Below are positions 1 through 64,000 of a stretch of DNA of 64,000 bases, in pieces. Every line of letters begins with the position of its first letter. Position 1 is the first letter of the stretch. The position numbers were made by a program, and so were the translations under genes. The stretch lies in assembly GCF_001267885.1 (NCBI RefSeq), contig NZ_CP012382.1, positions 5,443,001-5,507,000 of the forward strand, read 5' to 3'. The notes under the pieces are model-generated. The model did no database searches and was not told the origin of the DNA. It worked only from the letters and a program-made list of their open reading frames with translations. This DNA comes from Streptomyces ambofaciens ATCC 23877. Lineage in GTDB: Bacteria > Actinomycetota > Actinomycetes > Streptomycetales > Streptomycetaceae.

Positions 1-199
1 CTGACACGTGCCGAGGACACGGTCGGGCGGAGGGATTTGCGGATTGTCTGCAGAATCGGCCGTTGCGGAGGGGGTGGAACGGCCCTCGGAGAAGTCTGCG
101 TGGGGGAGTTGTGGTGGTTGGTGCCGTACGCGTACCCCGCCTGGCGCCGCGTAGGCTGGACGCGGTCCCTGCTTCCTGTATAGCTCCGTGAGGTGTCCT
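1..199. other. Upstream region without a gene
   Basis: I see no coding region here. The stretch should hold the promoter of the small gene that begins at 200. A TAGGCT hexamer at 152-157 resembles a -10 box, but I find no convincing -35 at 16-18 bases. The short palindrome GTACGCGTAC lies at 126-135. Confidence 0.4.
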
Positions 200-532
200 G
201 TGTCCCCGCGTCGCAACCGACCCAAGGGAGCCGGTTCGCCCGGCCGGAGCGCCGAGGACGACAGCTCCGGCCGCTACGGCGGCTGGCAGTCGGCGGAGAG
301 CTGGCGGGGCGAGGACTGGAGCGTACGGCACGTGGCGGGCGCGAGCGCGCAGGGGAAGTCGTACCGGTGCCCCGGCTGCGACCAGCTGATCCCGGACGGG
401 GTCCCGCACGTGGTGGCCTGGCCGGCCCACTCGGGCGTCGACGAACGGCGCCACTGGCACAAGGCCTGCTGGAACGCGAAGGACCGCCGCACCACACGGG
501 TGCAGCGGTCCCGGAACGCGCCGAGGTTCTGA
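200..532 (+). CDS. Small basic protein with CxxC...HxxxC zinc-finger-like motif
   Basis: This 110-residue protein has a basic, low-complexity N-terminal half. Its C-terminal half carries RCPGCDQLIPDG, then a histidine-containing stretch and RRHWHKACW. The Cys/Cys/His/Cys spacing suggests a small zinc-binding treble-clef or HNH-like fold, but no catalytic residues are obvious. Homologues in Streptomyces are often labelled ATP/GTP-binding protein; I see no P-loop that justifies that name. I chose the GTG at 200 over the in-frame GTG at 188 because GTGAGG at 188-193 gives a Shine-Dalgarno at proper distance. The gene is convergent with the ABC permease that ends at 539. Function unknown. Confidence 0.75.
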   Translation: MSPRRNRPKGAGSPGRSAEDDSSGRYGGWQSAESWRGEDWSVRHVAGASAQGKSYRCPGCDQLIPDGVPHVVAWPAHSGVDERRHWHKACWNAKDRRTTRVQRSRNAPRF

Positions 533-538
533 GCGCTC

Positions 539-1411
539 CTACACGTCCCGCTTCTCCAGCAGGGCGAAGGCGCCGGCGAACGCGACCGCGGTCACGCCGA
601 GCATGATCCACAGCGGGTCCCAGCCGGACGGGCCGGAGTCGGTGAGGGCGTTGGCGTAGAAGATGCTGAGCTGGTTCGGGATCGAGTACTCGAACAGCGC
701 CTGCTGCACGCTCTCCAGGGACGACGAGAACATGAAGAGCGCGACCACCAGGGGGGCGAGCACGGTCCCGATCATGATGGTGATGGCGCCCGCCGAGTGC
801 CGGATGACCGAGCCCATGGCGAGCGAGAGCAGCCCGAGCAGCGCGATGTAGAGCGCCACGCCCACGGTGGCCTTCAGCCACTCCCCGCCGTCGGGCGCGC
901 GGACGCCGCTGTCCTCCAGCAGCGCCACCTGCACGAGGGCCACGAGCGTGGCGGAGACCAGCGTCACGACGAAGGCCACCAGGAAGAAGACGATGGCCTT
1001 CGCGGCGAGCACCCGGCCGCGGTTGGGGCAGGCGACCATCGTGGTACGGACCATGCCGGTCCCGTACTCGGACGCGGTGGTCAGCACCCCGAGCGTGATG
1101 ATGCACATGCTGCCCAGGAGCAGGCCGAAGAAGCCGAGGCTCAGCGCGTTGTCACCGGTCTGGTCCGGCGAGGAACCGGCGACCACGAAGCCGGTCAGCA
1201 GACCGATGCCGACGACCAGGAAGACGAACACACCCATCGTCCACAGCGTCGAGCGCACCGACCGCATCTTCGTCCACTCGCAGGCGACCGCGTGCGCCAG
1301 GTGCGTACGGACCACCGGGATCGGCGACGTGTAGGCGGGGTACGGCGAGCCGGACGCCGCCGCCTGCCAGTCGGGTGCGGCCTGCGGCATCGGGGGCTGG
1401 GGCGTGCTCAT
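539..1411 (-). CDS. ABC-2 type transporter permease
   Basis: This 290-residue integral membrane protein has a Pro-rich cytoplasmic N-terminus (about 40 residues), the ABC-2 permease signature ACEWTKMRSVRSTLWT, and about six hydrophobic segments ending in LLEKRDV. It would form the membrane channel of an exporter with the ATPase encoded at 1408-2742. Its ATG overlaps the stop of that gene (ATGA, 1408-1411), so translation is probably coupled. It is paralogous to the permease at 2883-3659; both share the SEWTKIRSV/CEWTKMRSV start and the terminal KRD motif. Substrate is unknown; such two-component ABC-2 exporters often handle lipids, peptides or drugs. Confidence 0.92.
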   Translation of the reverse strand: MSTPQPPMPQAAPDWQAAASGSPYPAYTSPIPVVRTHLAHAVACEWTKMRSVRSTLWTMGVFVFLVVGIGLLTGFVVAGSSPDQTGDNALSLGFFGLLLGSMCIITLGVLTTASEYGTGMVRTTMVACPNRGRVLAAKAIVFFLVAFVVTLVSATLVALVQVALLEDSGVRAPDGGEWLKATVGVALYIALLGLLSLAMGSVIRHSAGAITIMIGTVLAPLVVALFMFSSSLESVQQALFEYSIPNQLSIFYANALTDSGPSGWDPLWIMLGVTAVAFAGAFALLEKRDV

Positions 1412-2742
1412 CGGGCGTCCTCGGGCTGGGTCGGGTCGGTGACGGGCGCGGGGGCGGGGGCGGGCGAGGGGGCGTCGCCCGGCGACGCGGGGGCGGGCGC
1501 CTGCGGGGCCGGCTGCGCCTGGGCGGCCTGATGTGCCTGCGGGGCGGGCGGGGTGTGCGAGGCCGGCTGTGCCTGCGGAGCCTGCGGGGCCGTGTACGGG
1601 TTGGCCGGCCGACCGGCCGGCGCCGCCCCCGGTGCGGCCGGTACCCCGTAGGGTCCCGCCGGGGCCTGCCCCGGCGCGCCCTGCGGCGCCGGGAAGGGCT
1701 GCACCCCCTGATGGGGCGGCGGCGGGGCGTACCAGCCGGGCTGGCCCTGTCCGGGCACCGGCATCGGCGGCTGCGCCCCGGGCGGCAGCGGCTGCTGGAG
1801 CCCGGCCCGCTGGTCGGCGGTCGACCGGTAGTCGACGGCGCCCTGCGTCATCCGCATGTAGGCCTCCTCCAGCGAGGCCTGGTGCGGCGACAGCTCCCAC
1901 AGCCGTACGTCGCTGTCGTGCGCGATGTCGCTGATCCGCGGGAGGGCCAGGCCGGTCACCCGCAGCCCGCCGTCCTGCTCGGGCATCACGTGCCCGCCCG
2001 CCTCGGTCAGCGCGGAGGTCAGCTTCTCGCGCAGCTGCGGGTCGGTGTCCGGGGTGCGCACGCGCGCGAAGTCGGCGGAGTTGGCCGAGATGAAGTCCTT
2101 CACGCTCATGTCGGAGAGCAGCTGGCCGCGCCCGATGACGATCAGGTGGTCGGCGGTGAGCGCCATCTCGCTCATCAGGTGCGAGGAGACGAAGACGGTG
2201 CGGCCCTCCGCCGCGAGCGCCTTCATCAGGTTGCGCACCCAGTGGATGCCCTCGGGGTCGAGGCCGTTGACCGGCTCGTCGAACAGCAGCACCTGCGGGT
2301 CGCCGAGCAGGGCGGCGGCGATGCCGAGCCGCTGGCCCATACCGAGGGAGAAGCCCTTGGAGCGCCGCTTGGCCACGTCCTGGAGCCCCACCACGCCGAG
2401 CACCTCGTCCACGCGCCGGGCCGGGATGCCCGAGAGCTGGGCCAGGCTCAGCAGGTGGTTGCGGGCGGAGCGGCCGCCGTGCACCGCCTTGGCGTCGAGC
2501 AGCGCACCGACCTGGCGGGGGGCGTTGGGCAGCTTGCGGTACGGGTGGCCCCCGATCGTCACGTGACCCGCCGTGGGGTTGTCCAGGCCGAGGATCATGC
2601 GCATCGTCGTCGACTTGCCCGACCCGTTGGGGCCGAGGAAGCCGGTGACGGCTCCGGGCCGCACCTGGAAGGACAGGTTGTACACAGCGGTCTTGTCGCC
2701 GTAGCGCTTGGTCAGGCCGACAGCCTCGATCATGCTCCGCAC
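1408..2742 (-). CDS. ABC transporter ATP-binding protein with Pro/Ala/Gln-rich tail
   Basis: The 444-residue protein is a DrrA-like ATPase: Walker A GPNGSGKST near residue 38-46, signature SLGMGQRLGIA, Walker B VLLFDEPVNGLDPEG and the switch histidine SSHLMSEM. After about residue 310 comes an unusual 130-residue tail of Pro, Ala, Gln and Gly that the neighbouring paralogue (3656-4627) lacks. The tail resembles a disordered linker; its role is unknown. Start is uncertain between GTG 2742 and ATG 2733; neither has a good ribosome binding site, and the paralogue shows the same GTG-xxx-xxx-ATG arrangement. Its partner permease is translationally coupled at 1411. Confidence 0.92.
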   Translation of the reverse strand: MRSMIEAVGLTKRYGDKTAVYNLSFQVRPGAVTGFLGPNGSGKSTTMRMILGLDNPTAGHVTIGGHPYRKLPNAPRQVGALLDAKAVHGGRSARNHLLSLAQLSGIPARRVDEVLGVVGLQDVAKRRSKGFSLGMGQRLGIAAALLGDPQVLLFDEPVNGLDPEGIHWVRNLMKALAAEGRTVFVSSHLMSEMALTADHLIVIGRGQLLSDMSVKDFISANSADFARVRTPDTDPQLREKLTSALTEAGGHVMPEQDGGLRVTGLALPRISDIAHDSDVRLWELSPHQASLEEAYMRMTQGAVDYRSTADQRAGLQQPLPPGAQPPMPVPGQGQPGWYAPPPPHQGVQPFPAPQGAPGQAPAGPYGVPAAPGAAPAGRPANPYTAPQAPQAQPASHTPPAPQAHQAAQAQPAPQAPAPASPGDAPSPAPAPAPVTDPTQPEDAR

Positions 2743-2786
2743 CCATCGAAAGGTTCAGGACAGCAGGGCACACGCCCCCGTAAGGG

Positions 2787-2822
2787 TTAGGAGGATATCG
2801 AGGCACTGACGGTTCCGTTCAA
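2787..2822 (-). promoter_or_regulatory. Probable promoter of the first ABC cassette
   Basis: Read on the minus strand, TTGAAC (2822-2817) is followed after 17 bases by GATATC (2799-2794), a good housekeeping-sigma match. The expected transcription start near 2787 would leave a leader of about 45 bases before the ATPase gene. This suggests that the cassette can be expressed separately from the second cassette upstream. Confidence 0.5.
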
Positions 2823-2882
2823 GCCGGGGCAAAATCCGACCCCGTACGAAACCCCTCGACAGGCGTCCGCCGCCCCCTCTTC

Positions 2883-3659
2883 CTAGGCGTCGCGTCGCTT
2901 CAGCACCAGGTAGCCGCCGACGAGCGCGGCGATCACCCACAGCACCATGATCCCGAGGCCGCCCCACGGGCCGTACGGCACGTCGTCGTCGATCGGCGTC
3001 ACCACCTGCATGATCTTGCTGCCGGCCTGGTCGGGCAGGAACCGGCCGACCTTCTCCGTGGCGGGGACGTTGCCCAGGATGTTGGAGATCAGGAAGAAGA
3101 ACGGCATCAGGATGCCCAGCGACAGCATCGGCGAGCGCAGCATCGCGGCGACGCCCATCGAGAACAGGGCGATGAGCGTCATGTACAGCCCGCCGCCGAT
3201 CACCGCGCGCAGCACACCCGGGTCGCCGATCGACGCCTTGAGATCACCGAGCATCATCTGCCCGAGGAAGAAGGTGGCGAAGCTGGTGATCATGCTGACG
3301 ACCAGCGCCAGTGCGGTGGCCACCGCGATCTTGCTGAACAGGAAGAGACCGCGGCGCGGCACGGCGGCCAGCGAGGTGCGGATCATGCCCGAGCTGTACT
3401 CGTTCGCCACGACCAGCACGCCGAAGACGATCATCGCGAGCTGACCGAGGCTCGTCCCGGCGAAGCTGATGAAGGTGGGGTCGAAGGTGAGCTGGTCCTC
3501 CCGGCCCATGTTGTCGAACTCGCTCTTCGACAGCGCCGAGATCAGCATGCCGAGGGCGATGGTGACGACCACGGCGAGGCCCAGCGTCCACACGGTGGAC
3601 GCGACCGACCGGATCTTGGTCCACTCGGACCGGACGACCTGTGTCGCCGCCATGCTCAT
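2883..3659 (-). CDS. ABC-2 type transporter permease
   Basis: This 258-residue membrane protein starts with VVRSEWTKIRSVASTVWTLG and has about six transmembrane segments ending in LVLKRRDA. It is the channel partner of the ATPase at 3656-4627. I start it at the ATG at 3659, which overlaps the ATPase stop (ATGA, 3656-3659) and is preceded by GGAGGAAGGG, rather than at the longer in-frame start at 3683. It is a paralogue of the permease at 539-1411, so the region carries a tandem duplication of a two-gene exporter. Confidence 0.92.
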   Translation of the reverse strand: MSMAATQVVRSEWTKIRSVASTVWTLGLAVVVTIALGMLISALSKSEFDNMGREDQLTFDPTFISFAGTSLGQLAMIVFGVLVVANEYSSGMIRTSLAAVPRRGLFLFSKIAVATALALVVSMITSFATFFLGQMMLGDLKASIGDPGVLRAVIGGGLYMTLIALFSMGVAAMLRSPMLSLGILMPFFFLISNILGNVPATEKVGRFLPDQAGSKIMQVVTPIDDDVPYGPWGGLGIMVLWVIAALVGGYLVLKRRDA

Positions 3660-4627
3660 CCCTTCCTCCAGTCGCTGCCCCACTGTTGCTGCGGCACCGG
3701 GCCGGGCGGCTGCCCGTCGTGCGCGTGGTACTCCACCGACTCCGCGGTCAGCTGCATGAACGCCTCCTCCAGCGAGGCCCGCTGCGGGCTCAGCTCGTGC
3801 AGCACCAGCTGGTGCCGCGCCGCCAGCTCACCGATGGCCTCCGCCTTGTCGCCGTCCACCTCCAGGACCTCGGCGCCGCTCTCGACGACGGCGATGCCCT
3901 CGCCGTGCAGTACGTCGAGCAGCCGCTCGCGCTGCGGCGTGCGGATCCGGACGTAGCTGCGCGAGTTCTCCGCGATGAACTCCGCCATCGAGGTGTCCGC
4001 CAGCAACCGGCCCTGACCGATGACCACCAGATGATCCGCCGTCAGCGCCATCTCACTCATCAGATGGGAGGAGACGAAGACCGTACGGCCCTGGGAGGCC
4101 AGGGTCTTCATCAGATTGCGGATCCAGTGGATGCCCTCGGGGTCGAGCCCGTTGACCGGCTCGTCGAACATCAGGATGCGCGGGTCGCCGAGCAGCGCGC
4201 CGGCGATGCCGAGCCGCTGGCCCATGCCCAGGGAGAAGCCCTTGGTCTTCTTCCGGGCGACCGCGGTGAGCCCGACCGTGTCCAGCACCTCGCGCACCCG
4301 GCGCTCCGGGATGCCGTTGCTCTGCGCGAGCCACAGCAGGTGGTTGTGGGCGCTGCGCCCGCCGTGCCAGGCCTTGGCCTCCAGGAGCGCGCCGATGTAC
4401 GTCAACGGGTCCTGGAGCTGGTGGTAGTGCTTGCCGTCGATCCGGACGTCCCCCGCGGTGGGACGGTCGAGGCCCAGCACCATCCGCATGGTCGTCGACT
4501 TGCCCGCACCGTTGGGGCCGAGGAAGCCCGTGATGATGCCGGGTCTGACGGTGAAGGAGAGATTGTTGACCGCCACCTTCTCGCCGTACCGCTTGGTCAG
4601 CCCCTCGAGCTCGATCATGGCGCCCAC
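3656..4627 (-). CDS. ABC transporter ATP-binding protein
   Basis: The 323-residue DrrA-like ATPase has Walker A GPNGAGKST, signature SLGMGQRLGIA, Walker B ILMFDEPVNGLDPEG and SSHLMSEM. It is close to the ATPase at 1408-2742 over the first ~300 residues but ends in a short hydrophilic tail. It heads the second exporter cassette and is coupled to the permease at 3659. Start GTG 4627 has no clear Shine-Dalgarno; ATG 4618 (MIELEGLTKRYG) is the alternative. The duplicated cassettes may form two separate exporters or one heteromeric exporter. Confidence 0.92.
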   Translation of the reverse strand: MGAMIELEGLTKRYGEKVAVNNLSFTVRPGIITGFLGPNGAGKSTTMRMVLGLDRPTAGDVRIDGKHYHQLQDPLTYIGALLEAKAWHGGRSAHNHLLWLAQSNGIPERRVREVLDTVGLTAVARKKTKGFSLGMGQRLGIAGALLGDPRILMFDEPVNGLDPEGIHWIRNLMKTLASQGRTVFVSSHLMSEMALTADHLVVIGQGRLLADTSMAEFIAENSRSYVRIRTPQRERLLDVLHGEGIAVVESGAEVLEVDGDKAEAIGELAARHQLVLHELSPQRASLEEAFMQLTAESVEYHAHDGQPPGPVPQQQWGSDWRKG

Positions 4628-4716
4628 GCTAGAACGTGACGAAGCCCTCTGCCACCCCAGTGACAGAAGGCCTCGTCCTTGTTACGCGGTTGTTCGGCCG
4701 GCGGACGTCCGGCGCG

Positions 4717-5652
4717 TCAGCGGGACTGCTGGGCCGGCACCCCGCGGGAGACCGACTCGTCCTCGGCCGGCGTACCGGCGGCGGCCACCGCGGCACCCGT
4801 GAGGGTCGCCAGCATCTCGCGCACGTTGGTGAGCTGCGCGTTGATGGAGTCGCGGCGGTTGGTGAGGGCGGCGAGCTCGCGCTCCGACTCCGAACGGATC
4901 CGGTCCGCCTTGGCGTTGGCGTCGGCCACGATGTCCTCGGCCTGGCGCTGGGCCGTCTCGACGGTCTGGCGGGCGCGGCGCTCGGCGTCCGTGCGCAGCT
5001 TCTCCGCCTCCAGACGCAGCTGCTCCGCGCGGTGCTCGATCTCCGCGAGACGCTTCTCGGCCTTGGCCTGACGGGAGGCCAGGTCGCGCTCGGACTGCTC
5101 GCGGCGCTTGGCGAGGTTCGTCTCGAAGTCGGCGGCGGCCTGCGCGGCCTTGGCGCGGGTCTCCTCGAAGAGGGCGTCCGCCTCCTCACGCTTGGACTGC
5201 GCGTCCTTCTGCGCCTCGGAACGCAGCTGCGAGGCGTCGCTCTTGGCCTTCTCGACGATCCGGACGCCCTCGTCCTCGGCCTTGGCCTTGCGCTCCGACG
5301 CGTACGACTCGGCGTCGTTGCGCACCTGCTGAGCGGCCGACTCGGCGAGCTCCCGGTGCTGCTCGGCCGCGCGCCGGGCCTCCTCGCGCAGGTCCTTCGC
5401 CTCTTCCTCGGCGAGCCGCAGGATCTTCTCGACCCGCGCACCGAGACCGGCGTACGACGGCTCGGCGTCGTTGACCTGGGCCTGGGCGTTCTGGGTTTCG
5501 AGGTGGAGCTCCTCGATGCGCTTTTCCAGAGCGGTGATGCGGGCGAGAGCGCTGTCACGGTCGGAGACGAGCTTGGAGATACGTTCGTCCACCTGAGCGC
5601 GGTCGTACCCACGCCGCACAAGCTCGAAGCCGTAGGGGGAAGTGTCGCTCAT
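4717..5652 (-). CDS. filP: FilP, filament-forming coiled-coil cytoskeletal protein
   Basis: The 311-residue protein opens with the DivIVA-like segment SPYGFELVRRGYDRAQVDERI, followed by a long Ala/Glu/Arg-rich coiled coil and a short Pro/Glu tail. This matches FilP, which in Streptomyces self-assembles into intermediate-filament-like networks behind hyphal tips, gives the hypha stiffness and interacts with DivIVA and Scy (family knowledge). I place the start at ATG 5652, behind ACAGGAAC; a longer frame to 5802 runs back through the promoter and is not credible. The gene lies directly downstream of scy on the same strand, with 207 bases between them that contain candidate WhiA-type sites. Confidence 0.93.
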   Translation of the reverse strand: MSDTSPYGFELVRRGYDRAQVDERISKLVSDRDSALARITALEKRIEELHLETQNAQAQVNDAEPSYAGLGARVEKILRLAEEEAKDLREEARRAAEQHRELAESAAQQVRNDAESYASERKAKAEDEGVRIVEKAKSDASQLRSEAQKDAQSKREEADALFEETRAKAAQAAADFETNLAKRREQSERDLASRQAKAEKRLAEIEHRAEQLRLEAEKLRTDAERRARQTVETAQRQAEDIVADANAKADRIRSESERELAALTNRRDSINAQLTNVREMLATLTGAAVAAAGTPAEDESVSRGVPAQQSR

Positions 5653-5713
5653 GGGGTTCCTGTCGAAAGAGACCGGGTGAGGTGATAGAGGGAATCCTAG
5701 GCGCCAATGCGGT

Positions 5714-5754
5714 GTGTCATCGAGCGGATGCGCGTTTGATACGGAGAATGACAC
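5714..5754. promoter_or_regulatory. Inverted GACAC-containing repeat upstream of filP
   Basis: The arms GTGTCAT (5714-5720) and ATGACAC (5748-5754) are perfect inverted repeats separated by 27 bases, 62-102 bases upstream of the filP start. Each contains GACAC, the core recognised by the sporulation regulator WhiA. I recall filP as a reported direct WhiA target in S. venezuelae. Confidence 0.45.
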
Positions 5755-5859
5755 CTCTTTTGAGTGGCTGACCCACGGAAGGCTTGCCAAAGTTCTGGTC
5801 AAGGGTTCGCGCGGTGTTCAGCCAAAGATCTCCAGCAGACACGCAATCCGCCGCGGACG

Positions 5860-8800
5860 CTAGCCGTCTGACGACTTGCCACCCGAACGGGGAGCGCCCA
5901 CCGTCGCGCCGGCCTTCACCCCGCCGTCCTTGCCGCCGGCCGTCGGCGCCTCGAAGGACTCCAGGGCCTCCAGCACGTCCTGCACCCGTGAGATCTCGGC
6001 GTTGATGTCCTCGCGGCGCCGCACCAGGGTCTCCAGTTCGCGCTTGCCCTCCTCGACGGTGGCCCGGGCTTCCCGGACCGCCTCCGCCTTCAGCTCCTCG
6101 GCCTCCCGGACCAGCGTGGCCTTCTTCTGCTCGGCCTCCTTGAGCAGGCCCTCGGCCTTCTTGACGGCGGCGATGCGCACCTTGCCGGCCTCGGAGTTGG
6201 CCTCCGACACCAGCTCCTTGGCCTTCGCCTCCGCCTTGGCGAGCTGCTCCTCGGCGGCCTTGACGAGCGCGTCGCAGCGGTCGCCGGCCGACTTCATCGT
6301 CTCGGCGGCCTCGCGCCGGGCCCGCTGGTGCAGCTCCTCGATCTCGGAGGTGAGCCGCTCGCGCAGCTCCTCCGCGCGCTCCCTGATGGCCGTCGCGTCC
6401 CGGCGGGCGCCGACGAGCAGCTCGTCCGCGTCCGTGCGGGCCTTCTCCACCCGGGTGTTGCCCTCGACCGTCGCCTCCGAGACGATCCGCTCCGCTTCCG
6501 AACGGGCCGCGCCGACCATCGTGTCGGCCTGCGACTCGGCGTCCGCGGTGGTCTTCTGCGCCTGCTGCTGCGCCTCGGTGAGCAGCTTGTCGGCCTCAGC
6601 CGTGGTCTCCGTGATGAGCGTGTCGACCTGCTCCGCCGCCTCCGAGCGCCGCTTGTTCGCGTCCTGGCGGGCCTCGTCGAGGGTCCGCTCGGCCTCCTCG
6701 CGGGCGGCCGTGGTGACCCGCTCGGCCTCCGCCGCCGCCTCGGCCCTGACCCGCTCGGCCTCCGTGCGGATCCGCTCGGCGTGCTGCTGGGCGGAGCCGA
6801 CCGTCTCGGCGGCCTCGGCCCGCAGCCGCTCCGCCTCCCCGGTGGCGTCCGAGAGCAGCTGCTCCGCGCGGGCACCCGCCTCGGCCCGTACCCGGTCGGC
6901 CTCGGCGACCGTCTCCGCGGTGAGCCGCTCCGCCTCCGAGAGCGCCTCGGCCCGTACCCGCTCGGCCTCGTTCGCCGCCTCGGTACGGACGCGCTCCGCC
7001 TCCGCGACCGTCTCCGTACGGATCCGGTCGGTCTCCGCCGCCGTCTCCGTGGTGAGCCGCTCCGCCTCGGAACGCGCCTCGGTGATGAGGGTGTCCGCCT
7101 GCGTCGCCGCGTCCGACCGGATGCGGTTGGCGTCCTCGCGGGCGTCCGCCCGGGTCCGGGACGCGGCCTGCTCCGCCTCGGCGATCGCGTCGGAGGCCTC
7201 CGTACGCACCCGCTGGGCGTGCTCGGAGACATCGGTGCGGATGCGGTCGGCCTCCGTGATGGCCTCGGACACCGTCCGCTCGGCCAGCGCCTTGGCGGCC
7301 TCCGCCTCGTCCCGCGCCTCGCGCCGCAGCCGACCGGCGTCCTCGCTCGCACGCTCCCGCTCCGCGTAGGCGTCGGAACGGACCCGGTCCGCCTCCTCCT
7401 CGGCCTCGCGCCGGGTGCGCTCCGCCGCGTGCTCGGCGGCGCTGCGCAGCCCGGTGATCTCCTCCTGCGCCTGCTCGTGCAGCCCGGCGACCGACTCCCG
7501 CACCTGCTGCGCGTGCTGTTCGGCGGCCGACACCATCTCGGTCGCGCGCCGGTCGGCCTCCTCGACCAGCCGGACCGCCTCGGCCTGGGCCTCCTCCACG
7601 CGCTTGCGCGCCGAGGCCAGCAGCTCCTCGCTCTGCTCGCGGGCCCGCTCGCGCTCCTGGTCGGCCTCCTGCCGGGCGGAACCCAGCGTCTCCTCGGCCT
7701 CACGGCGGCGCCGGGCGGCCTCCTCCTGCGCGGCGGCCAGCGTCTCCGACGCCTCGGCGGCGATGCGCTCGGCGGCGGTCTGCGCCTCCGCGCGTACCCG
7801 GTCGGCGCTCTCCTGGGCCTCCGACTTCAGCCGCTCGGCCTCGTTCGACGCCTCCGACCTGAGGCGTACGGCGACGGCCTCACCCTCCGCGCGGGAGGCG
7901 GAGGCGTCCGCGGCGGCCTCGGTGCGCAGCCGCTCGGCCTCCGTCTCGGCCTGCTGCTGGAGCGTACGGATGCGCTCCGCGGCCTCCGCGCGCAGCCGCT
8001 CGCTCTCCTCCGCGGCCTCGCGGCGGATCCGCTCGCCCTCCTCACGGGCCTCGGTCAGCGCCTGCTCGGCGGCACCGCGGCGCTCCTCGGCCTCGGTCTG
8101 GAGCCGCATCAGCTCCTCGGCGGCCTCCGCCTGCCGGGCCTCGACGGCGCGCTCGGTCTCCTCGCGCAGCTCGCGGGCGGCCCGCTCGGCCTCCGCCTGG
8201 AGCTCCTCCACGCGCTGGGCGGCCTCCGCGCGGTGCCGCTCGGCCTCCGCGCGGGTGCGCTCCAGGGTCTCCTCGGCCTGCCGGCGCAGGGTCGTCGCCC
8301 GCTCGATGGCCTCGGTGCGGACCTTCTCGCTGTCGGCCGTCGCGCTCTGCCGGAGCTCGTCCGCGTCCGCCTTGGCCTTGGCGAGCAGCTCCTCGGCGGT
8401 CTTCGCCGCCTCCTCGATCTGCGCCACGGCCTCCTTGCGGGCCTCGGCGCGGATCTTCTCGCCCTCGGCGACGGCGTCGGCGCGCAGCTGCTCGGCCTCG
8501 CCCCGCAGCCGGCGGGCCTCCTCCTGGAGCTCGACCGTCTTGGCGCGGTACTCCTTGGTGTCGTCCTTCGCCGCGCCCTTGAGCTGCTCGGCGATGTCGT
8601 GCGCCTCGGCGCGCAGCCGGTCCGCCTCGGCCTCGGCCTCGGTGCGGATCCGCTCGGCCTCCTCGGTGGCGGCCTTGGTGGTGCGCTTGGCGTCCTCCGA
8701 CGCCTTGTTCAGCACGTCCTCGGCGGTCTTGGCGGCCTTGGACAGCTGGGTGGCCGATTCCTCGGCGGTGAGCGTGCGGGCCTTCTCCGCGGCCTCGGCG

Positions 8801-9843
8801 ACGATCTTCTCGGCCTCGGCGCGGGCGTCCGCGACCAGCTGCTCGGCCTCGGACCGGGTCGACTCGGCGTCCTTGGTGGCCTCGCCGACCAGCCGGGCGA
8901 CCTGCTCCTTGGCGGTGCGGGTGCGCTGCTCGTTGGTGGCCTCGGCGCTCGCCAGGGCCTTGGCCGCGGACTCCTTCGCCTCGGCGACCAGCTTCTCGGC
9001 CTCGGTCTGCGCCTTGCGCAGCGCCTCCTCGGCCTCGGACATGCGCTGCTCGGCGGCCCGGCTCAGCTCCTGGACCTGGCGGCGGGTGGACTCCGACTCG
9101 CTGGCGGTGGAACTGCGCAGCCGCTCGGCGTGGTCGGTGGCCTCCTGCGCCTGGGTGGAGGCGGCGTTCAGCAGGCGTTCGGCGTCCGTGCGGGCGCGGC
9201 GCAGGATCTGCTCGGCCTCGCCGCGCGCGCTCTCCGCGTCGCTCTGCAGCCGCTGCCTGGCCTCTGCCGTGAGCCGCTCGGCCTCCGCGCGGGCCGCGGC
9301 CAGGGCCTGCTCGGCCTCGGCCCGGGACTCGTCGAGCAGCCGGCGGGCCTGCTGCTCGGTGCGGGCCCGCAGCTGCTCGGCCCAGGCCACGTTCTCGTTG
9401 ACGTGCGACTCGACGGTCTGCCGGCGCTCGGCCAGCTCCTGGTCGAGCTGCTGGCGCCGGGTCACCGCCTCCTGGTGCAGCTCCGCCTGGAGCCGCGCCG
9501 CCTGCTCGGCGTGCTCCTGGAGGATGCGCTGCGTCTGCGCCCGGGCCTGGCTCAGCTCCCGTTCGGCGTCCGCGCGCAACTGGTCGGCCTGCGTCTGCGC
9601 GTTGCGCAGCAACTGCTCGGCCTGGTACCCGATGTCACCGCCGTCGAAGGCGGGCCGGGACATGATGGTGCGCCGCGCCTCGTGCAACTTGGCGCGCAGC
9701 ACCTCGACCTGGTAGCCGAGGTCCTCGGCGTGCTGGATCGCCTTTTCCCGCTCGGTCTTCAGCCGCTTCATCTCGGCCTCGAACCGAGAGAGGTGGTCGA
9801 CGTCAGCCGCCGGCTCTCGCTCCTGGCTCTCGTAGCCCCGCAC
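5860..9843 (-). CDS. scy: Scy, giant coiled-coil polarity scaffold
   Basis: This 1327-residue protein is almost entirely Ala/Glu/Arg coiled coil, with short recurring units such as AEAERLRTEA and AEAERVRAEA. These include long stretches of 51-residue (hendecad/quindecad-like) periodicity known for this family. The N-terminus (GYESQEREPAADVDHLSRFEAEMKRLK... within residues 2-30) and a non-repetitive C-terminus near GVKAGATVGAPRSG mark Scy. Scy organises the tip-organising centre with DivIVA and FilP and controls branching and ParA (family knowledge). I prefer GTG 9843 over the TTG at 9873; the result matches the expected length of about 1326. Codon use in the repeats produces long spurious open frames on the other strand. 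Confidence 0.93.
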   Translation of the reverse strand: MRGYESQEREPAADVDHLSRFEAEMKRLKTEREKAIQHAEDLGYQVEVLRAKLHEARRTIMSRPAFDGGDIGYQAEQLLRNAQTQADQLRADAERELSQARAQTQRILQEHAEQAARLQAELHQEAVTRRQQLDQELAERRQTVESHVNENVAWAEQLRARTEQQARRLLDESRAEAEQALAAARAEAERLTAEARQRLQSDAESARGEAEQILRRARTDAERLLNAASTQAQEATDHAERLRSSTASESESTRRQVQELSRAAEQRMSEAEEALRKAQTEAEKLVAEAKESAAKALASAEATNEQRTRTAKEQVARLVGEATKDAESTRSEAEQLVADARAEAEKIVAEAAEKARTLTAEESATQLSKAAKTAEDVLNKASEDAKRTTKAATEEAERIRTEAEAEADRLRAEAHDIAEQLKGAAKDDTKEYRAKTVELQEEARRLRGEAEQLRADAVAEGEKIRAEARKEAVAQIEEAAKTAEELLAKAKADADELRQSATADSEKVRTEAIERATTLRRQAEETLERTRAEAERHRAEAAQRVEELQAEAERAARELREETERAVEARQAEAAEELMRLQTEAEERRGAAEQALTEAREEGERIRREAAEESERLRAEAAERIRTLQQQAETEAERLRTEAAADASASRAEGEAVAVRLRSEASNEAERLKSEAQESADRVRAEAQTAAERIAAEASETLAAAQEEAARRRREAEETLGSARQEADQERERAREQSEELLASARKRVEEAQAEAVRLVEEADRRATEMVSAAEQHAQQVRESVAGLHEQAQEEITGLRSAAEHAAERTRREAEEEADRVRSDAYAERERASEDAGRLRREARDEAEAAKALAERTVSEAITEADRIRTDVSEHAQRVRTEASDAIAEAEQAASRTRADAREDANRIRSDAATQADTLITEARSEAERLTTETAAETDRIRTETVAEAERVRTEAANEAERVRAEALSEAERLTAETVAEADRVRAEAGARAEQLLSDATGEAERLRAEAAETVGSAQQHAERIRTEAERVRAEAAAEAERVTTAAREEAERTLDEARQDANKRRSEAAEQVDTLITETTAEADKLLTEAQQQAQKTTADAESQADTMVGAARSEAERIVSEATVEGNTRVEKARTDADELLVGARRDATAIRERAEELRERLTSEIEELHQRARREAAETMKSAGDRCDALVKAAEEQLAKAEAKAKELVSEANSEAGKVRIAAVKKAEGLLKEAEQKKATLVREAEELKAEAVREARATVEEGKRELETLVRRREDINAEISRVQDVLEALESFEAPTAGGKDGGVKAGATVGAPRSGGKSSDG

Positions 9844-10076
9844 TGCGCGGTCCCATCCGTCCCCTGGTCGCAAATCTTCCCGAACGGGCTCCGTCCGTCC
9901 GCCGGACGGGGCCCCCGGGGAATGGTGTCAGATCAACGGCGGAGCAGACGCTTCTGCCCCGGCGCCCGCCCCCCGAAACACGACCCCGGCGGTCCCGCCA
10001 CCACTGACGGCAGGACCGGGTCACCCTGGACTGAGCGGCGACCGCACCCAACCCTACCGGCCCATATGTACGAGGG

Positions 10077-10517
10077 TCAGTGCTCAGGTGTCTCAACGGC
10101 CGCCGATGTGACCAGTTCTGTCAGTACGCCATGGCAGTCCTTGGGGTGCAGGAAGGTGATCCGCGACCCCATGGAACCGCGCCGGGGCTCGTCGTACAGA
10201 ACGCGTACGCCCTTCTCCCGGATGTCCGCGGCGTCCGCGTCCACGTCCGCCGTACCGAACGCGATGTGGTGGACGCCCTCGCCGTTCTTGGCGAGCCACT
10301 TGCCGACCGCGGAGTCCTCGCGGGTCGGCTCCAGGAGCTGGAGGTACGAGGCGCCGCCGTCCGACGTACCGTTGATCTTGAGCATGGCCTCACGGACGCC
10401 CTGCTCCTCGTTGACCTCGGTGTGGAACACCTCGAAGCCATAGGTGGCACGGTAGAACTCGACGGTCGTGTCGAGGTCGCGGCAGGCGATTCCGATGTGG
10501 TCGATTCGCGTCAGCAT
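10077..10517 (-). CDS. mce: Methylmalonyl-CoA epimerase
   Basis: The 146-residue vicinal-oxygen-chelate protein starts LTRIDHIGIACRDLD and contains GVHHIAF and the C-terminal FLHPKDCHGVLTELV; the metal-binding His/Gln/Glu pattern is intact (DHIGIA, YLQLLEP, HHIAF, VLTEL). It interconverts the 2R and 2S forms of methylmalonyl-CoA in the cytoplasm, linking propionyl-CoA carboxylation to methylmalonyl-CoA mutase and supplying polyketide extender units. It is transcribed away from the acetyl-CoA acetyltransferase gene, with a 149-base shared promoter region. Confidence 0.93.
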   Translation of the reverse strand: MLTRIDHIGIACRDLDTTVEFYRATYGFEVFHTEVNEEQGVREAMLKINGTSDGGASYLQLLEPTREDSAVGKWLAKNGEGVHHIAFGTADVDADAADIREKGVRVLYDEPRRGSMGSRITFLHPKDCHGVLTELVTSAAVETPEH

Positions 10518-10609
10518 GGATTCAGTGCAGCGCTCCGGAGGTGGTTACGCAACGTGCGCGCGATCACACCGACGGCCGGGTGACGGGCGGCATACCGCTC
10601 AGTACATTC

Positions 10610-10629
10610 GAGTAAACCCTCGTTCACTC
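10610..10629. promoter_or_regulatory. Operator-like inverted repeat upstream of the thiolase gene
   Basis: GAGTAAAC (10610-10617), spacer CCTC, GTTCACTC (10622-10629): seven of eight arm positions are symmetrical. It lies 38 bases before the acetyltransferase start in the mce/thiolase intergenic region, overlapping the likely promoter. The form fits a TetR- or GntR-type fatty-acid regulator, which is inference. Confidence 0.4.
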
Positions 10630-10666
10630 CTCGGCCTGTGCGGGCCGGAAAAGGGGATCGCAGCTC

Positions 10667-11890
10667 ATGCCTTCTGGAACTTCTGACACCTCTGGAACGA
10701 ACGGCACGACCTCCGTCATCGTCGCGGGTGCCCGCACCCCGATGGGGCGGCTGCTCGGCTCGCTGAAGTCCTTCTCCGGGGCGGACCTCGGCGGCTTCGC
10801 GATCAAGGCCGCCCTCGACCGGGCGGGGATCGGCGGCGACCAGGTCCAGTACGTGATCATGGGCCAGGTCCTGCAGGCCGGCGCCGGCCAGATCCCGGCC
10901 CGCCAGGCCGCCGTCAAGGCCGGCATCCCGATGAACGTCCCGGCCCTGACGATCAACAAGGTCTGCCTCTCCGGCCTCGACGCCATCGCCCTCGCCGACC
11001 AGCTCATTCGCGCCGGTGAATTCGACGTGATCGTCGCCGGCGGCCAGGAGTCCATGACCAACGCCCCGCACCTGCTGCCGAAGTCCCGCGAGGGCTACAA
11101 GTACGGCGCGGTGCAGATGCTCGACGCCATGGCGCACGACGGTCTGACCGACTCCTTCGAGGGCATCGCCATGGGCGAGTCCACCGAGAAGCACAACACC
11201 CGCCTCGGCATCGAGCGCGCGGCCCAGGACGAGATCGCCGCCCTGTCCCACCAGCGCGCCGCCGCCGCCCAGAAGAACGGCGTCTACGAGGCCGAGATCA
11301 CCCCGGTCGAGATCCCGCAGCGCAAGGGCGACCCGGTGGTCTTCAGCAAGGACGAGGGCATCCGCGGCGACACCACCGCCGAGTCGCTCGGCAAGCTGCG
11401 CCCGGCCTTCTCCAAGGACGGCACGATCACCGCCGGCTCCTCCTCGCAGATCTCCGACGGCGCGGCGGCCGTGGTCGTCATGAGCAAGGCCAAGGCGCAG
11501 GAGCTGGGCCTGGAGTGGATCGCGGAGATCGGCGCGCACGGCAATGTCGCCGGGCCGGACAACTCTTTGCAGTCGCAGCCCTCCAACGCCATCCGGCACG
11601 CCCTGAAGAAGGAGGGCCTGGAGGTCGGGGACCTCGACCTGATCGAGATCAACGAGGCGTTCGCGGCCGTCGCCGTGCAGTCAATGAAGGACCTCGGCGT
11701 CTCCACCGAAAAGGTGAACGTCAACGGTGGCGCCATTGCCCTGGGACACCCGATCGGCATGTCCGGTGCCCGGCTCGTGCTGCACCTGGCCCTGGAGCTG
11801 AAGCGGCGCGGCGGCGGGATCGGCGCGGCGGCGCTGTGCGGCGGTGGCGGTCAGGGCGACGCGCTGATCGTCCGGGTGCCCGGGGCCTGA
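10667..11890 (+). CDS. Acetyl-CoA acetyltransferase (thiolase)
   Basis: The 407-residue protein has the thiolase signatures: active-site cysteine in [35 protein letters not shown] with the catalytic histidine, and the final [12 protein letters not shown] with the second cysteine. It condenses or cleaves acetoacetyl-CoA (or longer 3-ketoacyl-CoA) in the cytoplasm and feeds acetyl-CoA, ethylmalonyl-CoA or mevalonate-type routes. Start ATG 10667 follows AAGGGGA. It is followed after 45 bases by meaB in the same direction, suggesting a shared transcript. Confidence 0.94.
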
Positions 11891-11935
11891 GCGCCGCGCG
11901 GCACGACTACTGACGGAACGTAGCTGAACGGAGCT

Positions 11936-12895
11936 GTGATGCAGGACGTCTCCTCGCTGGTGGCCCAGGCCAGGGAAGGCCGGCCGCGGGCCGTGGCCAG
12001 GCTGATCTCGCTGGTGGAGGGGGCGTCCCCGCAGCTCAGGGAGGTCATGGAAACGCTCGCGCCGCTGACCGGCGGGGCGTACGTGGTCGGACTGACCGGT
12101 TCGCCGGGCGTCGGCAAGTCCACCTCCACCTCGGCGCTGGTGACGGCGTACCGCAAGCAGGGCAGGCGGGTCGGCGTGCTCGCCGTCGACCCGTCGTCCC
12201 CCTTCTCCGGGGGCGCCCTGCTCGGCGACCGCGTCCGGATGTCGGAGCACGCCTCCGACCCGGGCGTCTACATCCGCTCGATGGCCACCCGCGGCCACCT
12301 CGGCGGCCTCGCGTGGGCCGCCCCGCAGGCCATCCGGGTCCTCGACGCGGCGGGCTGCGAGGTGATCCTGGTCGAGACGGTGGGCGTCGGCCAGTCGGAG
12401 GTCGAGATCGCCTCCCAGGCCGACACCTCCGTCGTCCTCCTCGCCCCGGGCATGGGCGACGGCATCCAGGCCGCCAAGGCCGGGATCCTGGAGATCGGCG
12501 ACGTCTACGTGGTCAACAAGGCCGACCGCGACGGCGCGGACGCGACCGCCCGCGAGCTGAACCACATGCTGGGCCTCGGCGAGTCCCGCGGCCCCGGCGA
12601 CTGGCGCCCGCCGATCGTCAAGACGGTCGCCGCGCGCGGCGAGGGCGTCGACGAGGTCGTCGAGGCCCTGGAGAAGCACCGCGCCTGGATGGAGGAGCGG
12701 GACGTCCTGGCCGAACGCCGCCGGGCCCGCGCCGCCCGCGAGGTCGAGACGATCGCCGTCACCACCCTGCGCGAACGCATCGGCGACCTGCACGGCGACC
12801 GCCGCCTCGGCGCTCTCGCGGATCGCATCGTGGCGGGTGAACTGGACCCCTACCGCGCGGCGGACGAACTGGTGGCGGGGCTCACGAGCGGCTGA
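11936..12895 (+). CDS. meaB: MeaB/ArgK-type GTPase chaperone of acyl-CoA mutases
   Basis: The ~319-residue G3E-family GTPase has P-loop GSPGVGKST, the ETVGVGQSE switch, and NKAD guanine-specificity motif (VVNKADRDGAD). MeaB proteins protect B12-dependent methylmalonyl-CoA or isobutyryl-CoA mutases, gating adenosylcobalamin loading and replacing damaged cofactor. It lies between the thiolase and the MFS gene and about 9 kb from icmA, one plausible client. Two starts are adjacent, GTG 11936 and ATG 11939, and the sequence does not decide between them. Confidence 0.93.
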   Translation: MMQDVSSLVAQAREGRPRAVARLISLVEGASPQLREVMETLAPLTGGAYVVGLTGSPGVGKSTSTSALVTAYRKQGRRVGVLAVDPSSPFSGGALLGDRVRMSEHASDPGVYIRSMATRGHLGGLAWAAPQAIRVLDAAGCEVILVETVGVGQSEVEIASQADTSVVLLAPGMGDGIQAAKAGILEIGDVYVVNKADRDGADATARELNHMLGLGESRGPGDWRPPIVKTVAARGEGVDEVVEALEKHRAWMEERDVLAERRRARAAREVETIAVTTLRERIGDLHGDRRLGALADRIVAGELDPYRAADELVAGLTSG

Positions 12896-12937
12896 GGCCG
12901 CCCCGGAAAAGCAGGCGCGGACGCGGAGCCGCGCTGG

Positions 12938-12970
12938 TACGTTGACCGCGTGTTCCTCCTCTTGGCCTAG
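12938..12970 (+). promoter_or_regulatory. Leaderless six-codon leader ORF with its -10 box
   Basis: GTG at 12950 opens a tiny frame encoding (f)Met-Phe-Leu-Leu-Leu-Ala and stops at TAG (12968-12970). The hexamer TACGTT at 12938-12943, preceded by TGG, is spaced so that transcription would start at or within a base of that GTG. The peptide would therefore be read from a leaderless mRNA. A perfect 9-base-pair hairpin follows ten bases after the stop, and the MFS gene starts 85 bases after it. This is the layout of ribosome-sensing attenuators ahead of antibiotic-resistance genes in actinobacteria. Confidence 0.5.
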
Positions 12971-12980
12971 GGCCCGCCCC

Positions 12981-13013
12981 GCACGCGACCGCCGCTGTCC
13001 GGCCGTCGCGTGC
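12981..13013 (+). terminator. Attenuator-like hairpin before the MFS gene
   Basis: GCACGCGAC (12981-12989) pairs perfectly with GTCGCGTGC (13003-13011... shifted at most two bases), leaving a loop of about 13-15 bases. It sits between the six-codon leader ORF and the MFS start. There is only a weak T-run (CCCCTTT, 13022-13028), so it could act as a terminator, as a pause, or as a block on the ribosome site. Confidence 0.45.
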
Positions 13014-13055
13014 TTCGGCGTCCCCTTTCCGGCCTCGTCCTGAGGAACCTCTCGT

Positions 13056-14387
13056 ATGTCCACGCACGCCGCGCGGCCCTCGTACGCCGCCGTCCTCCGC
13101 GTCCCCCACGCCTGCCGCACCTTCGTGGCCGCCCTCGTCGGCCGGCTCTCGTACGGCACGGTCTCCCTCGCGCTGATGCTCTCCGTGACCCGGTCCACCG
13201 GGTCGTACGCCGTGGCCGGCACGGTCATGGCCGTCTTCGGCGCCACCGGCGTCTTCCTGTCCCCCTACCGCGCGGCCCTCGTCGACCGGTACGGCCCGCG
13301 CCGGGCCCTGCTGCCCATGGCGCTGCTGTACGCCGCCCTGCTCTGCGCGCTGGCGGCGGCGTGCTGGCGGCCGGGCACGCCGGCCGCCGTCCTCGCGGTG
13401 ACCGCCGCCCTCGCCGGCGCCTGTACGCCCCCGCTCGGTCCCACGATGCGGGCGGTGTGGGCCGAACTGCTCCCGGACCGGGCGATGGTGCAGCGCGCCT
13501 ACAGCCTGGACGGGGTCGCCGAGGAACTGCTCTTCGTCTCCGGCCCGCTCCTGGTCGGTCTGGTGATCGGCTTCGCCCCGCCGGCCGCCGGCGTCCTGCT
13601 CAGCGCGCTGCTGGTGGCGGTGGGCACGCTGGCGTTCGTCACGTCACCGGCGGCGGGCGCGCTGCGTCCGGCGGGGCGGCCGAACGACGGCGTCCCGGCG
13701 GACGGACGAGGCCGCACGGGGCAGTGGCGGTCCCTGCTGCAACCCGTCGTCGTCGCGGCGGGCGTCGGCGTGGCGGTCAGCGCCGTCGACCTCCTCGTCG
13801 TCGCCTTCGCGGGGCAGCGCGGGCTCGGCGGCGGCACCGTCGCCTGGGTACTGGCGGCGCTGTCGGCGGGCAGCGCGGTCGGCGGGCTGCTGAACGGCGC
13901 CGTCGACTGGAGCTCGTCCGCCCGGGCCCGGCTTCCGTTCCTCACGGCCGGGCTCGGCCTGTGTCTGGCCGCGGCGGGACTGGCCCCCGGCGTCGGCGCG
14001 CTCGTCGTGGCCGTCGCCTGCGCGGGACTGTTCGTGGCCCCGGCGCTGACGACGGCCTACCTGATCGCCGACGAGGGCGCGGCGCCCGGCTTCCGGACCA
14101 GGGCCGGCGCCTGGTGCAACACGGCCGTGAACGGCGGCATGGCGGCCGGCGCCGCCGCGGTGGGCCTGCTGGTGGAACGGCTGCCGCTGCCGGTGTGCTT
14201 CGCGGTGTCCGGCGCGGTCGCCCTGGCGGCGGCGCTGGTCCCGGGGCGCCGCCGCCCTCGGCCGGCCGGTCGGCCGGCCGAGCGGCCGGGGCCGCTCAGT
14301 CGTCGTCCGAGCCCGAGTCGTCCGCGTCGTCGGAGTCGTCGGAGCGCGAGTCGTCGGAGTGCGAGTCGTGCGAGCGGTCGGCCGTGA
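13056..14387 (+). CDS. MFS transporter (putative drug or metabolite exporter)
   Basis: The 443-residue protein has about twelve hydrophobic segments and the MFS A-like motif around LVDRYGPRRALLPM (residues 68-85), with a second half resembling it after residue 225. It is predicted to lie in the cytoplasmic membrane as a proton-driven exporter; the substrate cannot be read from sequence. The last ~35 residues are Arg/Ser/Pro-rich because the frame runs 92 bases into the opposite-strand PepSY gene; a shorter functional end is possible. The leader ORF and hairpin upstream suggest expression induced by something that slows ribosomes. Confidence 0.87.
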   Translation: MSTHAARPSYAAVLRVPHACRTFVAALVGRLSYGTVSLALMLSVTRSTGSYAVAGTVMAVFGATGVFLSPYRAALVDRYGPRRALLPMALLYAALLCALAAACWRPGTPAAVLAVTAALAGACTPPLGPTMRAVWAELLPDRAMVQRAYSLDGVAEELLFVSGPLLVGLVIGFAPPAAGVLLSALLVAVGTLAFVTSPAAGALRPAGRPNDGVPADGRGRTGQWRSLLQPVVVAAGVGVAVSAVDLLVVAFAGQRGLGGGTVAWVLAALSAGSAVGGLLNGAVDWSSSARARLPFLTAGLGLCLAAAGLAPGVGALVVAVACAGLFVAPALTTAYLIADEGAAPGFRTRAGAWCNTAVNGGMAAGAAAVGLLVERLPLPVCFAVSGAVALAAALVPGRRRPRPAGRPAERPGPLSRRPSPSRPRRRSRRSASRRSASRASGRP

Positions 14388-15006
14388 CCTCGCCGGTCCT
14401 CGGGTCGACGCGCCAGTCCTGCTCGGCCTTGCCCGAGGCACGGGTCTCGACCTCCCAGGCCGTCTCGCCGTCGCCGTGGTGACCGTCCTCGTCCAGCTCG
14501 ACGGAGGTCACGGTGCCGTGGCCGGACGCCGCCCGCACGGCCTCGGCGGCGTCCACGGACGTGCCCTTCAGGGCGGCCCGCACCTCGTCGGTGTCGTCCT
14601 CGTCGTCCGTCTGAGAGCCGAGGACCTTGCCGGAGGCCGGGTCGATCCGGACGCTGTGCCACGTGCCGTCGCCGGAGAGGACGTCGACCTCCCAGGCGGC
14701 GCGCTCGCCGTCGTCTCCGCCGTCCAGGTCGGCGGAGACGGCGGTGCCCGGCGTCTTCTTCAGCGCGGCGGCGAGGGCGTCGGCCGCCGTCACCTTCGCG
14801 GAGGCGGCGCGGGCGGCGTCGTCGCGGTCGTCGGCGTCGGCGTCGTCGGCGGTGTCGTCCCCGTCGTCGGACGAGGAGCCCCTCACGTCCGCCTGACCCG
14901 ACGCTTTCCCCGGGTCGTCCTCGCCCGAGGTGGCCAGGGCCGTCGCCGTACCGCCCCCGATCAGTGCGGCGGCGGTGACGGCGGCGATCACGATGTTGCG
15001 CTTCAT
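14296..15006 (-). CDS. Secreted double-PepSY protein with Asp-rich segments
   Basis: The 236-residue protein has a signal peptide (MKRNIVIAAVTAAALIGGGTATALA), an Asp-rich linker at roughly residues 45-65, two PepSY repeats (about 66-125 and 135-205, each ending in the RxDPxxGxV motif), and an Asp/Ser-rich C-terminus. PepSY domains are small extracytoplasmic modules linked to peptidase inhibition or cell-envelope sensing. It is divergent from the two-component system at 15140-17301, a common arrangement in Streptomyces in which the regulator controls the PepSY gene. Its 3' end overlaps the MFS gene by 92 bases. Confidence 0.88.
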   Translation of the reverse strand: MKRNIVIAAVTAAALIGGGTATALATSGEDDPGKASGQADVRGSSSDDGDDTADDADADDRDDAARAASAKVTAADALAAALKKTPGTAVSADLDGGDDGERAAWEVDVLSGDGTWHSVRIDPASGKVLGSQTDDEDDTDEVRAALKGTSVDAAEAVRAASGHGTVTSVELDEDGHHGDGETAWEVETRASGKAEQDWRVDPRTGEVTADRSHDSHSDDSRSDDSDDADDSGSDDD

Positions 15007-15079
15007 GCGGTTCCTCCCGAGTCGTACAAGGCCGGTCGAGTCGCTGTGCTTTCGACACCCTCACTGTCCGGGACGGACG

Positions 15080-15116
15080 CTGAGGCCAAGCTGAAGCCGC
15101 CTGAAGGGATCTTCAG
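15080..15116. promoter_or_regulatory. Phased CTGAAG repeats: likely response-regulator binding site
   Basis: CTGAGG (15080), CTGAAG (15091), CTGAAG (15101) and the inverted CTTCAG (15111) start 11, 10 and 10 bases apart, once per DNA turn. They lie between the PepSY gene and the response-regulator gene. OmpR-family regulators bind direct repeats with this period, so autoregulation and control of the PepSY gene are likely. Confidence 0.6.
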
Positions 15117-15139
15117 CTCGCCTTTGCCACTCTTGTCCC

Positions 15140-15862
15140 ATGCACCCACCCGTCGCCCACCACCACCCCGCCGGAGGCGCTTCGCGCCGCCCCTCCCGAC
15201 TGCTGATCGTGGAGGACGAGAAGCGCCTGGCCGTGTCGCTCGCCCGGGGCCTGACCGCCGAGGGCTACGCCGTGGACGTCGTCCACGACGGCCGGGAGGG
15301 CCTGCACCGGGCCGGCGAGGGTGCGTACGACCTCGTCATCCTCGACATCATGCTGCCGGGCCTCAACGGCTACCGCGTCTGCGCCGCCCTGCGCGCCGCC
15401 GGCCACGAGGTGCCGATCCTGATGCTCACCGCCAAGGACGGGGAGTACGACGAGGCGGAGGGCCTGGACACGGGCGCGGACGACTACCTCACCAAGCCCT
15501 TCTCCTACGTCGTCCTCGTCGCCCGCGTCAAAGCCCTCTTGCGGCGGCGGGCCCAGGCCGCCGGGGCGTCGCCCGTGCACGTCCACGGGGACCTGAAGGT
15601 CGACACCGCCGCCCGGCGGGTCTTCCTGGGCGAGCGGGAGGTCACCCTCACCGCGAAGGAGTTCGCCGTCCTGGAGCAGCTCGTGCTGCGGGCCGGACAG
15701 GTCGTGTCCAAGGCGGAGATCCTGGAGCACGTCTGGGACTTCGCCTACGACGGCGACCCCAACATCGTCGAGGTGTACGTCAGCGCCCTGCGGCGCAAGC
15801 TGAGCGCCGGCCTCATCCGGACCGTGCGCGGCGCCGGTTACCGGCTGGAGGACGAGCGATGA
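15140..15862 (+). CDS. OmpR/PhoB-type response regulator
   Basis: The 240-residue protein has a receiver domain (LLIVEDEKRL; phospho-acceptor Asp69 in VILDIMLPG; Lys in TKPF) and a winged-helix DNA-binding domain (about 140-235, with LTAKEFAVLEQL, RTVRGAGYRLE). It would be phosphorylated by the kinase encoded at 15859. The two genes overlap by ATGA. Candidate binding repeats lie just upstream at 15080-15116. The pair resembles CseB/CutR-type systems that respond to envelope or redox stress; the stimulus here is unknown. Confidence 0.94.
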   Translation: MHPPVAHHHPAGGASRRPSRLLIVEDEKRLAVSLARGLTAEGYAVDVVHDGREGLHRAGEGAYDLVILDIMLPGLNGYRVCAALRAAGHEVPILMLTAKDGEYDEAEGLDTGADDYLTKPFSYVVLVARVKALLRRRAQAAGASPVHVHGDLKVDTAARRVFLGEREVTLTAKEFAVLEQLVLRAGQVVSKAEILEHVWDFAYDGDPNIVEVYVSALRRKLSAGLIRTVRGAGYRLEDER

Positions 15863-17301
15863 GCCGGCTCCTCGGCTCGGTGCGGGCCCGGGCCACGCTC
15901 GGCGCCACCCTCGTGGTCGCCGTCGCCCTCGTCGCGGCCGGCACCGCCGTCCTGCTCTCCCTGCGCTCCAACCTGCTCGGTGAGGCCGGCACCCAGGCGG
16001 AACGCTCCGCGCGGGAGGTCGCCACCGAGCTGGCCGTCGGGACGCCGTACGGCGAACTGTCGCTGGACGTCGACGACCGCCCGGTGCAGATCGTGGACGA
16101 GGACGGCACCCTGGTCGCCGCGAGCGAGGACCTGGAGCGGATCAGCGGCACCAGCGTCGGCGCCGTGCAGCCGCAGCCGGCCGCCACCGGTGACGGCGGC
16201 GACGGTGACGACGACGGCGGCGACACGGACGAGGACGACTCCGGCGAGTCACTGGAACCCGGTGAGATCGGTGAGCGGACCACCGTCAGCGACGGCTCCG
16301 CGACCATCGACGGCGACCCGGAGGACTACCGCTTCGCCGCCGTGCCCGTCGAGACCCGGGAGCAGGGCCGCCTCACCGTCTGGGCGGGTGCCCCGCTGTC
16401 GGCCGAACACGGCGCCGTGAACACCGCACTGACCGTCATGCTGATCGGCTTCCCGCTGCTGCTCGCGGTCGTCGGGTGGGTGACCTGGATGGTCACCGGA
16501 CGCGCCCTGCGCCCGGTGGAGGGCATCCGCCGGGAGATGGCCGCGATCACCGCCAGCGAGGACCTGGCGCGCCGCGTGCCGGTGCCCGGGACGCACGACG
16601 AGGTCGCCCGGCTCGCGTCGACCACCAACGAGACGCTGTCCGCCCTGGAGGCCTCGGTGGACCGGCAGCGGCGTTTCGTCGCCGACGCCTCGCACGAGCT
16701 GCGCAGCCCGATCGCCTCGCTGCGCACCCAGCTGGAGGTGGCCGCCGCCCACCCGGAGCTGCTGGACCTCGACGGCGCCGTGGAGGACACGGTGCGGTTG
16801 CAGCGGCTCGCCGCCGACCTGTTGCTGCTGGCCAGGCTGGACGCGGGGGAGCGGCCCGCCGACGCCCGCGTCGACCTGGCGGCGCTCGCGCGGGAGGAGG
16901 CCGGGGCCCGGGTCGGCGTGCGGGTGCGGGCCGGGGAGGAGGGCGAGGGCGAGGTGACGGTGGCGGGGTCGCGGGGGCAGCTGGGACGGGTGCTGGCCAA
17001 CCTGCTCGACAACGCCCAGCGGCACGCCCGCTCCGCGGTGGAGGTCTCCGTGCGGCGGGACGGCGAGCTGGCCGTGCTCGCGGTGGCCGACGACGGCGAG
17101 GGCGTGCCGGCGGCCGACCGGGAGCGGATCTTCGAGAGGTTCGTACGGCTCGACGCGGCCCGCAGCCGTGACGACGGCGGGGCCGGTCTGGGGCTGGCCA
17201 TCGCCCGCGACGTCGCCGTGCGGCACGGCGGCACCCTCACGGTCCATGACGCGCCGGCAGGCGGCGCCCTGTTCGAGCTCCGCCTGCCGGGTACCGCCTA
17301 G
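15859..17301 (+). CDS. Sensor histidine kinase with Asp-rich sensor loop
   Basis: The 480-residue kinase has a first transmembrane helix (about 13-35), an extracytoplasmic sensor domain, a second helix (about 188-213), HAMP, the H-box ADASHELRSPIASL, N-box NLLDNAQRHAR and G-boxes DDGEGVP and GAGLGLAIA. The sensor domain contains a strongly acidic segment at residues 111-136, mostly Asp and Gly. The divergently encoded PepSY protein is also Asp-rich. This could reflect binding of a cation or cationic peptide, which is inference. Confidence 0.94.
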   Translation: MSRLLGSVRARATLGATLVVAVALVAAGTAVLLSLRSNLLGEAGTQAERSAREVATELAVGTPYGELSLDVDDRPVQIVDEDGTLVAASEDLERISGTSVGAVQPQPAATGDGGDGDDDGGDTDEDDSGESLEPGEIGERTTVSDGSATIDGDPEDYRFAAVPVETREQGRLTVWAGAPLSAEHGAVNTALTVMLIGFPLLLAVVGWVTWMVTGRALRPVEGIRREMAAITASEDLARRVPVPGTHDEVARLASTTNETLSALEASVDRQRRFVADASHELRSPIASLRTQLEVAAAHPELLDLDGAVEDTVRLQRLAADLLLLARLDAGERPADARVDLAALAREEAGARVGVRVRAGEEGEGEVTVAGSRGQLGRVLANLLDNAQRHARSAVEVSVRRDGELAVLAVADDGEGVPAADRERIFERFVRLDAARSRDDGGAGLGLAIARDVAVRHGGTLTVHDAPAGGALFELRLPGTA

Positions 17302-17338
17302 GTCCGCACGGCCCTCGGGCGCGTGGTCGGGTGTGTGG

Positions 17339-17815
17339 TCAGGTGCGTCCTCGCTGCCCGCGCAGGTGCTCCGCGATGGGCCTGAGCGCCTTGTCGAGCT
17401 CCGTCAGCGCCTCGGGCGCCAGCAGGTCGATGAAGTGCCGGCGGACGGACGCCACATGGTGCGGAGCGACCCTGCGCATCGTCTCCAGGCCGTGCGGGGT
17501 GAGGACGGCGTAGAGCCCCCGGCGGTCGGACTCGCAGTTCTCCCGCCGGACCAGGTCCGCGTTCTCCATGCGGGTGATCTGGTGGGAGAGGCGGCTCTTG
17601 GACTGCATCGTGGCGGCGGCCAGGTCACTCATGCGCATCCTGTCGCCCTCCGACTCGGAGAGGTTCACCAGGATCTCGTAGTCGTTCATCGTCAGGCCGA
17701 ACGGCTGCAGGTCCTTCTCGAGCTGGTGCGTCAACAGCCTGTTGACCTCCAGGTGGGTGCGCCAGGCACACTGCTCCGTATCGGTCAGCCAGCGGGTGGC
17801 CGTCTCGGTCTCCAT
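17339..17815 (-). CDS. MarR-family transcriptional regulator
   Basis: The 158-residue winged-helix protein shows the MarR layout: recognition region MSDLAAATMQSKSRLSHQI and the wing ENCESDRRGLYAVLTPHG. MarR proteins are dimeric repressors, often released by phenolics or oxidants. A single Cys lies near the wing. The start ATG 17815 is followed upstream by an unusually AT-rich stretch (17816-17845), where its own promoter and operator probably lie. The AIM24 operon ends 102 bases away on the same strand; whether it is a target is unknown. Confidence 0.9.
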   Translation of the reverse strand: METETATRWLTDTEQCAWRTHLEVNRLLTHQLEKDLQPFGLTMNDYEILVNLSESEGDRMRMSDLAAATMQSKSRLSHQITRMENADLVRRENCESDRRGLYAVLTPHGLETMRRVAPHHVASVRRHFIDLLAPEALTELDKALRPIAEHLRGQRGRT

Positions 17816-17916
17816 GAATGAAGTCTACCTAAAATGTTGAAAGGCGAACTAGTGACGGGTTCTCCGTGACGGTGACGGTGCGCACGCGTTCGATGTCACA
17901 CTCCGCAGATTACCGC

Positions 17917-18693
17917 TCACAGCCCGAAGCGGCGCTGGAGGTCCCCCAGCTGTCCGGGAAGCCCCGGTACCCCGGACCGGCCGCCCGGCGCGCCGGACGC
18001 CCCGCCTCCGGGTACCCCCGCCTGCTGCGGAGTGGCACCCGTGGCCTGCTCCGCCATCAGCGTCTCGCTCGACTGGAGCAGCACCGTCCCCGCCCCCACG
18101 AACTCGAACTGGTGCTCCTCCCCGGAGGCGCCGCCGAGGCCCGTCATCGCACGTAGACCGCCCATCAGGCCGGTCATGTACCCGTGGTCGTAGTGATGGC
18201 ACGGCGACGGGCAGTCGGCCCAGCCGACCAGGGCCTGGGGGTCGACCCGGATCGGGGGTTCCATGAACACCACCGGACCGTTCGACGCCGCCACGAACTT
18301 TCCGGTTCCGATCAGTGTCAGAAAACCCGGCACGATCGACTGCTTGAGGGCGAGACTTGGCTGAAAAGCGAGCAAGTTGCCCGAGCGAATGGTCAGGTTG
18401 CCCTCTTCGAGGTCGAAGGAATTCACGTCGAAGGCCCGGTCGGCGAGGAGCATCTTGCCCGAGCCCTCGGCCACGACCCAGTCGCTCGCGTGCAGAGGCG
18501 AATGGAAGGAAGTGCGCACCAGACGGTCCAGCCGGCCGTGCCCGATCCCGTTGAAGTCGATCGTCCCGTAGTAGGCGATCATCTTCCCCTTCTGCAGGAA
18601 CCACTGACCGCCCTTGAGCTCCACGCAGAAGGTGTAGGCGTTGACGTTGTCGTCGGCCGGCAGGGTCGCCGGATCGTGGTGGACGGTGCTCAC
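17917..18693 (-). CDS. AIM24-family protein (third of three)
   Basis: The 258-residue protein is an all-beta AIM24-family member: repeated GQWFLQKGKMIAYYG, EGSGKMLLAD, GTGKFVAASNGP and IRVDPQALVGW units. No catalytic residues or membrane segments are visible; the last ~40 residues are Gly/Pro/Gln-rich. Family knowledge is thin: the yeast homologue affects mitochondrial inner-membrane organisation, and bacterial members are uncharacterised. The start ATG 18693 overlaps the stop of the preceding paralogue (ATGA). Confidence 0.88.
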   Translation of the reverse strand: MSTVHHDPATLPADDNVNAYTFCVELKGGQWFLQKGKMIAYYGTIDFNGIGHGRLDRLVRTSFHSPLHASDWVVAEGSGKMLLADRAFDVNSFDLEEGNLTIRSGNLLAFQPSLALKQSIVPGFLTLIGTGKFVAASNGPVVFMEPPIRVDPQALVGWADCPSPCHHYDHGYMTGLMGGLRAMTGLGGASGEEHQFEFVGAGTVLLQSSETLMAEQATGATPQQAGVPGGGASGAPGGRSGVPGLPGQLGDLQRRFGL

Positions 18694-19340
18694 AGCTTCT
18701 CCTCCGACGCCTGGACGTACACCGTGCCGCTGCCGCTGAGCTCCAGCTGGAAGGCCTCACCGGAGCCGCGCCCCACCATGTCCCGCCAGCCCATGGCCGT
18801 GGACAGCCTGTTGCGTACGTCACCGTGGTGGGCGACGTACGCCTGCGGGTCCACGCGCACCGGCCGCTGCGGGGTGACGGGGATCTCGAAGACGCCCCCG
18901 TGGGCCATCACCGCCACGGAGCCGTGGCCCCTGAGGCTGGTCGTGAACAGCCCCTGTCCGCTGACCTGCCCGCGCACCATGCCCATCACCCCGCCCTGCG
19001 CGCCCAGGAACACCGTGCCCTGCTCCAGGGTGCCCTCGAAGGCGAGGAGGCGGTCCGCCTCGACGTACAGCGTGTCCCCGGCCAGGCCGATCACCTGGAC
19101 ATGGTGGCCGCCGTGCCCGAAGAGCACCGTGCCGCTGCCCTCGACCGTCATCAGCGGCGTGTCCTCGTTCGCCACCCGGCGGCCGATCATCGACACGACC
19201 CCGCCCTGACCGCTTCGCAGGTTCGGGGTGAACGACACCTCGCCCTGGTAGGCGAGCATCGCGCCGCGCTGGCTGTAGAGCCGCTGCCCGGGCGCGACGG
19301 TCGCGCGCACCATCTTGGAATTGATCTCCTCGAAGGCCAT
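18690..19340 (-). CDS. AIM24-family protein (second of three)
   Basis: The 216-residue beta-rich protein has the family pattern ([78 protein letters not shown]). It is paralogous to both neighbours and translationally coupled to the downstream copy. The equal spacing of Gly-rich turns suggests a beta-barrel or propeller built of internal repeats. Three adjacent diverged copies point to a hetero-oligomer rather than simple redundancy, which is inference. Confidence 0.88.
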
Positions 19341-19342
19341 GG

Positions 19343-19975
19343 TCAGACATCCCCCGCGATCGTGTTCCGCTCGCTCGGCTGCACGTAGACCAGCCCGTCG
19401 CCCTCGAAGCGGATCTGGAAGGCCTCCCCGCCGCCCTCCCCGAACAGCGTGCGGAACGTCACACCCGACTGGAAGGACTGCCGCAGGTTCCCCTGGTGCG
19501 CCACATAGGCCCCCGGGTCGACGGTCAGCGGGTACTGCGCGCTGACCCGCAGCACCACCGGCGTGCCGTCCGACATGATCGCGGCCTGTCCGTGCCCCTC
19601 CACGGTCGTGGTGAACAGCCCGTTGCCCTGCGAGGCGCCGCGCGCCCCGGTGAAACTGGTGCCGGTGCGCAGTCCCGCGTCGGCCGCCAGGAAGTTGCTC
19701 GACTCGACGTACAGCGTGTCGCCCTGGAGACCCACGAGAGTGATCTCCGACGCCCGGTCCGCGAACCAGCAGGTCCCGTGCCCCTTCACCTCCATCACCG
19801 TCATCTGCTCGCCGGTGATCCGCCGGGTCACCATCCCGCGGATGCCCTCACCGCCGCCGCTGAGTTTCTTGAAGGCCATCTCGCCGTCGTACGCGACCAT
19901 CGAGCCGTTCTTCGCCTTCACGGCGTCTCCGGTCATGTCGACGGCGAGGACCTTGCTGCCTTGAAGTCGGAACAT
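19343..19975 (-). CDS. AIM24-family protein (first of three)
   Basis: The ~210-residue copy starts [31 protein letters not shown] and ends [21 protein letters not shown]. It heads the three-gene run and stops two bases before the next start. A longer upstream frame exists but is Pro/Arg-rich and lies in the intergenic region. GTG 19981 (Val-Ala-Met) is the closest alternative; neither start has a strong Shine-Dalgarno. Of the three it is the shortest and has the fewest C-terminal additions. Confidence 0.86.
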
Positions 19976-20204
19976 CGCCACAAATGTGAAGGTAGCCCGC
20001 CGGGTGGGCCCGCCGACAGGTCCCCGGGGTGGAGACGCCCCCAGGCCGTCCCCGCCGGCCCCGGGTCCGCCGCCGGCGGGGACCGCGCCCGCCCCCCTCA
20101 CCCGGGCGCGTCTAGGGTTTGCCACAATGGACGCGCGCTTGTGCGTCCGTTCACAAGGCGCCCAGCTCAGCGACGTCCGATGTCTCTCCCACCGAAGGTG
20201 ACCC

Positions 20205-20549
20205 GTGGACCTCAAGACCGCCTCCGCCCTCCGCCGCCTCCGCCTGGTCTCCGGCCCCGAGGCGATCTCGTTCCTGCTCCTGCTGGTCTGCTCCGTGCTG
20301 AAGCGGACCACCGAATTCAACGCGGTGCCGGTGATGGGCGCGGTCCACGGCTTCCTCTTCGTGCTGTACGTGATCTTCTGGGCGGACGCCTGGAACCGCG
20401 CCAAGTGGTCCCTCGGTACCGCCGCCTTCTACTTCGTCATGTCGGTCCTGCCGACCGGCGGCTTCTTCGCCGAGCGCAGGCTCAAGCGCGAGGCCGAGAG
20501 CGCGGTCATCGCCTCCCGCGCCCGCCAGGAAGGAATCGTGGGCGCATGA
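20205..20549 (+). CDS. DUF3817 membrane protein
   Basis: The 114-residue protein has three hydrophobic helices and the family motifs [30 protein letters not shown] and [15 protein letters not shown]. It is an inner-membrane protein of unknown function; actinobacterial genomes usually carry more than one. GTG 20205 follows GAAGGTG. Its stop overlaps the start of the next gene (ATGA). A second paralogue is encoded at 21571-21912. Confidence 0.88.
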
Positions 20550-20839
20550 TCGTCGCCTTCTCCGTGACGCCGCTCGGCGTCGGCGAGGACGTGGGGGAGT
20601 ACGTCGCCGACGCCGTCCGGGTGGTCCGCGAGTCGGGCCTGCCGAACCGCACCGACGCGATGTTCACGTCCGTCGAGGGCGAGTGGGACGAGGTCATGGA
20701 CGTCGTCCGGCGGGCCGTCGCCGCCGTCGAGGCACGGGCGCCGCGCGTGTCCCTGGTCCTCAAGGCGGACATCCGCCCCGGCGTGACGGACGGCCTCACG
20801 TCGAAGGTGGACACGGTGGAGCGCCACCTCGCCGGGTAG
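20546..20839 (+). CDS. MTH1187/YkoF-like thiamine-binding protein
   Basis: The 97-residue protein matches the MTH1187 family: [27 protein letters not shown] split by loops, then a central [11 protein letters not shown] and C-terminal [13 protein letters not shown]. Members form tetramers and bind thiamine-like ligands (family knowledge). It is translationally coupled to the DUF3817 gene, an association worth noting because neither partner has a known joint function. Confidence 0.88.
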
Positions 20840-20879
20840 CCGTGGGGCGCGGGCGGTGGTATCGAAAGGCGAGACGAGG

Positions 20880-20919
20880 CTGACCGGCATGTGACCGGCC
20901 GGTAAGGTCTGATGCCGTG
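20880..20919 (+). promoter_or_regulatory. Promoter giving a leaderless MarR transcript
   Basis: CTGACC (20880-20885) and TAAGGT (20903-20908) are separated by 17 bases. Transcription would start within about two bases of the GTG at 20917, and there is no Shine-Dalgarno, so a leaderless mRNA is likely. Confidence 0.5.
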
Positions 20920-21429
20920 CCGAAGCCCCTGAGTCTCTCGTTCGACCCCATCGCCCGTGCCGACGAACACTGGAAGCAGCGCTGGGGCGGCGTGCCTTCG
21001 ATGTCCGCCATCACGTCGATCATGCGGGCGCACCAGATCCTGCTGGCCGAGGTCGACGCCGTGGTCAAGCCGTACGAGCTGACCTTCGCGCGCTACGAGG
21101 CGCTGGTGCTGCTCACCTTCTCCAAGTCGGGCGAGCTGCCGATGTCCAAGATCGGCGAGCGCCTGATGGTGCACCCCACCTCCGTGACGAACACCGTCGA
21201 CCGGCTGGTGAGGTCCGGGCTGGTCGCCCGCCGCCCCAACCCCAACGACGGCCGCGGCACGCTCGCCACCATCACCGACAAGGGCCGCGAGGTGGTCGAG
21301 GCGGCCACCCGCGACCTCATGGCGATGGACTTCGGCCTGAGCGCCTACGACGCCGAGGAGTGCGCCGAGATCTTCGCGATGCTGCGCCCCTTGCGGGTGG
21401 CGGCGGGGGATTTCGCGGACACGGACTGA
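20917..21429 (+). CDS. MarR-family transcriptional regulator
   Basis: The 170-residue winged-helix protein has the recognition segment MSKIGERLMVHPTSVTNTVDRL and wing RRPNPNDGRGTLATITDKG. It is probably a dimeric repressor. It lies between the two DUF3817 genes. The start GTG 20917 appears leaderless. Ligand and targets cannot be read from the sequence; the neighbouring membrane proteins and icmA are candidates only by position. Confidence 0.9.
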   Translation: MPKPLSLSFDPIARADEHWKQRWGGVPSMSAITSIMRAHQILLAEVDAVVKPYELTFARYEALVLLTFSKSGELPMSKIGERLMVHPTSVTNTVDRLVRSGLVARRPNPNDGRGTLATITDKGREVVEAATRDLMAMDFGLSAYDAEECAEIFAMLRPLRVAAGDFADTD

Positions 21430-21466
21430 GTGACGCCTTTACGATTGCCGTGGGTCAGTACGCTGC

Positions 21467-21544
21467 TCTCCGCCGAAGCGGAGATGTTCCGACGAGGTAG
21501 ACCACGGACAGCCAGCCGTGAGCGTGCTCCCCGCCGCTGCGGGG
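21467..21544. terminator. Two stem-loops after the MarR gene
   Basis: TCTCCGC-CGAA-GCGGAGA (21467-21484) is a perfect 7-base-pair hairpin. CCCCGC-CGCT-GCGGGG (21529-21544) is a perfect 6-base-pair hairpin followed by ATTTTG. They lie between the MarR stop and the second DUF3817 gene and probably terminate transcription from upstream. Confidence 0.45.
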
Positions 21545-21570
21545 ATTTTGCGGCGGTTACGCTCGTATCC

Positions 21571-21912
21571 ATGAAACGAAGCGTGCTGACCCGCTACCGC
21601 GCCATGGCGTACCTCACCGGTGTGCTGCTGATCCTTCTCTGTCTCGGCATGATCGCCAAGTATCTGCTGGACGTGAATGGTGCCGCCGACTTCACGCGCA
21701 TCGTCAGCATCGCGCACGGCTGGCTCTACGTCGTCTATCTTGTCGTCGCCTTCGACCTGGGCGCCAAGGCGAAGTGGAAGGTCAGCAAGCAGCTGTGGGT
21801 GCTGCTGGCCGGGACCATCCCGACCGCCGCGTTCTTCGTCGAGCGCAGGGTCAGCCAGGAGCTGGACGCCAAGGTCGCGGCCGCCGAGGCGCCCGCGGCG
21901 GCCAAGGCGTAG
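21571..21912 (+). CDS. DUF3817 membrane protein
   Basis: The 113-residue protein has three hydrophobic segments with the family motifs AYLTGVLLILLCLGMIAK, SIAHGWLYVVYLVVAFDL and IPTAAFFVERRVSQE. It is paralogous to the protein at 20205-20549. I start it at ATG 21571 because the longer frame to 21430 runs through two hairpins. No Shine-Dalgarno is clear. Function unknown. Confidence 0.88.
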   Translation: MKRSVLTRYRAMAYLTGVLLILLCLGMIAKYLLDVNGAADFTRIVSIAHGWLYVVYLVVAFDLGAKAKWKVSKQLWVLLAGTIPTAAFFVERRVSQELDAKVAAAEAPAAAKA

Positions 21913-21967
21913 CCGGGTCCGTCAAGACCTCCCACCGCCGTACGGACACCCGTACGGCGGTACCCCA

Positions 21968-21996
21968 TCGACATTTACTTGGACGTCCTAGTAAAT
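21968..21996 (+). promoter_or_regulatory. icmA promoter with a 22-base operator palindrome in the spacer
   Basis: TCGACA (21968-21973) and GTAAAT (21991-21996) are 17 bases apart. The segment 21974-21995 (TTTACTTGGACG, TCC, TAGTAAA) reads as its own complement at 20 of 22 positions and fills the spacer. Transcription would start 1-3 bases before the ATG at 22005. A repressor bound here would directly block polymerase. Confidence 0.55.
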
Positions 21997-22004
21997 TCGG
22001 GGGT

Positions 22005-23705
22005 ATGGACGCTGACGCCATAGAGGAGGGCCGCCGTCGCTGGCAGGCCCGGTACGACGCGGCGCGCAAGCGCGACGCGGACTTCACCACGCTCTCGGGT
22101 GATCCCGTGGAGCCCGTGTACGGGCCCCGGCCCGGGGACGCGTACGAGGGCTTCGAGCGGATCGGCTGGCCGGGGGAGTACCCCTTCACCCGTGGCCTGC
22201 ATCCCACGGGCTACCGGGGGCGGACGTGGACCATCCGCCAGTTCGCCGGGTTCGGCAACGCCGAGCAGACCAACGAGCGCTACAAGATGATCCTCCGCAA
22301 CGGCGGGGGCGGGCTCTCGGTCGCCTTCGACATGCCGACCCTGATGGGCCGCGACTCCGACGACCCGCGCTCGCTCGGCGAGGTCGGGCACTGCGGCGTG
22401 GCCATCGACTCGGCCGCCGACATGGAGGTGCTGTTCAAGGACATCCCGCTCGGGGACGTGACGACCTCCATGACGATCAGCGGGCCGGCCGTGCCCGTGT
22501 TCTGCATGTACCTGGTCGCCGCGGAGCGGCAGGGCGTGGACGCCTCCGTCCTCAACGGCACGCTCCAGACGGACATCTTCAAGGAGTACATCGCGCAGAA
22601 GGAGTGGCTCTTCCAGCCCGAGCCGCACCTGCGCCTGATCGGCGACCTGATGGAGTACTGCGCGGCCGGCATCCCCGCCTACAAGCCGCTCTCGGTCTCC
22701 GGCTACCACATCCGCGAGGCGGGCTCCACGGCCGCGCAGGAACTCGCGTACACGCTCGCGGACGGCTTCGGGTACGTGGAGCTGGGCCTCTCGCGCGGGC
22801 TGGACGTCGACGTCTTCGCCCCCGGCCTCTCCTTCTTCTTCGACGCGCACCTCGACTTCTTCGAGGAGATCGCCAAGTTCCGCGCGGCCCGGCGCATCTG
22901 GGCCCGCTGGATGCGGGACGTGTACGGCGCGCGGACCGACAAGGCGCAGTGGCTGCGCTTCCACACGCAGACGGCGGGCGTCTCGCTCACCGCCCAGCAG
23001 CCCTACAACAACGTGGTGCGCACGGCCGTGGAGGCGCTGGCGGCGGTGCTCGGCGGGACCAACTCCCTGCACACCAACGCACTCGACGAGACCCTCGCGC
23101 TGCCCAGCGAGCAGGCCGCGGAGATCGCCCTGCGCACCCAGCAGGTGCTGATGGAGGAGACCGGCGTCGCCAACGTCGCCGACCCGCTCGGTGGTTCCTG
23201 GTTCGTCGAGCAGCTGACGGACCGGATCGAGGCCGACGCGGAGAAGATCTTCGAGCAGATCAAGGAGCGGGGGCTGCGCGCCCACCCCGACGGGCGGCAC
23301 CCGATCGGGCCGATCACCTCCGGCATCCTGCGCGGCATCGAGGACGGCTGGTTCACCGGCGAGATCGCCGAGTCCGCCTTCCGCTACCAGCAGTCCCTGG
23401 AGAAGGGCGACAAGAAGGTCGTCGGCGTCAACGTCCACACCGGTTCCGTCACCGGCGACCTGGAGATCCTGCGGGTCAGCCACGAGGTGGAGCGCGAGCA
23501 GGTCCGGGACCTGGGCGCACGCAAGGCGGCCCGCGACGACGCGGCCGTGCGCACCGCCCTCGACGGCATGCTGGCCGCGGCCCGCTCCGGCGGCAACATG
23601 ATCGAACCGATGCTGGACGCGGTGCGCGCCGAGGCGACGCTCGGCGAGATCTGCGGAGTGCTGCGCGACGAGTGGGGCGTGTACACGGAACCGGCGGGGT
23701 TCTAG
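22005..23705 (+). CDS. icmA: Isobutyryl-CoA mutase large subunit
   Basis: The 566-residue protein is the substrate-binding TIM-barrel subunit of an acyl-CoA mutase, with no C-terminal B12 domain; that is supplied by a separate IcmB. Residues Phe80 (TIRQF) and Gln198 (IAQKE) match the pair that distinguishes isobutyryl-CoA from methylmalonyl-CoA mutase (Tyr/Arg). Length equals the S. cinnamonensis enzyme as I recall it. It interconverts isobutyryl-CoA and n-butyryl-CoA using adenosylcobalamin, connecting valine catabolism with butyryl units for polyketides. icmB is not in this window. The gene is monocistronic by layout, and its promoter holds a 22-base palindrome. Confidence 0.94.
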
Positions 23706-23759
23706 GCGCCGCGGGCCGGCCCGGGCACCTCCGGAGGCGGCGCCCCCGACCCCTCCGGC

Positions 23760-24398
23760 CTACGCCCGGGCCCCCTGCTCGGCCGGCGCGGAGGCGAGGC
23801 CCCACAGCAGGACCTGGGTGAAGCTCCGCACCCAGTCCCCGTCCGCGGCCTCCGCGCTGACCAGCGTGCGGTGCACCACCGCGCCCGCGACCACGTCGAA
23901 GATCAGGTCCACGGTGCGGGCCGCCTCGGCGGCGTCGGGCTCGGGCGGCAGCTCGCCCCTGGCCTGGGCGCGGGCCCTGCCCTCCAGCACGAGGCGCTTC
24001 TGCCGCTCGACGATCGACGTGCGGATGCGCTCGCGCAGCGCGTCGTCGCGGGTGGACTCGGCGACCACCGCCATCAGGCCGCTCTTGGCCTCCGGGCGGG
24101 CCAGGATGGCCGCGAACTGGAGCACCACTCCCTCGATGTCGGCGGCCAGGGAGCCGCGGTCGGGGAGCCGGAGCTCGTCGAAGAGCTCGGCGACCGCGTC
24201 GACCACCAGTTCGTTCTTGCCCGCCCAGCGGCGATAGAGGGTCGTCTTGGCAACCCCGGCCCGCGTCGCCACGTCTCCCAGGGTGAGCTTCGACCAGCCC
24301 AGATCGACCAGGGCCGCCCGCGTCGCGGCCAGGATCGCGGTGTCCGCCGCGGCGCTGCGCGGGCGCCCGGCACGGCCGGCGGGGGTGCTGCTTGGCAT
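23760..24398 (-). CDS. TetR-family transcriptional regulator
   Basis: The 212-residue protein has a TetR helix-turn-helix (AALVDLGWSKLTLGDVATRAGVAKTTLYRRW, split here at residue ~33-65) and a C-terminal ligand domain (AADIEGVVLQFAAILARPEA, FDVVAGAVVHR). It is convergent with icmA and divergent from the thioredoxin gene. The divergent region has a perfect 17-base palindrome at 24486-24502, a good candidate for autoregulation. Ligand unknown; acyl-CoA would fit the neighbourhood but is inference. Confidence 0.92.
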   Translation of the reverse strand: MPSSTPAGRAGRPRSAAADTAILAATRAALVDLGWSKLTLGDVATRAGVAKTTLYRRWAGKNELVVDAVAELFDELRLPDRGSLAADIEGVVLQFAAILARPEAKSGLMAVVAESTRDDALRERIRTSIVERQKRLVLEGRARAQARGELPPEPDAAEAARTVDLIFDVVAGAVVHRTLVSAEAADGDWVRSFTQVLLWGLASAPAEQGARA

Positions 24399-24407
24399 GC
24401 ACCGACC

Positions 24408-24422
24408 TTAACCGGGGGGTAA
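24408..24422. promoter_or_regulatory. Short imperfect palindrome before the TetR gene
   Basis: TTAACCGGGGGGTAA lies 10-24 bases upstream of the TetR start. It is an imperfect dyad with TTAACC and GGTAA arms. It could be a second autoregulatory site. Confidence 0.3.
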
Positions 24423-24485
24423 CCCCGGGCCGGCCGTGAGGGAGATCACGGAGGCGGGGTGTTCCGACGGACCGTCATGGCATTA

Positions 24486-24502
24486 CGCTACGAGGCGTAG
24501 CG
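24486..24502. promoter_or_regulatory. Perfect 17-base palindrome between TetR and thioredoxin genes
   Basis: CGCTACG-AGG-CGTAGCG has seven perfectly paired bases on each side. It lies 88 bases upstream of the TetR start and 132 upstream of the thioredoxin-TPR start. The shape and size are typical of TetR operators. A second perfect hairpin, GCACGGG-TCCG-CCCGTGC, follows at about 24506-24523. Confidence 0.5.
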
Positions 24503-24633
24503 AAAGCACGGGTCCGCCCGTGCCCCAGCGACGACCACGGGCGTGGGGTGGGGACCCGGCGCCAACAGGACACATCGGGGCGGGCTTTCACGCCGCTTTT
24601 CACACACGCGCGAGTACGGGGGAGGATAGACCC

Positions 24634-25608
24634 ATGCAGCCACGGAACATGTCCATGAGCGGGGTCGTCGACCTCGCCGCGGTGAAGGCGGCCCAGGAGG
24701 CCAAGGCGAAGGCGGAGCAGGCGCGCGCCGAGGCGGCCCGCCACGGCGGGACGGGGGCCGTCTCCCCGGCCGATCTCGTCATCGACGTCGACGAGGCCGG
24801 CTTCGAGAGTGAAGTACTGCAGCGGTCCACCGAGGTCCCGGTCGTCATCGACTTCTGGGCCGAGTGGTGCGAGCCCTGCAAGCAGTTGAGCCCGGTCCTG
24901 GAGCGGCTCGCCGTCGAGTACGGCGGACGCTTCCTCCTCGCCAAGATCGACGTCGACGCCAACCAGATGCTGATGCAGCAGTTCGGCGTCCAGGGCATCC
25001 CGGCCGTCTTCGCGGTCGTGGCCGGACAGGCGCTGCCGCTCTTCCAGGGCGCCGCCGGCGAGGCACAGATCCGCCAGACCCTGGACCAGCTGGTGCAGGT
25101 CGCCGAGGAGCGCTTCGGCCTGACCGGACTCGCCGTCGACCCGGAGGCGGAGCCGGGCGACCGCCCCGTCGCCGCCGAGCGGCCGGCCGGTCCGCACGAC
25201 GCGGCCCTGGAGGCCGCCGTGCGTGCGCTGGACGCGGGCGATCTGGCCGGAGCCGTCCAGGCGTACAAGAACGTGCTCGGTGAGGACCCGGGCAACACGG
25301 AGGCGAAACTGGGCCTCGCCCAGGCCGAGTTGCTCCAGCGCGTGCAGGACGCCGACCCGCAGAAGGTCCGCCAGGAGGCCGCCGACAAGCCCGGCGACGC
25401 CCGTGCCCAGATCGCCGCCGCCGACCTGGACCTGGTCGGCGGCCACGTGGAGGACGCCTTCGGGCGCCTCATCGACACGGTGCGCGTCACGGCCGGCGAC
25501 GACCGGGACGCCGTACGGGTGCGGCTGCTGGAGCTGTTCGAGGTGGTCGGGGCCGACGATCCGCGGGTCGCCGCGGCGCGCAGGGCGCTGGCCCGCGCCC
25601 TGTTCTGA
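24634..25608 (+). CDS. Thioredoxin-domain protein with TPR-like C-terminus (YbbN/CnoX type)
   Basis: The 324-residue protein has a charged Lys/Ala/Glu N-terminus (residues 1-45), a thioredoxin fold with the active site WCEPCK (Cys79, Cys82), and a helical C-terminal half with tetratricopeptide-like repeats (about 185-320). This is the architecture of YbbN/CnoX holdases, which combine redox and chaperone roles. Start ATG 24634 follows GGGGGAGGA. It is cytoplasmic and single. A strong hairpin lies about 90 bases after the stop. Confidence 0.9.
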   Translation: MQPRNMSMSGVVDLAAVKAAQEAKAKAEQARAEAARHGGTGAVSPADLVIDVDEAGFESEVLQRSTEVPVVIDFWAEWCEPCKQLSPVLERLAVEYGGRFLLAKIDVDANQMLMQQFGVQGIPAVFAVVAGQALPLFQGAAGEAQIRQTLDQLVQVAEERFGLTGLAVDPEAEPGDRPVAAERPAGPHDAALEAAVRALDAGDLAGAVQAYKNVLGEDPGNTEAKLGLAQAELLQRVQDADPQKVRQEAADKPGDARAQIAAADLDLVGGHVEDAFGRLIDTVRVTAGDDRDAVRVRLLELFEVVGADDPRVAAARRALARALF

Positions 25609-25696
25609 CGGGCGGTCCGGGCGTCGGTTCCAGGCCGGTCGCCGGGTGTTCGTCCGCGTGATAGCCGTGGGGAAGAGCTGTCGACGGGACGCCCAT

Positions 25697-25734
25697 GCGG
25701 CCGCGTTTTGCCAAAACTTGGCAATCGCGGCCGC
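25697..25734. terminator. Nested perfect hairpin, terminator or operator
   Basis: The outer arms GCGGCCGCG (25697-25705) and CGCGGCCGC (25726-25734) and inner arms TTGCCAA (25708-25714) and TTGGCAA (25718-25724) are all perfectly complementary. The inner loop is AAC. It is 89 bases after the thioredoxin-TPR stop. It lacks a T-run, so it may be an intrinsic terminator of the GC type or a protein-binding site. Confidence 0.5.
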
Positions 25735-25863
25735 TGTTACTGCAAGTAAGTCAACGGCGTCGATCTGTCGGAATCTGTCCAGCGATCAATAGTTTTGTAC
25801 CGCCCCTATGACGCACCCAGCGTCGCCGTTCGGGGCCGGTGCGTCGCCCCACGGTTATCCGCC

Positions 25864-25881
25864 CGTTACTAGCGAGTAACG
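25864..25881. promoter_or_regulatory. Perfect 18-base palindrome upstream of the envelope operon
   Basis: CGTTACT-AGCG-AGTAACG has seven perfectly paired bases on each side. It is 381 bases before the first gene of the operon. The TTACTnnnnAGTAA pattern resembles TetR-type operators of lipid-metabolism regulators; the binding protein is unknown. Confidence 0.45.
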
Positions 25882-26261
25882 AACCCCCTTGTGCCGACGG
25901 CGAGAATGCACCACGATCGGCGACGCTCGGTCCGTTCCCGTACCCCGAAAGCCAGTCGGGTCGCGGGGGTTCCTGGGTCCCCACCGAGCAGAGCCGGCAG
26001 CAGTGGTGCCGGCTCTTGGGCAGGGGGGTCTTCGTCCATCCGGCGAAGCCTGTCCAGCAGGGTTGTGCGTGATGCGTGTCAGGCGCGACCAGTGGTTGTC
26101 GCTCGGGGGTGATCGCCGGTGATTCGGGCGCGTTCGTACGTGCCGCCGAGCGCGGGCGCTCTCCTTCCCGAGGACGTAGCACTTCTCCCATCCCTGCCAG
26201 GCGAGTCTCCGCACCGGAGGCGGGCCGAGGCCAGGAGATGTACGTCCGAGAAGGAGGAAAT

Positions 26262-26894
26262 ATGGAGTCCCAGGTGCGTGGCGGGACCAGATGGAAGCGG
26301 TTCGCTGTGGTCATGGTGCCCAGCGTGGCCGCCACGGCTGCGATAGGCGTCGCGCTGGGGCAGGGCGCTCTCGCCGCGTCGTTCAGCGTTTCCGGCCAGT
26401 CGTTCAAGGTGACGGCGGACCAACTCGACGGCACGGGTTTCTCCCAGTACGGGGCGATCGACTCGGGGTACACGCTGAAGGGCGAGAAGACGGCTCACCC
26501 CGTCGCCGTCTCGGCGTTCAAGTCTGCGTCGATCAAGAACATGTGCCAGTCCGTGGTCACCCCGGACATCCCGTTGATCGGTTCTGTCAGCCTCATGCTG
26601 AAGGCCGGCGGCGGTGGGACGGCGGTCGAGGCTGAGAACCTGTACATCGACGTCGAGAACCTCGAGGCCGATGCCACCTTCCGCGGCATCGACATCGGTG
26701 TGGCAGCCAAGGACGCCGTCAAGGGTCCCGGCATCAAGAAGGGCGACACTGCGAACCCGAACGGATTCGCGCAGCAGGCCGACTCGGCCACGCTGAAGAA
26801 CGTGAAGCAGACGGCGTGGGCGACCACCGCCGGAACGTTCAAGCTCAGCGGTCTGAAGATGTCGCTGTCCAAGGGTGTCAAGGAGTGCTACTGA
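26262..26894 (+). CDS. Secreted/anchored DUF6230-type protein
   Basis: The 210-residue protein has a basic N-terminus and one hydrophobic segment (FAVVMVPSVAATAAIGVALGQ, within residues 14-35), then a beta-rich exported domain (SFSVSGQSFKVTADQLDGTGFSQYG split over residues 41-65) ending in KGVKECY. Two Cys remain (NMCQS and the near-terminal one). Homologues are sometimes called cholesterol esterase; no esterase motif (GxSxG) is present, so I do not accept that name. RBS AAGGAGG is excellent. It is first in a three-gene cluster of envelope proteins. Confidence 0.87.
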   Translation: MESQVRGGTRWKRFAVVMVPSVAATAAIGVALGQGALAASFSVSGQSFKVTADQLDGTGFSQYGAIDSGYTLKGEKTAHPVAVSAFKSASIKNMCQSVVTPDIPLIGSVSLMLKAGGGGTAVEAENLYIDVENLEADATFRGIDIGVAAKDAVKGPGIKKGDTANPNGFAQQADSATLKNVKQTAWATTAGTFKLSGLKMSLSKGVKECY

Positions 26895-26903
26895 GCACCC
26901 CTT

Positions 26904-26940
26904 GACGGGCGGGGGAGCCACACCGGCGCCCCCGCCCGTC
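26904..26940 (+). terminator. 12-base-pair hairpin inside the envelope operon
   Basis: GACGGGCGGGGG (26904-26915) pairs perfectly with CCCCCGCCCGTC (26929-26940), ten bases after the stop of the first gene. It could partly terminate or stabilise the mRNA, giving more of the first protein than of the two that follow. Confidence 0.6.
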
Positions 26941-27013
26941 CCCTCTCCGGCCGCGCCTTCACCCGCGGCCCACATCTCCACCACAGCAAAGCCGTACCAG
27001 GGAGCTGTTTTCC

Positions 27014-27652
27014 ATGAGCGCCGAGACCCCTGCCGCCGAAGGCCAGTTCACCCGCCGAAGGCTGCAGTTCCGCGCCTGGCGAGGCGCGCGGCCGTTCTGG
27101 GCCGGCCTGTTCGTCGCGCTCGGCGGAATCCCCATCGCCTACTTCCCGTACGCGAACCTCCAGATCGGTCACCTGACGCTGGCGATGGCCACCACCGCGG
27201 GCGCCGGGTCCCTGATCATCGGCGTGCTGCTGGTCGTCCTGGGCGTCAGCCTGTGGTTCCAGAAGCACGTGCGGGTCTTCGCGGGCGTCGCGGCGATCCT
27301 GCTGGCGCTGGTGTCCATTCCCGTGTCCAACCTCGGCGGGTTCCTCATCGGCTTCCTGCTCGCGCTGATCGGCGGGGCCATGGCCGTCTCGTGGGTGCCG
27401 GGCGAACCGCCGCAGGCCGAGCCGCCGCTGGAGAGCAAGGGCACGGGTGTCGCGCCCGAGGGCGTGGTCCCCGGCACCGCGATGCCCGGCACGCAGGTGT
27501 CCGGCACGCCGGTGTCCGACGCCACGGTGCCGCAGCCGCGGGACGGAGTGGACGGCGGGAGCCCCACCCAGGCCTTCGCGCCGCTGAGGGCGAACGATCT
27601 GTCAGGAACGAGCCCGGCCAACGGGGCGAACGGGAGGCACAGTGCCGGCTGA
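27014..27652 (+). CDS. DUF6114 membrane protein
   Basis: The 212-residue protein has a short cytoplasmic N-terminus (RRRLQFRAWRGARPFWAG), four hydrophobic segments between about residues 30 and 130, and a Pro/Gly/Val-rich hydrophilic tail. It is an integral membrane protein of unknown function. Its last codons overlap the start of the next gene (GTG 27642), so the two are translationally coupled. It is likely a membrane partner of the two exported proteins. Confidence 0.87.
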   Translation: MSAETPAAEGQFTRRRLQFRAWRGARPFWAGLFVALGGIPIAYFPYANLQIGHLTLAMATTAGAGSLIIGVLLVVLGVSLWFQKHVRVFAGVAAILLALVSIPVSNLGGFLIGFLLALIGGAMAVSWVPGEPPQAEPPLESKGTGVAPEGVVPGTAMPGTQVSGTPVSDATVPQPRDGVDGGSPTQAFAPLRANDLSGTSPANGANGRHSAG

Positions 27653-29063
27653 CGAGGTGACCCGCGGGACTGACGTGGAGTCGTCCCGCGTGAGAACCGG
27701 GCCGCGCCACGCGGCACCCAAGAAGCCGTTGTTCACCAGGTTCCACGTGCCGGCCGGCAAGGCCATCGCCCTCGCGGCGATGCCCACGGCCGTGCTCATG
27801 GGGATGGGATTCACGCCGACGCTGGCCCTCGCCGACGGCAACGACTCGGCGAAGCCGACCTCCAACAGCCTGACGGCCGACGAGTACAAGGACTGCGTGG
27901 CGGCCCTGGAGGACGCCGAGAAGGGCGCGTCCGAGTCGCCCACGCCGTCGCCCTCGGCGACGGACGGGGCGTCCGACGAGGACGACACGAAGGAGCCGTC
28001 CCCCTCGGGGTCCGAGGTCTCCGGCGAGGGCAGTGGCACGGAAGCGGGCACGGACCAGGGTGGGTCCTCTTCGCCGGATTCAGGTTCCGACGACGAGGCC
28101 GACCCCGCCCCGAGCCCCTCCGCGTCGCAGGAGGCGCAGGACGCGCAGGGCAAGGACCCGCAGAGCGGGGACGCGGCCGGCGGCGACGCCGCGCAGCCGT
28201 CCCCCTCGGAGTCCGCGTCCGACGGCGGTCTGCTGGGAGGCCTGGGCGACGCCATCGAGGGCATCTTCACCGGCGGCAAGAAGGCCGAGGAGAGCCCGAG
28301 TCCCACGCCGACCCCGTCGGCGTCGGCGTCTGAGGGCGCCGGAGAGGACGCGTCCGGTTCCGCCCAGGAGACGCCCGCCGAGGCCACCGACACGGCGAAG
28401 GACGCCGTGGAGGACACGACCGACGCGGCGTCGAAGGCGGCCGGGGACACCGAGGAGCCGGCCGACACGGCCGCCGAGGAGGCCAGGAAGGCCGCCGAGG
28501 AGGCGAAGGAGGCCGAGAAGAGGGCCGAGGCCGAGGCCACCGCCTCGCCCACCCCGAGCGCCTCGGAGAGCGCCGGCACGGACGTGGAGGACTGCCCGGT
28601 CGCCACGGACGAGGAGGGCGGCGTCGACAACCCGGTGCCGCTGCCCGACGACCCCTGGTACCTCAACGCCAGCTCACTGCTGCTGAAGGGTGCCTCCTAC
28701 GAGGGGATCGTCGAGGTCAGGACGGCCAACGGCACCACCAAGAAGGTGCTGAAGTACGTCATATCCAACGGCACCGACATCGGGGACCTGCACCAGACGG
28801 TCAAGGACGAGCAGGCCGGCAAGACGTACCACGTGCAGGCGGCCAAGGGCTCCACGTCCACGATCCGCGACGGCGACACGGTGATGTACACCGAGAGCAT
28901 CTCGGGCAACCTGCTCGGGCTGATCCCGATCACCTTCGACCCGGAGAACCCGCCGCCGCTGGACATCCCGCTCATCTACTTCACGAAGGTGACGGTCGTC
29001 CAGGCCGGTCAGTTCGGGGGCACGCTCCACATCCCGGGGCTGCACCAGTACACGACCGACTGA
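27642..29063 (+). CDS. Exported protein with long Ser/Glu/Pro/Ala-rich region
   Basis: The 473-residue protein has a basic N-terminus and a hydrophobic signal segment (IALAAMPTAVLMGMGF, residues ~43-60) followed by LALADGN. A low-complexity linker rich in Ser, Pro, Glu, Asp and Ala runs from about residue 85 to 305 and contains helical AAEEARKAAEEAKEAEKRAE-type repeats. The C-terminal ~150 residues form a compact domain (DDPWYLNASSLLLKGASYEG split over the domain start, ending LHIPGLHQYTTD). Some homologues are mislabelled HypF; none of its motifs are present. It looks like a cell-wall-spanning protein with an outward-facing domain. Function unknown. Confidence 0.87.
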   Translation: MPADEVTRGTDVESSRVRTGPRHAAPKKPLFTRFHVPAGKAIALAAMPTAVLMGMGFTPTLALADGNDSAKPTSNSLTADEYKDCVAALEDAEKGASESPTPSPSATDGASDEDDTKEPSPSGSEVSGEGSGTEAGTDQGGSSSPDSGSDDEADPAPSPSASQEAQDAQGKDPQSGDAAGGDAAQPSPSESASDGGLLGGLGDAIEGIFTGGKKAEESPSPTPTPSASASEGAGEDASGSAQETPAEATDTAKDAVEDTTDAASKAAGDTEEPADTAAEEARKAAEEAKEAEKRAEAEATASPTPSASESAGTDVEDCPVATDEEGGVDNPVPLPDDPWYLNASSLLLKGASYEGIVEVRTANGTTKKVLKYVISNGTDIGDLHQTVKDEQAGKTYHVQAAKGSTSTIRDGDTVMYTESISGNLLGLIPITFDPENPPPLDIPLIYFTKVTVVQAGQFGGTLHIPGLHQYTTD

Positions 29064-29099
29064 GCGCGCCCACGAGCCCGTCCGGGAGCCGCACAACGC

Positions 29100-29135
29100 C
29101 TGAGGGCGCCCCCTGCACGCAGGGGGCGCCCTCAG
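29100..29135. terminator. Bidirectional terminator
   Basis: CTGAGGGCGCCCCCTGC (29100-29116) pairs perfectly over 17 bases with its complement at 29119-29135, with a two-base loop. It lies between the convergent exported-protein gene and pyk, and would stop both transcripts. Confidence 0.8.
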
Positions 29136-29174
29136 CGCCGTACGGAGGCCGTGCCGGGCGGCCGGGCCGGACCG

Positions 29175-30605
29175 TCAGTCGCGGCGGGTCTCGCCCAGGT
29201 GGAGCACGCGGACCATGTTCGTGGTGCCGGGCACGCCGGGGGGCGAACCGGCGGTGATCACGACGATGTCGCCGTCGTTGAACCGGCCGAGCCGGGCCGT
29301 CTCCTGGTCCACCAGGTCGACCATCTCGTCGGTGCTGTTCACGAACGGCACCACGTGCGGCTCCACGCCCCAGCTGAGCGCCAGCTGGTTGCGGGTCGAC
29401 TCGTCGGTGGTGAAGGCGAGGATCGGCTGCGCGGCGCGGTAGCGGGACAGCCGGCGGGCGGTGTCGCCGGACTGGGTGAAGGCCACCAGCCCCTTGCCGC
29501 CCAGGAAGTCGGCGATCTCGGCGGCGGCACGGGCCACCGAACCGCCCTGCGTACGCGGCTTCTTGCCCGGCACGAGCGGCTGGAGGCCCTTGGAGAGCAG
29601 CTCCTGCTCGGCGGCGGAGACGATCTTCGACATGGTCTTGACGGTCTCGATCGGGTACGCGCCCACACTGGACTCGGCCGACAGCATCACCGCGTCGGCG
29701 CCGTCCAGGATCGCGTTGGCCACGTCGGAGGCCTCGGCGCGGGTCGGGCGCGAGTTGGTGATCATCGACTCCATCATCTGGGTCGCCACGATCACCGGCT
29801 TGGCGTTGCGGCGGCACAGCTCGATGAGGCGCTTCTGCACCATCGGGACCTTCTCGAGCGGGTACTCGACGGCCAGGTCGCCGCGGGCGACCATGACGGC
29901 GTCGAAGGCCGCGACGACGTCCTCCATGTTCTCCACCGCCTGCGGCTTCTCCACCTTGGCGATGACGGGGACCCGGCGGCCCTCCTCGTCCATCACGCGG
30001 TGGACGTCGGCCACGTCCTTGGCGTCCCGGACGAAGGAGAGGGCGACCAGGTCGCAGCCCATCCGCAGCGCGAAGCGCAGGTCCTCGACGTCCTTCTCGG
30101 ACAGCGCGGGGACGTTGACCGCCGCGCCGGGCAGGTTGATGCCCTTGTGGTCGGAGATGACGCCGCCCTCGATGACGATCGTCTTCACCCGGGGGCCCTC
30201 GACCCCGGTGACCTTCAGCTCGACGTTGCCGTCGTTGATGAGCACCTGGTCGCCCTTGGTGACGTCACCGGGCAGGCCCTTGTACGTCGTGCCGCAGATC
30301 GTCCGGTCGCCCGGCACGTCCTCGGTGGTGATGGTGAACTCGTCACCGCGCACCAGCTCGACGGGGCCCTCGGCGAAGGTCTCCAGGCGGATCTTCGGGC
30401 CCTGGAGGTCGGCGAGGACACCGATGGCCCGGCCGGTCTCCTTGGCGGCGGCCCGGACACGGTCGTAACGGCCCTGGTGCTCGGCGTGGGTGCCGTGGCT
30501 GAAGTTGAAGCGGGCCACGTTCATGCCGGCTTCGATCAGCGCGACGAGCTGCTCGTGGGAGTCGACCGCGGGGCCGAGAGTACAGACGATTTTCGAACGG
30601 CGCAT
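29175..30605 (-). CDS. pyk: Pyruvate kinase
   Basis: The 476-residue enzyme has the full pyruvate kinase set: RRSKIVCTLGPAVDS, NFSHG, the substrate/Mg motif VMVARGDLAVE and MMESMITNSRPTRAEASDVANAI. It converts phosphoenolpyruvate and ADP to pyruvate and ATP, the last step of glycolysis. It is the proximal neighbour of ackA-pta, consistent with a carbon-overflow role. Start ATG 30605 is preceded by TAGGAT at a distance that would give either a near-leaderless mRNA or a weak AGGA ribosome site. A perfect 12-base palindrome lies at the -35 position. Confidence 0.96.
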   Translation of the reverse strand: MRRSKIVCTLGPAVDSHEQLVALIEAGMNVARFNFSHGTHAEHQGRYDRVRAAAKETGRAIGVLADLQGPKIRLETFAEGPVELVRGDEFTITTEDVPGDRTICGTTYKGLPGDVTKGDQVLINDGNVELKVTGVEGPRVKTIVIEGGVISDHKGINLPGAAVNVPALSEKDVEDLRFALRMGCDLVALSFVRDAKDVADVHRVMDEEGRRVPVIAKVEKPQAVENMEDVVAAFDAVMVARGDLAVEYPLEKVPMVQKRLIELCRRNAKPVIVATQMMESMITNSRPTRAEASDVANAILDGADAVMLSAESSVGAYPIETVKTMSKIVSAAEQELLSKGLQPLVPGKKPRTQGGSVARAAAEIADFLGGKGLVAFTQSGDTARRLSRYRAAQPILAFTTDESTRNQLALSWGVEPHVVPFVNSTDEMVDLVDQETARLGRFNDGDIVVITAGSPPGVPGTTNMVRVLHLGETRRD

Positions 30606-30611
30606 GGGGCG

Positions 30612-30645
30612 ATCCTATCGGTTTGTTTCGCTGCGGAATATTCCG
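30612..30645 (-). promoter_or_regulatory. pyk promoter -10 and CGGAATATTCCG palindrome
   Basis: On the minus strand TAGGAT (30617-30612) is a strong Streptomyces -10. Where the -35 is expected lies the perfect 12-base palindrome CGGAATATTCCG (30634-30645) instead of a consensus -35. This suggests control by an activator or repressor at that position. Confidence 0.45.
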
Positions 30646-30678
30646 TCTGGCGGAAAATACAAAAGGGCGGGATGCCGC

Positions 30679-31893
30679 TCAGGTGAGATTCCCCGAAGCA
30701 TTTACCAGCGCGTAGGTTTGTGTCGCGATCTCCATTTCCTCGTCGGTCGGCACCACGGCCACCGCCACCCGGGCGTCCGGGGGCGAGATCAGCCGCGCGC
30801 CGTCGCCGCGTACGGCGTTCAGCTCGTCGTCGACCGCCAGTCCGAGCCCCTCCAGGCCCGCCACGGCGGCCTCGCGCACCGGCGCCGCGTTCTCCCCGAC
30901 CCCGGCCGTGAAAGCCACCGCGTCCACCCGCCCGAGAACGGCGTAATAGGCGCCGATGTACTTCTTCAGCCGGTGAATGTAGATGTCGAAGGCCAGTCGC
31001 GCCCGCTCGTCGCCGGCGTCCACTCGGCGGCGGATCTCCCGCATGTCGTTGTCGCCGCACAGCCCGATCAGACCGCTCCTCTTGTTCAGGAGAGTGTCGA
31101 TCTCGTCGGCGGACATTTCACCGACGCGCATCAAATGGAAGATGACGGCCGGGTCCATGTCTCCCGAGCGCGTACCCATCACGAGCCCTTCCAAGGGCGT
31201 CAGTCCCATGGAGGTGTCCACGCAACGGCCCCCGCGCACGGCCGACGCGGACGCCCCGTTGCCCAGGTGGAGCACGATGACGTTCACGTCCTCGGGGGCC
31301 CTGCCCAGCAGCCGGGCGGTCTCCCGGGACACGTAGGCGTGCGAGGTGCCGTGGAACCCGTAGCGGCGGACGCGGTGCCGGTCGGCGGTCTCGACGTCGA
31401 TCGCGTAGCGGGCCGCGGACTCCGGCATCGTCGTGTGGAAGGCGGTGTCGAAGACGGCGACCTGCGGCAGGTCCGGGCGCAGCGCCTGCGCGGTCCGGAT
31501 GCCGGTGAGGTTGGCCGGGTTGTGCAGCGGGGCCACCGGGATGAGCCGCTCGATCTCGGCGAGCACGGCGTCGTCGATCACGGTCGGCTCGGTGAAGCGC
31601 TTACCGCCGTGCACCACCCGGTGCCCGATCGCGGCCAGCTCGGGGGCGTCCACGCCGAGGCCGTCCTTGGCCAGCTCCGCCGCCACCGCCTTCAGCGCGG
31701 CGTCGTGGTCGGGGACGGCCCCGGTCCGCTCACGGGCCTCGCCGCCCGCCGGCGTGTGCCGGAGCAGCGAGGTCTCCTCGCCGATCCGCTCGACGAGGCC
31801 CACCGCGAGCCGCTCGCCGCCGCGCATGTCGAGGAGCTGGTACTTCACCGACGAGGAGCCGGAGTTGAGGACGAGGACACGACTGGGACTCAC
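30679..31893 (-). CDS. ackA: Acetate kinase
   Basis: The 404-residue enzyme has the acetokinase motifs VLVLNSGSSSVKYQLL, GHRVVHGG, FDTAFH, GFHGTSHAYVS and NVIVLHLGNGAS, ending FTAGVGENA and PTDEEMEIA. It interconverts acetyl phosphate plus ADP and acetate plus ATP. GTG 31893 overlaps the pta stop (GTGA, 31890-31893), so the Pta-AckA pathway is translationally coupled. A long frame extending to 34221 in this reading phase is only a shadow of pta. Confidence 0.96.
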   Translation of the reverse strand: MSPSRVLVLNSGSSSVKYQLLDMRGGERLAVGLVERIGEETSLLRHTPAGGEARERTGAVPDHDAALKAVAAELAKDGLGVDAPELAAIGHRVVHGGKRFTEPTVIDDAVLAEIERLIPVAPLHNPANLTGIRTAQALRPDLPQVAVFDTAFHTTMPESAARYAIDVETADRHRVRRYGFHGTSHAYVSRETARLLGRAPEDVNVIVLHLGNGASASAVRGGRCVDTSMGLTPLEGLVMGTRSGDMDPAVIFHLMRVGEMSADEIDTLLNKRSGLIGLCGDNDMREIRRRVDAGDERARLAFDIYIHRLKKYIGAYYAVLGRVDAVAFTAGVGENAAPVREAAVAGLEGLGLAVDDELNAVRGDGARLISPPDARVAVAVVPTDEEMEIATQTYALVNASGNLT

Positions 31894-33983
31894 TGGGCGG
31901 ACGCCTTCTCGCTGGGGGACTGCTGGGCCTGGATCGCCGTGATGGCGACGGTGTTCACGATGTCCTGGACGAGCGCGCCCCGGGACAGGTCGTTGACCGG
32001 CTTGCGCAGGCCCTGGAGGACCGGGCCCACGGCGATGGCGCCGGCCGAGCGCTGCACGGCCTTGTACGTGTTGTTGCCGGTGTTCAGGTCGGGGAAGATC
32101 AGCACGCTGGCCTGTCCGGCGACCTCCGAGCCCGGCAGCTTGGTCGCGGCGACCGACGGCTCCACGGCGGCGTCGTACTGGATCGGTCCCTCGACGCGCA
32201 GGTCGGGCCGGCTCGCGCGGACGAGCTCCGTCGCCTCGCGCACCTTGTCGACGTCCGCGCCGGAACCGGACGTGCCGGTCGAGTACGACAGCATCGCGAT
32301 CCGCGGGTCCACCCCGAACCGCGCCGCCGTGGCCGCCGACTGCGTGGCGATGTCGGCGAGCTGCTCGGCGTTCGGGTCCGGGTTGACCGCGCAGTCGCCG
32401 TAGACCAGGACCTTGTCGGCCAGGCACATGAAGAAGACGGACGAGACGATCGAGGCGTCCGGCTTGGTCTTGATGATCTCGAAGGCCGGACGGATGGTCG
32501 CCGCCGTCGAGTGCACCGATCCCGACACCATGCCGTCGGCGAAGCCCTCCTGCACCATCAGCGTGCCGAAGTAGTTCACGTCGGAGACCACGTCGTACGC
32601 CAGCTCCACGGTCACGCCCTTGTGGGCGCGCAGGGCGGCGTACTTCTCGGCGAAGGAGTCCCGCAGCTCCGAGACGGCGGGGTCGATCAGCTGGGCGCCC
32701 TCGAGGTCGATGCCCAGGTCGGCGGCCTTCTTGCGGATCTGCTCGACCGGGCCCAGCAGCGTCAGGTCGCACACGCCCCGGCGCAGCAGCACCTCCGCCG
32801 CGTGCAGCACCCGCTCCTCGGTGCCCTCGGGCAGGACGACCCGGCGCAGGTCGGAGCGGGCCTGTTCCAGCAGCTTGTGCTCGAACATCATCGGCGTGAC
32901 GCGGTCGCTGCTGGGGGCGGAGACCCGCTTGCTCAGCTCGGCGGTGTCGACGTACCGCTCGAAGAGGCCGAGGGCGGTCTCCGCCTTGCGCGGGGTGGCC
33001 GCGTTGAGCTTGCCCTCCAGGGAGAAGAGCTGCTCGGCGGTGGGGAAGCTGTTGCCGGTCACCGAGAGGACCGGTGTGCCGGGAGCGAGGCGCGCGGCGA
33101 GGGTGAGGATGCCCTCGCCGGGGACCTCGTTCAGGGTCAGCAGGACAGCGGCTATCGGCGGGGTGCCGGCGCTGTGCGCGGCGAGCGTGCCGATCACCAG
33201 GTCGGCCCGGTCGCCCGGGGTGATGACCAGACAGCCCGGGGTGAGGGCGCTCAGCAGGTTGGGCAGCATGGCACCGCCGAACACGAAGTCCAGCGCGTCG
33301 CGGGCGAGCCCCGAGTCGTCGCCGAGGACCACCCTGGCGCCGAGGGCGTGGGCGATCTGCGAGACGGTGGGCGCGGACAGGGCGGGCTCGTCCGGCACCA
33401 CCCAGCACGGCACCGGCAGCCGGCCCGCGAGCCGCTCGGCGATCTCGTCCCGCTCCTCGCGGGCCACCCGGTTGGTCACCATCGCCAGGACGTCGCAGCC
33501 CAGGCTGTCGTAGGCGCGGAAGGCGTTCACGGTCTCGGCGAGCACCGACTCGGCGGCCTGCTTGCGTCCGCCCACCACCGGGATCACCGAGGCGCCGAAC
33601 TCGTTGGCGAGGCGGGCGTTGAGCGACAGCTCGTCCGGGAACTGGGTGTCGGCGTAGTCGGTGCCGAGGACGAGGACCACGTCGTAGTCGCGGGCGACCA
33701 GCAGGAACCGGTCGACCAGCGCGGACACCAGCTCGTCCGTGCCCTGCTCGGCCTGGAGCGCGGAGGCCTCCTGGTAGTCCATGCCGTAGACGGTCGAGGA
33801 GTCCTGCGTGAGCCGGTAACGGGAGCGCAGCAGCTCGAAGAGCCGGTCGGGCCCGTCGTGGACCAGGGGCCGGAAGACGCCGACCCGGTCGACCTGCCGG
33901 GTCAGGAGTTCCATGACCCCCAGTTCGACGACCTGGCGGCCGTCGCCGCGGTCGATACCGGTCACGTACACGCTGCGCGTCAC
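31890..33983 (-). CDS. pta: Phosphate acetyltransferase (long, DRTGG-type)
   Basis: The 697-residue protein has the long enterobacterial layout: N-terminal P-loop-like region (residues 1-~200, VYVTGIDRGDGRQVVELG), a DRTGG domain in the middle (about 215-330), and the C-terminal PTA_PTB catalytic domain (from about 375: MFEHKLLEQARSDLRRVVLPEGTEERVL split over the start). It converts acetyl-CoA and phosphate to acetyl phosphate and CoA. GTG 33983 has CGGAGA at good spacing. The P-loop is degenerate (Thr-Gly-Ile-Asp-Arg instead of GxxxxGK[ST]). Confidence 0.95.
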   Translation of the reverse strand: MTRSVYVTGIDRGDGRQVVELGVMELLTRQVDRVGVFRPLVHDGPDRLFELLRSRYRLTQDSSTVYGMDYQEASALQAEQGTDELVSALVDRFLLVARDYDVVLVLGTDYADTQFPDELSLNARLANEFGASVIPVVGGRKQAAESVLAETVNAFRAYDSLGCDVLAMVTNRVAREERDEIAERLAGRLPVPCWVVPDEPALSAPTVSQIAHALGARVVLGDDSGLARDALDFVFGGAMLPNLLSALTPGCLVITPGDRADLVIGTLAAHSAGTPPIAAVLLTLNEVPGEGILTLAARLAPGTPVLSVTGNSFPTAEQLFSLEGKLNAATPRKAETALGLFERYVDTAELSKRVSAPSSDRVTPMMFEHKLLEQARSDLRRVVLPEGTEERVLHAAEVLLRRGVCDLTLLGPVEQIRKKAADLGIDLEGAQLIDPAVSELRDSFAEKYAALRAHKGVTVELAYDVVSDVNYFGTLMVQEGFADGMVSGSVHSTAATIRPAFEIIKTKPDASIVSSVFFMCLADKVLVYGDCAVNPDPNAEQLADIATQSAATAARFGVDPRIAMLSYSTGTSGSGADVDKVREATELVRASRPDLRVEGPIQYDAAVEPSVAATKLPGSEVAGQASVLIFPDLNTGNNTYKAVQRSAGAIAVGPVLQGLRKPVNDLSRGALVQDIVNTVAITAIQAQQSPSEKASAQ

Positions 33984-34069
33984 GCGTGCTCTCCGTTTCG
34001 TCTGTGGCGGCTGGTTCGTCCGGTGGCGGCCGGTGCACAAAAATCGCCCGCCGGGGTGAGCGGACCCTC

Positions 34070-34098
34070 TTGACAATACCTCCGGCGATGGATAAGGC
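34070..34098 (+). promoter_or_regulatory. Probable pfkA promoter
   Basis: TTGACA (34070-34075) is a perfect -35. After 17 bases comes TAAGGC (34093-34098) as a modest -10. The transcript would have a leader of about 140 bases before pfkA, including the 20-base tandem repeats. Confidence 0.5.
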
Positions 34099-34130
34099 GC
34101 CCGTCAGTGTCCGGCGACGCCCGGCCGTGG

Positions 34131-34180
34131 GCCCGCCGGGGTTCGGCAGTGCCCGCCGGGGTTCGGCAGTGCCCGCCGGG
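34131..34180. repeat. 20-base tandem repeat upstream of pfkA
   Basis: The unit GCCCGCCGGGGTTCGGCAGT occurs twice (34131-34150, 34151-34170) and is followed by half a third copy to 34180. The copies are identical. It lies in the predicted pfkA leader and could vary in copy number by slippage. Confidence 0.8.
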
Positions 34181-34244
34181 GGTCCGGTCGTGAAACAATT
34201 GGATCGGCTCACCGGTGTCAACAGCGAGCAGGAGACACAGCACG

Positions 34245-35270
34245 ATGCGTATCGGAGTTCTCACCGCAGGCGGCGACTGCCCCGGCCTGAACGCAGTGAT
34301 CCGGTCGGTCGTGCACCGAGCGGTCGACAACTACGGCGACGAGGTCATCGGCTTCGAGGACGGCTACGCGGGCCTCCTGGACGGCCGCTACCGCAGCCTC
34401 GACCTGAACGCCGTCAGCGGCATCCTGGCCCGCGGCGGCACCATCCTGGGCTCCTCCCGGCTGGAGCGCGACCGGCTCCGCGAGGCCTGCGAGAACGCCG
34501 GTGACATGATCCAGAGCTTCGGCATCGACGCGCTGATCCCGATCGGCGGCGAGGGCACCCTGACGGCCGCCCGGATGCTGTCCGACGCGGGCCTGCCGGT
34601 GGTCGGTGTGCCGAAGACCATCGACAACGACATCTCCTCCACGGACCGCACCTTCGGCTTCGACACCGCCGTGGGGGTGGCCACGGAGGCGATGGACCGC
34701 CTGAAGACCACCGCCGAGTCCCACCAGCGCGTGATGGTCGTCGAGGTCATGGGCCGGCACGCCGGCTGGATCGCCCTGGAGTCCGGCATGGCCGCGGGCG
34801 CCCACGGGATCTGCCTGCCCGAGCGCCCCTTCGACCCCGCCGACCTGGTCAAGATGGTCGAGGAGCGGTTCGCCCGCGGCAAGAAGTTCGCCGTCGTGTG
34901 CGTCGCCGAGGGCGCCCACCCCGTCGACGGCTCCATGGACTACGGCAAGGGCGCGATCGACAAGTTCGGCCACGAGCGCTTCCAGGGCATCGGCACGGCG
35001 CTGGCGTACGAGCTGGAGCGCCGGCTCGGCAAGGAGGCCAAGCCGGTCATCCTCGGGCACGTCCAGCGCGGTGGCGTGCCGACCGCCTACGACCGGGTGC
35101 TCGCCACCCGCTTCGGCTGGCACGCGGTGGAGGCGGCGCACCAGGGCGAGTTCGGCCGCATGACCGCGCTGCGCGGCACGGACGTCGTCATGGTGCCCCT
35201 GGCGGAGGCCGTGACCGAGCTGAAGACGGTGCCGAAGGACCGGATGGACGAGGCGGAGTCGGTCTTCTAG
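34245..35270 (+). CDS. pfkA: 6-phosphofructokinase
   Basis: The 341-residue enzyme has MRIGVLTAGGDCPGLNAVIR, IGGEGTLTAARML, VPKTIDNDI, MGRHAGWIALESG and GHVQRGG. The Gly in GGEGT favours ATP over pyrophosphate as donor; the following PKTIDND lysine is the pattern of the mixed clade that includes actinobacterial ATP-PFKs. Length equals the S. coelicolor enzyme as I recall it. It commits fructose 6-phosphate to glycolysis. It is divergent from pta, so upper and lower glycolysis plus acetate overflow meet at one intergenic region. Confidence 0.95.
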   Translation: MRIGVLTAGGDCPGLNAVIRSVVHRAVDNYGDEVIGFEDGYAGLLDGRYRSLDLNAVSGILARGGTILGSSRLERDRLREACENAGDMIQSFGIDALIPIGGEGTLTAARMLSDAGLPVVGVPKTIDNDISSTDRTFGFDTAVGVATEAMDRLKTTAESHQRVMVVEVMGRHAGWIALESGMAAGAHGICLPERPFDPADLVKMVEERFARGKKFAVVCVAEGAHPVDGSMDYGKGAIDKFGHERFQGIGTALAYELERRLGKEAKPVILGHVQRGGVPTAYDRVLATRFGWHAVEAAHQGEFGRMTALRGTDVVMVPLAEAVTELKTVPKDRMDEAESVF

Positions 35271-35284
35271 ACGCGGGCGTGGAC

Positions 35285-35342
35285 GCACGGGCGGACACGG
35301 GGGCGGGCGCACGGGCGGACACGGGGGCGGGCGCACGGGCGG
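35285..35342. repeat. 24-base tandem repeat between pfkA and the HTH gene
   Basis: The 24-base unit starting GCACGGGCGGACACGGGGGC occurs at 35285-35308 and 35309-35332, with ten bases of a third copy to 35342. It fills the gap between two convergent genes. Confidence 0.8.
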
Positions 35343-35343
35343 C

Positions 35344-36057
35344 CTACGGGTGCTTCTCGACGGCCGCCCAGAAGTGCTCCACGATCCGGTCGAGGAAGTC
35401 GCGTCCGGCCGCGCTGGAGTCACCGCTGCCGCCGCCCCAGCTGAGGGTGGCGGCCATGTGCCCCTGGTAGTCCTGGTGCAGTACCTGGAGGACGTTCTCC
35501 AGCACGCGCCGGTCCAGCGGCGCCACCTTGGCGACCGGCCGGACATAGGCCTGCCAGCGGGTCGACACGGCGCTCGACAGCAGCTCGGCGAGCTTCTCCT
35601 CGCGCCCCGTGACGGCCACGAAGTCGGGGAGCGCGAGGCCGAGCACGTCGGCGAGCGCGGCGGACTGCCGGTCGGAGCCGCGCCAGTCGTCCGTCTCCTC
35701 CATCCGCAGGTAGGCGGGGAGCGCGACACTCACCGCGCGCGCCACGTCCTCCGGCGCCACACCGCGGGCGATGCGGTGTTCCCGCAGGGTCTGCGGGCGG
35801 CCGATCAGATCGCCGGGCGAGCACCAGAGCACCCCCGCGAGGGCGGTGAGCTCGGGGGCCGCGGGGGCGGCGGCCCCCCGCTCCCAGGCGACGACGAGGT
35901 CCGGGGTGACGTACGGCAGCCCGTACGACACCCGCATGCCGTGGGCGACGTGCTCGGGCCCCATGTTGAGGGCGGCGCGGAGCCGGCGGGCGGCGAGGGC
36001 GTTGAACGGGGGACCCGACTGGTTCGGGTGAGGTGAGGGTCGGCGCACGGCCCACAC
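35344..36057 (-). CDS. Helix-turn-helix (XRE-like) regulator
   Basis: The 237-residue protein has two helix-turn-helix-like segments: LRAALNMGPEHVAHGMR...VVAWERG (residues 27-58) and LREHRIARGVAPEDVARAVS (about 92-111). The remainder is helical and lacks a recognised ligand domain. It resembles Streptomyces DNA-binding proteins of unknown target. GTG 36057 is used; GTG 36048 is an alternative. The candidate promoter TTGCAC (36131-36126, minus) to TACGTA (about 36104) lies just upstream. Confidence 0.82.
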   Translation of the reverse strand: MWAVRRPSPHPNQSGPPFNALAARRLRAALNMGPEHVAHGMRVSYGLPYVTPDLVVAWERGAAAPAAPELTALAGVLWCSPGDLIGRPQTLREHRIARGVAPEDVARAVSVALPAYLRMEETDDWRGSDRQSAALADVLGLALPDFVAVTGREEKLAELLSSAVSTRWQAYVRPVAKVAPLDRRVLENVLQVLHQDYQGHMAATLSWGGGSGDSSAAGRDFLDRIVEHFWAAVEKHP

Positions 36058-36201
36058 CGTAGGGGGCCGGGGAGGGATTGACTACGGGCTGTTCGGCCAG
36101 CGATACGTATTGTAGGAACCTACGGGTGCAATCCGGGCGTAGTGCGGATGTTCGGGGTCCCCCAGAACCCGTCCGGCCTCCGCGGCCCCGACCCGCCCGG
36201 C

Positions 36202-37041
36202 TCACCCCTTGACCGCCCCGCCCAGCGCGAACCCCCCGCCCAGTCGCCGGGAGATCAGCACGTACAGCAGGACGACCGGCGTCGAGTAGACGATCGAGAA
36301 CGCCGCCAGCTGCCCGTACGCCACCATGCCCCGGTTGCCGAAGAAGTCGTTGATGCTCACCGAGGCCGGCATCTGGTCCGGGGTGAGCAGCAGCATGAAC
36401 GGGACGAAGAAGTTCCCCCACATCATCACGAACGAGAACACCGTGACCACCGCCACCCCCGGCCCCATCAGCGGCAGCACGATCCGCAGCAGCGACTGGA
36501 ACGACGACGCCCCGTCCGTCCACGCGGCCTCCTCCAGTTCCTTCGGCACCCCGTCCATGAAGTTCTTCATGAGCCAGATCGCGAAGGGCAACTGTGAGGC
36601 GGCGAAGAAGAAGACCGTCCCCTGCATGGTGTCGATCAGGTTCACCCGCACGAACAGCGCATAGACCGGCACCATGATCGCCGTGATGGGGAGGCTGGTC
36701 GCGAACAGGACGGTGAGCAGGAACGGCCGGTTCAGCCGCGACCGGAAGCGGGACAGCGGGTACGCCGCCAGCGCCGCGCACACCACCGTCAGCAGCGTCG
36801 CGCCGCCGCACAGGATCAGGCTGTTGAGCAGCGGCGTGAAGGTGATCTCCGGGGTGAGGATCGCGTCGAAGTGCTCCAGCGTGACCCCGTCGGGGACCTT
36901 GACCCGCAGACTCGCGTGCGGGTCGAGGGCGGAGAGCACCACCCAGGCCAGCGGCAGCACGAAGGCCGCGGCGACCACCAGCAGCCCGGCGTCGGCGGCC
37001 GTACGGCGCCGGTCGCGCCGGGAGGCGGGCGAGGTTGCCAT
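36202..37041 (-). CDS. Sugar ABC transporter permease (MalG type)
   Basis: The 279-residue protein has six transmembrane segments and the MalG-type EAA loop ELEEAAWTDGASSFQSLLRIVLP. It forms the inner-membrane channel with the MalF-like permease encoded immediately upstream (one base between genes) and accepts sugar from the lipoprotein encoded at 37993-39369. No ATPase gene is present; in Streptomyces the shared ATPase MsiK usually energises such importers (family knowledge). Confidence 0.94.
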   Translation of the reverse strand: MATSPASRRDRRRTAADAGLLVVAAAFVLPLAWVVLSALDPHASLRVKVPDGVTLEHFDAILTPEITFTPLLNSLILCGGATLLTVVCAALAAYPLSRFRSRLNRPFLLTVLFATSLPITAIMVPVYALFVRVNLIDTMQGTVFFFAASQLPFAIWLMKNFMDGVPKELEEAAWTDGASSFQSLLRIVLPLMGPGVAVVTVFSFVMMWGNFFVPFMLLLTPDQMPASVSINDFFGNRGMVAYGQLAAFSIVYSTPVVLLYVLISRRLGGGFALGGAVKG

Positions 37042-37042
37042 G

Positions 37043-37996
37043 TCAGACCTCCGTCCGCAGCAGGCGCAGGTACACGACCGAGAACAGGGAGCCGATCAGC
37101 AACAGCAGCAGCGCCACCGCCGTGCCGTACCCGATCAGGCTGTTCTGGAAGGCCTGCTCGTACATGAACAGCGGCAGCGTCTGGCTCTTGCCGCTCGGGC
37201 CCCCGCGGGTCATCACCCAGATCAGCCCGAACACGGAGAGGGTCTGGAGGGTGTTCAGCATCAGGTTGGTGCCGATGGAGCGGCGGATCATCGGCAGCGT
37301 GATGTGCCACATCCGGCGCCAGCCGCTCGCCCCGTCCACCTCGGCGGCCTCGGTGATCTCCTTGGGGATCTCGTTCAGCGCGGCCGAGTACACCAGCATC
37401 GAGAAGGCCGTGCCCCGCCACACGTTGGCGAACGACACCGCCAGGATCGGCAGCGTGAACAGCCAGTTCTGGGAGGGCAGATGGAGCCAGTCGAGCACGG
37501 CGTTGAGGGTGCCCTCGCGGCGGAAGAAGGCGTAGAGCAGGAAGCCCGCCACCACCTCCGGCAGCACCCAGGCCGTGACGACGATGCCGCCGGTGAGCGT
37601 GCGCACCGGCTTCGAGGCCCGCCGCATCAGCGCGGCCAGCGCCAGCCCCAGGGTGTTCTGCCCGATCAGCGACGACAGCACCGTGAACACCAGGGTCAGC
37701 CATACGGCGTTGAGGAACGCCTCGTCCCGGAAGGCCCGCCGGAAGTTCTCCAGGCCCACGAAGGACTCCTCGGCCTGCCCGGTGAGCTGGAGGTCGGTGA
37801 AGGCGATGACGACGCAGTACGCGATCGGACCGGCGAGGAAGAGCAGCAGCAGGACGACGGCGGGGGAGACGGGCAGCGCGCGCAGCAGGGAGCGGCGCAC
37901 GGTGCCCGTCGCCGGCCGGGACGGGGGAGCGGCGGGCGGGGCCGACGGTGCCTTGCGGAGCTCCGGGCCCGTGTGCGGCGGCGTGGCCGCGGTCAC
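37043..37996 (-). CDS. Sugar ABC transporter permease (MalF type)
   Basis: The 317-residue permease has six transmembrane segments, a Pro/Ala-rich cytoplasmic N-terminus (residues 1-38), and the EAA loop EITEAAEVDGASGWRRMWHITLP. Start GTG 37996 overlaps the stop of the binding-protein gene (GTGA), giving tight coupling. A longer frame to 38479 is a shadow of the binding-protein gene. Confidence 0.94.
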   Translation of the reverse strand: MTAATPPHTGPELRKAPSAPPAAPPSRPATGTVRRSLLRALPVSPAVVLLLLFLAGPIAYCVVIAFTDLQLTGQAEESFVGLENFRRAFRDEAFLNAVWLTLVFTVLSSLIGQNTLGLALAALMRRASKPVRTLTGGIVVTAWVLPEVVAGFLLYAFFRREGTLNAVLDWLHLPSQNWLFTLPILAVSFANVWRGTAFSMLVYSAALNEIPKEITEAAEVDGASGWRRMWHITLPMIRRSIGTNLMLNTLQTLSVFGLIWVMTRGGPSGKSQTLPLFMYEQAFQNSLIGYGTAVALLLLLIGSLFSVVYLRLLRTEV

Positions 37997-39369
37997 TTGC
38001 GGACCACCTGGTTGTCGGTGGCCTCCTTGAGCGCCTCGTCGTAGCCGCGGGCCGCCTCCTCGACCGACAGGTCCCCCGTCGTCACGCCCTCCATCGCCTC
38101 CTGGATGGCGACGGAGACCTTCGGGTACGCCGGGTAGGCGGGCCGGTAGTGGGTGCTCTCGACGAGGTCGGTGAAGAACTCGATGCCGGGCTGGGCGTCG
38201 ACGTAGGCCGGGTCCTGCGCCACGTCCTCGCGGACCGCGATGCCGGAGTTGGCGACGTACCACTTCTGGGCGTTGGCCTTGGTCTGCATCGTCTTGATGA
38301 ACTCGAAGGCCAGGTCGGGGTTGCCCGCCTTGGCCGGGATCGACCAGGTCCAGCCGCCCGACATGCTCACCCGGCCGGGCGCCTGGCCGTTCTGGGTCGG
38401 CATCGCGGCCAGCCCCAGCTCCTTCGACCACTCGGGCCACTCGTGCCCGCTGCCCTCCAGCCAGTCCTGCGGCAGCCACGAACCGTCCAGGGCGATGCCG
38501 AGCTTGCCCTGCGGAAGCAGTTCACCGCGGACCTTGGTGCCGAAGTTGGGGTCGAGCGCGTCGGAGACCTCCGGGCCGAGCTTCTCCTCGTAGACCGTCT
38601 CGACGAAGGCGAGGGAGTCCTCGAAGCCCTGTCCCGCCGCGATCCACTTCTTGCTGCTCCTGTCGTACAGCGGGTCCGTGGAGCCGTCGTTCGTGCCGTA
38701 CAGCAGCATCTGGAAGCCCTGCATGGTGGCGGCCTCGCCGGCCGGCTTGCCCGTGTACACGTTGAGCGGTGTGACGCCGGGGACCTTCTCCTTGATGGTG
38801 CGGGCCGCCGCCAGCACGTCGTCCCAGGTCTTCGGCTGCCAGTCGGCGGGCAGCCCGGCCTCGGCGAAGACGTCCTTGCTGAACCACAGGCCGCGCGTGT
38901 CGGTGCCGTCCGGGACGCCGTACGTCCTGCCGTCCTCGCCCTTGGCCGCCGCCTTCGCCGTGTCGATGAACCGGTCCCAGTCCTTCCACTCGGCCAGGTA
39001 GGGGTCGAGGGGCTTCAAGTACCCGCTGGTGATGTCGGAGTTGATGAGGAAGGTGTCCTCGTAGACCAGGTCCGGCGCGGTCTTGGGGGAGCGGAGCATC
39101 TGCTGGAGCTTGGTGTAGTACTCCGAGTCCGGGGCCTTGATGGGGACGAGTTCGACCTTCTTGCCCGGGTGGGCCTTCTCGAACTGCTTCTTGATGTCGC
39201 CGAGGTACGTGTCCATCACCTTGATGGAGTTGTCCGTGGACTGCTTGAAGGAGACCTTCACCGTGTCCGGATCGTCGCCGGATCCGCTGCCGCAGGCGGC
39301 GAGGGAGGTGGAGGCGAGGGCGGTGAGGGTGAAGAGGGCGGTGAACCGGACGGTGGGACGCACGGGCAT
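37993..39369 (-). CDS. Sugar-binding lipoprotein of ABC importer
   Basis: The 458-residue protein has a lipoprotein signal with lipobox LAAC (Cys at about residue 26), then a family-1 solute-binding fold (GRTYGVPDGTDTRGLWFSKDVF split around residue 143-165; YKLQQ-like and SGGWTWSIPAKA segments). It captures an oligosaccharide or sugar outside the membrane. ATG 39369 follows AGGAGG. The promoter region carries TTGACC-17-TTACGT with a TGGTCTAG operator half in the spacer, suggesting GntR/LacI-type control. Confidence 0.94.
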   Translation of the reverse strand: MPVRPTVRFTALFTLTALASTSLAACGSGSGDDPDTVKVSFKQSTDNSIKVMDTYLGDIKKQFEKAHPGKKVELVPIKAPDSEYYTKLQQMLRSPKTAPDLVYEDTFLINSDITSGYLKPLDPYLAEWKDWDRFIDTAKAAAKGEDGRTYGVPDGTDTRGLWFSKDVFAEAGLPADWQPKTWDDVLAAARTIKEKVPGVTPLNVYTGKPAGEAATMQGFQMLLYGTNDGSTDPLYDRSSKKWIAAGQGFEDSLAFVETVYEEKLGPEVSDALDPNFGTKVRGELLPQGKLGIALDGSWLPQDWLEGSGHEWPEWSKELGLAAMPTQNGQAPGRVSMSGGWTWSIPAKAGNPDLAFEFIKTMQTKANAQKWYVANSGIAVREDVAQDPAYVDAQPGIEFFTDLVESTHYRPAYPAYPKVSVAIQEAMEGVTTGDLSVEEAARGYDEALKEATDNQVVRK

Positions 39370-39417
39370 GACCTCCTACGGGCGCACGACGCTGTGGCCG
39401 GGACGGCTGCTCGGCGA

Positions 39418-39446
39418 ACGTAAGAGGAGTGGTCTAGTCAGGTCAA
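39418..39446 (-). promoter_or_regulatory. Promoter of the sugar importer with TGGTCTAG element
   Basis: On the minus strand TTGACC (39446-39441) is followed after 17 bases by TTACGT (39423-39418). The plus-strand segment AGTGGTCTAGTCAGGT (39428-39443) lies across the spacer. Its first ten bases match the DasR-responsive element half-site ACTGGTCTAG at nine of ten positions, but the second half is poor. Confidence 0.5.
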
Positions 39447-39471
39447 TGCGTGTGCGGTGGACAACTCGTGT

Positions 39472-40170
39472 TCATCGGCCCCGTTCGGCCTCGCTGACCC
39501 ACCGGTACACCAACTCCGGCCGGCCCACCTGCCCGTAGAGCGGGCTGCGCCCCGCCCGTCCCGCGTCCACCAGGTGCTCCAGGTAGCGCCGGGCGGTGAT
39601 CCGCGAGATGCCCACGGACTCGGCGACCCCGGCGGCCGTGAGGCCCTCCGCCGCCGCCCGCAGCACACCGGTCACCCGCTCCAGCGTCGGCCCGCTCAGC
39701 CCTTTCGGCAGGGCCGCCGGGCCCGGAGCCCGCAGCGTGGCCAGCGCCCGGTCCACCTCGTCCTGGCCGCTGGCCTCCCCGGCGGCATTGCGGAACTCGG
39801 CGTACCGCACCAGCCGGTCCCGCAGCGTGGCGAAGGTGAACGGCTTCAGCACGTACTGGACGACGCCCAGCGACACGCCCTCCCGCACGACCGCCAGGTC
39901 CCGCGCCGACGTCACCGCTATCACGTCGGTGTGATGCCCCGCCGCCCGCAGCGAACGGGCCAGCTGCAACCCGTGCACGTCCGGCAGGTGCAGGTCGAGC
40001 AGGAGCAGGTCCACCGGAGTGCGGTCCAGCATGCGCCGTGCCTCGGCCCCCGTGTGGGCCCGGCCCACGGCCGTGAACCCCGGCACCCGGCCGACGTACA
40101 GCACGTGCGCGTCGGCGGCGACGGGGTCGTCCTCGACGACCAGGACGCGGATGGGCTCCGGGGCGCTCAC
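39472..40170 (-). CDS. CitB/DcuR-type response regulator
   Basis: The 232-residue protein has a receiver domain (VLVVEDDPVAADAH; phospho-Asp in LLLLDLHLPD; Lys in LKPF) and a C-terminal winged helix-turn-helix (VAESVGISRITARRYLEHL). It is the partner of the kinase encoded 49 bases upstream. Such pairs sense C4-dicarboxylates or citrate and activate uptake genes; here the divergent symporter gene at 42048 is the obvious target. Confidence 0.93.
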   Translation of the reverse strand: MSAPEPIRVLVVEDDPVAADAHVLYVGRVPGFTAVGRAHTGAEARRMLDRTPVDLLLLDLHLPDVHGLQLARSLRAAGHHTDVIAVTSARDLAVVREGVSLGVVQYVLKPFTFATLRDRLVRYAEFRNAAGEASGQDEVDRALATLRAPGPAALPKGLSGPTLERVTGVLRAAAEGLTAAGVAESVGISRITARRYLEHLVDAGRAGRSPLYGQVGRPELVYRWVSEAERGR

Positions 40171-40219
40171 CGGACCGCGCTCCGGAAGGGGTGCCCGGCG
40201 CGCGGGGACCGGCCGCGGA

Positions 40220-41893
40220 TCATGCCGTGCCCCCCGCCGTCGGTCTGCCGGGGACGGCGTGCGCCGCCGGCGCGCCCGCGGGCCCGGTGCCGTCCAGGGG
40301 CAGCCTGGCCTCGAAGCGGGCGCCGCCGCCCTCGGCCCCCGCCACGGTCAGCGTGCCGCCGTGCCGCTGGACCGCCTGCCGCACCAGCGCCAGGCCCAGC
40401 CCGCGCCCGCCCTCGTCGGCGGGCTTCGTCGAGTAGCCCCGCTGGAAGACCAGGTCGGCGTGGGCGGGGTCGACCCCGGCGCCGGTGTCGGTCACCCGCA
40501 TCACCAGTTCCGAGCCCGCGCCGCCGGCCACGTCGGTGTACGCCGCCACCGTGACCCTGGAGGGCGCTCGGCCCTGGGCCGCGTCCACCGCGTTGTCGAC
40601 CAGGTTGCCCAGGATCGTCACCAGGTCCCGGGCGGGCAGGGACGGCGGCAGCAGCCCGTCGTCCAGTCGGCTGTCCTGCGACACCACCAGCTCCACTCCC
40701 CGCTCGTTCGCCTGCGCCGTCTTGCCCAGCAGCAGCGCGGCCAGCACCGGCTCGCTCACCGCGGCCACCACCTGGTCGGTCAGCGCCTGCGCCAGCTCCA
40801 GTTCGGCCGTCGCGAAGTCCACGGCCTCCTCCGCGCGCCCCAGCTCGATCAGCGAGACCACGGTGTGCAGCCGGTTGGCCGCCTCGTGCGCCTGCGAGCG
40901 CAGCGCCTGGGTGAAGCCGCGCTCGGAGTCCAGCTCGCCCGTCAGGGACTGCAGCTCGGTCACGTCCCGCAAGGTCACCACGGTTCCCCGGTGCTCGCCG
41001 CCGGAGACCGGCGAGGTGTTGACCACCAGCACCCGCTCGGCCGTCAGGTGCACCTCGTCCACCCGGGGCTCCGACGCCAGCAGCGCCCCCGTCAGCTGCG
41101 CGGGCAGTCCCAGGTCGGCGACCGAGGCGCCCACCACCTCACCCCTCACGCCGAGCAGCTCCCGTCCACCGTCGTTGATCAGCGCCACCCGGTGCTGTCC
41201 GTCCAGCATCAGCAGACCTTCGCGCACCGCGTGCAGTGCCGCCTGATGGTAGTCGTGCATCCGGCTCAGCTCGTCCGCGTTCATGCCGTGGGTGTGCCGG
41301 CGCAGCCGGGCGTTGATCACGTAGGTGCCGACCGCGCCGAGCAGCAGCGCGCCGGCCGCCACCGCGAGCAGGGCCGTCAGCTGCTCCTGCGCCCGCTTGC
41401 TGATCTCCTCGACCTTGATGCCGGCGCTGACCAGGCCGACGACCCGCCCGCCGTCGTCGACGGGGGTGACCGCCCGCACCGACGGCCCCAGGGTGCCGGT
41501 GTAGGTCTCGGTGAAGGTCTCACCCCGCTGGGCGCGCTCGATGTGCCCGCGGAAGAGACGCCCGATCTGCCGGGGGTCGGGATGGGTCCAGCGGATGCCC
41601 TCCGGATCCATGATCGTCACGAAGTCGACGCCCGCGTCCCGCATGACCCGCACCGCGTACGGCTGGAGCTGCGCCGTCGGGTCGGGGGTGCGGATCGCGT
41701 CCAGCACGGACGGCGAGTCGGCGATCGCCAGCGACACCGACCTGGCCTGCCGCCCGGCCGCGTCCTCGGCCTGCTGCCGGTCGCTGACGTAGGTGAACAG
41801 CGCGTACCCGGCCACCACGACCGCTATCAGCACCGCCTGCATGGCGAAGAGCTGACCGGCCAGGCTACGGGGTCCGGGAACGGGGAGGCGCAT
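40220..41893 (-). CDS. CitA/DcuS-type sensor histidine kinase
   Basis: The 557-residue kinase has a transmembrane helix (about 12-35), an extracytoplasmic PAS-like sensor (about 40-180, with FVTIMDPEGIRWTHPD split here), a second helix (about 190-212), a cytoplasmic PAS domain (about 225-330), the H-box RSQAHEAANRLHTV, N-box NLVDNAVDAA and G-boxes TDTGAGVD and GLGLALV. It likely senses dicarboxylates directly. Start ATG 41893 is preceded by GAGGGAG; a longer frame extends into the intergenic region. Confidence 0.93.
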   Translation of the reverse strand: MRLPVPGPRSLAGQLFAMQAVLIAVVVAGYALFTYVSDRQQAEDAAGRQARSVSLAIADSPSVLDAIRTPDPTAQLQPYAVRVMRDAGVDFVTIMDPEGIRWTHPDPRQIGRLFRGHIERAQRGETFTETYTGTLGPSVRAVTPVDDGGRVVGLVSAGIKVEEISKRAQEQLTALLAVAAGALLLGAVGTYVINARLRRHTHGMNADELSRMHDYHQAALHAVREGLLMLDGQHRVALINDGGRELLGVRGEVVGASVADLGLPAQLTGALLASEPRVDEVHLTAERVLVVNTSPVSGGEHRGTVVTLRDVTELQSLTGELDSERGFTQALRSQAHEAANRLHTVVSLIELGRAEEAVDFATAELELAQALTDQVVAAVSEPVLAALLLGKTAQANERGVELVVSQDSRLDDGLLPPSLPARDLVTILGNLVDNAVDAAQGRAPSRVTVAAYTDVAGGAGSELVMRVTDTGAGVDPAHADLVFQRGYSTKPADEGGRGLGLALVRQAVQRHGGTLTVAGAEGGGARFEARLPLDGTGPAGAPAAHAVPGRPTAGGTA

Positions 41894-41940
41894 GCCGTCA
41901 GTCTCCCTCTTGGCTGATCGGTGAACTAAATGAACGCAAG

Positions 41941-41956
41941 GGTGACCGCGCTCACA
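41941..41956. promoter_or_regulatory. CRP-like site between the kinase and dctA
   Basis: GGTGACCGCGCTCACA matches the CRP consensus TGTGA-N6-TCACA at nine of its ten defined positions. It lies 48 bases upstream of the kinase start and 92 upstream of dctA, in the divergent promoter region. In E. coli dctA is CRP-controlled; Streptomyces Crp has a related GTG-N8-CAC core. Confidence 0.45.
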
Positions 41957-42047
41957 GCCCGGGAGATAGTCACCGCGTCCCCGAAACAAACCCCCGGACG
42001 TGAGCCGCACGCCGGTGATGCCGACGACGTCGTCAAGGAGGGCCGCC

Positions 42048-43442
42048 GTGACCAGCGAAGCCGCTACGGCACCTGCCGCACCCAAAGCCAAGCGCGACCG
42101 CACGCACTATCTCTACATCGCCGTGATCATCGCGGTCGCCCTCGGTGTCGCCGTCGGTCTCGCCGCCCCCGACTTCGCGACCGAGCTGAAGCCGCTGGGC
42201 ACCGGCTTCGTGAACCTGATCAAGATGATGATCTCACCGATCATCTTCTGCACGATCGTGCTGGGCATCGGCTCGGTCCGCAAGGCCGCCAAGGTCGGCG
42301 CGGTCGGCGGTATCGCGCTGGCCTACTTCCTGGTGATGTCGCTGGTGGCCCTCGCCATCGGCCTGGTCGTCGGCAACATCCTGGACCCGGGCACGGGCCT
42401 CGCGGTCACCGACGCCATCAAGGAGACCGGCCAGGCGCAGGTCGACGCGGAGGCCAAGGGGACCACCGAGTTCCTGCTGGGCGTCATCCCGACGACCATC
42501 GTCTCCGCGTTCACCTCCGGCGAGGTCCTGCAGACCCTGCTGATCGCGCTGCTCTGCGGCTTCGCCCTGCAGGCCATGGGATCGGCCGGGCAGCCCGTCC
42601 TACGCGGCATCGAGCACATCCAGCGGCTGGTCTTCCGCGTCCTGGCCATGATCATGTGGGCCGCGCCGATCGGTGCCTTCGGTGCCATCGCCGCCGTCAC
42701 CGGCTCGGCCGGCGTCGACGCGCTCAAGAGCCTGGCCGTGCTGATGCTCGGCTTCTACGTCACCTGCTTCCTCTTCGTCTTCCTGGTCCTGGGCGCGCTG
42801 CTGCGGATCGTCGCCGGTGTCAATGTCTTCTCGCTCTTCAAGTACCTGGGCCGCGAGTTCCTGCTGATCCTGTCGACCTCCTCCTCGGAGTCGGCGCTGC
42901 CGCGCCTCATCGCCAAGATGGAGCACCTGGGCGTGAGCAAGCCGGTGGTCGGCATCACCGTCCCGACCGGCTACTCGTTCAACCTCGACGGCACCATGAT
43001 CTACATGACCATGGCCTCGCTGTTCATCGCCGACGCCATGGGCACGCCGATGTCCGTCGGGGAGCAGATCCCGCTGCTGCTCTTCCTGCTGGTCGCCTCG
43101 AAGGGCGCGGCCGGCGTCTCCGGCGCCGGGCTCGCCACGCTGGCCGGCGGCCTCCAGTCCCACAAGCCCGCCCTGGTGGACGGCATCGGCCTCATCGTCG
43201 GCATCGACCGCTTCATGAGCGAGGCCCGCGCCCTCACCAACTTCGCGGGCAACGCCGTCGCCACCGTGCTGATCGGCACCTGGACCAAGGAGATCGACCG
43301 GGGACGGGTGGACGAGGTGCTCGCCGGACGGGCCCCGTTCGACGAGAAGACGCTGCTGGACGACCACGGCGCCGCCGACGACACCGAGGACGCCGCGGAC
43401 CTGCCCGAGCAGGGCGGCGAGAAGGAGCTGGCCAAGGCCTGA
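42048..43442 (+). CDS. dctA: C4-dicarboxylate:cation symporter (DctA family)
   Basis: The 464-residue protein belongs to the DAACS family: eight helices plus re-entrant loops, with the serine-rich loop STSSSESALPRL, the VPTGYSFNLDGTMIYM motif, and the AGNAVATVLIG substrate-binding segment. It imports succinate, fumarate, malate or aspartate with sodium or protons. I chose GTG 42048, which follows AAGGAGG with ideal spacing, over the longer GTG at 42000. It is divergent from, and probably controlled by, the two-component system at 39472-41893. Confidence 0.95.
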   Translation: MTSEAATAPAAPKAKRDRTHYLYIAVIIAVALGVAVGLAAPDFATELKPLGTGFVNLIKMMISPIIFCTIVLGIGSVRKAAKVGAVGGIALAYFLVMSLVALAIGLVVGNILDPGTGLAVTDAIKETGQAQVDAEAKGTTEFLLGVIPTTIVSAFTSGEVLQTLLIALLCGFALQAMGSAGQPVLRGIEHIQRLVFRVLAMIMWAAPIGAFGAIAAVTGSAGVDALKSLAVLMLGFYVTCFLFVFLVLGALLRIVAGVNVFSLFKYLGREFLLILSTSSSESALPRLIAKMEHLGVSKPVVGITVPTGYSFNLDGTMIYMTMASLFIADAMGTPMSVGEQIPLLLFLLVASKGAAGVSGAGLATLAGGLQSHKPALVDGIGLIVGIDRFMSEARALTNFAGNAVATVLIGTWTKEIDRGRVDEVLAGRAPFDEKTLLDDHGAADDTEDAADLPEQGGEKELAKA

Positions 43443-43516
43443 GGCGGCTTTGCGAACGCCCGCACACTCCGGGCGGCTGAGGTGCTCCCCCCGTTGCTCA
43501 GCCGCCCGGTCCCGGG

Positions 43517-43540
43517 GCCCCGCGCCGTTCGGCGCGGGGC
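43517..43540 (+). terminator. Terminator after dctA
   Basis: GCCCCGCGCC-GTTC-GGCGCGGGGC is a perfect 10-base-pair hairpin with a four-base loop, 75 bases after the dctA stop, followed by TTCCTCG. It is a convincing intrinsic terminator for a GC-rich genome. Confidence 0.7.
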
Positions 43541-43622
43541 TTCCTCGTCCTCGTGCCCGGTGCCGGGGCTTCCTCGTCCTCGTGCCCGGTGCCGGGGCTT
43601 CCTCGCCCTCGTGCCCGGTGCG
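43536..43622. repeat. 29-base tandem repeats behind the dctA terminator
   Basis: Units starting GGGGCTTCCTCGTCCTCGTG occur at 43536, 43565 and 43594 with a period of 29 bases; a degenerate fourth copy (GAGGCTTCCCGG) begins at about 43622. The first unit shares its GGGGC with the terminator stem. The repeats carry pyrimidine-rich strands. Confidence 0.8.
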
Positions 43623-43660
43623 AGGCTTCCCGGCCCGCACGTCCGGCGCCGGGCTTCTTG

Positions 43661-43680
43661 CCTTGACGTCCGCGTCAGGG
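43661..43680. promoter_or_regulatory. MerR-type dyad upstream of the MerR gene
   Basis: CCTTGACG-TCCG-CGTCAGGG has seven of eight arm positions symmetrical. It lies 16-35 bases before the ATG at 43696 and contains a TTGACG -35-like element; TACGTT follows at 43683-43688. MerR proteins bind such dyads inside their own promoters. Confidence 0.5.
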
Positions 43681-43695
43681 CTTACGTTCGTCCGC

Positions 43696-44094
43696 ATGCG
43701 AATCGGCGAGCTGGCCGCACGGGCCGGGACCACGACGCGGACGCTGCGGTACTACGAGTCGCGCGGCCTGCTGCCCGCGCGGCGCGCCGGCAACGGCTAC
43801 CGGACGTACGACGAGGACGACCTGAAGCTGCTGCGGCAGATCAGGACTCTCCAGGACTTCGGGTTCGACCTGGAGGAGACCCGCCCGTTCGTGGAGTGCC
43901 TGCGCGCAGGGCACCCCGAGGGCGACTCCTGCCCGGCCTCCCTCGTGGTCTACCGGCGCAAGCTGGCGGAGCTGGACGCCCTGATCGAGCAGTTGTCGTC
44001 GGTGCGGGCGCAGGTCGGTGCGCAGCTGGCGCGAGCCGAGGCGGCGGTTCCGGGGGGTCCGGAGCCGAAATGCGAGCTGGGAGGGCACACATGA
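43696..44094 (+). CDS. MerR-family regulator
   Basis: The 132-residue protein has the MerR N-terminal winged helix (MRIGELAARAGTTTRTLRYY, then ESRGLLPA), a dimerisation helix and Cys residues at VECLRAGH, DSCPAS and KCELGG. The Cys pattern suggests redox or metal sensing, and the next gene, a thioredoxin, overlaps it by ATGA. The MerR likely senses thiol stress and induces itself and the thioredoxin; this is inference from context. The start is close to the putative promoter, giving a very short leader. Confidence 0.92.
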   Translation: MRIGELAARAGTTTRTLRYYESRGLLPARRAGNGYRTYDEDDLKLLRQIRTLQDFGFDLEETRPFVECLRAGHPEGDSCPASLVVYRRKLAELDALIEQLSSVRAQVGAQLARAEAAVPGGPEPKCELGGHT

Positions 44095-44420
44095 CAGGCG
44101 ACGGGGTGGCCGAGGTGACGGACGCCGGGTTCGGTACGGAGGTACTGGGCAGCGAGCTGCCGGTGCTGGTGGAGTTCACCGCCGACTGGTGCCCGCCGTG
44201 CCGTCAGATGGCCCCGGTGCTCCGGGCCCTGGCCGCGGAGGAGGGTCACCGGCTCCGGGTGGTGCAGCTGGACGTCGACCGCAACCCGGCGACCACGAAC
44301 GCGTACAAGGTGCTGTCGATGCCGACCTTCATGGTCTTCCGCGACGGTGAGCCGGTGAAGTCGATGGTGGGCTCGCGGCCCAAGCGACGGCTGCTGGAGG
44401 AGCTGTCCGACGTGATCTGA
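44091..44420 (+). CDS. Thioredoxin
   Basis: The 109-residue single-domain thioredoxin has the active site ADWCPPCRQM (Cys34, Cys37) and the cis-proline motif VLSMPTFMVF. The active site WCPPC differs from the usual WCGPC, which tends to change redox potential. It is translationally coupled to the MerR regulator (ATGA), with GGGAGGG as ribosome site. It reduces protein disulfides in the cytoplasm. Confidence 0.94.
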   Translation: MTGDGVAEVTDAGFGTEVLGSELPVLVEFTADWCPPCRQMAPVLRALAAEEGHRLRVVQLDVDRNPATTNAYKVLSMPTFMVFRDGEPVKSMVGSRPKRRLLEELSDVI

Positions 44421-44430
44421 CCCGCTCCCG

Positions 44431-44479
44431 ATACGAAGAAATCCCCCGGCAATTGCGCCCGGGGGATTTCTTTGCGTAT
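44431..44479 (+). terminator. Terminator after the MerR-thioredoxin operon
   Basis: AAGAAATCCCCCGG (44437-44449 region) pairs with CCGGGGGATTTCTT (44459-44472 region) over at least 13 bases around a short loop, followed by TTTGCGTATA. An outer TACG/CGTA pairing extends it. It is a classic rho-independent terminator and starts only a few bases after the thioredoxin stop. Confidence 0.75.
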
Positions 44480-44551
44480 ATTCGTTGATTCGTGACTTCA
44501 GGAGTATGAGGTCGCGAAGAAGTTCAGTGAGCACAGTATATCCGGGCGGGA

Positions 44552-46810
44552 GTGGAATTGTCAAACACCGAATTTCCGGACGATGAATTGCGACTCGAGC
44601 AGGAATTCATCGACGGACTCTACGCACGCGTGGACGCCCTGCGCGGCGACACCGAGGTCTCGGTCACGGACGCGCTCGCACGGGGCAACACCCCCATGCA
44701 GGCCCGGCTGGAGCGGGACATCCTGGTCGCCGAGCGCTCGGGGCTGCTCGCCGCGCTCAACGCGGTGGACGGCTCCCTCTGCTTCGGCCGGATCGACCTC
44801 GCCTCCGGCGCCGCCCACCGCATCGGCCGTATCGGGCTGCGCGCCGACGACGCCGAACGCACCCCGGTCCTGATCGACTGGCGGGCCGACGTCGCCCGCC
44901 CCTTCTACCTGGCCACCGGTCACACCCCGATGGGCCTGCGCCGGCGCCGGCACATCGCGAGCGAGGGCCGCCGGGTCACCGCCCTGCACGACGAGATCCT
45001 CGACCTCGGGGACGAGACGCGGACCGGCCACGAGGACCCGTCCGGCGACGCCGTGCTGCTCGCCGCGCTGAACTCCGCGCGCACCGGGCGCATGGGCGAC
45101 ATCGTGCAGACCATCCAGGCCGACCAGGACCGCATCATCCGCGCCCCGCACCGCGGTGTCCTGGTCGTCGAGGGCGGTCCCGGCACCGGAAAGACCGCCG
45201 TCGCCCTGCACCGCGCCGCCTACCTCCTCTACGAGCACCGCGAACTGCTGGCCAAGCGGGCCGTCCTGATCGTCGGCCCGAACCCGGCCTTCCTGGGGTA
45301 CATCGGCGAGGTGCTGCCCTCCCTGGGCGAGACCGGCGTGCTCCTCGCCACCGTCGGCGAGCTCTTCCCCGGCGTGAAGGCCACCGCGACGGACCCCCCG
45401 CGGGCGGCGGCGGTGAAGGGCCGCGCCGACATGGCGGACGTCCTCGCCGAGGTGGTCCGCGACCGGCAGGCGCTGCCCGATCCGGTGATCGCGATCGAGC
45501 ACGACCGCGAGATCCTCATGCTCGACGACGACCTGGTCAACGTCGCCCGCGAGCGCACCCGCGCGGCGAAGCTGCCGCACAACGCGGCCCGCGAGCACTT
45601 CGAGGGCCACATCCTCAACACCCTCACCGACATGGTCGCCGAACGCATCGGCACCGACCCCTACGACGGCAGCAACCTCCTCGACCCCAGCGACATCACC
45701 CAGATCCGCGACGAACTCGCCGAGAACCCCGAGGTCTGGTCGGCGATCGACCGGCTGTGGCCCCGGATCACCCCGCAGCGCCTCGTCGCCGACTTCCTCG
45801 CGGCGCCCGAGGGCTTCCTCTCCGCCGAGGACGCCGCCGCCGTCCGCCGCCCGGTCACCCGGCGCTGGACCGTGGCCGACGTGCCCCTGCTGGACGAGGC
45901 GGCCGAACTGCTCGGCGTGGACGACCGCCTCGCCCGCTCCCGCGCCGAACGCGAGCGGGAGCAGCAGATCGCCTACGCGCAGGGTGTGCTGGACGTGTCG
46001 TACGCGTCCCGGACCTACGAGTTCGAGGACAAGGACGAGGAGGACGCGGAGGTGCTGTCGGCGCACGACATCATCGACGCCGAGCGGTTCGCCGAACGCC
46101 AGGAGGAGGACGACCACCGCAGCGCCGCCGAGCGTGCCGCGGCCGACCGCACCTGGGCCTTCGGGCACATCATCGTGGACGAGGCGCAGGAGCTGTCCCC
46201 GATGGCCTGGCGGCTGCTGATGCGCCGCTGCCCGACCCGCTCCATGACCCTGGTCGGCGACCCGGCGCAGACCGCGGAGGCGGCCGGTGTCGGCTCCTGG
46301 TCCAAGATCCTCGCGCCGTACGTCGAGGACCGCTGGGAGCACACCCGGCTGGGCGTCAACTACCGCACCCCGGCCGAGATCATGGACGTGGCGGCGGCCG
46401 TCGTCCGCGCCGACGACCCCGCCTTCGCCCCGCCGAGCTCGGTGCGCTCGACGGGGGTACGGCCCTGGGTCCGCGCCACCGGCGACCTCCCGGCCGCCGT
46501 CGCCGAGGCCGCCCGGGAGCTGGCCCCCGAGGAGGGCCGCCTCGCCGTGATCGCCCCGCGCGAACTGCACGGGGCGCTCGCCGCCCGGCTGGACGGCGTG
46601 ACGGCGGGCGCCGAGCCGGACCTCACCCACGGCGTCGTCCTCCTCGACCCGCGCCAGTCCAAGGGCCTGGAGTTCGACTCCGTCCTGGTGGTCGAGCCGG
46701 GCCGCTACGGCACGAGCGACCTGTACGTGGCCCTCACCCGCGCCACCCAGCGGCTGGGCGTGCTGCACACCGAGCCGCTGCCGAAGGGCCTGGTGGACGC
46801 GGCCGGCTAG
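44552..46810 (+). CDS. HelD-like UvrD-family RNA polymerase recycling helicase
   Basis: The 752-residue protein has an N-terminal coiled-coil arm (residues ~10-70), Walker A EGGPGTGKT (207-215), the DEAQ box IIVDEAQELSP (about 533-543), GVNYRTP and the C-terminal motif VALTRATQRLGV. This is the layout of actinobacterial HelD, which binds RNA polymerase, removes it from stalled complexes and in some species gives rifampicin tolerance. I found no rifamycin-associated element upstream. GTG 44552 is the start; GGGAG lies immediately before it, closer than usual. Confidence 0.9.
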   Translation: MELSNTEFPDDELRLEQEFIDGLYARVDALRGDTEVSVTDALARGNTPMQARLERDILVAERSGLLAALNAVDGSLCFGRIDLASGAAHRIGRIGLRADDAERTPVLIDWRADVARPFYLATGHTPMGLRRRRHIASEGRRVTALHDEILDLGDETRTGHEDPSGDAVLLAALNSARTGRMGDIVQTIQADQDRIIRAPHRGVLVVEGGPGTGKTAVALHRAAYLLYEHRELLAKRAVLIVGPNPAFLGYIGEVLPSLGETGVLLATVGELFPGVKATATDPPRAAAVKGRADMADVLAEVVRDRQALPDPVIAIEHDREILMLDDDLVNVARERTRAAKLPHNAAREHFEGHILNTLTDMVAERIGTDPYDGSNLLDPSDITQIRDELAENPEVWSAIDRLWPRITPQRLVADFLAAPEGFLSAEDAAAVRRPVTRRWTVADVPLLDEAAELLGVDDRLARSRAEREREQQIAYAQGVLDVSYASRTYEFEDKDEEDAEVLSAHDIIDAERFAERQEEDDHRSAAERAAADRTWAFGHIIVDEAQELSPMAWRLLMRRCPTRSMTLVGDPAQTAEAAGVGSWSKILAPYVEDRWEHTRLGVNYRTPAEIMDVAAAVVRADDPAFAPPSSVRSTGVRPWVRATGDLPAAVAEAARELAPEEGRLAVIAPRELHGALAARLDGVTAGAEPDLTHGVVLLDPRQSKGLEFDSVLVVEPGRYGTSDLYVALTRATQRLGVLHTEPLPKGLVDAAG

Positions 46811-46815
46811 GCGAC

Positions 46816-46843
46816 GCGGCCGGCCGGGAGGCGGGCCGGCCGC
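46816..46843 (+). terminator. Hairpin after the helicase gene
   Basis: GCGGCCGGCC (46816-46825) pairs perfectly with GGCCGGCCGC (46834-46843) five bases after the helicase stop. It lacks a T-run but is a probable terminator. Confidence 0.5.
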
Positions 46844-46886
46844 GAGCCGCCGGCGGCAGGGGGAAGCGCGGGGCGGGGCGGCGCCG

Positions 46887-47010
46887 TCAGCTCCCCGCCG
46901 TCAGCGCGTCCCCCAGCCCGGTCCGTCCGTACAGGACCTGGCGGCCGTGCCGGCGGGCGGTGAGCAGTCCGGCCTCACGCAGCACACCGAGGTGCGCGGA
47001 GACGGCATGA
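46887..47010 (-). pseudogene. 3' remnant of an ArsR-type regulator
   Basis: Minus-strand translation ends in AVSAHLGVLREAGLLTARRHG and QVLYGRTGLGDALTAGS, the recognition helix and wing that close ArsR regulators of the DUF5937-HTH kind. The N-terminal domain is absent: upstream of the recognition helix (above about 47008) the frame continues as Gly/Val-rich sequence that looks like the reverse strand of another gene. The break coincides with the ATG of the plus-strand frame at 47007. It appears to be a deletion or recombination scar rather than an intact gene. Confidence 0.65.
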
Positions 47011-47414
47011 CCGCGCTCACCGCCGCCGTCGAGGGCGCGTCCGGCACCGTGGCCGCCGCCGACCGGGCCTACGGGCTCCCCACCGACGGGACGTTCGGCG
47101 ACGAGCAGCTGTGGCACAAGATCCAGGGCGCCCTGCGGTACGAGGGCCGCTGGTACTTCCACCGGAGCAACGCCTACGACAACGGCCGCCCGCTCCAGGC
47201 CACGGCCGGCGGGGACGGTGTGCCGGCCGGCGACGCGAAGACCCTGCAGACCTCGTTCGGGCCCGAGGACCTCTACCTGACGCACGGCATGGGCGACGCC
47301 CGGGCGCCCCGCCTGTGGTCGCTCAGCGAACACGCCCCGAGCGCCTGCGGCGCCTGCGAGCGGGAGGCCTACAGCTACCCGATGAGCGAGGTGGTCAGCG
47401 GCTTCGGCTCCTGA
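47007..47414 (+). CDS. Hypothetical protein, possible truncated gene fragment
   Basis: The frame encodes about 135 residues, including [18 protein letters not shown], a run of acidic and Gly-rich residues, [18 protein letters not shown] and [14 protein letters not shown]. Composition and third-position GC look like genuine coding sequence. I do not recognise the family, and no signal peptide or active site is clear. There is no Shine-Dalgarno before ATG 47007, which lies on the junction with the ArsR remnant, so this may be the 3' part of a longer gene whose start was lost. It converges on glgB. Confidence 0.5.
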
Positions 47415-47464
47415 CCTGCCCGGGGCTCCGGGGGGAGGCCCCCGGGGCCCCGGGCCCGCGGGGA

Positions 47465-47496
47465 GGTCCCCGGCTGCCTGCTCGCGGCCGGGGACC
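47465..47496. terminator. Hairpin between the fragment and glgB
   Basis: GGTCCCCGGC (47465-47474) pairs with GCCGGGGACC (47487-47496) just beyond the glgB stop. It probably ends the glgE-treS-mak-glgB transcript. Confidence 0.5.
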
Positions 47497-47502
47497 CCGC
47501 CG

Positions 47503-50058
<2,556 letters not shown>

Positions 50059-50110
50059 GGGCGGGGCCTCCTGGGCGAAGTGGGATCAGGAAGGAAGGGC
50101 GGGGACCGGG

Positions 50111-51511
50111 TCAGGCCGGTTCGGGTGTGGACAGGCGGCGCACCGCGGACATCGGCACCGCCAGCCAGTCGGGGCGGTGCCGTGCCTCGTACAGCACCTC
50201 GTAGACCGCCTTGTCCGTCTCGTGGGCGCGCAGCATCACCGGGTCGGTGCGCGGATCGACGCCGGCGGCCTCCGCGTACCCGGTGCAGAACGCGGCCCGG
50301 CAGCTCTCGGCCCAGCCGGGCACGGGGGCGTCGGCCGCGTGCGCGGCGTAGTCGAAGGACCGCAGCATCCCGGCGATGTCCCGCACCGGCGGCTGCGGCA
50401 TCCGCCGCTCGGCCAGGGGTTTCGCGGGCTCCCCCTCGAAGTCGATCAGCGACCACCGGCCGGAGGGCGAGCGCAGGCACTGACCGAGGTGCAGGTCGCC
50501 GTGGACGCGCTGGGCGGTCCAGGTGCGGCCCTCGGCGGCCAGGTCGTCCAGCGCGGTGAAGGCGGTGCGCAGCGCGGGAGCGTAGGGCCGCAGCAGGGGG
50601 ACCGCGCGGGCGGCCTCCTCCAGCCGTCCGATCATGCCGTCGGCGAGCTGCCGCATCTGTGCGTGACCGAGGGTGACCGTCGGCAGTGCGCGGGCCAGTG
50701 CGAGGTGCACCTCGGCGGTGGCCCGGCCCAGCGCCCGCGCCTCGGCGGCGAAGTCCTCCCCCTTGGCCAGTTCGCGCAGGGCCAGCTCCCAGCCGTCGGT
50801 CGCCCCCTGCAGGTACGGCTGGAGGACCCCCAGCACCCACGGCCGGTCGGCCAGGTCGGCCACCATCCACCCGGCCGGCGCCGGCACCCGGGGGCAGCCC
50901 GCCCGGGCCAGCGCCAGCGGCAGCTCCAGGTCGGGGTTGACACCGGGCACGATGCGGCGGAGCAACTTGAGAATGAACGTATCTCCATAGACGACCGACG
51001 AGTTGGACTGCTCGGCGGTCATCAGCCGCGGTACCAGGCCCGTGCGGATCTCCTGGTCCCGGTCCCGCTCGAAGCGGAGCCCGCCGATGCGGGCCCGGGA
51101 GCGCAGCGCCTCCAGGAGCACCTCGGCGGGCCTGGTGTCGTACAGGGCGTCGTAGACGGTGCGGCCGGCCAGCGGGCCCTCGGTGACATGTCCGATGAGC
51201 GCGGGCGCCAGCCGGGGCGGCAGCGCCTCGCGCGCGCCTATGAGGAGCTGGTAGCAGTCTCCGGGCTCCTCCGGTGCGCCGGTGCCCGCGGAGAGCTGCT
51301 GATGGGCGCGCACCAGCACGTGGTGGAGACCGAGGCGGGCGTCGGCCGGCAGCAGCTCGGTGGCGGCGACCAGCGAGAACCCGGTGACCGGGCGCCCCTT
51401 GCCCGCGAACCAGCGCTGCCGTGGCAGCCAGTCCCGCAGGAGTGGATCGAGTGACGCAAGGAGGCCTGGCGGGCTCGTGCTCGTGACGGTGCGTGTGACG
51501 GCTTCCGACAT
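50111..51511 (-). CDS. mak: Maltokinase
   Basis: The 466-residue protein has the maltokinase N-terminal cap ([19 protein letters not shown]) and a kinase-like C-lobe with [12 protein letters not shown] and [12 protein letters not shown], the catalytic loop and metal-binding Asp. It phosphorylates maltose to maltose 1-phosphate with ATP, supplying GlgE. It is usually paired with or fused to TreS; here the genes are separate, and a strong hairpin (51558-51594) lies between treS and mak. The older name is pep2. Confidence 0.95.
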
Positions 51512-51557
51512 GGCGTCGCGTCCTTTCCCCGGGTCGACGGGGTGTTACTGATGCGTG

Positions 51558-51594
51558 CCCCGGGCGGGGCGGCAGAAACCGCCCCGCGCCGGGG
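51558..51594 (-). terminator. Strong hairpin between treS and mak
   Basis: CCCCGGGCGGGGCGG (51558-51572) pairs with CCGCCCCGCGCCGGGG (51579-51594) with one bulge. It sits 17 bases after the treS stop and 47 bases before mak. It could uncouple mak-glgB from glgE-treS by partial termination. Confidence 0.6.
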
Positions 51595-51610
51595 TGGAGG
51601 CCCATGAGGC

Positions 51611-53307
<1,697 letters not shown>

Positions 53308-53311
<4 letters not shown>

Positions 53312-55371
53312 GTGGTGGGTGACCCTCCGATCTGCGGGTGGGACGGTCGCAGAACCGTGCAGACGTGCGCGGGCGTACGGCCCGGCTCAAGCCGCACATA
53401 GTTGGCCCTGCCCCAGTGGTAGGTCTCGCCGGTGAGCTCGTCGCGCACCGGCACGGACTCGTGCCAGTCCAGGCCGAGTTGCGGCATGTCCAACGAGACC
53501 GTCGCCTCCTGGGTGTGGTGGGGGTCGAGGTTGGCGACCACCAGAACCGTGTTCGACCCCTGCCGCTTCGAGTAGGCGATCACCTCCTCCTTGTCCGTGG
53601 CGTGGAAGTGCAGATCGCGCAGCTGCCGGAGGGCCGGGTTCTGGCGCCGGGCGGTGTTGAGCTTGGTGATGAGGGGGGCGATGGTGCGGCCCTCGCGTTC
53701 GGCGGCGGCCCAGTCGCGGGGGGTGAGCTGGTACTTCTCGCTGTCGAGGTATTCCTCGCCGCCCTCGCGCAGGGGGGTGTTCTCGCAGAGTTCGTAGCCG
53801 CTGTAGATGCCCCAGGTGGGGGAGAGGGTGGCGGCCAGGACGGCGCGGACCTCGAAGGCGGGGCGGCCGCCGTGCTGGAGGTAGGCGTGCAGGATGTCGG
53901 GGGTGTTGGCGAAGAAGTTGGGCCGCATGTAGGAGGCGGCCTCCCCCGTCAGTTCGGTGAGGTACTCCGTCAGTTCCTGCTTGGTGTTGCGCCAGGTGAA
54001 GTAGGTGTAGGACTGCTGGAAGCCGATCTGGGCCAGGGTGTGCATCATCGCGGGGCGGGTGAAGGCCTCGGCGAGGAAGATGACGTCGGGGTCGGCGGTG
54101 TTGATCTCGCCGATGACGCGCTCCCAGAAGACGACGGGTTTGGTGTGGGGGTTGTCGACGCGGAAGATCCGCACGCCGTGGTCCATCCAGTGGCGCAGGA
54201 CGCGGACCGTCTCGGCGACGAGTCCCTCCAGGTCGGCGTCGAAGGCGATGGGGTAGATGTCCTGGTACTTCTTGGGCGGGTTCTCGGCGTGGGCGATGGT
54301 GCCGTCGGGGCGGTGGTGGAACCACTCGGGGTGTTTGTCGACCCAGGGGTGGTCGGGGGAGCACTGGAGGGCGAAGTCGAGGGCGATCTCCAGACCGTGG
54401 CGGGCGGCCTCGGTGACGAAGTGGTCGAAGTCGTCGAGGGTGCCCAGGTCGGGGTGGATCGCGTCGTGGCCGCCCTCGGGGGAGCCGATGGCCCAGGGGA
54501 CGCCGACGTCGTCGGGGGTGGCGGAGAGGGTGTTGTTGCGGCCTTTGCGGTGGGTGGTGCCGATGGGGTGGACGGGTGGGAGGTAGACGACGTCGAAGCC
54601 CATCGCGGCGATGGCGGGCAGCCGGCGGGCGGCGGTGCGGAAGGTGCCGTGGGGCTGCTCGGGAGTGCCCTCGGAGCGGGGGAAGAACTCGTACCAGGCG
54701 CCGTAGAGGGCGCGTTCGCGTTCCACCAGCAGGGGCAGCGGGTCGGAGCTGGTGACCAGCTCCCGCAGCGGATGGCGGGCCAGCACCGCGTCCACCTGCG
54801 GCGTCAACGCCGCCGCCAGCCGCGACGCGGCCGGCCGGGTCTCGTCCCGCAGCGCGTCGACGGCGGCGAGCAGCTCACGCCGGTCCTCGCTGCCCGGCAC
54901 GCCGGCGGCGGCGCGCTCGTACAGCCGGGCGCCCTCCTCCAGGACCAGGTCCGTGTCGATGCCCGCCGGGATCTTGATCCGCGCGTGGTGCCGCCAGGTG
55001 GTGACCGGGTCGCCCCAGGCCTCCACGGTGTACGACCAGAGTCCGGGCTCACCGGCGGTGACGGTGGCTCCCCAGCGGTCGGTGCCCGGGGCCAGCTCGC
55101 GCATCGGCGTCCACGGGCCCGGGCGGCCCCGCGGATCTCTCAGGACGACGTCGGCCGCGACCGCGTCGTGCCCCTCGCGGAACACGGTGGCCGATATCTC
55201 GAAGGACTCGCCGGTGACGGCCTTGGCGGGCCTGCGCCCCTGCCGGACCATCGGGCGGACGTCCAGGACGGGGATGCGTCCGACGACGGTGGCCCCGTCC
55301 GCGGACGGCGCCCCGTGGGACGGCTCCGGTGGCCCCGCGGGGGGCGCTGACGAGTGGTGCGTGGCGGGCAT
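53308..55371 (-). CDS. glgE: Maltosyltransferase GlgE
   Basis: The 687-residue GH13_3 enzyme has [10 protein letters not shown] (nucleophile Asp406), FLAEAFTRP (acid/base Glu435) and NTPDILH (Asp492). These correspond to Asp394, Glu423 and Asp480 of S. coelicolor GlgE with a constant shift of 12. It transfers maltosyl units from maltose 1-phosphate to alpha-1,4-glucan. I start at ATG 55371 behind ACAGGAG. It heads the minus-strand run and is divergent from glgP over 305 bases. Confidence 0.96.
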
Positions 55372-55676
55372 GACCGCTCCTGTCCGCGTCAACGTGGGTG
55401 GGCGGATGACTCTGGGGAGGTGGGTCCTGCGGCGGTGCATGTGGGGTGTACCGCAGGAGCCTTCCCACACTCTTCGGGTGGGCAATCCGGCACTTCGTTA
55501 CCTACTCGCGCGTATGTCGACACACGCGACGACCCTGACCGGACACCTTCCCCGCCGGAAGATCGTCACGCCGGTGGTTATTAGCCCGTCCGGCGATCGG
55601 GAACGACGCCGTTCAGGCCGAATCGGAGGTCTGAGGGCGAAGCCCCCGGCACGGGACACATCGCCCCGGTAACGTC
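55372..55676. promoter_or_regulatory. Divergent promoter region of glgE and glgP
   Basis: There is no gene in this region. The near-perfect palindrome CGCGT-ATGTCGACAC-ACGCG lies at 55509-55528 (nine of ten pairs). TAGGTA on the minus strand nearby could be a glgE -10. TAACGT at 55670-55675 could be the glgP -10, giving a leaderless glgP transcript. Synthesis and breakdown of glucan are therefore probably controlled from one intergenic region. Confidence 0.5.
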
Positions 55677-58301
55677 GTGGGGGTGAAGGCGATCCGTCGA
55701 CTGACCGTCCGTCCCGTTCTCCCCGACCCCCTCCGGCCGCTCAGTGATCTGGCCCGCAATCTGCGCTGGTCCTGGCACCCGGAGACCCGCGACCTCTTCC
55801 AGTCCGTCGACCGCGAGTGCTGGGCCGCCTCAGGCTGCGACCCGGTGCGGCTGCTCGGCACCGTTCCGCCCGCGCGCCTGGCGGAGCTGGCCGAGGACCG
55901 GCGCTTCCTGCGCCGGCTGACCGCGGTGGCCGACGACCTCGATCACTACATGACCGGCGACCGCTGGTACCAGGCCCAGTCGGGCCGACTCCCCGCCGCC
56001 GTCGCCTACTTCTCGCCCGAGTTCGGCATCACCGCCGCCCTGCCCCAGTACTCGGGCGGCCTCGGCATCCTGGCCGGCGACCACCTGAAGGCCGCCAGCG
56101 ACCTGGGCGTGCCGCTCATCGGCGTCGGCCTGCTCTACCGCCACGGCTACTTCCGCCAGTCCCTGTCCCGGGACGGCTGGCAGCAGGAGCACTACCCCGT
56201 CCTCGACCCCCACGAGCTGCCGCTCGCCCTCCTCAGGGAGGCCGACGGCACCGCCGCGCACGTCGCCCTCGCCCTGCCCGGTGGCCGGGAGCTGCGCGCC
56301 CGGATCTGGCTGGCCCAGGTCGGCCGGGTCCCCCTGCTGCTGCTGGACTCGGACGTCGAGGAGAACGACCTCGGCGAACGCGGTGTCACCGACCGGCTCT
56401 ACGGCGGCGGCAGCGAACACCGGCTCCTCCAGGAGATGCTCCTCGGCATAGGAGGTGTCCGGGCGGTGCGGACGTACTGCCGCCTCACCGGGCACGCCGC
56501 ACCCGAGGTGTTCCACACCAACGAGGGCCACGCCGGCTTCCTCGGTCTGGAGCGCATCAGCGAACTCTGCGACGAGGGCCTGGAGTTCGGCTCGGCGCTG
56601 GAGGCGGTGCGGGCCGGCACCGTCTTCACCACCCACACCCCCGTCCCGGCCGGCATCGACCGCTTCGACCGCGAGCTGGTCGCCCGCCACTTCGGCCCCG
56701 ACGCGGAACTCCCGCGCATCGACGTCGAACGCGTCCTGCGGCTCGGCATGGAGACCTATCCCGGCGGTGAGCCGAACCTCTTCAACATGGCGGTGATGGG
56801 CCTGCGGCTGGCCCAGCGCGCCAACGGCGTCTCCCTGCTGCACGGCGGGGTGAGCCGGGAGATGTTCGCCGGACTGTGGCCCGGCTTCGACGCCGACGAG
56901 GTGCCGATCACCTCCGTCACCAACGGGGTGCACGCCCCGACCTGGGTCGCGCCGGAGGTGTTCCGGCTCGGCGCCCGGCAGATCGGTGTCCAGCGGGCCG
57001 AGGACGCGCTGACCCTCGGCGGCTCGGACCGCTGGGACTCGGTCGCCGACCTCCCCGACCAGGACGTCTGGGAGCTGCGCCGCACCCTGCGCGAGCAGCT
57101 CGTCGAGGAGGTCCGGGACCGGCTGCGCGCCTCCTGGCGGCAGCGCGGCGCGGGGACCGCCGAGCTGGGCTGGATCGACGACGTCCTCGACCCGGACGTG
57201 CTCACCATCGGGTTCGCGCGGCGCGTCCCGTCGTACAAGCGCCTGACGCTGATGCTGCGCGACCGGGACCGGCTGATGGACCTGCTGCTGCACCCCGAGC
57301 GGCCGATCCAGATCGTCGTCGCCGGCAAGGCGCACCCGGCGGACGACGGCGGCAAGCGGCTGGTGCAGGAGCTGGTGCGGTTCGCGGACGACCCGCGGGT
57401 GCGGCACCGGATCGTCTTCCTGCCGGACTACGGCATGGCGATGGCGCAGAAGCTCTATCCGGGCTGCGACATCTGGCTGAACAACCCGCTGCGGCCCCTG
57501 GAGGCGTGCGGCACGTCGGGCATGAAGGCGGCGCTCAACGGCTGTCTCAACCTCTCGGTGCTCGACGGCTGGTGGGACGAGTGGTTCCAGCCGGACTTCG
57601 GCTGGGCGATCCCCACCGCCGACGGCGCGGGCACCGACCCGGACCGGCGCGACGCCATAGAGGCCTCCGCCCTCTACGACCTGCTGGAGCAGCGGATCAC
57701 CCCCCGCTTCTACGAGCGGGGCGCGAGCGGGCTGCCCGACCGGTGGATCGAGATGGTCCGCCGGACCCTGAGCCTGCTCGGGCCGAAGGTGCTGGCCGGC
57801 CGCATGGTCCGGGAATACGTCGAGCGGCTCTACGCCCCCGCGGCCGAGGCGCACCGCGCGATGGACCCGGACTCCGCCCGCGCGCTCGCCGAGTGGAAGG
57901 CCCGGGTGCGGGCGGCCTGGCCGGGGGTGAGCGTCGACCATGTGGAGACGTCCGCGGCCGGCGCCACGGCGGAGCTGGGCTCGACGCTCGGGCTGCGGGT
58001 GCGGGTGAACCTCGGCGACCTCGCCCCGGACGACGTCGAGGTGCAGGCGGTCTCCGGCCGGGTGGACTCCGAGGACCGGATCACGGACGCGGCGACCGTG
58101 CCGCTGAAGCCGGTGGGCGGCCCCGACCTGGACGGCCGCTGGGCGTACGAGGGCCCGCTCGCCCTGGACCGCACCGGTCCCTTCGGCTACACGGTCCGCA
58201 TCCTGCCCGCGCACCGGCTGCTGGCCTCCGGGGCGGAGGCGGGGCTGGTCGCGGTGCCGTCGGACGACGTGCTCCAGGCGGCCGGGCTGCTGATGCGGTG
58301 A
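55677..58301 (+). CDS. glgP: Alpha-glucan (maltodextrin/glycogen) phosphorylase
   Basis: The ~874-residue protein is of the actinobacterial GlgP type: an N-terminal DUF3417 domain (RPLSDLARNLRWSWHPETRDL), AYFSPEFGI, HTNEGHAGF, and the pyridoxal-phosphate lysine in EACGTSGMKAALNGC (about residue 617). It releases glucose 1-phosphate from alpha-1,4-glucan. Starts are GTG 55677 and GTG 55683; there is no Shine-Dalgarno, and the spacing from TAACGT favours a leaderless start at 55683. It is divergent from the glgE operon. Confidence 0.95.
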   Translation: MGVKAIRRLTVRPVLPDPLRPLSDLARNLRWSWHPETRDLFQSVDRECWAASGCDPVRLLGTVPPARLAELAEDRRFLRRLTAVADDLDHYMTGDRWYQAQSGRLPAAVAYFSPEFGITAALPQYSGGLGILAGDHLKAASDLGVPLIGVGLLYRHGYFRQSLSRDGWQQEHYPVLDPHELPLALLREADGTAAHVALALPGGRELRARIWLAQVGRVPLLLLDSDVEENDLGERGVTDRLYGGGSEHRLLQEMLLGIGGVRAVRTYCRLTGHAAPEVFHTNEGHAGFLGLERISELCDEGLEFGSALEAVRAGTVFTTHTPVPAGIDRFDRELVARHFGPDAELPRIDVERVLRLGMETYPGGEPNLFNMAVMGLRLAQRANGVSLLHGGVSREMFAGLWPGFDADEVPITSVTNGVHAPTWVAPEVFRLGARQIGVQRAEDALTLGGSDRWDSVADLPDQDVWELRRTLREQLVEEVRDRLRASWRQRGAGTAELGWIDDVLDPDVLTIGFARRVPSYKRLTLMLRDRDRLMDLLLHPERPIQIVVAGKAHPADDGGKRLVQELVRFADDPRVRHRIVFLPDYGMAMAQKLYPGCDIWLNNPLRPLEACGTSGMKAALNGCLNLSVLDGWWDEWFQPDFGWAIPTADGAGTDPDRRDAIEASALYDLLEQRITPRFYERGASGLPDRWIEMVRRTLSLLGPKVLAGRMVREYVERLYAPAAEAHRAMDPDSARALAEWKARVRAAWPGVSVDHVETSAAGATAELGSTLGLRVRVNLGDLAPDDVEVQAVSGRVDSEDRITDAATVPLKPVGGPDLDGRWAYEGPLALDRTGPFGYTVRILPAHRLLASGAEAGLVAVPSDDVLQAAGLLMR

Positions 58302-58331
58302 GCCCCGCGGGCGGCGGCGGCGCGGGGGGCG

Positions 58332-58841
58332 TCAGTCCTCCTCGTCGCCGCCGCTCAGCCGTCGCAGCACCGTGCCGCAGCGCCGGGCGTAGGCGTGCTG
58401 GAAGGCGCGGGCGGCCGGTCCGCCGGCCTTGGCGTACCACTTGGCGGGGCGGCTGAAGGCGGTCACGGTCAGCCAGACCGTGCCGTCGCCGGTGCGGTCG
58501 ACCACGAAGGCCTCCTCGCCGGACTCGGGGTGACCGGGCAGCGTGCCGTAGGCCCATCCGGCCCGGCGGTGCTCCTCCAGGGTCCACACCACCCGGCAGG
58601 GCGCCTTGATCATGCCGGCGAGGGTGACGGTGACGTCGACGCCGGGCGCGGCGCGCTCCGCGCTCGCGTCGATGCCGACGCCCATCTCCCGGTGCATCTC
58701 CCAGGTGAGCACGGCCTCGGCCGCCCGCCGGAACACCGGTTCGCCCTCCCCGAGGCGCGTGCGTACGTGCATGGAGCGGAAGCCGGGCGGGCAGTGGCCC
58801 TGCTCGCGGGTGGCGCCGACGTCGTCGTACGTGAAGGACAT
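58332..58841 (-). CDS. DUF1990 family protein
   Basis: The ~169-residue protein shows the DUF1990 pattern: FTYDDVGATREQGHCPPGF, then a central hydrophobic stretch around RVVWTLEEHRRAGWAYGTLPG and a C-terminal PAKWYAKAGGPAARAFQHAYA. No enzyme activity is established for the family. It converges on glgP. ATG 58841 is the most likely start; TAGTCT just upstream on the minus strand would give a leaderless mRNA. GTG 58847 is an alternative. Confidence 0.85.
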   Translation of the reverse strand: MSFTYDDVGATREQGHCPPGFRSMHVRTRLGEGEPVFRRAAEAVLTWEMHREMGVGIDASAERAAPGVDVTVTLAGMIKAPCRVVWTLEEHRRAGWAYGTLPGHPESGEEAFVVDRTGDGTVWLTVTAFSRPAKWYAKAGGPAARAFQHAYARRCGTVLRRLSGGDEED

Positions 58842-58855
58842 GGGCACCAAGACTA

Positions 58856-58893
58856 GGGCGGCACCCGGGAACCGCTGGTTCCGGGTGCCGCCC
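58856..58893 (-). terminator. Terminator of the first metalloprotease gene
   Basis: GGGCGGCACCCGGGAACC (58856-58873) and GGTTCCGGGTGCCGCCC (58877-58893) pair over 17 bases with a single bulged G and a three-base loop. It follows the protease stop on the minus strand and precedes the DUF1990 gene. Confidence 0.75.
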
Positions 58894-58913
58894 GCCGTGT
58901 TGCGCCGTGCCGG

Positions 58914-60563
58914 TCAGCTCACGTTGACGGCGGTCCAGGCCGCGGCCACCGTCTTGTACTCGGTGCTGGTGGCGCCGTACAGGTCGGACGCCGCGCTCAG
59001 GGTCGCGGTGCGGGCGCCCTTGTAGTTCGTCGTGGACGTCATGTACGTGGTCAGCGCCTTGTACCAGATCTGCAGCGCCTTGGCGCGGCCGATGCCGGTG
59101 ACGGTGGAGCCGTCGGCGGTGGGGGAGTCGTAGCTCACCCCGTTGACGGTCCGCGCCCCGCTGCCCTCGGCCAGCAGGAAGAAGAAGTGGTTGGCCGGGC
59201 CCGACGAGTAGTGGACGTCCACGCCGCCGAGACCCGAGGACCAGTAGTCCTTGGACGCGCCGTCCTTGCTGGGCTTGTCCATGTGGCGCAGCGGGCTGCC
59301 GTCGCCGTTGATGTCGATCTCCTCGCCGACGAGGTAGTCGCCCTTGTCGGCGGAGTTGTTCGCGTAGAACTCCACGCCGGTGCCGAAGATGTCGCTGGTC
59401 GCCTCGTTGAGGCCGCCGGACTCGCCGCTGTAGACGAGGCCCGCGGTGTGGGAGGTGACGCCGTGGCTCATCTCGTGCCCGGCCACGTCGAGCGAGGTCA
59501 GCGGGTGCGTGTTGCCCGAGCCGTCGCCGTACGTCATGCAGAAGCACGCGTCGGACCAGAAGGCGTTGACGTAGTTGCTGCCGTAGTGGACGCGGGAGTA
59601 GGCCGCCTTGCCGTCGTTCCTGATGCCGCTGCGGCCGAAGGCGCTCTTGTAGAAGTCCCAGGTGGTCTGGGCACCGTAGGCGGCGTCGACGGCGGCGGTC
59701 TGGTCGGTGGAGGAGCCGGAGGCTGCGCCGGTGCCCCAGACGTCGTCCGCGTCGGTGAACAGGGTGCCGGTGCCGGAGGTCTTGCGGGCCAGGTTGTACG
59801 TCTTGTGGCCGCCCCGGGCGGTGTCGTACAGCTGGTACGTGGAGCCGGACTTCGTGGTGCCGAGGGGGACCGTGCCCGAGTAGAGGCTCTTGCCGGAGCC
59901 GGTCTCGATGCCCTGGTACGCGTGCAGCTCGGCGCCGGTGGCCGCGTCGGTGATGACGTGCAGCTCGTTCGGGGTGCCGTCCTCCTGGAGGCCGCCGACG
60001 ACGGTCTCGTAGGCCAGCACGGGCTTGCCGTCGGCCGCCCAGATCACCTTGCGGGGCGCGGAGTCGGCGGCGGTCCTCGACGAACCGGCCTCCTTCGCGG
60101 CGCTCAGCGCCTGCCGCTCGGCCCGGGCGGCGCCGACCTTCGGCGTCACGCTCGCGACCTCGACGGCGGCCTTCGTGGCTCTGGTCACGCCCTCGGTCGC
60201 GCCGGACGGCGCCCGGTGCACCACGAGGTCGCCACCGAGGACGGGCAGGCCCTGGTACGTGCGCTCGTAGCGGGTGTGCACGCTGCCGTCGCGGTCCTTG
60301 ACGACGTCCTTGACGACCAGTTCCTCCTGGGCACCGAGGCCTATCTCCTCGGCCGTGCCGGCCGCGGTCCGCTGCTGCTCCCGGACGAGCGCGGTGCGGG
60401 CGGTGTCCGACAGCAGGACGGGGGCGCCCGGGAGGGGCGGCTCGGCGGTGGCGTCGGCGGTCGCGTTGCCGGCGGTCAGGCCGGTGGTGAGCAGCGCTCC
60501 GGCCGCGACCGCGGTGGCGAGGGCCAGGGTGCTGCGCTTGTGGCGCGCGAAGAGGGGGGACAC
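58914..60563 (-). CDS. npr: Secreted neutral metalloprotease (M4, thermolysin-like)
   Basis: The 549-residue preproenzyme has a Sec signal (STLALATAVAAGALLTTGL), FTP and PepSY propeptide domains (about 45-215), and an M4 catalytic domain with HEMSH zinc ligands, GGLNEATSD glutamate and the active-site HYSSGPANHFF histidine. It is exported, folded with its propeptide and then activated. GTG 60563 has GAAGGAG before it. It is a close paralogue of the next gene but lacks the C-terminal P domain. Its promoter shares a 60-base module with that gene. Confidence 0.95.
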   Translation of the reverse strand: MSPLFARHKRSTLALATAVAAGALLTTGLTAGNATADATAEPPLPGAPVLLSDTARTALVREQQRTAAGTAEEIGLGAQEELVVKDVVKDRDGSVHTRYERTYQGLPVLGGDLVVHRAPSGATEGVTRATKAAVEVASVTPKVGAARAERQALSAAKEAGSSRTAADSAPRKVIWAADGKPVLAYETVVGGLQEDGTPNELHVITDAATGAELHAYQGIETGSGKSLYSGTVPLGTTKSGSTYQLYDTARGGHKTYNLARKTSGTGTLFTDADDVWGTGAASGSSTDQTAAVDAAYGAQTTWDFYKSAFGRSGIRNDGKAAYSRVHYGSNYVNAFWSDACFCMTYGDGSGNTHPLTSLDVAGHEMSHGVTSHTAGLVYSGESGGLNEATSDIFGTGVEFYANNSADKGDYLVGEEIDINGDGSPLRHMDKPSKDGASKDYWSSGLGGVDVHYSSGPANHFFFLLAEGSGARTVNGVSYDSPTADGSTVTGIGRAKALQIWYKALTTYMTSTTNYKGARTATLSAASDLYGATSTEYKTVAAAWTAVNVS

Positions 60564-60642
60564 ACAAGCTCCTTCGGTGGGGGGACTCCGGTCGGCGTGG
60601 GTGTCCGGCCGGAGGTGACTGCGAAGTTGTGCGGCGGGTGAC

Positions 60643-60702
60643 GGAAGACTGGCACCGAAGGCGCGTACATGTCAGGAGGGTCGGATGATGTTGGCCGAAA
60701 GT
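60643..60702 (-). promoter_or_regulatory. Conserved metalloprotease promoter module, copy 1
   Basis: In the direction of transcription: ACTTTCGGCCAAC, 12 bases, TCCTGACA, 15 bases, TGCCAGTCTTCC. CTGACA and CAGTCT are 18 bases apart and fit -35 and -10. The ACTTYCGGCCAAC block lies upstream, where an activator would bind. The same module is at 63079-63138 with identical spacing. Confidence 0.65.
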
Positions 60703-60784
60703 CGATGTCCGGTCGCCTGTTGCGGGCGTGTGAACGCGTGTGACCTCGGCAAAGCGGCAACCCTGGGTGCGTATGGGCTCGGCA

Positions 60785-60844
60785 AAAAAGGGCGGGCATG
60801 CGGAGGGCGCCGCCCCGGGGATGTGAACCACCGGGACGGCGCCC
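60785..60844 (-). terminator. Terminator of the second metalloprotease gene
   Basis: GGGCGCCGYCCCGG-type arms at 60805-60818 and 60831-60844 pair over about 14 bases. On the minus strand they are followed by CCCGCCCTTTTTTGCC, giving a clear T-run (60790-60785). It is the most canonical terminator in the window. Confidence 0.8.
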
Positions 60845-60868
60845 TGACCGTGAGGCCCTGCCCGCGAC

Positions 60869-62914
60869 CTACGGGAAGGTCAGCTTGAAGGAGTTGATGT
60901 AGCCGGTGTCCTGGGCGGCCACGTCCTGGACCCGCAGCTTCCAGGTGCCGTTGGCGGTCTCCGAGGAGGCGTTCACCGTGTACGTCTGGTTCACGTTGTC
61001 CGCCGAGTCCGACGAGCTGCTGTTCTTCAGGCGGTACGCGGTCCCGTCCGGGGCCAGCAGGTCGACCACCAGGTCACCGCGCCAGGTGTGCACGATGTCC
61101 ACCGCGGCCTGGAGGTTCGCGGGCGCGTTGCCGGCCCGCCCCGTCACGGTGACCGACGAGGTGACCGCCGCTCCGTTGTCCGGGATCGCCACGTCGGCGG
61201 CGTTCTCGAAGGAGGTGCCGCCGCCTCCGCCGCCGCCGGAGCGGGCGCCGACGTTGATGCCCGCCCACGCGTCCTGCACCCGCTTGTACTCGGTGCTGTC
61301 GGTGCCGTACAGCTCACCGGCCGCCGCGAGGGTGCCGGTGCGGGCCGCCGCGTAGTTGGTGGTCGAGGTGAACTTCGTGGTGAGCGCGCGGAACCAGATC
61401 TTCGCCGCCTTGTCGCGGCCGATGCCGGCGACCGGGAGCCCGTCCGAGGTGGGCGAGTCGTAGGTGACACCGTTGATCGTCTTGGTGCCGCTGCCCTCGC
61501 TCAGCAGGTAGAAGAAGTGGTTGGCCGGGCCCGACGAGTAGTGGACGTCGATCCCGCCGATGCCCGAGTACCAGGCGTCCTTGGAGGCGCCGTCCTTGCT
61601 GGGCTTGTCCATGTAGCGCAGCGGGGTGCCGTCGCCGTTGATGTCGATCTCCTCGCCGATGAGGTAGTCACCGACGTCGGAGGAGTTGGCGGCGTGGAAC
61701 TCGACGGCCGCGCCGAAGATGTCGGAGGTGGCCTCGTTGAGCCCGCCGGACTCACCGCTGTAGACGAGGCCCGCGGTGTTGGAGGTGACGCCGTGGGTCA
61801 TCTCGTGGGCGGCCACGTCGATCGAGGTCAGCGGGTTGGCGTTGCCCGAGCCGTCGCCGTACGTCATGCAGAAGCAGCCGTCCGACCAGAAGGCGTTGAC
61901 GTAGTTGTTGCCGTAGTGGACGCGGGAGTACGCGCCCACCCCGTCGCCGCGGATGCCGGAGCGGCCCTGGACGTTCTTGTAGTAGTCCCAGGTCAGCGCG
62001 GCCCCGTAGTGGGCGTCGGCCCCCGCGGTCTCGGCGTTGGAGGCCTGGCCGTTGCCCCACACGTCGTCGGGTCCGGAGAAGAGCGTGCCGGTGCCGGAGG
62101 TGCCCCGGTTGAGGTTGTACGTCTTGTGGTTGCCGCGCGTCGTGTCGGTCAGCGTGTACGACGACCCGGACTGCGCGGTGCCCAGCGTCACCGTGCCGCT
62201 GTACATGGTGTTGCCGGTGCCGTTGTGGATCGCCTGGTACTCGAAGAGCTTGGCGCCGGTGGCCGCGTCGGTGACGACGTGCAGCTCGTTGGGGGTGCCG
62301 TCCTCCTGGAGGCCGCCCACCACCGTCTCGTACGCGAGGACCGGGGTGCCGTTCGCCGCCCAGACCACCTTGCGCGGGGCGCGGTCGGCCTCCGCCCCCT
62401 CGGTGCCGGCCGCCTTCGCCGCGGACACGGCCTGGGCCTCGGCCTTGCCGGCGGATATCTTCGGCGTCACGGTGGCCGGCCTGATCGCCTTGGACGTGGC
62501 CTTGACGACCCGCTCGGTCCTGCCGCCGTCGGTGGTGACGACCAGGTCGCCGCCGAGGACGGGCAGCCCGTCGTAGGTGCGCTCGTAGCGAGTGTGCACG
62601 GTGCCGTCGCGGTCCTTGAGCACGTCGCGGACGACCAGCTTCTCCTTGGCGCCCAGACCGAGTCCGTCGGCGGTCCGCGCCTTGGCGGCGTCGGCGTCGC
62701 GGATCAGTTCGGCGCGCTGGGCCGGAGTGAGCTCGACGGACTCGGCGCCCGGGGCGGGGGCCTGCCGGGGCGCCGCGGTGGCGGCCCCGGACTGGACCGC
62801 CGTGGCGATCAGCGCGGCGACGCCGGCCAGGGCGACGGCGGCGGCGCGGCGGTGGGTGGTGCGGTGGGACGTGGTGTGGGAGGTGCGTCTGTGGGGAGAA
62901 CTGCTGCTCAACAC
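60869..62914 (-). CDS. Secreted M4 metalloprotease with C-terminal P domain
   Basis: The 681-residue protein has a long signal peptide (residues ~20-47, AAAVALAGVAALIATAV), FTP and PepSY propeptides, an M4 domain with HEMTH, GGLNEATSD and HYSSGPANHFF, a Gly-rich linker (SGGGGGGG), and a C-terminal P/homoB domain (about 570-681) ending INSFKLTFP. P domains stabilise secreted proteases and bind calcium. GTG 62914 follows AAGGAG with five-base spacing; a longer frame to 63103 runs through the promoter. It is a paralogue of 58914-60563. Confidence 0.95.
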   Translation of the reverse strand: MLSSSSPHRRTSHTTSHRTTHRRAAAVALAGVAALIATAVQSGAATAAPRQAPAPGAESVELTPAQRAELIRDADAAKARTADGLGLGAKEKLVVRDVLKDRDGTVHTRYERTYDGLPVLGGDLVVTTDGGRTERVVKATSKAIRPATVTPKISAGKAEAQAVSAAKAAGTEGAEADRAPRKVVWAANGTPVLAYETVVGGLQEDGTPNELHVVTDAATGAKLFEYQAIHNGTGNTMYSGTVTLGTAQSGSSYTLTDTTRGNHKTYNLNRGTSGTGTLFSGPDDVWGNGQASNAETAGADAHYGAALTWDYYKNVQGRSGIRGDGVGAYSRVHYGNNYVNAFWSDGCFCMTYGDGSGNANPLTSIDVAAHEMTHGVTSNTAGLVYSGESGGLNEATSDIFGAAVEFHAANSSDVGDYLIGEEIDINGDGTPLRYMDKPSKDGASKDAWYSGIGGIDVHYSSGPANHFFYLLSEGSGTKTINGVTYDSPTSDGLPVAGIGRDKAAKIWFRALTTKFTSTTNYAAARTGTLAAAGELYGTDSTEYKRVQDAWAGINVGARSGGGGGGGTSFENAADVAIPDNGAAVTSSVTVTGRAGNAPANLQAAVDIVHTWRGDLVVDLLAPDGTAYRLKNSSSSDSADNVNQTYTVNASSETANGTWKLRVQDVAAQDTGYINSFKLTFP

Positions 62915-63205
62915 TGACTCCTTCTGCGTGGCCGCGGGTCGCGCGGCCAGGGGAGACCGGTCGGCGGGTGGGCCGGCCGGGCGGTACTGGGCGGTACGCA
63001 GAAACCACGTGCTAGGAGCTGGCCACGGCACAGCGCGCTGGTGTGAGGAAGCTGTGGGGGCGCTGTGGAGCGGCCGTGGGAAGAGTGGCAGGAGAACGCG
63101 CATTCTGTCAGGAGCGCGTCAGAAAGTTGGCCGGAAGTGGTTCGTTGACCGGGCGTTCATGTTCGATATACGGCGCGGTTGCCCGGGCGGAATCCCGGCG
63201 GTCGC
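62915..63205. promoter_or_regulatory. Promoter region of the P-domain protease, with module copy 2
   Basis: This stretch holds no gene. The conserved module runs from 63138 down to 63079 on the minus strand: ACTTCCGGCCAAC, 12 bases, TCCTGACA, 15 bases, TGCCACTCTTCC. Transcription would start near 63072, giving a leader of about 155 bases. Confidence 0.65.
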
Positions 63206-64000
63206 TCAGCCGGCCTCGGGCCCGCACGGCCGGCCCTCCGCGGGCGCGGGAGGCAGGCTCTCCACGGGCGCGGGAGGCAGGTCCTTCGCGGGCGCGGGAG
63301 GCGGGCCCTTCGCGGGCTCGGGAGGCTGACCCTCCCGGGGGGCAGACGGCTCCCCGTGCCAGGACCCCCACAGCGCCGCGTACGCCCCGCCGGCCGCCAC
63401 CAGTTCGTCGTGCGTGCCCAGTTCGGTCAGCAGACCGTCCTCCATCACGGCCACCCGGTCGGCGTCGTGCGCGGTGTGCAGGCGGTGCGCGACGGCGATG
63501 ACCGTACGGCCCTCCAGCACGGCGGCCAGCGCCCGCTCGGTGTGCCGGGCGGTCGTCGGGTCCAGCAGGGCGGTGGCCTCGTCGAGGATCAGCGTGTGCG
63601 GGTCGGCCAGCACCACGCGGGCCAGCGCGAGCTGCTGGGCCTGCGAGCCGTCCGTCCGCCGGCCGCCCGTACCCATCTCGGTGTCGAGGCCGTCGGGCAG
63701 CTCACGCACCCACTCCTCGGCGCCCACCGTGGCGAGCGCGGCCCACAACCGCTCGTCCGGGGCCGCCGGCTCGGCGATGAGGAGATTGTCGCGGACCGTG
63801 CCGAGGAACACGTGGTGCTCCTGGGTGACCAGCACGACCTGCCGGCGCAACCGCTCCGGCCCGAGGCCCACCACGGGCACCCCGCCCACCGTCACCGAGC
63901 CCTCGGTCGGCGCGTCGACGCCCGCCAGCAGCCGGCTCAGCGTGGTCTTGCCGGCCCCGGACGGGCCGACGACCGCCAGCCGCTCGCCCGGCCGCACGGT
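63206..64000 (-). CDS. ABC exporter, C-terminal ATPase part (partial)
   Basis: The frame enters the window from its far edge; the gene start lies beyond 64000. The visible 265 residues hold a full nucleotide-binding domain: Walker A GPSGAGKTT, Q-loop VTQEHHVF, signature DGSQAQQLALARV (variant DGSQAQ instead of LSGGQ), Walker B TLILDEATALLDP and the H-loop VAHRL. The C-terminus is a run of PAPAK/PPAP repeats. The fused transmembrane domain expected upstream is not visible. It is probably half of a heterodimeric exporter; the variant signature suggests a degenerate site. Confidence 0.88.
   Translation of the reverse strand, partial: TVRPGERLAVVGPSGAGKTTLSRLLAGVDAPTEGSVTVGGVPVVGLGPERLRRQVVLVTQEHHVFLGTVRDNLLIAEPAAPDERLWAALATVGAEEWVRELPDGLDTEMGTGGRRTDGSQAQQLALARVVLADPHTLILDEATALLDPTTARHTERALAAVLEGRTVIAVAHRLHTAHDADRVAVMEDGLLTELGTHDELVAAGGAYAALWGSWHGEPSAPREGQPPEPAKGPPPAPAKDLPPAPVESLPPAPAEGRPCGPEAG

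Follow-up and report, generated by a model that had tools for sequence, protein, structure and literature searches.

Two adjacent metalloprotease genes of Streptomyces ambofaciens ATCC 23877, located in a stretch of 64 kb that was analysed as a whole (the window), are each preceded by three short sequence blocks at the same internal spacing. The locus raises the question of what these blocks are, which protein would read them and how the two genes came to share them. A preliminary description of this DNA had proposed one dedicated regulator of a secreted-protease regulon as the answer.

Two M4 metalloprotease genes and their upstream module

The module, ACTTYCGGCCAAC-N12-TCCTGACA-N15-TGCCASTCTTCC (blocks 1, 2 and 3), was confirmed as a 60-base unit in two copies with 0 mismatches and identical 12/15 spacing, at 60643-60702 and at 63079-63138 of the minus strand. 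No third copy was found in the 64-kb window at up to 3 mismatches, nor any copy in 100 shuffles, and the same threshold returned only these two matches from the whole genome of 8.39 Mb. Aligned in register, the blocks of the two copies are identical at 12/13, 8/8 and 11/12 positions (31/33 in total), whereas the gaps agree at only 4/12 and 1/15 positions. When blocks 1 and 2 alone were searched for in the genome at up to 2 mismatches, we obtained 3 matches, 2 of which are the promoters described here, compared to 2 matches for the control. Overall identity of the two upstream regions was dropped as a proof of significance, as the best 60-mer (36/60) lies within the range of 2,000 simple permutations (mean 31.7, sd 1.3, maximum 39) and is not extreme.

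As previously described, a metalloprotease gene lies downstream of each copy, and M4 domains were detected by Pfam in both products. The type A gene (58914..60563, minus strand, GTG start) codes for an SCO5446-like M4 (thermolysin-like) metalloprotease of 549 aa without a P-domain, in which Peptidase_M4, Peptidase_M4_C and FTP were found. The type B gene (60869..62914, minus strand, start at GTG 62914 or TTG 62911) codes for an SCO5447/sgmA-like M4 metalloprotease with a C-terminal P-domain, in which Peptidase_M4, M4_C, P_proprotein and FTP were found (scanned as 60869-62911). All of these domains scored above the curated cut-offs, and both proteins combine the Peptidase_M4 and M4_C domains with the FTP propeptide motif, as M4 thermolysin-like peptidases do. 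The two proteins are paralogues with 68% identity over 525 positions, and their genes adjoin; in the other genomes, the labels A and B denote the best BLAST match rather than proven orthology.

A comparable pair is described for S. coelicolor, in which SCO5447, with a P-domain, lies next to a close paralogue without one (PMC4255298), and S. griseus sgmA stands on the same table row as SCO5447 (PMC4255298). The type B gene corresponds to SCO5447/sgmA, and the type A gene, going by the literature description of the adjacent P-domain-less paralogue, to SCO5446. SCO5446/SCO5447 thus resemble the S. ambofaciens genes as adjacent P-domain-less and P-domain M4 genes, but a fixed spacing of three blocks is not mentioned in the cited parts of the respective papers (PMC2936110, PMC4255298). 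S. venezuelae differs in that the cited part of PMC12466573 states a single copy, compared to the adjacent pair in S. ambofaciens. SCO5446 has been called probably intracellular (PMC2936110), whereas the type A protein, judged by eye, has a signal-peptide-like N-terminus.

Between the two genes, 3' of the type B gene and 5' of the type A promoter, a strong hairpin is found at 60801..60850 on the minus strand (region 60780-60850: dG -41.1 kcal/mol, z -3.8), which is a probable transcript separator. Its stem has no U-tract directly behind it and is absent from the list of the terminator scan, so that it is a putative terminator; with a strong hairpin in this place, the type A gene would seem to require a promoter of its own. 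An Rfam scan of 58300-63400 gave nothing at gathering scores.

Conservation of the spaced blocks across Streptomyces genomes

Since the module pattern was derived from the same two window copies and their 60-mer identity is not extreme, conservation across genomes was used as proof. At up to 3 mismatches, the full pattern gave 47 matches in 37 of 101 Streptomyces genomes (S. ambofaciens included), and the relaxed pattern TTYCNGCCAA-N14-CCTGACA-N15-TGNCASTCTTC gave 111 matches in 82 of the 101, compared to 0 matches in these genomes for backward-read controls of both the full pattern (up to 3 mismatches) and the relaxed one. We then considered 144 regions upstream of M4 genes, drawn from 110 fetched loci and representing a subset of all M4 matches. 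The module was present at up to 7 mismatches in 123/144, with gap lengths of 12/15 in 100, 12/14 in 14, 11/15 in 8 and 12/17 in 1. The proposed selection on spaced elements is borne out by these counts, although figures for block conservation among the 123 regions are inflated, as these were picked by pattern similarity. Alignments made independently of the module peak at the same blocks for 69 P-domain orthologues and, less sharply, for 41 type A regions; in the type B regions, the gap between blocks 2 and 3 carries 0.40 bits/column compared to 1.5-1.9 in the blocks. The remaining 21/144 regions lack the module, and so does, at up to 3 mismatches, the third M4 match of the S. ambofaciens genome; some M4 genes can therefore dispense with it.

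The module was also mapped onto a tree of 137 M4 proteins, 7 of the 144 being left out as too short. The module is present in 118 rows, absent in 15 and partial in 4; genes with the module are found to either side of the midpoint root, and 6 changes of the label suffice compared to a mean of 18 in shuffles. From this distribution, the promoter is read as old, copied together with its gene and probably lost in some branches. The earlier statement that the shared module does not stem from a recent duplication was thus right about the age; a duplication it is nevertheless, as the genes are adjacent paralogues with 68% identity and both halves of the tree contain module-bearing genes.

Genes downstream of the module

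A search of Streptomyces genomes and a list of the genes downstream had been suggested as a check, and the sites turned out not to be scattered. Among 108 distinct sites, which were counted in the fetched loci and separately from the 111 places of the relaxed pattern, 107 lie less than 500 bp upstream of the start of an M4 gene. An exact scan of all genomes gave at least 119 named-genome loci; of the 130 sites in the 119 loci listed, 122 precede an M4 gene at E 1e-3 and 121 at the stricter E 1e-10, the other 8/130 being unjudged as only 0-275 bp of downstream sequence were available. In the first 80 of these loci, 82/87 sites precede an M4 gene and 5 are unjudged. The loci listed are mostly from Streptomyces, together with one from Kitasatospora, one from 'Streptosporangium nondiastaticum' and two from 'Actinobacteria bacterium'.

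The sole site among the 108 that does not precede an M4 gene, in genome G086, is upstream of a gene for a secreted serine protease. Its product resembles serine proteases (PDB 3wy8, E 2.5e-56; Pfam Trypsin_2 at E 0.0029, below the cut-off), and no M4 remnant was found near this gene. Judged by eye, the start of the G086 serine protease gene is signal-peptide-like.

Blocks 2 and 3 resemble a core promoter

Reading blocks 2 and 3 as -35 and -10 elements, as had been proposed, is probably correct, judging by the pattern of conserved bases. In the type A promoter, the putative -35 hexamer CTGACA is at 60670..60675 (inside block 2, 60670-60677) and is followed, after 18 bp, by a TGN-extended -10, TGC-CAGTCT, at 60646..60654. 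The type B promoter has CTGACA at 63106..63111 (inside block 2, 63106-63113) and, again after 18 bp, TGC-CACTCT at 63082..63090; all these elements are on the minus strand. From the -10 positions, transcription on this strand is predicted to start at 60639 for the type A gene and at 63075 for the type B gene, with leaders of 76 nt and 161 nt, respectively. Among the 123 module sites, the TGAC core of block 2 is found at T in 123, G in 123, A in 121 and C in 123 sites; in block 3, the T and the G of TG are conserved in 122 sites each and followed by a free N (C46 G37 T25 A15), and the A2 and T6 of CASTCT occur in 123 and 122 sites. A free N in TGN and near-invariant A2/T6 are what is expected of an extended -10 of the sigma70 family.

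Against this reading, CASTCT makes a poor -10, sharing 2/6 bases with TATAAT, and a promoter scan of E. coli type found none. Promoters of S. coelicolor are reported to have -35 NTGACC and -10 TANNNT (PMC4895711). CTGACA agrees with the former at 5/6 positions, and CASTCT keeps A2 and T6 of the latter but not T1; the spacing is 18 bp, where 15-20 bp was looked for in a principal-sigma (HrdB-type) promoter. We note that weak -10 elements would be common where an activator is needed.

Block 1 fits the binding motif of AdpA

AdpA, a member of the AraC family, is the master regulator of development in Streptomyces and acts pleiotropically on hundreds of genes. Kato et al. (2002) are said to have described sgmA of S. 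griseus (SGR_2095) as an AdpA-activated metalloendopeptidase gene. Block 1 extends over 60690..60702 in the type A promoter and over 63126..63138 in the type B promoter, on the minus strand, where the plus strand reads GTTGGCCGAAAGT and GTTGGCCGGAAGT, respectively; the opposite strand of block 1 is GTTGGCCGRAAGT. Each of the two is a predicted AdpA box. In S. venezuelae, the motif derived from AdpA ChIP-seq is TGGCCGRAWH(YSRHC) (PMC12466573). This motif (TGGCCGRAWHYSRHC) is matched at 13/15 positions by both window copies, with 9/10 in the core. The 123 module sites scored 15 (n=30), 14 (n=58), 13 (n=25), 12 (n=9) and 11 (n=1), so that 113/123 reach at least 13/15 compared to a fraction of 3.8e-4 of background positions. 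The older, strict consensus TGGCSNGWWY has 2 exact matches in the window (mean 7.2 in shuffles), neither of which is at the module promoters; by eye, it is matched at 9/10 positions in type B and at 8/10 in type A. Exact matching to this consensus was dropped as a test for AdpA sites, as it gives no match at either promoter and the newer ChIP motif fits better.

Since the binding specificity of AdpA is described as relaxed (PMC12466573), a motif match alone would be weak evidence. Published expression and binding data for the counterparts of both genes point in the same direction. ChIP-seq and expression data are reported to place the SCO5447 orthologue of S. venezuelae, sgmA (vnz_25255), under direct positive control by AdpA, and the AdpA motif from that species fits block 1 plus flank at our locus (PMC12466573). 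The SCO5446 transcript is strongly down in adpA null mutants and up with adpA expression, and an AdpA-like motif is given upstream of the gene (PMC2936110). In S. griseus, sgmA (SGR_2095), which codes for a P-domain M4 protease (PMC4255298) and is the counterpart of type B, is AdpA-dependent, its transcript being undetected in adpA deletion mutants (PMC6784218, citing its reference 54). Less in line with this, the cited part of the S. lividans AdpA-regulon paper does not name SCO5447 (0 occurrences).

The S. ambofaciens genome itself encodes AdpA, with DJ-1_PfpI and HTH_18 domains. Over the DNA-binding domain, this protein is nearly identical (E 4.5e-79) to 3W6V, the DNA-binding domain of AdpA (AraC/XylS family) from S. 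griseus. Within its ORF, codon 300, which falls between the two domains, is a TTA, and so is codon 73, ahead of the likely true start. An interdomain TTA is a described trait of Streptomyces adpA (PMC4255298). The proposal that block 1 is an activator site thus holds up as far as the motif match (13/15) and the published AdpA targets among orthologues allow, and AdpA is the probable candidate for it. The proposal of a dedicated protease regulator fares differently: with a pleiotropic AdpA and a full module that hardly occurs outside one gene family, a regulator devoted to secreted proteases is not supported. Such a regulon would call for the module in front of different, unrelated exported proteases within a single genome, but both matches of the S. 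ambofaciens genome (up to 3 mismatches) belong to the M4 paralogues, and the one serine protease case is in another genome.

Paralogue-specific elements in the gaps and upstream of the type B module

The preliminary description held that the intervening bases differ. This is true of the window pair, but it is incomplete, as each paralogue type has a conserved gap sequence of its own. In the P-domain type (B), this is TTGACGCG before the -35, and in type A it is TGTACGCG after the -35; a conserved TTGACG is likewise noted in the gap of type B. In addition, a direct repeat that had gone unmentioned, CGAAC-N16-CGAAC with a period of 21 bp (63140..63168, minus strand), abuts the predicted AdpA box of type B, and the 15-base AdpA motif shares its end with the proximal unit of the repeat. 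The form CGRAC-N16-CGRAC was found in 63/69 P-domain orthologues, compared to 1/41 type A regions and 11/28 other regions. Within the S. ambofaciens genome, the type B promoter is the sole match with 0 mismatches, and two matches with 3 mismatches lie elsewhere. The conserved gaps and the type B repeat point to putative extra inputs specific to each paralogue, and AdpA and RNA polymerase are for this reason probably not the whole story.

Proposed mechanism and alternatives

Taken together, we consider it likely that the module is an AdpA-dependent promoter, in which an AdpA site and a weak promoter stand at a fixed distance from each other; the two genes would have it in common owing to an old duplication, and selection would have preserved it. 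In S. ambofaciens ATCC 23877, we infer the exact bases bound by AdpA, the sigma factor and the start sites as follows. AdpA would bind block 1 from -51 to -63, with the centre some 57 bp ahead of the starts predicted at 60639 and 63075, and the bound protein would recruit or steady the principal RNA polymerase holoenzyme and help to open a weak promoter. In this promoter, a good -35 hexamer, CTGACA, would be followed, mostly at 18 bp and in some cases at 17 bp, by a -10 that is poor but TGN-extended, TGN-CASTCT. Both M4 genes would have received it when an old duplication took in the gene together with its promoter; thereafter, selection would have preserved contact blocks and spacing, and the gaps would have diverged in each paralogue in its own way.

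If the module were instead a passive, functionless remnant of a tandem duplication, adjacent paralogues of 68% identity with the module in both halves of the gene tree would be expected too, yet the gaps have fallen to 4/12 and 1/15 identical positions with the blocks still at 31/33, the -35/-10 gap of type B has dropped to 0.40 bits/column against 1.5-1.9 in the blocks, and the spacing is retained in 82/101 genomes, which makes such a remnant hardly credible. A separate activator bound to block 1 and dedicated to a group of genes for secreted proteases would account for the fact that all sites with a judgeable downstream gene precede a protease (M4 in 107/108, secreted serine protease in 1/108), and for a strongly conserved site, whereas the specificity of AdpA is described as relaxed (PMC12466573). 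Against this, block 1 agrees with the ChIP motif of AdpA, both genes have orthologues that are published as AdpA targets, the S. ambofaciens genome has no third module at up to 3 mismatches, and blocks 1 and 2 alone occur there hardly more often than the control (3 matches versus 2). We regard such an activator as unlikely, with some residual room for a second factor at the gap elements or the type B direct repeat.

The poor -10 CASTCT and the negative E. coli-type scan would also fit a situation in which AdpA is at work, yet block 2, block 3 or both are sites of further regulators and the real promoter lies elsewhere, e.g. in the conserved gap elements, for which the TTGACG of type B and TGTACGCG of type A could be named. 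These gap elements are, however, not common to both paralogue types, and the free N of TGN-CASTCT, the near-invariant A2/T6, the TGAC core and the spacing of 17-18 bp fit an extended -10 of the sigma70 family, so that a promoter elsewhere seems improbable to much the same degree as a dedicated activator. The AdpA-dependent promoter formed by the three blocks is thus our preferred reading.

Both modules are real and well conserved, and the probable regulator of these promoters, AdpA, is already known; the surprise is limited, since the regulatory link between AdpA and sgmA has been published before. AdpA targets are reported to have up to five sites in a range of -260 to +60 (PMC12466573; S. 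lividans AdpA-regulon paper), and together with the relaxed specificity described for AdpA (PMC12466573) this poses the question of what makes an AdpA site activating. One geometry kept in most of the sampled Streptomyces offers a clean model promoter for the contact between AdpA and RNA polymerase. Worth following are this fixed distance between AdpA site and promoter, the type B repeat and the serine protease case of G086. Tentatively, and with rather less confidence than in the mechanism above, the module might be a phase-locked cassette for AdpA and RNA polymerase, more strictly built than ordinary AdpA promoters, that can be transferred to unrelated secreted proteases, as in G086, and the sgmA-type promoters might carry the 21-bp-period repeat as a second operator, which would be a paralogue-specific input.

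The three-block module was also found in genome G086 (L290:501-557, contig C7), where it lies 5' of a predicted secreted serine protease gene and carries a gap sequence, i.e. the bases between the blocks, of the sgmA type. No M4 remnant was found at this locus, and this arrangement as a whole suggests that the promoter moved between protease families. In the window, a conserved direct repeat, CGAAC-N16-CGAAC with a 21-bp period (63140-63168, minus strand), adjoins the putative AdpA box and is characteristic of the sgmA-type promoter.

In genome G094, the module precedes each of two P-domain M4 genes (loci L084 and L097), whose chromosomal positions differ by about 0.5 Mb. At the end of contig C137 of genome G048 (38476-38673), two identical copies were found in opposite orientation; this inverted pair is probably an assembly artefact.

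Between the two M4 protease genes of the window, a strong hairpin of 50 nt was predicted (60801-60850, minus strand; dG about -41 kcal/mol), with no U-tract directly 3' of it. The protease pair is neighboured by genes for a DUF1990 protein (58332-58850, minus strand) and a glycogen-phosphorylase-like DUF3417/phosphorylase protein (55677-58301, plus strand).
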